Source of the DNA: a virus
DNA length: 27,510 nucleotides
IMG/VR virus record: IMGVR_UViG_3300010354_000496
Location: 1-27,510 of that record
Strand: one strand, 5' to 3'
Shown here piece after piece: positions 1 through 27,510 of the stretch; within the stretch, counting starts at the first letter, position 1, and every line of letters begins with the position of its first letter. Both the position numbers and the translations under genes were made by a program. The notes beneath the pieces are model-generated. The model saw only the letters and a list, made by a program, of their open reading frames with translations, was not told where the DNA came from and made no database searches.

Positions 1-201
1 AAAGATGACGCCTGTGACCTTTACCTTCGCCTCGCACGCGAAAAGCTAAAGGCTGATTGGGACATTGAACGACCGCAGATGATCGCTGATCTGCTCTCGC
101 AATGTGCCACACTTCAAGTTGAAGCACGTCGCGCTGGGCAATATCACATCGCCCTTGGTGCCATCAATACCGCTGCTCGCTTGGCGCAGCTCTGCTCGTG
201 A
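1..201 (+). CDS. terS: Probable small terminase subunit, C-terminal part (cut by window edge)
   Basis: This reading frame is open from the first base to a TGA at 199-201, giving the last 66 residues of a protein. The visible part is helical and rich in Ala, Leu and Arg, with no recognisable catalytic motif. Its stop overlaps the GTG start of the large terminase gene by four bases (GTGA), so the two are translationally coupled. In tailed phages the gene directly before the large terminase normally encodes the small subunit, which binds the packaging site and regulates the motor. The assignment therefore rests on position. The DNA-binding N-terminus lies outside the window, and another small packaging-region protein cannot be excluded. 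Confidence 0.55.
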   Translation, partial: KDDACDLYLRLAREKLKADWDIERPQMIADLLSQCATLQVEARRAGQYHIALGAINTAARLAQLCS

Positions 202-1547
202 GCATCCTTGCTGCAGCACCAGAAGGTCACGTCCTACAGCAGCTCAACCATTCTGGTGAACTGATCGACGCTGACCAACTGCTGCAGCGCATCCACGCCG
301 ACCTTCACCCTGGTCAGCTCGCATTCGTCGCTGACAACCAAACACAGATCATTGGTATCAGTGCTGGGTACGGCGCTGGTAAAACCCGAGCGTTAGCAGC
401 AAAGGCAGTTACCCTCGCTGCCGTCAACCAAGGTTTTATCGGTTGTGTCATGGAACCAACCGGACCGCTAATCCGCGACATTTGGCAAAACGACTTCGAA
501 GATTTCCTAGAGCACTATGAGATTCCCTATACATTTCGCGCATCACCGCTGCCGGAGTACATGCTCCACTTACCAGGCGGTGACACGAAAATCTTGTGCC
601 GTAGCTTCGAGAACTGGTCACGCATCATCGGTCTGAACCTTGCCTGGGTATTGGCAGACGAGATCGACACCGTGACACCTGCCATTGCCAACAAGGCTTT
701 TCCTAAAATCCTTGGTCGTCTACGTTCTGGCAACGTCCGCCAGTTTGGTGCAGCCTCAACACCAGAAGGCTTCCGCTGGATGTGGAACACCTTCGGTAGC
801 GAGGAAGCGCAAACCAGAGAAGATCGCAAGCTGATCAAGATGCGGTCGGTCGACAACCCGCACCTACCACCGGACTTTATTGAGCGCCTCGAAGCGAACT
901 ATGACCCAACGCTCCTTAAGGCTTACCTAGACGGCGAGTTCGTCAACCTCACCACTGGCACCGTCTACGACCGCTTCGACCGCAGCAAGCATGTCATCAG
1001 CACGCTGCCAGACACTGAGCGTGAACCGCTACGCGTTGGCGTTGACTTCAACGTAGGTAACATGTCCGCCGTCATCGGCGTCAAGCTAAACAACACTCTG
1101 TTCGTGATCGACGAGATCAGTGGTGCTCACGACACCGATAGCCTCGCACAGCAGATCAAAGCGCGTTACCCAGACCGCAGAATTTACATTTACCCTGACG
1201 CCTCAGGTGGCAACCGCAGCACCAACGCCAGCCAAACCGACATCCAGATTCTCGAGTCCTACGGCATGGCAAACCAGTCACCACGGGCTAACCCACCAGT
1301 CAGGGACAGGGTTTCTGCTGTACAGGCACTGCTCGAAAATGGTAAAGGACAGGTCAGGCTGCAGATCAGCGCAAGCTGCAAGCGCATGATCGAATGCCTC
1401 GAACTGCAGTGCTACACCGAAAAGGGTGACCCTGACAAGGATTCTGGGCATGACCACATGAATGATGCCCTTGGTTACCTGATCTGGCGTGAGTTCAACC
1501 CGTTGCACATGGGTGCTGGTAGATCCACCGGCATTAGGTTATATTGA
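198..1547 (+). CDS. terL: Terminase large subunit (packaging ATPase and nuclease)
   Basis: This 449-residue protein is the motor that pumps DNA into the prohead through the portal and cuts the concatemer. The N-terminal ATPase domain has a Walker A loop at residues 57-63 (GYGAGKT), a Walker B strand at 149-155 ending in the Asp154-Glu155 pair, and an AASTP coupling motif at 185-189. The C-terminal RNase H-like nuclease domain starts at about residue 279 (GVDFNVG, Asp283), with further acidic candidates at Asp334 (YPDASGG) and in GHDHMNDALGY (Asp419, Asp423). The length is normal for the family. The start is GTG, overlapping the upstream stop, and ATG is not available nearby. All key motifs are intact, so the gene should be functional. 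Confidence 0.95.
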   Translation: MSILAAAPEGHVLQQLNHSGELIDADQLLQRIHADLHPGQLAFVADNQTQIIGISAGYGAGKTRALAAKAVTLAAVNQGFIGCVMEPTGPLIRDIWQNDFEDFLEHYEIPYTFRASPLPEYMLHLPGGDTKILCRSFENWSRIIGLNLAWVLADEIDTVTPAIANKAFPKILGRLRSGNVRQFGAASTPEGFRWMWNTFGSEEAQTREDRKLIKMRSVDNPHLPPDFIERLEANYDPTLLKAYLDGEFVNLTTGTVYDRFDRSKHVISTLPDTEREPLRVGVDFNVGNMSAVIGVKLNNTLFVIDEISGAHDTDSLAQQIKARYPDRRIYIYPDASGGNRSTNASQTDIQILESYGMANQSPRANPPVRDRVSAVQALLENGKGQVRLQISASCKRMIECLELQCYTEKGDPDKDSGHDHMNDALGYLIWREFNPLHMGAGRSTGIRLY

Positions 1548-1700
1548 TTCCACCAGCAAAGTCCCCTGCTGGGTGCTGTCAGAAGTCGGATTAACACACG
1601 CTTTGCGTCTGTCCCGAGGGAAGTCAGCCAACTGAAACTGAAGTCGGGCAACCGCTGCGTGCGATCCGAGGGATGGTTCAGATTTACCTGCGTCGGGCAG
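1548..1700 (+). other. Non-coding, structured-looking region with imperfect tandem repeat before cyAbrB
   Basis: This stretch lies after the terminase and has no convincing reading frame. It begins with an inverted repeat, CCAGCA (1553-1558) and TGCTGG (1567-1572). Two related blocks follow, at about 1583-1621 and 1640-1672. They share the ordered elements GAAGTCGG, AAC, CGC, TGCGT and TCCGAGGGA (first copy TCCCGAGGGA), and each can fold a small hairpin around CGAG. Between the elements the copies differ by short indels. It does not look like a tRNA, and I do not recognise a named riboswitch or ribozyme. It could be a 5' leader or small RNA controlling the regulator gene downstream, or a degraded remnant. 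Confidence 0.4.
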
Positions 1701-1735
1701 GAGAGCCTCCACCTAGGTGGGGGTTTCTCTGTTTT
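1701..1735 (+). terminator. Terminator-like hairpin upstream of cyAbrB
   Basis: A GC-rich inverted repeat (CCTCCACC at 1706-1713 against GGTGGGGG at 1716-1723) is flanked by AGAG (1702-1705) and CTCT (1727-1730), which can extend the stem. A T-rich run (TTTCTCTGTTTTT, 1724-1736) follows at once, as in intrinsic terminators. It would end transcription from the terminase side, or act as an attenuator for the gene 37 nt downstream. Confidence 0.55.
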
Positions 1736-1772
1736 TAGGGTATGCTAAGCAGCGTTCGCTTTATCCCTACTC

Positions 1773-2123
1773 ATGCTCAAGGGTTCAGAACTACTCGCCA
1801 AGGTCAAAGAACTCAAGGATCTGAACAAGTCAGATCTCGTCCGCGAGTGTGGCTACACCGACAAGAACGGCAAGCTCTGCTACACCGCCTTCTACGAGGC
1901 ACTGCTTGAAGCAAAGGGCTTTGAAATGAAGTCCAGCGTCAAGCGTGGTCGCGGTCTTACCTACAAGACCAAGGTGCAGTTCAACGGCAAGCTGCAGATT
2001 GGTGAAGGCTACGTGCAGGAAATGGGCTTTAAGCCCGGTGACGAGTTTGAGATCAAGATTGGTCGCAAGTCCGTCACGCTGCAAGCTGCTTCTACATCTG
2101 CTGATGTCGCTGTAGCTGTTTAA
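1773..2123 (+). CDS. Cyanobacterial-type AbrB transcriptional regulator (cyAbrB)
   Basis: The 116-residue protein has the architecture of cyanobacterial AbrB-like regulators. A helical N-terminal half (residues 3-49) contains the typical GxxLLAKVKEL and CGYTDKNGK segments. A C-terminal SpoVT/AbrB-like swapped-hairpin domain (about 64-104) has NGKLQIGEGYVQEMGFKPGD followed by EFEIKIGRK. In cyanobacteria these proteins are global regulators of carbon, nitrogen and redox genes, and their DNA-binding domain is C-terminal, unlike Bacillus AbrB. Basic residues at 57-66 probably contribute to DNA contact. The gene sits alone between packaging and portal genes, with hairpins on both sides and no overlap with its neighbours, so it looks like a host-derived accessory gene. 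It probably alters host transcription or times phage genes; the target is unknown. ATG at 1773 is preferred, and no Shine-Dalgarno is visible. Confidence 0.9.
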   Translation: MLKGSELLAKVKELKDLNKSDLVRECGYTDKNGKLCYTAFYEALLEAKGFEMKSSVKRGRGLTYKTKVQFNGKLQIGEGYVQEMGFKPGDEFEIKIGRKSVTLQAASTSADVAVAV

Positions 2124-2162
2124 GCTGCAACTGTTCCCGCTCTGCTAAGCATCGGGCTTCAT

Positions 2163-2184
2163 GGGGTTGGCTAATGCCAGCCCC
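2163..2184 (+). terminator. Strong hairpin between cyAbrB and portal
   Basis: A perfect nine-pair stem (one G-T pair) is formed by GGGGTTGGC at 2163-2171 and GCCAGCCCC at 2176-2184, with a TAAT loop. The sequence after it (TAAACTTTGATTATT) is only moderately T-rich, so this is either a weak terminator for cyAbrB or a hairpin that protects or separates the portal message, which starts 26 nt later. Confidence 0.5.
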
Positions 2185-2210
2185 TAAACTTTGATTATTG
2201 AAGCGGCGCC

Positions 2211-3674
2211 ATGTACTCAGGGTATAACTTCTACGACCGTCCCATGGCGCGGCGCACGGTTACCAAGGTCAACGATGCCAATACTGCTTGGTACGCTCAA
2301 GAACCGCACTGGATCTTGATCGAAGATCTATTGTCTGGCACTTACGGTATGCGCCGTAAGCATCGCCGCTATCTGCCACAGGAACCGCGCGAATTAGACG
2401 AGAGCTACGACAACAGACTTGCTCGCTCTGTCTGCCCTCCTTATTACCAGCGGCTTGAGCGAATGCTTGCTGGCATGTTGACTCGTAAACCAGTTCGGTT
2501 AAACGATGTTTCTGACATCGTGCGAGAGCAGTTGTTTGATGTTGACTTGCTAGGCAACGACCTCAACGTCTGGACTTATGAAGTCGCACGAAAAATGGTG
2601 CGTTACGGGCACGTTGGTGTGCTTGTGGATGCTCCTGCTGCTGGTCAAAATGGACGACCTTATTGGGTTAGCTATACACCACGCGAAATCTTGGGATGGC
2701 GCACAGAACTGAAAGATGGTGCACAACAGCTCAGTCAGCTTCGTTTGCTTGAACGTGTCATCGTCAATGATGGTGAATACGGCGAAAAAGAAGTCGAGCA
2801 GGTGCGGGTATTAACGCCTGGTGCGTTTGAGCTACATCGCCGTGATGAAAAGTCTGGCGACTTCCAGGTATTTGATAGCGGCACTACAACGCTCGATGCG
2901 ATCCCGTTTAGTGTTGCATACTCCAATCGCGTGAACTTTATGGAGTCACGTCCACCGATGGAAGATATTGCGGAGCTAAACCTAAAAGCCTATCAAGTCC
3001 AGTCCGACCTCGACAATCAGCTCCACATTTGTGCTGTGCCAATGCTGGCATTCTTTGGATTCCCATCTGCGGCAGAGGAAGTATCGGCAGGCCCTGGAGA
3101 AGCAATTGCATTCCCGGCAGAAGGAAAGGCTGAATACATTGAGCCATCTGGCAATAGCTTTGACTCTCAGTTCCGCAGGCTGGATCAGATTGCATTGCAG
3201 ATTAACGAGCTTGGTCTATCTGCTGTACTGGGTCAAAAGCTATCTGCAGAAACTGCAGAATCTAAGCGTATCGACCGTAGTCAAGGCGATAGCACCATGA
3301 TGGTGATCGCGCAGAACATGCAGGATCTTATCGATAACTGCCTGACCTATCACGCGCAGTATCTAAACATCACTGAAGTTGGCAGTAGCTACGTTAACCG
3401 TGATTTCCTTGGTGCACGTCTTGAGCCGCAGGAAATCCAAGCGCTATTGCAGCTTTATACTGCCGGCACTATTTCGCAAGAAACATTGCTGCAGAATCTT
3501 GCTGACGGCGAAGTGTTGGGTGATGACTTCGATGTGGAAGAAGAACTAGAAGCAACACAAGCTGGCGGCATGATCGAAATGGCACAGCCAGAACCTCGTG
3601 TTAGTCAGCAGATGGAAGAAGAAATGCCAGAAGAATCTCAACAACAAGAAGATGAAGATGAACTGCCGGCATGA
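2211..3674 (+). CDS. Portal protein (DUF4055-like)
   Basis: The 487-residue product fits a phage portal in position (after the terminase, before head morphogenesis) and in size. The N-terminal region, with RRYLPQEPRE at about 58-67 followed by YDNRLARSVCPPYYQRLERMLAG, resembles portals of the DUF4055 group. The middle is mixed alpha/beta, and the C-terminus (about 460-487) is strongly acidic and Gln-rich, as in many portals. It would form the dodecameric ring at one capsid vertex, serving as DNA entry channel, docking site for the terminase and joint to the neck. Its TGA overlaps the next start (ATGA). The family name is from memory of sequence features; the portal role is well supported. Confidence 0.85.
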   Translation: MYSGYNFYDRPMARRTVTKVNDANTAWYAQEPHWILIEDLLSGTYGMRRKHRRYLPQEPRELDESYDNRLARSVCPPYYQRLERMLAGMLTRKPVRLNDVSDIVREQLFDVDLLGNDLNVWTYEVARKMVRYGHVGVLVDAPAAGQNGRPYWVSYTPREILGWRTELKDGAQQLSQLRLLERVIVNDGEYGEKEVEQVRVLTPGAFELHRRDEKSGDFQVFDSGTTTLDAIPFSVAYSNRVNFMESRPPMEDIAELNLKAYQVQSDLDNQLHICAVPMLAFFGFPSAAEEVSAGPGEAIAFPAEGKAEYIEPSGNSFDSQFRRLDQIALQINELGLSAVLGQKLSAETAESKRIDRSQGDSTMMVIAQNMQDLIDNCLTYHAQYLNITEVGSSYVNRDFLGARLEPQEIQALLQLYTAGTISQETLLQNLADGEVLGDDFDVEEELEATQAGGMIEMAQPEPRVSQQMEEEMPEESQQQEDEDELPA

Positions 3675-3949
3675 TGAACTGGTTGTGGAGACTAGCCATG
3701 GAAGCCAAAAAGCCACGCAGGCAACAGCTAGTCGCTGTGAAAGGGCAAATGAAGCCTCACATCTTTGCTGTTATCAGACTTAGCTGGTATCGCAAAGGCA
3801 AGCTATATACGGTAGAGGAAATGAATGTAGAGAATGGCACTGCTGAAACACCAGAAGCTGTCATCATGTTGATCAAAGAAGCATTGCGCTCTGGTGCCGA
3901 TGTGACAATGCAAACTGCGTGTAGACCACAAGAGCTGGGCATTGAATAA
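3671..3949 (+). CDS. Hypothetical 92-residue protein between portal and head morphogenesis
   Basis: I do not recognise a family. The start ATG overlaps the portal stop (ATGA), and the stop overlaps the next gene's ATG by one base (TAATG), so the gene is coupled on both sides and is very likely real. The N-terminus is basic (KKPRRQQ at about 13-19). The remainder looks alpha/beta, with WYRKGKLYTVEEMNVE as two probable strands and a helix at about 62-72. There is no signal peptide or membrane segment. Internal ATG codons at 3674 and 3698 are possible alternative starts. Position suggests a minor head or portal-associated protein. Confidence 0.7.
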   Translation: MMNWLWRLAMEAKKPRRQQLVAVKGQMKPHIFAVIRLSWYRKGKLYTVEEMNVENGTAETPEAVIMLIKEALRSGADVTMQTACRPQELGIE

Positions 3950-5136
3950 TGGCAACACCAGCAGTCCTTTACCGCAACGCGATTGACCTTAACCGCTATA
4001 GCAATAGCGTTGCGCGCAGATTGATCAATGCATACAACGACATCATTATTGATGCTGTAAATCAACTGCGCGTTATCGACGAAGCTACTGCGCCTGTCAA
4101 GGCTGCCAGACTGCGTGCCATCCTCGCTCAGTTAAAAGCCAGCCTGGCTACATGGGCTGGTGATAGCACCGAGCTAACCGCCAACGAACTGCAAGGGTTA
4201 GCTCAGTTGCAATCTGAATTTGTTACTGAGCAATTAGCACGGACGCTACCAGCAGGAATGCGATCAGCGGTCAACACAGTTGAGATCAGTCCGCAGTTTG
4301 CACAATCAGTCGTTACAACTGATCCAACACAGATCAATGTCGTAGCGCTAAGTGATGATCTTGTTGCTGCAGTACAAGGCGCGCCACAAACATTTAGCTT
4401 GACCGCTGCCAAGGGCGCGACGATCACGTTGCCAAACGGTCAGGTAGTTGAAAAAGCATTTCGCGGCATTGCTGAATCTCAAGCTGAACGCTTTGGTCAA
4501 GTTGTTCGCAACGGTCTATTAACAGGCGAAACCACACCGCAGATTGCCAAGCGTCTTATTGGCACCTTGCAGTTTGGTGAGAATCGCACGGTGAAACAGG
4601 CAATCGCAGCTGGAGGAGAATTAACAACCATCCCAGATAACCAGGTTATGGCTTTGGTTCGTACCAGCATCAATCAAGTTGCAAACTCAGCTAGCCAACA
4701 GGTTTACGAAGCCAATCAAGATATTACTAAAAAGTACCGCTACGTTGCCACGCTTGACACCAGAACAAGCGCGATCTGCGCAGCATTAGACGGTAGAGAA
4801 TTTGAATACGGCAAAGGTCCAACACCACCTCAGCACTTCAACTGCAGGTCAACGACTGTACCGATCATCGACCCTGACATCTTGCCACCATCTACTACAG
4901 CAAAACGCGCCAGCCAAGACGGGCAAGTGCCAATCAATATGAGTTACGGTGAGTGGCTAGCTGAGCAACCTAAATCCGTTCAAGCAGAAGCTATCGGAGC
5001 TAGCAAGGTGCCGTATTTCAACAAGCTTGCTGAAAAGTACGGTGCAAAAAATGCTGTTGCAAAACTCGTGCGAGACGACGGGTCTGAACTAACGTTGGAA
5101 CAATTACGCAGCCGCTATGGACCTGCCCAGTCTTAG
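3949..5136 (+). CDS. Head morphogenesis / minor head protein (Mu gpF / SPP1 gp7-like)
   Basis: The 395-residue protein carries, at about 263-308, the signature of the Mu gpF/SPP1 gp7 head morphogenesis family. This is YVATLDTRTSAICAALDGRE followed by a Gly/Pro segment and PPQHFNCRST, with conserved Asp, Cys, His and Cys. Members are minor virion proteins bound to the portal and needed for correct head assembly. In some phages they may be ejected with the DNA. The N-terminal half (to about 110) is mainly helical. The C-terminus (about 330-390) has a helix-rich segment with KVPYFNKLAEKYG. The gene starts one base into the preceding stop and follows the portal, the usual order. The next gene begins inside its last 20 bases. 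Confidence 0.88.
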   Translation: MATPAVLYRNAIDLNRYSNSVARRLINAYNDIIIDAVNQLRVIDEATAPVKAARLRAILAQLKASLATWAGDSTELTANELQGLAQLQSEFVTEQLARTLPAGMRSAVNTVEISPQFAQSVVTTDPTQINVVALSDDLVAAVQGAPQTFSLTAAKGATITLPNGQVVEKAFRGIAESQAERFGQVVRNGLLTGETTPQIAKRLIGTLQFGENRTVKQAIAAGGELTTIPDNQVMALVRTSINQVANSASQQVYEANQDITKKYRYVATLDTRTSAICAALDGREFEYGKGPTPPQHFNCRSTTVPIIDPDILPPSTTAKRASQDGQVPINMSYGEWLAEQPKSVQAEAIGASKVPYFNKLAEKYGAKNAVAKLVRDDGSELTLEQLRSRYGPAQS

Positions 5137-5407
5137 GCACTTCCGCAACGAGGGTATTTACTTCATCAGTTCTGATCCTGTCGAGGCATTGCAGGGTGAA
5201 GCATGGCTGCCTGCGATTTACACCGACAAGGGTTGGGCTACCGCTGATGGCTCTACACTGATTTCAGGTGTCGAGGCTTGGCGTTATGCCGAAGAAACCA
5301 ACCAAAGCGGATCAAAAGATCAGCAAGGTGATGAAGGAGTACAAAGCGGGAACGCTAAAAAGCGGCAAACCGGGACCAGGAAAAGGACCAACAGTCAAAA
5401 GCCGTAA
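5117..5407 (+). CDS. Hypothetical 96-residue protein, overlapping neighbours
   Basis: I do not recognise this protein. It starts with ATG 20 bases before the end of the head morphogenesis gene. Residues 1-57 look like a compact domain (GIYFISSDPVEALQGEAW and IYTDKGWATADG). From residue 58 the frame runs over the start of the following gene, and the sequence becomes hydrophilic and low-complexity, rich in Gln, Lys, Gly and Thr. That part may be a tolerated disordered tail whose composition is set by the overlapping gene. The true gene is therefore probably the first half plus a tail. No close role can be given beyond its place in the head cluster. Confidence 0.55.
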   Translation: MDLPSLRHFRNEGIYFISSDPVEALQGEAWLPAIYTDKGWATADGSTLISGVEAWRYAEETNQSGSKDQQGDEGVQSGNAKKRQTGTRKRTNSQKP

Positions 5408-5471
5408 GCAGGCAATCGCAATCGCTCTAAGCGAAGCTGGCAAATCACGCAAACCCAAAGGTAAAAAGTGA
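5286..5471 (+). CDS. Small Lys-rich phage protein (KVMKEYKAGTLKSG type)
   Basis: From ATG 5286 this frame gives a 61-residue, very basic protein with ISKVMKEYKAGTLKSGKPGP, then SRKQAIAIALSEAGKS and a Lys-rich end. Small proteins with this pattern (KVMxEYKxGxLxSG followed by KQAIAIALSEA) recur in many phages, usually among head genes, with no established function. A GTG at 5268 would add six residues, but the family-like sequence starts at the ATG. It overlaps the preceding gene by 122 nt in another frame, and its stop overlaps the next start (TGATG). The charge suggests binding to DNA or to acidic partners such as the portal tail; that is inference. Confidence 0.75.
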   Translation: MPKKPTKADQKISKVMKEYKAGTLKSGKPGPGKGPTVKSRKQAIAIALSEAGKSRKPKGKK

Positions 5472-5827
5472 TGGCACGCTCCTATAAGCGCGACAAAATA
5501 GGACGTTTCGCTAGCACCGGCAGTGCATCGTACGGCAATAAATCAGATCGCTCATCTGATGAACGCTGGGCAAAACGCGAAAAAACTAAGTTAAACAAAG
5601 AGAAAAAAGAACTTGAGTCGAAGATACAAAAACTACAACAGAAACAGCCATTGTCCAAAGTGGCTGCCGCTGAATCCGGTTTAAAAGCTGCTCGCGCAAA
5701 GAAGGCAGAGGCTACCAAAAAGCTAGAAGCCAGTAAGGCTCGTTTGGCTGATCTAAAAGCACAACTTGCAGCAAGTCAAGCTAGGCTCGGTGGCAAATCA
5801 GCAACCAAACGAGGAGCGCGACGTTAA
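5471..5827 (+). CDS. Basic coiled-coil protein, 118 residues
   Basis: The N-terminus contains YKRDKIGRFAS, a short RDxxGRFAS motif often seen at the start of small phage head-region proteins. From about residue 35 to 108 it is a long Lys/Ala/Glu/Leu helix with heptad spacing (ELESKIQKLQQK, KKLEASKARLADLKAQL), predicted to form a coiled coil, and it ends in a basic tail. The ATG at 5471 overlaps the upstream stop; a GTG at 5468 would add one residue. It could be an internal head protein or an assembly factor, but no family is recognised. Its stop shares a base with the next start. Confidence 0.7.
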   Translation: MARSYKRDKIGRFASTGSASYGNKSDRSSDERWAKREKTKLNKEKKELESKIQKLQQKQPLSKVAAAESGLKAARAKKAEATKKLEASKARLADLKAQLAASQARLGGKSATKRGARR

Positions 5828-6057
5828 TGGCAATTGGAATTGGATCGCGTGTTGCCTGGACCTATCAAGGCGCGCGCACCTTTGGTACCGTGACTGGCGT
5901 TGCCAAGAAACGTGCCACCATCAGTACTCAATCTGGTGGACAGGTTGTACGGATTGCTCAACCTGGTGATCCTGTGCTTGAGATTAAGTCTGAATCCACA
6001 GGCAACAAAGTGCTAAAGCTGCGCTCTGAACTGAAAGAAGCACCGCTAAAGCGATGA
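5827..6057 (+). CDS. Small Tudor/SH3-like protein
   Basis: The 76-residue product begins with GSRVAWTYQGARTFGTVTGVAKKRATI, a beta-barrel pattern (GxxVxW...GTVxxV) like that of DUF2945-type Tudor/SH3-like proteins. A few further strands and a basic end follow (LKLRSELKEAPLKR). Such small barrels often bind nucleic acid or protein. The start overlaps the previous stop by one base (TAATG), and the stop overlaps the next start (ATGA), so it is firmly part of the head operon. The fold is suggested by pattern only, and the function is unknown. Confidence 0.7.
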   Translation: MAIGIGSRVAWTYQGARTFGTVTGVAKKRATISTQSGGQVVRIAQPGDPVLEIKSESTGNKVLKLRSELKEAPLKR

Positions 6058-6230
6058 AAGGCAGGATCTGGGAAGGCAACTGCACTTACCTCAAATGCAC
6101 CGATGGCATCATCGAGGGACGTTTTGTCTTCCCGTGTCCTGCTGATCCACAAGTGTTAGGCGCTTTAATGGGCAGACTGGCAGAAGGCATCGAGGTGATT
6201 ACCTGCACGGAGGACGACGACGATGATTGA
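6054..6230 (+). CDS. 58-residue hypothetical protein with four cysteines and acidic end
   Basis: An intact short frame from ATG 6054 to TGA 6228-6230 fills the space between two coupled genes. It overlaps the previous stop by four bases and the next start by eight. The protein has cysteines at 10, 15, 28 and 51, a pattern that could bind a metal, and it ends in TEDDDDD. No family is recognised. The perfect overlap at both ends and phage-like codon use support a real gene. Its acidic end contrasts with the basic proteins around it. Confidence 0.65.
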   Translation: MKGRIWEGNCTYLKCTDGIIEGRFVFPCPADPQVLGALMGRLAEGIEVITCTEDDDDD

Positions 6231-6495
6231 ATACCGTGGTGAACGCTTTGAGGGTTACAACAAACCGAAGCGCACTCCGAACCATCCAAGCAAGTCACAC
6301 GCGGTTCTTGCCAAGGAAGGCGATAAGGTCAAGCTGATTCGATTTGGTCAGCAAGGCGTAAGCGGCAGCCCAGCAAAGGAAGGCGAATCGGCTGAAGCAA
6401 AAGCACGTCGAGCATCTTTTAAGGCAAGGCACGCCGACAATATTGCTAAAGGCAAGATGTCCGCTGCATACTGGGCAGACAAAACTAAGTGGTGA
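6223..6495 (+). CDS. Small conserved phage protein, 90 residues, basic
   Basis: The sequence includes FEGYNKPKRTPNHPSKSHAV, then VKLIRFGQQGVSGSP and RRASFKARHADNIAKGKMSA followed by a Trp-rich end (AAYWADKTKW). Short proteins with RFGxQGV...SFKARHxxNIAKGKMSAAYWADKxKW recur widely among phages of cyanobacteria and proteobacteria, commonly near portal or scaffold genes. Their role is not established. The protein is basic and probably folds around its conserved aromatic and His residues. It starts eight bases inside the preceding gene and ends 35 nt before the scaffold gene, with a hairpin in that gap. Confidence 0.8.
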   Translation: MIEYRGERFEGYNKPKRTPNHPSKSHAVLAKEGDKVKLIRFGQQGVSGSPAKEGESAEAKARRASFKARHADNIAKGKMSAAYWADKTKW

Positions 6496-6512
6496 TAACC
6501 TTCAGTTGCACT

Positions 6513-6527
6513 TAACCCTGCGGGTTA
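6513..6527 (+). promoter_or_regulatory. Hairpin just before the scaffold start
   Basis: The perfect six-pair stem TAACCC (6513-6518) and GGGTTA (6522-6527) with a TGC loop ends three bases before the scaffold ATG. No T-run follows, so it is unlikely to terminate. It may protect the message or tune translation. Confidence 0.4.
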
Positions 6528-6530
6528 TTC

Positions 6531-7220
6531 ATGTCTGAAGAAAACCAAGCTGTAGAGCCTGCGGCTTCTACGGTTGAAGTTGAAGCGCTGCAGCGCAGCA
6601 TCAGCAATCTTGAAAAGAAAAATCAAGAGCTAGCGGACGAAAAGCGAAAGCTCCGCAAATTTGAGCGGATGGCGGAATCGTTGCCAGATGGCGTTGACAT
6701 CAACGAACTCCTGGAATTCAAGCGACGTGCCGAGCAGGCAGAACTTGAATCTCAAGGAAAATACACCGAAGCTCGACAGGCTTTGGAGCAGCAGTTCCGC
6801 GAGGCGACGACGCAAAAGGACCAGCGCATTGCAGAACTTGAGTCCCGAGTGCGGGAACTTGAACTGCTCACACCAGCAGTCAGCGCATTAGCTGACATTG
6901 TTCACGATCCTGACTTGGTGCTTAAAACCAAGCTGAGCGCAGATCAAATCGAGCGTGAAGCTGATGGTACCGTCGTCGTTGTCGATGGTTACCAACGCAC
7001 GCCAGTTAGCGAGTGGGCAAAGCAAAGTCTGCCCGCCTGGATGCAAAAGCAACCAAAACCACAGGGCAGTGGTGCACCTGCAGGTCGCAGCACTGGCGAA
7101 GTACCTGCCGGGATTAAAAACCCATTCGCGCCCGAATCTTTTAACCTCACCGAGCAGTCGCGGTTATTCCGTACTGACCGTGATTTGTATGACAGGTTAA
7201 AAGCTGCAGCTGGACGTTAG
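6531..7220 (+). CDS. Capsid scaffolding protein
   Basis: The 229-residue protein is acidic at its N-terminus and has a long predicted coiled coil (about residues 18-120, with EALQRSISNLEKKNQELADE and repeated Glu/Arg/Leu heptads). A Pro/Gly-rich linker follows at about 165-190, and the end is short and basic (RDLYDRLKAAAGR). This shape and its position directly before the major capsid gene are typical of phage scaffolding proteins, which line the inside of the prohead and leave before or during packaging. The basic helix at the C-terminus would contact the capsid protein. No prohead protease gene is visible nearby. Confidence 0.85.
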   Translation: MSEENQAVEPAASTVEVEALQRSISNLEKKNQELADEKRKLRKFERMAESLPDGVDINELLEFKRRAEQAELESQGKYTEARQALEQQFREATTQKDQRIAELESRVRELELLTPAVSALADIVHDPDLVLKTKLSADQIEREADGTVVVVDGYQRTPVSEWAKQSLPAWMQKQPKPQGSGAPAGRSTGEVPAGIKNPFAPESFNLTEQSRLFRTDRDLYDRLKAAAGR

Positions 7221-7232
7221 ACTTTTAACGTA

Positions 7233-7263
7233 ACCGGCTGCGCTGGTATTTAGGGCTGCGCCC
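7233..7263 (+). promoter_or_regulatory. Two hairpins before the major capsid gene
   Basis: The 73-nt gap between scaffold and capsid holds two adjacent inverted repeats, both with a TGC loop. One pairs ACCGGC (7233-7238) with GCTGGT (7242-7247); the other pairs GGGC (7253-7256) with GCCC (7260-7263). A GAGG element at 7283-7286, seven bases before the capsid ATG, is a plausible Shine-Dalgarno. No T-run follows the stems. They may stabilise or process the capsid message. Confidence 0.4.
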
Positions 7264-7293
7264 GACACCGTAAACCAATCTTGAGGACTTGTC

Positions 7294-8322
7294 ATGGCGA
7301 CTCTTCGCTCTGACATCATCATCCCCGAGGTATTTACGCCTTACGTCATTGAGCAAACCACTCAGCGTGATGCCTTCCTGGCTAGCGGTGTGGTGCAGCC
7401 TATGGCGGAGCTGAATGCCACCGAGGGCGGTGATTTCATCAACGTTCCCTTCTGGAAAGCAAACCTTTCCGGTGATTTTGAAGTGCTGTCTGACAGCACC
7501 AGCCTGACCCCTGGCAAGATTCAAGCCGACAAGCAAGTTGGCGTGATCCTGCACCGTGGTCGTGCGTTTGAGGCTCGTGATCTTGCAGCCCTCGCTGCTG
7601 GTTCCGATCCGATGGCTGCCATTGGCGCCAAGATCGCTGATTACGTTGCAAACCAGCGTCAAAAGGATCTGCTGTCTAGCCTTGCTGGTGTGTTTGGCAG
7701 CCTTGGTGCCACCTCCAGCTCTGCTGCCTTCTTTGGTCTGACCATTGATGGCGAGTCTGGTGATACCCCGACTACGCTCAGCCCTCGTCACGTTGCTGAA
7801 GCTCGCTCCCTGCTGGGCGATCAAGGCGACAAGCTGGCTGCTGTTTGCATGCACTCCAAGGTCTACTACGACCTGGTTGAGCGTCGTGCAATCGACTACG
7901 TTTCCACCAACGAAGCTCGTGGCACTACCACGACTCAATCCGGTGGTTCCCTGGTTGCTGCCTACGGTGGCGATGTGACCGTGCCGACCTACATGGGTCT
8001 GCGCGTGATCGTGTCTGACGATGTGCAGACCGATGGCAGTGGTTCGACCACTGAGTATGCAACCTATTTCTTCACCCAAGGTGCTGTTGCCTCGGGCGAG
8101 CAAATGGCGATGCAAACTGAAACCGACCGTGACATCCTCGCCAAGAGCGATGCCATGTCGATTGACCTTCACTACTGCTACCACCCCGTTGGTGCTAAGT
8201 GGGCGGTGACTACCACCAACCCCACCCGCGCTCAGCTGGAAACTGTTGGCAACTGGTCGAAGGTGTACGAGCTGAAGAACCTCGGCGTCGTGCGGGCCAC
8301 CAATACATCCAACATGGATTGA
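7294..8322 (+). CDS. Major capsid protein (HK97-fold)
   Basis: The 342-residue protein forms the icosahedral shell. The N-terminus (TLRSDIIIPEVFTPYVIEQT) and the following VPFWK / LTPGKIQADKQVGVILHRGRAFE / DLAALAAGSDPMAAIGAKIA segments match the pattern of phage coat proteins of the HK97-like fold. The spine-like helix at about 105-135 (IADYVANQRQKDLL) and the LxAVCMHSKVYYDLVE helix support this. Length, the preceding scaffold and the following decoration-like gene agree. There is no obvious N-terminal delta domain or protease site, so maturation may not need cleavage. Codon use is rich in preferred, C-ending codons compared with its neighbours, as expected for a highly expressed gene. A GAGG site precedes the ATG. 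Confidence 0.92.
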   Translation: MATLRSDIIIPEVFTPYVIEQTTQRDAFLASGVVQPMAELNATEGGDFINVPFWKANLSGDFEVLSDSTSLTPGKIQADKQVGVILHRGRAFEARDLAALAAGSDPMAAIGAKIADYVANQRQKDLLSSLAGVFGSLGATSSSAAFFGLTIDGESGDTPTTLSPRHVAEARSLLGDQGDKLAAVCMHSKVYYDLVERRAIDYVSTNEARGTTTTQSGGSLVAAYGGDVTVPTYMGLRVIVSDDVQTDGSGSTTEYATYFFTQGAVASGEQMAMQTETDRDILAKSDAMSIDLHYCYHPVGAKWAVTTTNPTRAQLETVGNWSKVYELKNLGVVRATNTSNMD

Positions 8323-8333
8323 GGTAACTAGTC

Positions 8334-8726
8334 ATGGCTTCTATTTTTGAACTAGAGAATCCCGCTTTCGGGAATATCTATCGGAAGACCACCGTTACCT
8401 CGCTGGCTGCTTCTGGTAACCAAACCGCCACTGCCGCTCGCCTGCTCGGCGGCGTGATGGTCTCGACTGCCACTGCCGCATTTAACCTCACCACCGCCAC
8501 TGGTGCTGAGATTTGTGCTGCTCTGGACGCCGTTGGCCAAAACGTCGTTGGAATCAGTTTTGAGTTCAGCGTGGTGAACCTTGGCACTTCCACTTTCCAC
8601 ATCACCCTGGTGGCTGGCGCTACTGGTGTGACCGTTAGTGGCGATGCGATTGTGGAAGCAGGTACTTCTAGCACCTTCCGTGCTGTGGTCACCGCTGCCA
8701 ACACCGTCGTGATCTACAAGGTCTGA
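8334..8726 (+). CDS. Probable capsid decoration protein
   Basis: The 130-residue product is almost entirely beta-strand and rich in Ala, Thr, Val and Gly (ARLLGGVMVSTATAAFNLTT, ITLVAGATGVTVSGDA), ending in a hydrophobic strand (NTVVIYKV). It follows the capsid gene by 11 nt and has similar C-rich codon use, suggesting high expression. Small beta-rich proteins in this place often bind the capsid surface as cement or decoration proteins. No specific family is recognised, so the role is inferred from position and composition. Its TGA overlaps the next ATG (TGATG). Confidence 0.6.
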   Translation: MASIFELENPAFGNIYRKTTVTSLAASGNQTATAARLLGGVMVSTATAAFNLTTATGAEICAALDAVGQNVVGISFEFSVVNLGTSTFHITLVAGATGVTVSGDAIVEAGTSSTFRAVVTAANTVVIYKV

Positions 8727-8923
8727 TGGGTCTGTTCGCCTTTAGGCGACGCCAGGAACGTGAGGCTGCTTCTAACGAGGCAGCCTCTTTTCCTATTGCG
8801 GAGCCCACTCCTAAACTTGAAGTAACCTCGGAACCTACCGATGGCAGTAGTAATCGACGCAACGGTAGGGGGCGCAAACGCCAACAGCTACCTGACGCTG
8901 GCAGCAGCCCAGAATCTGATTGA
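8726..8923 (+). CDS. Small disordered basic protein, 65 residues
   Basis: The frame begins on the preceding stop (TGATG) with MGLFAFRRRQERE, an amphipathic basic start. A Pro/Glu-rich linker and a highly basic segment follow (NRRNGRGRKRQQ). The last 83 bases run out of frame over the start of the connector gene at 8841. Codon content before the overlap is phage-like and the coupling is exact, so I favour a real gene, but nothing identifies its function. Predicted disorder suggests a peptide that binds nucleic acid or capsid. Confidence 0.55.
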   Translation: MGLFAFRRRQEREAASNEAASFPIAEPTPKLEVTSEPTDGSSNRRNGRGRKRQQLPDAGSSPESD

Positions 8924-9407
8924 CGGTTTCGTCGAGGACGACGATGTAACCGCATGGAGTACAGCCACTACTGATCAAAAAAATCGTGCGCTTGTATCGG
9001 CTACTCAGCGACTTGACCGTGAGCGTTTTCTAGGTGCTCGCGCTACTGACACGCAAGCATTGCAGTGGCCGCGAACAGGTGTACGTAAACCCGATACTTA
9101 TATCAATACCTACGCCGTAGGCTTCCCGTTTCGCATTACTACTGACTATTTCACCGATACTGAAATTCCTAGTCAGGTGAAGTACGCGCAATGCGTGCTA
9201 GCTGTTTATCTGAACAACAATAAAGACGGTCTTAGTCTGTCTGGCGTTGAAGATTACAAGCGCGTTCAAATTGGTAGCCTTAGCGTTGAGACAGCAGGCG
9301 CCAGCAACATGGCAGCTGGTGCTGATCGTGTACCACCAATCTTTGAACGGTATTTGACTGGTCTTAGAATTAGTGGACCAGGCAATTTTTCTATTCGCCG
9401 GAGTTAA
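8841..9407 (+). CDS. Head-tail connector (DnaT-like domain family)
   Basis: The 188-residue protein starts with VIDATVGGANANSYLTLAAAQNLIDGF and continues with DQKNRALVSATQRLDRERFLGARA and QALQWPRTGV. This is the pattern of the phage family annotated as DnaT-like. These proteins are helical adaptor proteins that sit below the portal and join head to tail; the DnaT label reflects distant fold similarity, not replication. The two Gln/Trp helices and the WPRTG motif are clear. The ATG lies inside the preceding small gene. It leads the set of neck proteins that ends with the tail terminator. Confidence 0.8.
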   Translation: MAVVIDATVGGANANSYLTLAAAQNLIDGFVEDDDVTAWSTATTDQKNRALVSATQRLDRERFLGARATDTQALQWPRTGVRKPDTYINTYAVGFPFRITTDYFTDTEIPSQVKYAQCVLAVYLNNNKDGLSLSGVEDYKRVQIGSLSVETAGASNMAAGADRVPPIFERYLTGLRISGPGNFSIRRS

Positions 9408-9409
9408 TC

Positions 9410-9646
9410 ATGGCTGATTTTGATTCTTACAATATCGGTTTTGAATACATCACCGATACCGCTGCTCATGTTGGTCGATTCTGGAAATTGTACGCCTTGG
9501 CTGATGCAGTAATTAGTACTGCTACCGTTCAAAACGCTAGTGGTAATGACTTTACTTCTGTGCCGCTTGGCAAAGGTGATGAGATTGAAGGCGTATTTAC
9601 CAGCGTGACACTGGCATCTGGCAAAATTGTTGCTTACAAAATTTAA
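9410..9646 (+). CDS. Small beta-rich protein, first of a tandem related pair
   Basis: The 78-residue protein begins two bases after the connector gene. It shares with the next gene the segments TAAHVGRFWKLYAL and GVFTSVTLASGKIVAYKI, both likely strands, and similar length, so the two are paralogues. It has no signal peptide or membrane segment. Similar small beta proteins are found in phage head or neck regions and may decorate the capsid or neck. Function is not known. Its divergence from its neighbour shows the duplication is not recent. Confidence 0.7.
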   Translation: MADFDSYNIGFEYITDTAAHVGRFWKLYALADAVISTATVQNASGNDFTSVPLGKGDEIEGVFTSVTLASGKIVAYKI

Positions 9647-9648
9647 TC

Positions 9649-9897
9649 ATGAGCGACTCTAACATTTACGGCATTGATTACGCGATTGGTGCCACATTCA
9701 TAGCCGGTACAGCGACACATACTGGTCGTTGGGGTGCAATCCATTTCACGAGTAATACTCAAATCGATACTATCATCGCTCAAAACTACGACGGATCAAC
9801 ATTATCTGGAAATTCATTTTCAGCGGCAACAACTTTATATGGCGTCTTTACCAGTATCAAATTGCAGAATGGGCACTGCGTTGCCTATAAGCTCTGA
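9649..9897 (+). CDS. Small beta-rich protein, second of a tandem related pair
   Basis: The 82-residue protein lies two bases after its paralogue. It has the shared HTGRWGAIHFTSNTQID and LYGVFTSIKLQNGHCVAYKL segments and a SGNSF motif matching SGNDF in the first copy. The pattern of four to six strands suggests a small barrel or sandwich. Its stop overlaps the next start (TGATG). The pair may assemble together as a homo- or heteromeric ring or decoration, but that is inference, and no named family is recognised. Confidence 0.7.
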   Translation: MSDSNIYGIDYAIGATFIAGTATHTGRWGAIHFTSNTQIDTIIAQNYDGSTLSGNSFSAATTLYGVFTSIKLQNGHCVAYKL

Positions 9898-10256
9898 TGG
9901 CGCTTTCAACTTCGCTACGAAAGACTGCCAGCAAGCTGATGGCAAAGTTTGGTGGCGAAGCAACCATCCGTAGTATTACTGTTGGCGCTTACAACACTAC
10001 AACTGGTACTGTCGCTGAAACGGTTACCGATATTGCGATCCGTGGTGTGCTGGACGATGTAAATCTGCGGGAGGTTAACGACTTAGTTCAAGCCGGTGAT
10101 AAACGCCTGATCATTGCAGCACTTGATCTAAATGGCACGCTACCAACGACGACAATGCGTGTTGTTATTGGAAGCCGTAGCTTGCAGGTGATTGAAGTAA
10201 AAACAATTGAACAGAATAACGAGCCAATCACTTACGAGTTAATCCTGAGGGACTGA
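9897..10256 (+). CDS. Probable head closure / neck protein
   Basis: The 119-residue protein has a short helical N-terminus (LRKTASKLMAKFG), then a beta-rich body (ATIRSITVGAYNTTTG, DIAIRGVLDDVN, DKRLIIAALDLNG, VIGSRSLQVIEVKTIEQ). This layout and size resemble head closure or stopper proteins (SPP1 gp16 / lambda gpFII type), which seal the portal after packaging and receive the tail. Position between the connector and the gp10-like protein agrees. It is coupled to both neighbours by TGATG overlaps. Confidence 0.7.
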   Translation: MALSTSLRKTASKLMAKFGGEATIRSITVGAYNTTTGTVAETVTDIAIRGVLDDVNLREVNDLVQAGDKRLIIAALDLNGTLPTTTMRVVIGSRSLQVIEVKTIEQNNEPITYELILRD

Positions 10257-10681
10257 TGGCGCGAATCATCAACGTAGGCGACATCGGAGATTATGCACAG
10301 CAGCAGTATGAGAAGTTACTGCGGGCTTCAGTACTCGAGACCGATGCAATGCTTAAACAGGCAAGTCCGGTAAAGTCGGGCAGGTTTAAAGTTAGCTGGC
10401 AAGTCGGTGAAAACAGCGCTGATGGGCAGCCTGCACCACCAGGTGAGTACGGCAACAAACTTATGCCGCCTACTGGCTCAAACTATCAAGTGGGACAGGA
10501 AAAAATCGGCAATGTCTATTCGGTGCATAACAACCTGCCATATGCCGTACGGTTGGCCGAAGGCTGGTCCAAACAGACCGCAAATGCTCCTGGTGGACAG
10601 GCTGGGTGGATCCAGGGTATTGCTAAAGATGTGCAAGGTAGAGTGCTAAAAGCAGCAGCACGCATAGGCAGGGAATCATGA
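10256..10681 (+). CDS. HK97 gp10-like neck / tail completion protein
   Basis: The 141-residue protein has an N-terminal helix, then the signature of the HK97 gp10-like family: ASPVKSGRFKVSWQVG, a loop region, and VYSVHNNLPYAVRLAEGWSK followed by a GGQAGWIQG segment and a C-terminal helix. Members are minor proteins involved in head-tail joining or tail completion. The conserved SPVxSGRxxxSW and NxxPYAxxLExGWS motifs are intact. It overlaps the next gene by four bases (ATGA). Confidence 0.82.
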   Translation: MARIINVGDIGDYAQQQYEKLLRASVLETDAMLKQASPVKSGRFKVSWQVGENSADGQPAPPGEYGNKLMPPTGSNYQVGQEKIGNVYSVHNNLPYAVRLAEGWSKQTANAPGGQAGWIQGIAKDVQGRVLKAAARIGRES

Positions 10682-11100
10682 GTAGCACGCTGAATGATGT
10701 CCGCGCAGCTATCGAGGGGCGTATAGCAACTCAGATGGCGATTGCACCTGCATATCCAGTAAGTTATCAAAACGTACCATTTACGCCACCTAATAACAGC
10801 CCTTGGCTGCAAGCATTTATTCGCTTTGGTGATAATGCATATGCCACTTTGCTCCCCATAGGTAGTTCAGGTTTTAATCGTCATAATGGGACATTGGTGG
10901 TCAATATCTTTACCCCTATCGGTGTTGGCGCTGCCGCAAATTTTACAATCGCAGAGCGTGTAAAAGACTTATTTGATCGCGCTAAGTTTTCCAGTATTAT
11001 CTTTGATCCTGTCTCTGGTCCTGCTCAGGTAACGTCTGCTGCGCCTGAGGCTTACTATCAAACTCAGTTAACGGCTACATTTGAAGCGTATGTAGACTGA
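10678..11100 (+). CDS. Tail terminator protein (DUF4128-like)
   Basis: The 140-residue product has helix-beta architecture with VRAAIEGRIATQM at the start and then PVSYQNVPFTPPNNSPWLQA, NGTLVVNIFTPIGVGAA and a closing AERVKDLFDRAKF helix. The pattern of a helix, then an N-x-PF/PP...PWL segment, matches the DUF4128 group of tail terminators (lambda gpU-like). These cap the tube at its correct length and provide the head-binding face. It is the last gene before the major tail tube protein, as expected. Confidence 0.78.
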   Translation: MSSTLNDVRAAIEGRIATQMAIAPAYPVSYQNVPFTPPNNSPWLQAFIRFGDNAYATLLPIGSSGFNRHNGTLVVNIFTPIGVGAAANFTIAERVKDLFDRAKFSSIIFDPVSGPAQVTSAAPEAYYQTQLTATFEAYVD

Positions 11101-11115
11101 CGGTAGCCACTACCG
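11101..11115 (+). promoter_or_regulatory. Hairpin just before the major tail protein gene
   Basis: The perfect six-pair stem CGGTAG (11101-11106) and CTACCG (11110-11115), with a CCA loop, starts right after the upstream stop and ends seven bases before the ATG. No T-run follows. It resembles the hairpins before the scaffold and capsid genes. Confidence 0.4.
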
Positions 11116-11122
11116 TTCAACA

Positions 11123-11881
11123 ATGGCTGTCACTGTTTTGTCCGGTACGTCCGGCGCCCTTTACTACAAGCCCGCTGGCACCACCGGAACATTCCGTGAA
11201 GCTGCCGTTAACACAGGCACAGATACCATCACTGTTGAGTCCTACTTGAATTTCAAAGTAGGCGATCCAGTTAAGTTTCGCCTGTTTAACACTCAGACTG
11301 GTGGCGTTGGTTCTGGCACCCTTCCGGCTCCCCTGGATGCAGCCACTACCTACTATGTGATTTCTTACACGGCAGCTTCTGGCGCCCTGCAAGTGTCCAC
11401 TACGGCTGGTGGTGTAGCAGTCAACCTGTCCGACGATGGTACTGCCGCTGCACCCAACGAATTTGAAGTCTTTTACGCAGACTTTGCTGCCGTTGGTCAA
11501 GTGCAGAGCTGGTCTTTCGAGATCAGCCGTGCTGAGATTGATGTAACCACCATTGGTCAAACTATCGGACAATATGCGCCTTTCCGCGCCTATATCCCTG
11601 GTTTTGCTGATGGCAGCGGCACTGCCAGCATCTATGTCACCAATGAAGATGCTGCATTGTCCAACCGCATGATCGAGGATGTGGTGCAGCGCCAGCAAGT
11701 TGGCTGTGCATTCAAGCTTTATACCGATAAGGCAAGCTCGGAAGCTCTTAGCCGCTCCATTTCGATGGATGCCGTGTTGCTAACCGCAAACTTGAACATC
11801 AACCCCGACGATGCTCAAATGGTGGAGATTACATTCCGCCCGGCTGGCACTCCTAGCTTCGACTTCAGCACCACCGCTTAA
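11123..11881 (+). CDS. Major tail tube protein with inserted domain
   Basis: The 252-residue protein is beta-rich and in the right place for the tube subunit. Residues about 128-190 carry a tail-tube-like core with SWSFEISRAEIDVTTIGQ. At about 44-118 it has an inserted module (FKVGDPVKFRLF, LPAPLDAATTYYVIS, LQVSTTAGGVAVNLSDDGTA) that recurs in many phage tail and fibre proteins and would project from the tube surface. Codon use is C-rich, as in the capsid gene. A strong terminator follows at once. Hundreds of copies would stack into the non-contractile tube; no sheath gene is present. Confidence 0.85.
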   Translation: MAVTVLSGTSGALYYKPAGTTGTFREAAVNTGTDTITVESYLNFKVGDPVKFRLFNTQTGGVGSGTLPAPLDAATTYYVISYTAASGALQVSTTAGGVAVNLSDDGTAAAPNEFEVFYADFAAVGQVQSWSFEISRAEIDVTTIGQTIGQYAPFRAYIPGFADGSGTASIYVTNEDAALSNRMIEDVVQRQQVGCAFKLYTDKASSEALSRSISMDAVLLTANLNINPDDAQMVEITFRPAGTPSFDFSTTA

Positions 11882-11903
11882 GTCAACACACAGGTGATTG
11901 GGT

Positions 11904-11931
11904 GCCCCGGCATTGCGTCCGGGGCTTTTTT
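11904..11931 (+). terminator. Intrinsic terminator after the tail tube gene
   Basis: A perfect seven-pair GC stem, GCCCCGG (11904-11910) with CCGGGGC (11919-11925), has an eight-base loop and is followed by six T residues. This is the clearest terminator in the window. It separates the abundant head and tube messages from the tail assembly genes. Confidence 0.92.
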
Positions 11932-11963
11932 GTACTTATAGTGGGGCGACCTCATAAATACTT

Positions 11964-12320
11964 ATGGCTCAGACCAATTCGACCATGCGGGCTCTGGACC
12001 GGCTCAAGAAAGCAGCTAATCTTGTCCCGATCAAAAAAAGCGTTGAGCTGAGCAACGGAGATGTCTTTGAGTTCTACTGCCGTCCGCTCACCATGGCAGA
12101 GCGCGAGCGTGCTCTGAAAGAAGCAGGCACCGATGAAGCCAACGCATTTGCCTTGCAGCTGCTGATCGCCAAGGCAATGGATGAGAATGGTCGGCCATGC
12201 TTCAGGGCTGGCGAGATTGCTGAGCTGAAAGAAGAAACGCTGGATGCCGATCTACAAAGTCTGATGCTGGCTGTGATCACCGACAAGTATGACAGCATCG
12301 AGGTGGACGCAAAAAACTAA
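11964..12320 (+). CDS. Tail assembly chaperone, short form (gpG-like)
   Basis: The 118-residue protein lies between tube and tape measure genes, the fixed place for tail assembly chaperones. It has a central strand segment (VELSNGDVFEFYCRPLTMAE) and helices rich in Glu, Ala and Leu. The frame ends with GAC GCA AAA AAC TAA, so the slippery heptamer A AAA AAC overlaps the last codons (12311-12317) and the stop follows at once. This short form is made when ribosomes do not shift. It should bind the tape measure protein and recruit tube subunits. No Shine-Dalgarno is seen before the ATG. Confidence 0.85.
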   Translation: MAQTNSTMRALDRLKKAANLVPIKKSVELSNGDVFEFYCRPLTMAERERALKEAGTDEANAFALQLLIAKAMDENGRPCFRAGEIAELKEETLDADLQSLMLAVITDKYDSIEVDAKN

Positions 12321-12508
12321 TCAAGCTGGTCAAACAAGATCATCTGCTGCGGCTGATGATGCGTGTGGCCAGAGATTTAGGGTATACGTTATCTGAGCTG
12401 AATGAACGGATGACTTTTGAAGAACTTCAGCTCTGGGGCTTGCTCTATCAAGCTGAGAACCAGGAAATCGAAGAAGCTAACCGCAAAGTCAGCCGTCGTA
12501 GAATGTAA
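11964..12508 (+). CDS. Tail assembly chaperone, long form by -1 frameshift (gpGT-like)
   Basis: Slipping back one base at AAAAAAC (12311-12317) avoids the TAA and continues in the -1 frame to TAA 12506-12508. The product has 181 residues, 118 from the first frame and 63 added. The added part is helical: LIKLVKQDHLLRLMMRVARD, then LSELNERMTFEELQLWGLLYQ, ending in a basic tail. The downstream frame has no start codon until ATG 12356, well inside the conserved-looking helix. A possible stimulatory hairpin (ATCATC 12339-12344, GATGAT 12355-12360) lies 21 nt after the site. Lambda gpG/gpGT and most long-tailed siphophages use the same arrangement. The extension normally binds the tube protein. Confidence 0.85.
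12311..12317 (+). promoter_or_regulatory. Programmed -1 frameshift site, A AAA AAC
   Basis: The heptamer fits the X XXY YYZ rule in the frame of the chaperone gene. It is followed directly by the zero-frame stop, and the -1 frame is open for 63 more codons. Confidence 0.88.
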
Positions 12509-12513
12509 GGAGG
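12507..12513 (+). promoter_or_regulatory. Strong Shine-Dalgarno before tape measure gene
   Basis: AAGGAGG is the best ribosome binding site in the window, 13 bases before the ATG at 12527. It also overlaps the stop of the frameshift product. Most other genes here lack such a site. Confidence 0.7.
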
Positions 12514-12526
12514 CATTGGGCGGATC

Positions 12527-15025
12527 ATGGCAGTCGTAGCGAATGTTGCGATCAATGTCGATGCCGCCAATGCGATCCAGCAACTGAATCGTGTCAAATC
12601 TGCATCGCAAGATGTTCAGGGTGGATTTGAGCGTGCAGCAAGTAGGGCAAGAGGTCTAGGCTCTGCTTTAGTATCGGCTTTGGGTCCGCTGCTGTCGATG
12701 GCAGCAGTGCTCAAAACTGTTAAAGACGGTCTTGATATTGCATTCGAGCGTGGTCAGGCAGAGCAACGACTGCGCAATCTGACCGGCAGTACTGAAGAAT
12801 TCAACGTTGCGATGGCTCTTGCCTCGCAAAGCTCACAAAAATTCGGACTCACACAGACGGAAGCGACAAAGGCTTTGGCTGATGTGTATGGACGATTGAA
12901 GGGTGTTGGCTTTGGTCTGCAAGAGACTGGGCAGATCTATCAGGGCTTCAATGCGATTGCCCTGCAATCAGGACTTGCTGGAGAGGAAGCAGCAGGCGCA
13001 TTCTTCCAGCTCAGTCAAGCTCTGGGCAAAGGCAAGCTGAACGGCGACGAATTCGTGATCGTTGCTGAGCGAATGCCACAGCTGCTCGATGCAATTGCAA
13101 CCACGACTGGTAAGAGCCGTGGTGAGCTGCAGGGCATGGCTGCAGCTGGCCAGATCACTAGCCAAGTGCTATATGAGGCTCTGGCAGGAGCAGCATCAGC
13201 ATCTGACAATCTAAACGGCAAACTAACCACACAGCAGCAGGCATTCAATTCGCTGCGACAGGCGTCAGATGAATTGCTGGCCAGCATCGGACAAGCATTC
13301 GCGCCGGCAGTAATTGCTGGTGCTCAGTTGTTATCTGATGCGTTGGTAGCGATTAGGGAGAAAATGCCCTTGATCGTGGCAGCAGCTCAGTCACTCTTGG
13401 CGCCTTTCATGGCGATTGGATCGGTGGTCCTGCCAGCCGTAAAAGCTGGATTTGAAGGCGTCCTCAACAACATTCAGCCGATCATACAAACCGCCACATT
13501 CTTTGGTACTTTTATTGGCATCCTGAAAGGCATCACAATTGCTACCACTGCATGGACTGCCGCTACGACCGCATTGGCTAATGCGAAGAAAGCAGCAGCG
13601 GTGGCGGCTGCAGCATTGCAAGCTATCGTCAACCCTGCCAACTTAGCCAAGGTGGGAGTGGCTATTGCTGGTGCAGCTGCAGCCTCTTATGCGCTTGGCA
13701 AAGCGATGGATCAAGCGGCGGTTGGTACTACTAAAACGAAAGACGAATCATCCAAGCTACAGGGATCAGTAGATCAGGTGCTGAAGAAATACAGTTCACT
13801 GCCTCCGGCAGCAGAAGATCTCAAAGCAAAGCAAAAAGAAGTTAATGCCGAGTTCGAAAAATCGAAAGGCATACTGACAGCAAAGGGTGAATTGCGTAGT
13901 CTTCAGCTCGACACCGAAATCAAGCTCAAGGAAGCCGCAAAAGACCAGGTTGGCGCGTATGAGTTACGCAAGCAAAAGATCAAGGAGGAATACGACACGC
14001 GATCTGCTGCTCTACGCCTTGAACTTGAGCATGGCAAAATCTCGCAAGAGCTCTACACGATTAAGAGCCAGATCCTTGCTGAAGAGATGAAAAATGCTCT
14101 AGTTACTGAAGACACGAAACGCACAGAAGAAGCGAGGCAGCAATTATCGGTCAGGATCAAGAGCGCTAAGGAGCAAGAGGCAGCTGCCGCAAGAGCAGTA
14201 GCAGAGGCAGAGGCGGCAGCTAAAAAAGAAACCGAAGAGCGGCTCCAATGGGCATCAAAAACGATGGCTATTAGGCAGCAGATCGCGGAGATGGAATTAA
14301 GCTCAGCCCAGACAGAAGAGCAAAAATCGGTAGCAACAAACTTGATTACAGTTGCAAAGAAAGAACAAGCAAACCTCGAGTTTGAAATAGCAAGACGAGC
14401 AGAAGGCGCAACTAGTTCCTATATTCGCGCAGCAGATGCATTGAGGATTGCCAAGATTGAATCCTTCGAGCTTGCAGCCAATTTGGCTCGGTCTGCTGCT
14501 GAAGCCGAACGAATTCGGAATCTAGGCAATGCTTATCGAGGCACAGAGTTCGGAGGCGCGCTGAATGTTTCTAACGTGGCTCTGCAGGAAAAAGGTCTTG
14601 CTATCTGGCGGAACGCACTAGAGAAGACGGCCTTTGGTGTGCCAAACCCGCTCGATGTAGCCGCAATATTGTCTGCAGCACAGATGCAAATTGCTAATCT
14701 ACAAAGCGCATATCTCCAGGCACAGCAGAAACAAAAATATCAGAGTGCTCTAAATGAATTGCAAACGCTTGGTCTTGCCCCTGCGCCAATGGTTACACCT
14801 GCCACGCAGACCGGATTCGCTAACTACGGATCCGCATCATCTATGCGTACACCGCAAGTAAACATCAGCACAGGACCTGTGATGCAGATGGATGGGCAAA
14901 ACTACGTGACTATGGGTGACCTGCAAGCTGCCACAACCACCGCAGCACAGCAGGGTGCAGATCTGGCGCTCAGTAGACTGCAAACCAACCCTGCCATTCG
15001 TAGGTCGATTGGGGTGGCACGATGA
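12527..15025 (+). CDS. Tape measure protein
   Basis: The 832-residue protein sets tail length and is ejected with the DNA. The N-terminal third contains the typical tape measure domain (about residues 65-250), with ASQSSQKFGLTQTEATKALA, GLAGEEAAGAFFQLSQALGKG and LNGDEFVIVAERMPQLLDAI. Hydrophobic stretches follow at about 279-312 and 320-375 and may act in membrane passage. A long Lys/Glu/Ala coiled coil spans about 415-610. The C-terminal part is Gln/Ala-rich. At roughly 1.5 angstrom per residue, this length fits a non-contractile tail of about 125 nm, an estimate only. It overlaps the next gene by four bases. Confidence 0.93.
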   Translation: MAVVANVAINVDAANAIQQLNRVKSASQDVQGGFERAASRARGLGSALVSALGPLLSMAAVLKTVKDGLDIAFERGQAEQRLRNLTGSTEEFNVAMALASQSSQKFGLTQTEATKALADVYGRLKGVGFGLQETGQIYQGFNAIALQSGLAGEEAAGAFFQLSQALGKGKLNGDEFVIVAERMPQLLDAIATTTGKSRGELQGMAAAGQITSQVLYEALAGAASASDNLNGKLTTQQQAFNSLRQASDELLASIGQAFAPAVIAGAQLLSDALVAIREKMPLIVAAAQSLLAPFMAIGSVVLPAVKAGFEGVLNNIQPIIQTATFFGTFIGILKGITIATTAWTAATTALANAKKAAAVAAAALQAIVNPANLAKVGVAIAGAAAASYALGKAMDQAAVGTTKTKDESSKLQGSVDQVLKKYSSLPPAAEDLKAKQKEVNAEFEKSKGILTAKGELRSLQLDTEIKLKEAAKDQVGAYELRKQKIKEEYDTRSAALRLELEHGKISQELYTIKSQILAEEMKNALVTEDTKRTEEARQQLSVRIKSAKEQEAAAARAVAEAEAAAKKETEERLQWASKTMAIRQQIAEMELSSAQTEEQKSVATNLITVAKKEQANLEFEIARRAEGATSSYIRAADALRIAKIESFELAANLARSAAEAERIRNLGNAYRGTEFGGALNVSNVALQEKGLAIWRNALEKTAFGVPNPLDVAAILSAAQMQIANLQSAYLQAQQKQKYQSALNELQTLGLAPAPMVTPATQTGFANYGSASSMRTPQVNISTGPVMQMDGQNYVTMGDLQAATTTAAQQGADLALSRLQTNPAIRRSIGVAR

Positions 15026-15474
15026 CAATCGGAATCGCTAGTTTTGTTACTTTCAGAGAAAGAAACAATATTACTGCCGTTTCAAGATTCCAGAATTACT
15101 GGCCAGGAAGCACCGTAGATTTGCACATCTTTTATCCGTTCAATGCAGAAGCTATCGTCTCTAATGCAAGTGGCGGTCAAGAAAGCATTACTTTAGATTT
15201 TGCAACTAGCCGAATCATTGCAACGCTTGTAGAAAACGGATTGGCGAATGCATACTTTGTTGAATGCACTTTCTATCAGTTTGTGCCTACATCGGACGAT
15301 ACCCCGCCGGCATCCAAGACCGTTTTTGCGTCATACTTAGGCGAGCTACTCAGTGCAGAACAAAACGAATCAACGATTTCTATTCAGATCGGATCTAGCC
15401 TGAACCCAGTTGAGGCTCAAGCACCTCCTCGGAAATTCACGACAACTCTGATTGGAGAGCCTCCAAAAGTATGA
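15022..15474 (+). CDS. Tail tip / distal tail protein, 150 residues
   Basis: The gene sits right after the tape measure, where distal tail or tail-tip adaptor genes lie. The product is beta-rich (TIGIASFVTFRERNNI, STVDLHIFYPFNAEAIVS, ITLDFATSRIIATLVENGL, STISIQIGSSLNPVEAQAPP) and ends in a segment like those that insert into tail hub proteins. It may be a DUF1833-like or lambda gpM/gpL-like tip component. Both ends overlap neighbouring genes by four bases (ATGA). The exact family is not clear to me. Confidence 0.65.
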   Translation: MTIGIASFVTFRERNNITAVSRFQNYWPGSTVDLHIFYPFNAEAIVSNASGGQESITLDFATSRIIATLVENGLANAYFVECTFYQFVPTSDDTPPASKTVFASYLGELLSAEQNESTISIQIGSSLNPVEAQAPPRKFTTTLIGEPPKV

Positions 15475-17270
15475 ACACGAACCCGAGCTATATCGCGCCT
15501 CAGAGTGCCTCCGCTCCTATCACAACCAACCTTCGCAAAGACGAGCTTGCTGCGCTTAACACGGTAGATCAAGGCGCGACAGCACAGCAACGTGTTGTGG
15601 CTATCGGCAATTCGATTCCACTGGTGTTCTGCAGATTTGTAAATGATGCTGGTGGCGCGTGGGTAACACCGCCTGCCGCTAGATATGGACTGCAACTCAC
15701 GGAAAGCTCAAGCAATTCTTTTTCATATGGCTTGGTGCTGAGTGATGGCGAATTACCTCCGGTTGCAATCTCCGACATCTATAAAGGAGCACTCTCAATC
15801 AGTAGTCTTATTTCCCCGAATGCTGTTACGACTTTTGGGGGGCTTGCAACAACTGGCTTTGACTACTCGCTTACTTATACAACAGCCGGCACACCTGGAA
15901 CTCCAGGCACACCGGGGAGTTTTACTGACACGACGTTAACTTCTAGCGGGAATTCTCTTAGTAGTGCTTTTAGCACGACATACTCTAATGTCAAGAGCGC
16001 TTCGGTCAACCTTCAATTTCAAGGTCGTGTTATCCAAACCCTTGCATACGAGCCTGTCATAGGAAATGCGACTATTACTCACACTTCCCTTGGCATAAGT
16101 CGGCAGTTTTTTGATGTAACAACGGTAAGCTTAAGCATACCAGGCCCATTCGGGGGCGTATCAAACTTAATTATCAGCAGTAGCGTAGATCCGACAGCAC
16201 TCGTCAATCCTAGGTATATAAGCTGGAGAGTCGTCTACAACATTAGCTATGTCACTTCTGTATTTACCCCTGGCACGCCCGCTGAGCCTGGTACACCTGG
16301 CGTTACTTCCAATCTGCTCCTTTTTGCTGGTTCAGGCGGTAGTTTCGCTGGAATGACAACACTGGCAGTAAGAGGAACCTATGCGGCTTCTACAGATATC
16401 GAAGCTGTCAAACAACAGGTGCGATGTTTTATTCGCAATGGAGTTATAGTTCCTCGAGTGCTGGGCGGGACAGGCAGCAGCGATAGCTTCCCAGATCTCG
16501 TTAATTACCTTCTAACAAGGGCAAATAGCGCCTTAGGTAGTCTCATTGACTTGCCATCACTGCAAGCAGCCGAATTGTTTACGAGTGTTTATGGGCTTCG
16601 TTTTAATGGAGTGGTTGCTAATAGCGTCAATCTGAGAGACTATTTCTCTCGTGTTGCTCCGTTCTTTTTGCTGCGTTTTGTGCAGATCAACGGTAAATTT
16701 GGGCTGAAACCAGTGTTGCCCGTCCTAACTGATTACTCTTTGAATCTGCAACCGATTGTTCCGTCTTTAACCTTTAACGACAGTAACATCGTTGTTGGAA
16801 GCTTCCAAAAGCAATATATATCCATATCTGACAGGAAGCCATTCTGTGCATTGATGACGTGGCGCAGTCAAAGTACCGCCTTTTTTGGTGTGCCGCAAAC
16901 AACTGAGGTGCGTTATGCAGGCACAGCTATCGATGGTCCGTTTGAGCAGTATGACATGGAAGAATTTTGCACAACGGCAACCCACGCCACATTCATTGGC
17001 AAATATATTATTGCTAGCCGCAAGCATATTACTCATACGGTTTCCTTCCAGACCACTGAACTAATTGGCAATCTGACGCCGACCGATATTATCAGAGTTG
17101 TTTGGGATTATGAATCATCTTTTGCATTGGGTGAAGCATCATCGATTCTGTATCAAGTAGACTCTGTATCAGAAGGAGCCGATGGAGTATTCCGCGTAGA
17201 GGCGACCCATTTCCCGACCACGGCTGCTGGGGCAAGCCAAGTGGCTTTTGACATGTTCAACACTATCTAA
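15471..17270 (+). CDS. Tail tip / hub protein with PGT-bracketed inserted domain
   Basis: The 599-residue protein is probably the central tail-tip or hub component. The N-terminal third has AQQRVVAIGNSIPLVFCRFV, a start common in phage tail hub proteins. The C-terminal half (from about 305) has FIRNGVIVPRVLGG, SFPDLVNYLLTRAN and later beta-rich segments typical of lambda gpJ-like hubs. Between them, residues about 139-278 form an extra beta-rich domain bracketed by two Gly-Thr-Pro linkers, TPGTPGTPG at 141-149 and TPGTPAEPGTPG at 266-277. The insert could be a surface-exposed adhesin-like domain. It ends two bases before the next gene. Confidence 0.72.
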   Translation: MNTNPSYIAPQSASAPITTNLRKDELAALNTVDQGATAQQRVVAIGNSIPLVFCRFVNDAGGAWVTPPAARYGLQLTESSSNSFSYGLVLSDGELPPVAISDIYKGALSISSLISPNAVTTFGGLATTGFDYSLTYTTAGTPGTPGTPGSFTDTTLTSSGNSLSSAFSTTYSNVKSASVNLQFQGRVIQTLAYEPVIGNATITHTSLGISRQFFDVTTVSLSIPGPFGGVSNLIISSSVDPTALVNPRYISWRVVYNISYVTSVFTPGTPAEPGTPGVTSNLLLFAGSGGSFAGMTTLAVRGTYAASTDIEAVKQQVRCFIRNGVIVPRVLGGTGSSDSFPDLVNYLLTRANSALGSLIDLPSLQAAELFTSVYGLRFNGVVANSVNLRDYFSRVAPFFLLRFVQINGKFGLKPVLPVLTDYSLNLQPIVPSLTFNDSNIVVGSFQKQYISISDRKPFCALMTWRSQSTAFFGVPQTTEVRYAGTAIDGPFEQYDMEEFCTTATHATFIGKYIIASRKHITHTVSFQTTELIGNLTPTDIIRVVWDYESSFALGEASSILYQVDSVSEGADGVFRVEATHFPTTAAGASQVAFDMFNTI

Positions 17271-17272
17271 TC

Positions 17273-17653
17273 ATGCCGGTTGTAGCTTTCCCAAGCATTG
17301 CTCCTACCAGTCGCGTCTGGGTACCAGGCTCTCAGCCAACTAGCACGTTTACCGCTTTATCTGGGTTTGAATCTCGGGTGTTACTGGGACCGAATGCTAT
17401 TGGCGCCTCTTTAAGTCTTGGATTCCAAAACCTGCAAGAAAGCGTGATTCTACAGATCACGGACCATTTCGCGTTGGCAAAAGGCGGCTACGATTACTTC
17501 GCATTGCCAGCTGGACTGTTCGCTGGCATGACAAATTTCACCAGAATCGCGCTTGCTGGATACAGTTGGCGATACGCCAGTGCTCCTTCGGTTGAATGGG
17601 TGTCGCCAGGAATCGGGAATGTGTCCGTTTCACTCTTGGCGATCAGGCCATAA
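17273..17653 (+). CDS. Tail tip-associated protein, 126 residues
   Basis: The product begins with a strand-rich segment (SIAPTSRVWVPGSQPTSTFT, then ALSGFESRVLLGPNAIGASL) and ends with YSWRYASAPSVEWVSPGIGN and VSVSLLAIRP. The pattern of an early PG, a GxExRVLLG strand, LxLxFxNLxE and a late WxY..P.VE.V.PG recurs in small tail proteins next to hub genes in many siphophages. I cannot give a named family. It lies two bases after the hub gene, so it is probably translated with it and assembles on it. Confidence 0.65.
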   Translation: MPVVAFPSIAPTSRVWVPGSQPTSTFTALSGFESRVLLGPNAIGASLSLGFQNLQESVILQITDHFALAKGGYDYFALPAGLFAGMTNFTRIALAGYSWRYASAPSVEWVSPGIGNVSVSLLAIRP

Positions 17654-17696
17654 GTCGCCGCTAAGATTGATTTAGATCTGATGATGGGCTGCGTCG

Positions 17697-18128
17697 ATGG
17701 CTAGGCAGTACTCGGGTGTTGACGGCGCCCTATTCGTTGATGACGTAAGAGTGGCTCGTGTCAGCAACTGGAGTTTCACTGCAACAGCCGACACGCTAGA
17801 AATTACCAGCCTCGGTGATTTTGCCCGCAACTACATCTACGGCATCCAGTCGTTCAATGGAACGGCAACAATCTTCTACTACGAGAACGTCAGCAACCTG
17901 ATTGACGGCAGCGGACTTCTCACGGATGTAGTTAGGACCACGGCAACACCCGTTGAACCAACGCACATCCTTGAACTTCGCTTCACTGGTGGCAACGTTG
18001 CATCGCGTGCCGTCAAGTTCAAATGCGCATTGAACCAAGTCGAAATTAGCGCCACTACGGGCGAAATCGTTCAAGCCAACATCACCTTCACCGTCTGTGG
18101 TGCTCTGACCACAGCCAACCTAGGCTGA
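17697..18128 (+). CDS. Second tail-tube-like protein, 143 residues
   Basis: This short beta protein has the start typical of tail tube subunits: a GVDGALFVDDVRVARVSNWS run, then LEITSLGDFARNYIYGIQSF followed by NGTATIFYYE. Its motif (residues 24-40) matches the core of the major tail protein and of the next gene. Its place beside the tip suggests a specialised ring or initiator at the distal tail, since hub and distal tail proteins of siphophages share the tube fold. It is preceded by a 43-nt gap and overlaps the next start (TGATG). The shared motif is directly visible; the fold and role are inferred. Confidence 0.68.
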   Translation: MARQYSGVDGALFVDDVRVARVSNWSFTATADTLEITSLGDFARNYIYGIQSFNGTATIFYYENVSNLIDGSGLLTDVVRTTATPVEPTHILELRFTGGNVASRAVKFKCALNQVEISATTGEIVQANITFTVCGALTTANLG

Positions 18129-19057
18129 TGGCTATCTGGATTGGTGAAGCAGGCGGCATCCGTATTGCGCGTGCGCAAACGGAACGCATCTATACGACAA
18201 TCGCCCCATCTGACGTCGATGTGGGTGCAAAGCGGTTTGGTTTCCAGGACTCAGCCACGAGTCTTATTACTGGAGACAGAGTGTGGTTTCGCCGTGTAGA
18301 TGCAAACGGTGCACCAGTCACAAGTCTGCTTGATTTTGTCGCTGCATCTGGCTGGGCCGATGCAGTGCAGCGCAATGATGGTCAATGGTATGTCAACGTT
18401 GATGGAGTAGGCGGTATCAGGTTGTATTCGACGTGGGAGAGGGCAATCGCGGGTGGTGCAACAGATGCAGTGACACTCACGGCGCCATCTGGTACATATC
18501 GAGTCAGCTATGAAGTTCTAGATGACGGAGAGGAATACCTCGCGCAAACGATCAGTTGGGCGCTAAATACTGATCGCGAGGTTGCAGACTTCACCAGCCT
18601 TGGAGATAACTTCAGGCAGCAAATGTCTACCTTGGTCTCTGGTAGCGGCGAACTAGATTGCTTCTTCGATACTGACTGGCGCAGCGCGGCACCTTCTTTT
18701 TCTGGCAAAGAAGAATCGCCAATTTATATGCACAAGTTGGTGCTAAGGCAGGAAGTTGGTGCAAATTTTACGGGGGTGTTTCTGCTCAAAAGAGCCAACA
18801 CCGTACCGGTCGGAACGTTGATTGATAATCAAGACGCCAGAAAGGAATTGTTCTATCTGGCAGACTGCGTGATTACAAACGTAGCCACAGAGCTGATTGC
18901 AGACCAGCCAATCCACAGCAAAATCAGCTTTGTGACGACAGGTCCTGTACGGCTTCTGTTTGATTACGTGTCTGGTTATCTGCTGCAGGAAACCTCGCCA
19001 TACGACAAGGTTCTGCAAGAATCTGGCTTCGGCATTTTTCTTGAAGTCCCAGCCTAG
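18128..19057 (+). CDS. Large tail-tube-like tip protein, 309 residues
   Basis: The N-terminus (IWIGEAGGIRIARAQTERIY) is followed by an inserted module at about 33-130 (GFQDSATSLITGDRVWFRRV and later strands) in the place where the major tail protein also has one. A third copy of the tube-like motif follows, ISWALNTDREVADFTSLGDN at 142-161. The C-terminal half is beta-rich, with segments for packing against the tip (IYMHKLVLRQEVG, YLADCVITNV, KISFVTTGPVRLLFDYVSGY). Together with the preceding gene it may form distal rings joining hub and fibres. It is followed by the GTG-initiated fibre gene. Confidence 0.65.
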   Translation: MAIWIGEAGGIRIARAQTERIYTTIAPSDVDVGAKRFGFQDSATSLITGDRVWFRRVDANGAPVTSLLDFVAASGWADAVQRNDGQWYVNVDGVGGIRLYSTWERAIAGGATDAVTLTAPSGTYRVSYEVLDDGEEYLAQTISWALNTDREVADFTSLGDNFRQQMSTLVSGSGELDCFFDTDWRSAAPSFSGKEESPIYMHKLVLRQEVGANFTGVFLLKRANTVPVGTLIDNQDARKELFYLADCVITNVATELIADQPIHSKISFVTTGPVRLLFDYVSGYLLQETSPYDKVLQESGFGIFLEVPA

Positions 19058-19087
19058 ACTGAACCATAGGTGTGCGCTTGCTAGGCA

Positions 19088-21667
19088 GTGGCTGATCAAA
19101 GAATCACACAGCTCAATCCGTTGCTCGCAGCGGACACCCAGGCTGCCGTTGATGTGCTGCCTATCGCTGATGTCAGCACGTCTGAGACTAAGAAGATCAC
19201 CGTCGCGGCAGTCGTCGCAGCAGGCATTACTGCAGTTGTAGATAATACGATCCCTGGTGCCAAGCTCCAAAACAACAGCATTACTGCGACGCAGATTGCA
19301 GACAATGCCGTTGGGCAAGGCGAATTAGCAGACGGGGCGGTTGATACTGCATCGATCCTTGATCTTGCTGTCACCGGCGCAAAGATCGCTAACGATACGA
19401 TCACTGCGACGCAGATCGCACCGAACGCGATTGGCTTAAGTGAGTTAGCCGATGGCGCCGTTGATGGTGCGGCTATTGCAACGTCTGCAATCGTTGAATC
19501 TAAGTTAGCGAACCTTGCGGTAACAACAGGCAAGCTGGCAGATCTTGCTGTAACTGATGCAAAGATCGCAAATGCGACGATCACAGCCGCAAAGCTGAAT
19601 CTGACAGATGGGTCTGTATCTGGCGCGAAGCTTACAGATAATACGGTTGCGGCTGCAAAACTCACTGTTGATTCTGTCACTACAGCCAAGATTGCGGATG
19701 GAGCAGTAACCGGCGCCAAGATTGCTGCAGCCACAATCACCGGCTCTAATATTGCAGCCAATACCATTACTGAGGCTCAGATTGGTGCGAATGCTGTTAC
19801 CAGTAGCGAGCTGGCAACCGATGCTGTCGTCACTGCAGCCATTCAAAATGATGCGGTAACCACTGCAAAAATTGCAGACGATGCTGTTACTGCAGCAAAA
19901 GTAGCTGCAGGTGCGATTGGTACATCTGAGATTGCCGATGGCAGCGTTACATCTGTCAAGCTGGCTGATAATGCGGTAATCACTGCTAAGATCGCCGATG
20001 CAGCTGTCACGGCAGCAAAGCTTGCTGAAGGGGCAGCAACATCAGACGTGCTGGCATCCAATTCGGTTGCCACCGCAAAGATTATCAACAGTGCAGTAAC
20101 CACAGCAAAGATTGCTGATGCTGCAGTAACAACAGTAAAACTTGCACCTAGCGCAGCAACATCAGATATCCTGGCTTCCGATGCTGTTATAACTACCAAA
20201 ATCGCAGACGGTAATGTAACGACTGCGAAGATCGCCAATACAGCCGTAAGCACAGCAAAGCTTGCCTCAGGGGCAGTAACTGCGGATATCCTCGCTTCTA
20301 GTTCTGTCACTACTGCAAAGATTGCAGACGGGAATGTTACTGCTGCAAAACTTGCCAATGAATTGATTGCAGAAAAGTTCCTACCTCAGGCTGCTAACAC
20401 TGTCTTAATTGGTCCTGCGGCTGGTGCGAGTGCAACGCCCACATTCCGTACGCTGACTGCAACAGATGTTCCGCTGCTAACTTCTGCCAACCTGCCAGTT
20501 GCCACCACAAGTGCGCGCGGCTCAGTTTCTGTTGGCACTGGACTCGCCGCTGATGCCAACGGTGTGCTGAGTATTTCAAACACTGTCATCCCAGCAACCG
20601 CCAGCAAGGTTACCTTCAATAGCAACGGTTTGGTGACAAGCAGCGCATCATTGACCGCTGCCGATATTCCATCACTTGATACAAGCAAAATCACAACCGG
20701 CACTTTTGGTGCTGCGCTTTTAGGTACTGGCTCGGTTACAGCCGCAAAACTTGCCGACCAGTCAACTGTTCTTTTTGGTGGTTCAGTTAATACGGCTGGT
20801 GTAGTCACCTTCCCCACTGCCTCATTTAAGGGTCAATATTTCTACGACGAGATCAACCAGGATCTATACATCTGGTCAGGCTCTGCATGGTTGCCTGTAA
20901 CGATCATCTCTGGCGAGTTGGTTTTTGGTGGTACCTATAACGCCGCGCTCAATCAAGTCGGATCCGTTACAAATGCAGGTTCAGCTATTGGTCTGTCGGT
21001 TGGTGCCGCGCTGCCGGCTGCAGCCAGCTCCAATAACCGCTATTACTTGGTCGTAACTGATTCTGGTGTCGGCACCGGCAACGCACCAAATGAGGCGCTT
21101 GCCCCGCCTGACATGATCCTGTCTAACGGGACCAGCTGGGATCTCGTCGATATTTCAAGCGGCATTGGTAGCCAGATTGCCACGAACGTGGCGTTTTCTC
21201 CCGCTGGCAACATTCTTGCTACCAACGTTCAGCTTGCTATCCAAGAGCTAGACGATGAGAAGCTAGCCAAAGCTGGCGGCACTATCACCGGTCAGGTGAT
21301 ATTTGGCACAACCGCAAGTCTCACTTTTGAGGGAAGCACTGCTGACGACTACGAAACCACGCTTGCCGTAACGGATCCAACCGCAGACCGGACGATTACG
21401 CTGCCCAACCAAAGCGGCACAGTGCTGGTTAGCGGGAACGCCAGCATCGTCAACGCAGATATTTCGGCAAGCGCAGAGATCGCCGTCAGCAAGCTGGCAA
21501 ACGGTACAGCACGGCAACTGCTGCAGACGGCAAGCGGCGGCACCGATGTGGAATGGGCAAGCAACATCGATATCCCTGGAACCCTTGATGTAACGTCCAC
21601 GGCTACGTTTGATGGCGTTGTTGCTGTTAGCGATGGCAACCTAAACTACAGCGACGGTACATACTGA
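19088..21667 (+). CDS. Tail fibre with decapeptide repeats
   Basis: The 859-residue fibre starts with GTG (no ATG nearby). It opens with ADQRITQLNPLLAADTQAAV followed by DVLPIADVSTSETKKITVAA, a start shared by many phage fibres and probably the tail-binding domain. Residues 63-424 are a long array of ten-residue repeats (consensus xAVTTAKIAD). After about 430 come mixed domains, including DEINQDLYIWSGSAWLPVTI, a common fibre module, and a segment with TGQVIFGTTASLTFEGSTAD and TLPNQSGTVLVSGNA that resembles shaft domains. The end is short (SDGNLNYSDGTY). It probably forms a trimer that reaches toward the host surface. Low codon diversity in the repeats creates long false frames on the other strand. 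Confidence 0.85.
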   Translation: MADQRITQLNPLLAADTQAAVDVLPIADVSTSETKKITVAAVVAAGITAVVDNTIPGAKLQNNSITATQIADNAVGQGELADGAVDTASILDLAVTGAKIANDTITATQIAPNAIGLSELADGAVDGAAIATSAIVESKLANLAVTTGKLADLAVTDAKIANATITAAKLNLTDGSVSGAKLTDNTVAAAKLTVDSVTTAKIADGAVTGAKIAAATITGSNIAANTITEAQIGANAVTSSELATDAVVTAAIQNDAVTTAKIADDAVTAAKVAAGAIGTSEIADGSVTSVKLADNAVITAKIADAAVTAAKLAEGAATSDVLASNSVATAKIINSAVTTAKIADAAVTTVKLAPSAATSDILASDAVITTKIADGNVTTAKIANTAVSTAKLASGAVTADILASSSVTTAKIADGNVTAAKLANELIAEKFLPQAANTVLIGPAAGASATPTFRTLTATDVPLLTSANLPVATTSARGSVSVGTGLAADANGVLSISNTVIPATASKVTFNSNGLVTSSASLTAADIPSLDTSKITTGTFGAALLGTGSVTAAKLADQSTVLFGGSVNTAGVVTFPTASFKGQYFYDEINQDLYIWSGSAWLPVTIISGELVFGGTYNAALNQVGSVTNAGSAIGLSVGAALPAAASSNNRYYLVVTDSGVGTGNAPNEALAPPDMILSNGTSWDLVDISSGIGSQIATNVAFSPAGNILATNVQLAIQELDDEKLAKAGGTITGQVIFGTTASLTFEGSTADDYETTLAVTDPTADRTITLPNQSGTVLVSGNASIVNADISASAEIAVSKLANGTARQLLQTASGGTDVEWASNIDIPGTLDVTSTATFDGVVAVSDGNLNYSDGTY
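19274..20359 (+). repeat. About 36 tandem decapeptide (30-nt) repeats in fibre gene
   Basis: Units such as DAVTTAKIAD, DAVTAAKVAA, GSVTSVKLAD and SAATSDILAS follow each other almost without gaps. By hand I count 36 units, with one two-residue insertion near residues 171-174. The last third shows a higher-order period of four units (40 residues), marked by SDVLAS, SDILAS and ADILAS. The DNA copies are diverged, so the array is old or selected at protein level. Confidence 0.85.
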
Positions 21668-21709
21668 CGCCGTTAGGCTGGTTAGGTAACTTCCGGCCCG
21701 TAGGCGTTA
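21665..21709 (+). promoter_or_regulatory. Nested hairpin before second fibre gene
   Basis: The outer stem TGACGCC (21665-21671) pairs with GGCGTTA (21703-21709) with one G-T pair. An inner stem, GGCTGG (21676-21681) with CCGGCC (21693-21698), is nested inside. The structure spans the whole gap, ending four bases before the ATG. No T-run follows. Confidence 0.35.
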
Positions 21710-21713
21710 AGGA

Positions 21714-24494
21714 ATGACTCTCCAGCATCTGCGTTCGAGCACTGCGAATAAGCGTCCGACCCCGGCTGCGATGGCGGATGGGCAGATTGCGATCAACAGC
21801 AATACAACCAGTCCTGGACTGTTTTTCAAGGATTCGGCTGGTGCGCTAATCAAGGTGGGTCCAGTGCATGTGGGCACCACAGCACCTAACGCCAGCCCTG
21901 CTGTAGGTGGTCAGACAGGTAATACCGTTGGCGAGCAGTGGCTAGATACGACTGGTGGCACCTACGTATTCAAAGTCTGGGATGGTTCGGCATGGCGCAG
22001 TGAAGCTGGCGAGTTTGTAAATACAACTGGCGACGTGATGACCGGCGCTCTCGGCATCATCGCCGGCACCGCAGGATCACCGAGCCTGTACGTCAGCGGT
22101 GGCACCAACAACACCGGCATCTACTCCCCTGGAGCGAATCAACTTGCGATCTCCACGGGCGGCCAGGGGCGGTTGTTTGTTGATGCGAGTGGAAATGTAA
22201 ATATCGGTACATCCCTTGGATACAGCGAGGCTTTCGGTGTCAGGGGTACATTTGTAAGTCAAGTCACCAACGTTGTTAATCGAATTACTGAAGCTGGTTC
22301 AGTTGCTTACTGGGGAACTGTCACGAACCATCCCCTCGCGTTTCAGACGAATGGGCAAGAGCGCCTGCGTATTGATACAAGTGGCAATGTCGCAGTCGGC
22401 AACGCGACCACAAATAACCGCTTTCTGATTTACACGGCTGGAGCAAACAATAGCTATCTGCAAATTGGAAACGGTTCCACTGGTCTTGCCTCAACACAGG
22501 GACTAAGAATTGGAACCCCCGCAGCGGGTAATGCTGAAATTATTACCGATGGCCTTATTGCCTTTGGTACTGGTAACACCGAACGCATGCGCCTGGACTC
22601 CAGTGGCCGCTTGGGCATTGGCACCACAAGTCCTTGGGAACTGTTGTCAATCCCGTTTAACAACAGACTATCACTGGGAGGCGCTACATTCCCATTCTCA
22701 ATTTCTCGTTCATCAAGTGGTGAGTTAATTACCACATTTGCGGATGGCTATGACGCCGCTACCGCTCGTGTTGATTTTGTAATGCGTTCTGGCAGTGCAT
22801 CACAAAATACTCCGCTAAGCATCACTGGCGCAGGTCGCGTGGGCATTGGCACCACGAGTCCTAGCTATATCTTTCACGCTCTTACGTCTGATACAACCTC
22901 TGCGGCATTTAGAAACCCAGGTGCTGCCAGTACACAAATCCTTATCGGTAATACTGCAGGTGATACGGCTATTCGGACTACTTCTGCCGGAGATGCGATT
23001 ATTTACTCCGACACAGGAAAGTCCTTGGGTCTTGGGACCAATGGCGCAACAACCCGTCTTCACATCACTTCGGCAGGACTGGTGGGCATTGGCACCACGA
23101 CGGTTGGTAATTTCAGGCTAAATGTTGAAGACAATAGTATTTATGGCTATCAAGCGCTTAATGTTCGCGCAACAAGTGCTGGCACAGATGCTGGCATCCG
23201 GCTATCAGGCGCTGGTGGAAATGCTTTTAGGCTTCAGCAGCCAACAGGATCAGCAGGTTTGTTTTTCTTTGACGAAACTAATCTTGCCGAACGCATGCGC
23301 CTGGACTCCAGTGGCCGTTTGGGTATTGGCACCACTACGCCAAGGTCTCTATTGAATGTGCGAGTAGATACCAATGCCAATACTCCAAGCGGTTCCGCTT
23401 CACTCGTTCTGTCAAATCGCAGCACAAGCCTTGCAACAGGAAATATGGCGGGCGGCATTTTTGCCGATATGTACAGAGATGTCAGTGATCCAGCTTATGC
23501 TGCAGGCATTTGGTTTAATCGTGTACAGAGCACGGGCAATCTTGATTCAGCCGGCGAAATTGTTTTCGGAGTGCAATCGGTTTCTTCTGGTGCTGGCACT
23601 CCACCCGAGCGCATGCGCATCGACAGCTCGGGCAGATTGCTCGTGGGGACGAGTACGGCGCGTGCAAACATTGACTATCAACTTGGCACCACCAGCGCAC
23701 GTTTCCAAGTTGAACGCGCAGATGCGCTTCCATGCGTATCGATTGTTTCGAATTTTGACTCTGCAACAACATCGGCCCCCGCTTATCTCACCCTTGCCAG
23801 GGCTGGTTCAACAGCAATCGGAAGTACAACGATTGTTGCAAATGGCAATCGTCTTGGTGAAATCGACTTCTCAGGTTCCGATGGAACTGATTTCACTATT
23901 GCAGCCTCTATTCGTGGTGAGGTAGACGGCACCCCCGGCGCAAATGACATGCCGGGCAGGCTTGTATTTTCCACGACGGCAGATGGTGCAGCGAGCCCGA
24001 CGGAAGCGTTCAGGGTTACGAGCGATAAATACCTCCGCATGGCGGCAGGCACCGGTGGCATCCAGTTCAACAGCGACACCGCAGCGGCTAATGCGCTGGA
24101 TGATTATGAGGAGGGGACGTTTGTTCCGACTGTAATCGGCTCGACTACTGCCGGAACAGCAACGTATTCAACACAGACAGGTATTTACACAAAAGTTGGT
24201 CGAAAAGTCACGGTCGTTGTTTACCTTAATTGGTCAGGCGGTACAGGCACAGGCAACTTACAGGTCAGCGGTCTACCGTTTACCGCCTTAGGCAGTGCCG
24301 GATACTATTACTCTGTTGACTTTGGATTAGTTGATAATATAGCGCTAACCGCCGCAAATGTAATTACTGGGTACGTTTCGCAGAATACTACAACGGTTGT
24401 ATTTGGCCAAACACCAAGTGGCGGGGGAGCATACAGTGTGGTTCCCTATGACGCTGCAGGGCATTTTATGTTTTCTTGTACATATTTCGCCTGA
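21714..24494 (+). CDS. Second tail fibre, cyanophage type, mosaic
   Basis: The 926-residue protein opens with TLQHLRSSTANKRPTPAAMA and continues with ADGQIAINSNTTSPGLFFKD, then KVGPVHVGTTAPN and GEQWLDTTGGTYVFKVWDGS. This order is typical of cyanophage fibres and probably forms the attachment domain. The middle is a shaft with repeated ERMRLDSSGRLGIGTTSP-like elements (about residues 290-650), diversified between copies. The C-terminal 135 residues (from EEGTFVPTVIGSTTAGTATY onward, with TGIYTKVGRKVTVVVYLNWS) form a beta-rich tip shared by many such fibres and are the likely receptor-binding part. Near-identical DNA repeats suggest that segments can be exchanged by recombination. Confidence 0.87.
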   Translation: MTLQHLRSSTANKRPTPAAMADGQIAINSNTTSPGLFFKDSAGALIKVGPVHVGTTAPNASPAVGGQTGNTVGEQWLDTTGGTYVFKVWDGSAWRSEAGEFVNTTGDVMTGALGIIAGTAGSPSLYVSGGTNNTGIYSPGANQLAISTGGQGRLFVDASGNVNIGTSLGYSEAFGVRGTFVSQVTNVVNRITEAGSVAYWGTVTNHPLAFQTNGQERLRIDTSGNVAVGNATTNNRFLIYTAGANNSYLQIGNGSTGLASTQGLRIGTPAAGNAEIITDGLIAFGTGNTERMRLDSSGRLGIGTTSPWELLSIPFNNRLSLGGATFPFSISRSSSGELITTFADGYDAATARVDFVMRSGSASQNTPLSITGAGRVGIGTTSPSYIFHALTSDTTSAAFRNPGAASTQILIGNTAGDTAIRTTSAGDAIIYSDTGKSLGLGTNGATTRLHITSAGLVGIGTTTVGNFRLNVEDNSIYGYQALNVRATSAGTDAGIRLSGAGGNAFRLQQPTGSAGLFFFDETNLAERMRLDSSGRLGIGTTTPRSLLNVRVDTNANTPSGSASLVLSNRSTSLATGNMAGGIFADMYRDVSDPAYAAGIWFNRVQSTGNLDSAGEIVFGVQSVSSGAGTPPERMRIDSSGRLLVGTSTARANIDYQLGTTSARFQVERADALPCVSIVSNFDSATTSAPAYLTLARAGSTAIGSTTIVANGNRLGEIDFSGSDGTDFTIAASIRGEVDGTPGANDMPGRLVFSTTADGAASPTEAFRVTSDKYLRMAAGTGGIQFNSDTAAANALDDYEEGTFVPTVIGSTTAGTATYSTQTGIYTKVGRKVTVVVYLNWSGGTGTGNLQVSGLPFTALGSAGYYYSVDFGLVDNIALTAANVITGYVSQNTTTVVFGQTPSGGGAYSVVPYDAAGHFMFSCTYFA
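22581..23341 (+). repeat. Near-identical 50-nt direct repeats in fibre 2
   Basis: The segments 22581-22634 and 23289-23341 encode the same ERMRLDSSGRLGIGTT element and differ at only a few bases. A shorter pair (22839-22862 and 23082-23105) shares GTGGGCATTGGCACCACGA. Such sites could allow in-frame gain or loss of shaft segments. Confidence 0.7.
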
Positions 24495-24560
24495 CATTAA
24501 GCCCGCAACGGCTAAAAACTAGGTGGCGACAAGCCGCCATACAAACCCTGTAAACCCGTT

Positions 24561-24575
24561 ACGTCTGGAGGACGT
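24561..24575 (+). promoter_or_regulatory. Hairpin with Shine-Dalgarno in the loop
   Basis: ACGTC (24561-24565) and GACGT (24571-24575) form a five-pair stem whose loop is TGGAG, part of the GGAGG element before the ATG at 24584. The site could be presented in the loop or hidden by longer pairing. Confidence 0.35.
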
Positions 24576-24583
24576 TCCTAAAC

Positions 24584-24787
24584 ATGGCTCTCACCAAAGA
24601 AACCGTTGTTGACAAAATTGAAGTCCTGGAAAGCAACGCAATCCAAGTGCGTTCTGCTATCCGCGTACTGGAAGATGGCGTAGTGCTGTCTTCCTCGTAT
24701 CACCGCCACGTGCTGCAGCCTGGTGATGATCTAACCAATGAAGACCCCAAAGTGGTGGCGATTGCTAACGCAGCTTGGGCGGAGTGA
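24584..24787 (+). CDS. Small conserved cyanophage protein, 67 residues
   Basis: The sequence (ALTKETVVDKIEVLESNAIQ, VRSAIRVLEDGVVLSSSYHR, HVLQPGDDLTNEDPKVVAIA) matches a small protein common in cyanophages next to fibre genes, with the fixed order KxETVVDKIEVLE...VRxAxRVLEDG...FHRH.L.PGDD. It has strands followed by a short helix and is soluble. The frequent link to fibre genes suggests a virion or fibre assembly role, but its function is not established. A GGAGG element lies 11-15 nt before the ATG. Confidence 0.8.
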   Translation: MALTKETVVDKIEVLESNAIQVRSAIRVLEDGVVLSSSYHRHVLQPGDDLTNEDPKVVAIANAAWAE

Positions 24788-24802
24788 TAGCGAGTTAGGC
24801 GG

Positions 24803-24827
24803 GCAACCGGCCTATTCAACTGGTTGC
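24803..24827 (+). promoter_or_regulatory. Hairpin in gap after 67-residue gene
   Basis: GCAACCGG (24803-24810) pairs with CTGGTTGC (24820-24827) with one G-T pair and a nine-base loop. There is no T-run after it. It lies 34 nt before the next ATG. Confidence 0.35.
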
Positions 24828-24861
24828 ACCACGTTTACACTGCCACAAAACACCATCAGCC

Positions 24862-25176
24862 ATGTCTGATTCGCCCATCGTCTCCTGGAAAATCGCCAAT
24901 CTCGAACGCGAAACAGCAGACGGGTTCGTTTTCACGGGACACTACACCGTTGACGCCGTTACCGAAGACGGTGCCTACCGCAGTGGCGCCTACGGCAGCA
25001 TCGGGTTTGAGCGCCCCGAGAACCTGATCCCGTTCAGCGAACTCAGTGAGGAACTTGTAGTTCAGTGGGTGCAAGACGCACTTGGTGCTGAAAAAGTAGA
25101 AGAGGTGGCTGCCGCCTTGAACGCACAACTCGAAGAACAGCGCCACCCAACCAAAGCCGCAGGCGTGCCCTGGTGA
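24862..25176 (+). CDS. Small conserved phage protein, 104 residues
   Basis: The product (SWKIANLERETADGFVFTGH, YTVDAVTEDGAYRSGAYGSI, FERPENLIPFSELSEELVVQ and WVQDALGAEKVEEVAAALNA) has a beta N-terminus and a helical end with PTKAAGVPW. Proteins with NLERE..DGxVFTxHYTVxA and the same TKAAGVPW end recur in phages of marine and freshwater cyanobacteria, near fibres and lysis genes. The function is unknown. Its TGA overlaps a GTG start (GTGA) of a very short membrane protein, so it leads the lysis cluster. Confidence 0.78.
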   Translation: MSDSPIVSWKIANLERETADGFVFTGHYTVDAVTEDGAYRSGAYGSIGFERPENLIPFSELSEELVVQWVQDALGAEKVEEVAAALNAQLEEQRHPTKAAGVPW

Positions 25177-25265
25177 GTTTCGCCCTTGCTTTAGCCGGTG
25201 CCTGGTGCGCCGGCATTTTTATGGCTTACTGTTTGGTGGCAATCAACCCACCGGATGATCTGTAG
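25173..25265 (+). CDS. 30-residue membrane peptide
   Basis: A short frame from GTG 25173 (overlapping the preceding stop as GTGA) to TAG 25263-25265 encodes a single hydrophobic helix, SFALALAGAWCAGIFMAYCL, then VAINPPDDL. The next gene's GTG overlaps its last base (TAGTG). Both exact couplings suggest it is translated. In this position it could be a lysis regulator or holin partner. Short length is the main reason for caution. Confidence 0.5.
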   Translation: MSFALALAGAWCAGIFMAYCLVAINPPDDL

Positions 25266-25402
25266 TGGCTGTACGTAGTAAGACCGCACTGGGTCGTGTT
25301 GAGCACAAGGCTGGTCGCCCCAAAACGACGAGCCAGGGTTATGGTCAGCACAGCCGTCCAGCCCGTCGCGGCAAGAAAAAACTACGCGGTCAGGGTCGCT
25401 AA
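25265..25402 (+). CDS. Small basic conserved phage protein, 45 residues
   Basis: From GTG 25265 to TAA 25400-25402 the frame gives AVRSKTALGRVEHKAGRPKT, then TSQGYGQHSRPARRGKKKLR and GQGR. Very similar small basic proteins (AVxSKTxxxRVEHxxGxPKxTxQG...RGQG) occur in many cyanophages, so the family is recognisable, but its function is unknown. The extreme basic charge suggests nucleic-acid binding. A longer frame that overlaps this one (start 25296) is not preferred. Confidence 0.75.
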   Translation: MAVRSKTALGRVEHKAGRPKTTSQGYGQHSRPARRGKKKLRGQGR

Positions 25403-25433
25403 ATTAGTAAAAAGGTCGGCGGTATGCCTCGCA

Positions 25434-25685
25434 ATGGAACACCACGAGGACATTCACGCTGCACCACCACAACCACCTAATCCAATCAATCAAGCTGTAC
25501 CTGCATTGTTAGCTACGGCTGTGATTGGGTTGGGTGGCCTTTTTATTCAAGTTGCCAAGCTGGATCAGTCGGTCAATACCGTCGCCGTCGATATTCAAGA
25601 ACTGAAGGTTGACAGTAAAGAACGGCTTTCGGATATTGAGACGCGGGTGCGAATGCTTGAGATGACGATTGGCAAGAACAAATAG
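25434..25685 (+). CDS. Holin-like or lysis accessory membrane protein, 83 residues
   Basis: From ATG 25434 the protein has a Pro/His-rich N-terminus, one transmembrane helix at about 26-45 (VPALLATAVIGLGGLFIQVA), then an amphipathic coiled coil (LDQSVNTVAVDIQELKVDSK, then RLSDIETRVRMLEMTIG) ending in KNK. One membrane helix plus a coiled coil is like the XhlA group of lysis accessory proteins, but in the reverse order. It sits three genes before the endolysin, so a holin, antiholin or spanin-like role is likely. A longer frame from 25296 exists, but this ATG avoids overlap with the basic protein. Confidence 0.65.
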   Translation: MEHHEDIHAAPPQPPNPINQAVPALLATAVIGLGGLFIQVAKLDQSVNTVAVDIQELKVDSKERLSDIETRVRMLEMTIGKNK

Positions 25686-25717
25686 CAGCTTTACACTGAA
25701 GGAAACGCGATTCCGTC

Positions 25718-25855
25718 ATGGATCCCACCACTGCTGCCATTGTTGCCATTGTCATTGCTGCAGGCTCTGAAATCATCAGTCTGCTGCCGATCAAAGAAAA
25801 CGGCTGGATTCAGTTACTGGTCAAGGCACTGAAGGTCGTCTTCCCAAAGCGCTGA
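25718..25855 (+). CDS. Small membrane protein, candidate holin, 45 residues
   Basis: The short frame ATG 25718 to TGA 25853-25855 encodes one hydrophobic helix near the N-terminus (TTAAIVAIVIAAGSEIISLL), a polar turn (PIKENGW) and a second amphipathic helix (IQLLVKALKVVFPKR) with a basic end. Similar small SEII...-type proteins occur in cyanophage lysis regions. A GAAGGA element lies about 15 nt before the ATG. The last codons contain a frameshift heptamer, described separately. It is directly upstream of the endolysin region. Confidence 0.7.
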   Translation: MDPTTAAIVAIVIAAGSEIISLLPIKENGWIQLLVKALKVVFPKR

Positions 25856-26112
25856 ACGGAAGCACGATATGGCTAGCGCGATTTGGCGACAGGACCTGGC
25901 GTGATCATCTGCGTAAAACAGCGCAGGATTACAAGTTTGAAAAGACGCTAGGTCCAAGACTGGATCGTGAAGAGCAAAAGTGGTTAGCGGATCAGCCGTT
26001 AGCACCAACACCTGTTGTGGTGCATGAACTGCCCGATGATGAGCTACAAACTGGCGAAAGCCGACATTTAGGCGGCGCCATGCAAATCAAAGCACCTTGG
26101 CTTGATCAATGA
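25718..26112 (+). CDS. Possible -1 frameshift fusion of membrane protein with 87-codon extension
   Basis: The downstream frame is open from 25771 to TGA 26110-26112 but has no ATG, GTG or TTG before 26017. A -1 shift at CCCAAAG (25843-25849) would join it to the membrane protein after residue 44, giving 131 residues. The extension reads ALNGSTIWLARFGDRTWRDH, continues charged and helical (LRKTAQDYKFEKTLGPRLDR), and ends with LGGAMQIKAPWLDQ. It therefore looks like a soluble cytoplasmic domain on a membrane anchor. Its stop overlaps the endolysin ATG (ATGA), as expected for a translated gene. Alternatives are a CTG start at 25852 overlapping the stop (CTGA), or a sequencing indel. Confidence 0.55.
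25843..25849 (+). promoter_or_regulatory. Candidate -1 frameshift site, C CCA AAG
   Basis: The heptamer follows the X XXY YYZ rule in the frame of the 45-residue gene (TTC CCA AAG CGC TGA), two codons before the stop. GCGCT (25849-25853) can pair with AGCGC (25875-25879) as a weak downstream stem. Confidence 0.55.
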
Positions 26113-27164
26113 GCACGATTCAACTGCGTGATGCTGCCAAGCATTTCAAGATGCTGCCGCATCAACTGGCCGCATGGGATTGGCTACAAGAACAGTTGCC
26201 GGTTGATACGGTTAACCAATTTGCTGAGTTGTATCGCGCAGATCCGCTACCAAAGCAAACGTTGCCGCCGGCATGGTTGGCACCAAGTCTCAAGATCATC
26301 AAAAAGTGGGAGGGCTGCAGGCTGGAAGCGTATCAGTGCCCAGCTGGTGTGCCAACCATTGGCTATGGCTCGACCAGGTTGATTGATGGTCCTGTTCGCA
26401 TGGGTGACAAGATCACGCAAGAGATGGCAGATGAGATGCTGCAGAACGAGGTGGAAAATCTATTCGCGCCTGGTATTTTTACCCTATTGCCAATGGCAAA
26501 GAAATGGCGTCCTGAGCAACAGGCTGCCATCGTGAGTTTTGCTTATAACGTCGGGCTTGGTGCACTCGAGGAATCAACCCTGCGAAAGCGTTTGCTGGCT
26601 GGCGAGGATGCTGCAAAGGTTGTGATTGAAGAACTGCCGCGATGGAATAAAGCTGGCAGCAAAGTGCTTGAAGGTCTTGTTAATCGTAGGAAAGATGAGG
26701 TTGCGCTTTTTACTGGCGGACAGCCTAAGCAGCAGTCTGCTTTGAGGCTGCGTCCTACATCACTGTTTGATGCCAAACTGACGCCGCATATCGCCATTGG
26801 CGAGTTTGCACTGTATCAAGAAGAACGACGTTTTGCTGCTGATTATCAGATCAAGACGGCAGCTGAACTGGCTGAGTTTCTAGAAAAAGTAAGAGCGCAT
26901 TTTGGTGGCAAGCCGATCATCATTACAAGCGGATATCGTCCTCCTGCTGTTAATCGGATGGTTGGTGGCGCCAGCAGCAGCGAGCATCTTTTCAATGATC
27001 AGGATATCGGCGCTGTTGACTTTTACGTCAAAGGCGAAGACATCCACAAAGTGCAAGATTGGTGTGACAAAAACTGGCCTTATAGCGTAGGCTATGGTGC
27101 GCCAAAAGGCTTTGTCCATCTAGGGATGCGCCGTGGTCGCCCTAAAGTCCGCTGGGATTATTGA
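26109..27164 (+). CDS. Two-domain endolysin: GH24 lysozyme and M15-type peptidase
   Basis: The 351-residue protein should cut both sugar and peptide bonds of the cell wall. After a helical N-terminal region (1-50), residues about 58-201 form a phage lysozyme domain with the triad pattern Glu68-x8-Cys77-x5-Thr83 (KKWEGCRLEAYQCPAGVPTI), in which Cys replaces the Asp of T4 lysozyme, and SFAYNVGLGA at 143-152. Residues about 225-351 match an M15-like D-Ala-D-Ala or L-Ala-D-Glu peptidase: TSGYRPPAVN (273-282), SEHLFNDQDIGAVDF with His293 and Asp304 as zinc ligands, and VHLGMRR with His337. No signal peptide is present, so it needs a holin. It starts in the stop of the preceding frame. Confidence 0.9.
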   Translation: MSTIQLRDAAKHFKMLPHQLAAWDWLQEQLPVDTVNQFAELYRADPLPKQTLPPAWLAPSLKIIKKWEGCRLEAYQCPAGVPTIGYGSTRLIDGPVRMGDKITQEMADEMLQNEVENLFAPGIFTLLPMAKKWRPEQQAAIVSFAYNVGLGALEESTLRKRLLAGEDAAKVVIEELPRWNKAGSKVLEGLVNRRKDEVALFTGGQPKQQSALRLRPTSLFDAKLTPHIAIGEFALYQEERRFAADYQIKTAAELAEFLEKVRAHFGGKPIIITSGYRPPAVNRMVGGASSSEHLFNDQDIGAVDFYVKGEDIHKVQDWCDKNWPYSVGYGAPKGFVHLGMRRGRPKVRWDY

Positions 27165-27510
27165 TGATCATTCCCGACCACGAGATTGCCAGGCTGTGCA
27201 AACAGCATTCAATGGTTGTGCCGTATGATCCTGAACTGCAAAATCCTGCCAGTTTAGATGTACGGCTAGGGAATATTCTGCTCATGGAGTTTGATGATAC
27301 GCCGGAGTTGCTTCCGGTTGATATCACAATCTGCACGCAGGAATCTCCTTTCATGTTGCAGCCCGGCGCATTTTGCTTGGCACAAACACGAGAGACTTTT
27401 AATCTTCCAGATTACATTTCGGCGCAGTTTGTACTGAAATCATCCAGAGCAAGAGAAGGATTGGAGCATCTTCTCGCAGGGTATTGCGATCCAGGCTGGC
27501 ACGGTTCTGT
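27164..27510 (+). CDS. dcd: dCTP deaminase-like protein (3' end cut by window edge)
   Basis: The first 115 residues are visible. Family motifs are SLDVRLGN (about 30-37), FMLQPGAFCLAQTRETFNLP and, near the end, FVLKSSRAREGLEHLLAGYC followed by DPGWHGS. These match the SSxAR.GL...AG..DPGWxG region of dCTP deaminases of the trimeric dUTPase superfamily. Such enzymes turn dCTP into dUTP (or dUMP) and so supply dTTP for phage DNA. The active-site Glu that follows DPGWxG lies beyond the window. The ATG overlaps the endolysin stop (TGATG). It marks the shift from lysis to nucleotide metabolism genes. A dUTPase role is less likely, given the SSRAR segment. Confidence 0.85.
   Translation, partial: MIIPDHEIARLCKQHSMVVPYDPELQNPASLDVRLGNILLMEFDDTPELLPVDITICTQESPFMLQPGAFCLAQTRETFNLPDYISAQFVLKSSRAREGLEHLLAGYCDPGWHGS

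Follow-up and report, generated by a model that had tools for sequence, protein, structure and literature searches.

The holin and antiholin of phage lambda, S105 and S107, differ at their N termini through the use of two start codons. In T7, 17.5 is the only known holin (PMC8365609). The accessible parts of a 2016 review of frameshifting and of the PRFect survey deal with tail chaperones, with proteins of the head, coat, and tail, with cro, with lysins decoded from a pair of overlapping genes, and with the lysis gene of MS2. A holin-like frameshift gene was found neither in those parts nor in searches of the full-text literature outside subscription papers, in agreement with an earlier note on this DNA, made from the sequence alone, which knew of no described case in phage lysis modules. 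The mechanism of -1 frameshifting is known; the gene and the setting described here appear to be new.

The DNA analyzed, referred to here as the window, is a stretch of 27,510 nucleotides (IMG/VR record IMGVR_UViG_3300010354_000496, positions 1 to 27,510) in which a gene for a very small membrane protein precedes an endolysin gene. Comparison with related phages makes it almost certain that the short gene ends in a programmed -1 frameshift site. The explanation as a whole, in which a frameshifted gene would yield a holin-like short form and a long form that modifies it, is one that we consider quite probable.

Layout of the locus and conservation of the slippery site

The features of the locus are listed in Table 1. 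The short gene ends in the codons TTC (25841-25843), CCA (25844-25846), AAG (25847-25849), CGC (25850-25852), and TGA (25853-25855), and the codons that follow a -1 slip are GCG CTG AAC GGA AGC (ALNGS). The heptamer CCCAAAG stands in X_XXY_YYZ phase exactly where the earlier note had placed it, and direct reading bears out to the base the accompanying description of an 87-codon -1 frame that lacks a start and overlaps the endolysin ATG. The first ATG, GTG, or TTG in that frame is the GTG at 26017, and the frame closes at the TGA at 26110-26112, which overlaps the endolysin ATG (26109) as ATGA. The small gene upstream, a possible partner in a lysis cassette, had no family match in profile searches; S-CBS3 and S-B28 also have a gene of like layout ahead of their short gene.

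Table 1. Coordinates of the features of the locus, numbered from the first nucleotide of the window
Feature	Position	Strand	Remarks
Short form, 45-aa protein MDPTTAAIVAIVIAAGSEIISLLPIKENGWIQLLVKALKVVFPKR	25718..25855	+	one membrane helix, amphipathic helix, basic end
Slippery heptamer C_CCA_AAG	25843..25849	+	in 0-frame phase; 3 nt 5' of the 0-frame stop
0-frame stop TGA	25853..25855	+	one codon past the heptamer
-1 frame extension	25849..26112	+	87 codons plus stop
Transframe product, 131 aa	25718-25849 joined to 25849-26109	+	
Endolysin, Phage_lysozyme plus peptidase M15	26109..27164	+	ATG overlaps the extension stop
Upstream small gene	25434..25685	+	N-terminal membrane helix plus coiled coil

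Two other regions of the window may be mentioned. At the tail-chaperone position, a gene at 11964-12320 carries an in-phase A_AAA_AAC (12311-12317) near its end, followed by an open -1 frame; this heptamer is probably the first frameshift candidate of the earlier note and of the ordinary G/G-T kind. Positions 23922-24778 are about 86 to 93% identical in DNA to the podovirus S-CBP3, with other neighbors resembling siphoviruses, which we interpret as a recent exchange in the tail-fiber region.

Protein-coding sequence matched by the window's -1 frame is present in the cultured cyanophages S-CBS3, S-CBS1, KBS-S-2A, and S-EIVl. In each it lies directly 3' of a gene for a small membrane protein, at the end of which stands an in-phase heptamer, A_AAA_AAG in the first three phages and G_GGA_AAG in S-EIVl. 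The T7-like marine cyanophages S-B28, 7B11-B, and WH11-B have the same arrangement (A_AAA_AAG TAA), which brings the cultured phages carrying it to seven. Public annotations begin the extension at internal codons in S-CBS3 (gp22) and S-CBS1 (gp23), and that of S-EIVl omits the short gene (annotation loci L001:2031-2198, L003:2004-2216, and L004:1654-1836 in our collection).

Scans of IMG/VR enlarged the set of relatives to more than 200 distinct sequences. Loci were gathered with protein queries, some covering both halves, and the scan patterns were degenerate at the DNA level and therefore did not bias the set toward slippery codons; since they favored loci with the extension, the frequency of extension-less homologs is underestimated. 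The extension was scored as present when the -1 frame matched the extension profile, and sequences were clustered at 80% identity. A search of a bacterial genome collection found no relatives of the short protein.

Where the extension is present, an in-phase X_XXY_YYZ motif lies 9 or 6 nt before the stop in 206 of 208 sequences (75 of 76 clusters); where it is absent, the motif occurs in none of 15 sequences (0 of 11 clusters). Fisher's test of motif versus extension on clusters gives a p value of 4e-13, uncorrected for ancestry and indicative since the clusters are not fully independent. Were synonymous codons at the site redrawn, the motif would be expected in 7.6 of 73 clusters, and the in-phase background, measured over 53,022 codons of the same loci, is 0.0025 per codon for X_XXY_YYZ and 0.00025 for XXXAAAG. 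Away from the end of the short gene the motif was found twice in 3,157 codons of short genes, and out of phase at that end in 0 of 76 clusters. Every motif-bearing relative has its stop 0 or 1 codon past the heptamer. Many synonymous sites vary in the window's group, among which the 11-mer TTCCCAAAGCG is invariant. Across the relatives the residue preceding KK varies (G, A, P, Q, E, S, R, K, V, T), and its codon always ends in A. Oinezvirus-like marine phages, which lack the extension, have a very similar protein end, LKPKKQA, encoded with AAG AAA CAG. The dominant heptamers among the relatives are A_AAA_AAG, G_GGA_AAG, and C_CCA_AAG, and because three different heptamers occur in three groups, shared ancestry alone is insufficient to explain the pattern. 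The comparison with related phages that the earlier note had proposed as a check found a slippery heptamer and its phase to be conserved, and the programmed -1 frameshift suggested there is upheld by a motif that is kept in siphovirus-like and T7-like cyanophages and absent where the extension is absent.

In a ranking of all 64 heptamers in Escherichia coli, C_CC.A_AA.G, G_GG.A_AA.G, and A_AA.A_AA.G were on top, and shifting at C_CC.A_AA.G reached 54% with a strong pseudoknot (PMC4066793); the three that dominate among the relatives are thus the most efficient of all in that host. Slipping on AAG has been linked to having a tRNA-Lys with anticodon UUU as the only one available (PMC5009743); in Synechococcus RCC307, the 41 tRNA matches include one tRNA-Lys, of the UUU type, and no CUU form. 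Three clusters have weaker or broken motifs, L136 (CCCAAAA), L174 (AAAAAAC), and L177 (GAAAAAG), with L124 (GCCAAAG) as a fourth distinct case. L062 and L177 (the same contig) and L124 have the extension, lack the first base of the heptamer, and keep A_AAG, which is a weaker shift motif and makes them natural weakened sites. Folding and Shine-Dalgarno scans for a conserved stimulator found none that is universal among the relatives. Downstream stem-loop folding was mildly stronger than in shuffled sequences (mean z of -1.0, and 0.05 for the window), and Shine-Dalgarno-like 4-mers upstream of the site were not common to all relatives. Since neither a stem-loop nor a Shine-Dalgarno element is universal, the shift frequency may be low.

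The extension as a protein domain

Selection on the extension acts in the -1 frame, with a dN/dS of 0.30 versus 1.1 and 1.5 in the other frames. In the first 15 codons past the junction, pN/pS is 0.18 versus 1.6 and 1.5, and in the first 50 extension codons of the window's group, a stretch in which the window itself has no start codon, the ratio is 0.29 versus 1.2 and 1.6. These ratios indicate that the -1 frame is protein coding from its first codons. No in-frame fusion of the two parts was found among the relatives, the short open reading frames with an extension all being of 45 to 50 codons, and it can be argued from the absence of fused relatives that both forms are needed.

The extension has a conserved C-terminal part, LQTG-SRLLGGAM-I-APW or DDLHIRAPW. 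That of the podovirus S-B28 matches phrog_6464 (E value of 6.6e-4), a free-standing protein of T4-like cyanophages (T4-GC 410), as does S-CBS2 gp048 (E value of 7.6e-9); the window's own extension did not reach significance directly against this profile. In the S-CBS2 and S-CRES3 relatives this domain is encoded separately, by a gene with a start codon of its own next to a short gene that has no heptamer. The earlier note had held that homologs with an ordinary start for the downstream frame would count against frameshifting; this applies in part, since distant relatives (S-CBS2, S-CRES3, and the T4-like cyanophages) carry a related C-terminal domain as a free-standing gene with an ordinary start, but the slippery site is also missing there. 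A free-standing domain without a slippery site fits an alternative way of expressing it, and as far as sequence can tell, the extension is a real domain that can be expressed in two ways.

The T4-GC 410 loci (L319:1267-1662, L320:1267-1662, and L321:1267-1653) have the C-terminal part in common with the extension, and in P-RSM1 and metaG-MbCM1 the gene adjoins a tail-tube-like gene and uvsY. The separate extension-like genes of S-CRES3, S-CBS2, and relatives are those at L005:1962-2405 and L227:1750-2240 and in L311 to L315; in S-CRES3 and in L311 to L315, a terminator-like element, made up of a G+C-rich hairpin and a run of T's, stands immediately before the ATG of the separate gene. Two of the eight loci returned by a viral search with one separate-gene relative, L317 and L318, were set aside as unrelated, the match lying inside a long RNA-phage-replicase-like open reading frame. 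A fold search with the extension gave no PDB match, its best viral matches being two unnamed proteins and T4-GC 852 of S-PM2 (E value of 0.012), and profile searches of solved structures returned nothing.

The short membrane protein, its setting, and competing readings

The short protein is 45 to 50 aa long, with a hydrophobic helix (residues 3 to 22) and a basic tail, a size and charge in keeping with holins, for which a published size range begins at 49 aa. AlphaFold places helices at residues 3 to 22 and 29 to 41, and the conserved residues are S17 and E18 (an S-E pair), N28, and Q32. It matches phrog_22542 (E value of 7.2e-8); searches for a holin family gave only this family and phrog_15106, with no hit to Pfam or to an annotated holin. 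The charge pattern of the protein, acidic at its start and basic at its end, suggests an N-out/C-in topology, which would probably place the extension on the cytoplasmic side.

The short gene and its extension adjoin the endolysin gene in the window, S-CBS1, S-CBS3, and KBS-S-2A. In S-B28, the short gene lies between the tail fiber and the small terminase, which we take to be the position of holin 17.5 in T7. In S-EIVl, no endolysin lies directly downstream, and the annotated gene that comes next is encoded on the opposite strand. The microvirus MH572431.1 (Microviridae sp. SD_MC_44) encodes an unannotated 46-aa homolog (L225:1489-1626; phrog_22542 at an E value of 4.5e-8) between the scaffold and replication genes of its 4.3-kb genome, with AGGAGG seven bases before the ATG. 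A search for further microviruses with the short protein found only MH572431. For a genome of that size, this would be a natural location for a lysis protein, and the open reading frame is a candidate lysis gene common to a microvirus and tailed cyanophages. Because of the gene position and the microvirus homolog, we hold with moderate confidence that the short form would be holin-like.

The frameshift could also be real and the membrane protein not a holin, serving some other membrane or assembly task in which the extension acts like the phrog_6464 protein. The phrog_6464 genes lie between tail-tube-like and UvsY genes, away from an endolysin, the families of the short protein and of the extension are both without an assigned function, and S-EIVl has no endolysin directly downstream. 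The place beside the endolysin in the siphoviruses, the T7 holin position in the podoviruses, and the stand-alone homolog in a microvirus all argue the other way, and we regard this alternative as unlikely.

Much less probable is that shifted ribosomes serve mainly to reach the endolysin start, with an incidental extension. The stop-start overlap in the window would suit such coupling, and at least 43 of the 76 clusters have an endolysin-like open reading frame downstream, with an overlap in 37. However, the extension is under purifying selection as a protein, its C-terminal domain also exists on its own, and the gene that comes next is the small terminase in S-B28 and, by the annotation, an opposite-strand gene in S-EIVl. 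Coupling is therefore not the sole function, given the constraint on the extension protein and the different next genes in S-B28 and S-EIVl.

Very improbable, in turn, is independent translation of the -1 frame by re-initiation near or over the stop. A TTG or GTG does overlap the stop in 16 of 208 sequences and a CTG in 121; the overlapping codon is CTA, TTA, or GTA in 71 of the 208, however, an ATG, GTG, or TTG within 40 nt of the stop is present in only 26 of 76 clusters, and a start codon with a Shine-Dalgarno-like 4-mer is found near the stop in only 6 of 208 sequences. Re-initiation would also leave unexplained the conservation of the heptamer and the coding character of the frame before its first start. 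Transcriptional slippage on the A run, giving mixed mRNAs, has next to no probability: many relatives do contain A6G, but the groups of the window (CCCAAAG) and of S-EIVl (GGGAAAG) show the same arrangement with runs of three A's, which are too short for polymerase slippage of the known kind. A sequencing error or a chance match, in favor of which nothing was found, is equally hard to credit for an arrangement that recurs across independent assemblies, in over 200 distinct sequences, and in seven cultured phages, numbers that also dispose of the indel the earlier note had allowed for. All the readings in this paragraph, including a separate start for the -1 frame, were rejected.

Proposed decoding and comparison with known systems

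In the preferred reading, a programmed frameshift in a holin-like gene, most ribosomes would stop at 25853 and release the 45-aa membrane protein. A minority would slip by -1 on C_CCA_AAG, with tRNA-Pro moving from CCA to CCC and tRNA-Lys from AAG to AAA, and would read the -1 frame to give the 131-aa form; a 0-frame stop 0 or 1 codon past the site may add a pause. The long form would consist of the same membrane part plus a domain of about 87 aa, mostly helical and probably cytoplasmic, and would most likely be a minor, membrane-tethered modifier of the short form, acting for example on lysis timing. As a secondary effect, shifted ribosomes may be brought to the endolysin start that overlaps the extension. 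That the long form regulates the short one is a suggestion that falls somewhat short of probable, and a holin/antiholin pair set by shift frequency, as the earlier note had it, is possible. It is a still more tentative proposal that lysis timing in a large group of cyanophages might be set by a heptamer-fixed ratio of a holin-like short form to its extended antagonist or modifier.

These results add a conserved case of frameshifting, in a putative holin-like lysis-region gene of Synechococcus phages of the siphovirus-like and T7-like types. They point to two overlooked products in the sequenced isolates S-CBS1, S-CBS3, KBS-S-2A, S-EIVl, S-B28, 7B11-B, and WH11-B, where the longer protein is at present either unannotated or annotated from an internal codon, and they offer a testable hypothesis for lysis timing in viruses of abundant phototrophs. 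If true, it would be a new route to a holin/regulator pair from one gene.

The decoding most resembles that of the tail assembly chaperones G and G-T of lambda and other phages, in which X_XXY_YYZ lies near the end of the short gene and a minor, C-terminally extended -1 product has its N terminus in common with the short form. The cyanophage gene differs in encoding a small membrane protein at the endolysin or T7 holin position rather than before the tape measure, in having no sequence relation to G/G-T, and in having its stop 0 or 1 codon past the site. With T7 17.5 and other class III holins it shares the very small membrane protein, the gene position in the T7-like cyanophages, and, in the siphoviruses, adjacency to the endolysin; unlike them, it has no match to a holin family and has an extension made by frameshifting. 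The phrog_6464 protein (T4-GC 410; S-CBS2 gp048, S-CRES3 gp115) is related in its C-terminal part, but it is the product of a free-standing gene with its own start. The MS2 lysis gene and the head-protein frameshifts of phages A2, T3, and T7 are likewise cases of nonstandard decoding, one of them in a lysis gene; however, expression of the MS2 gene requires ribosomes to terminate and re-initiate where it overlaps another gene, and the A2, T3, and T7 products are capsid proteins. As with lambda S105 and S107, a single gene would give rise to a pair of related membrane proteins whose roles may be opposed. In the window, however, the short gene has a single ATG, at 25718, and the two cyanophage forms would differ at the C terminus, by frameshifting.
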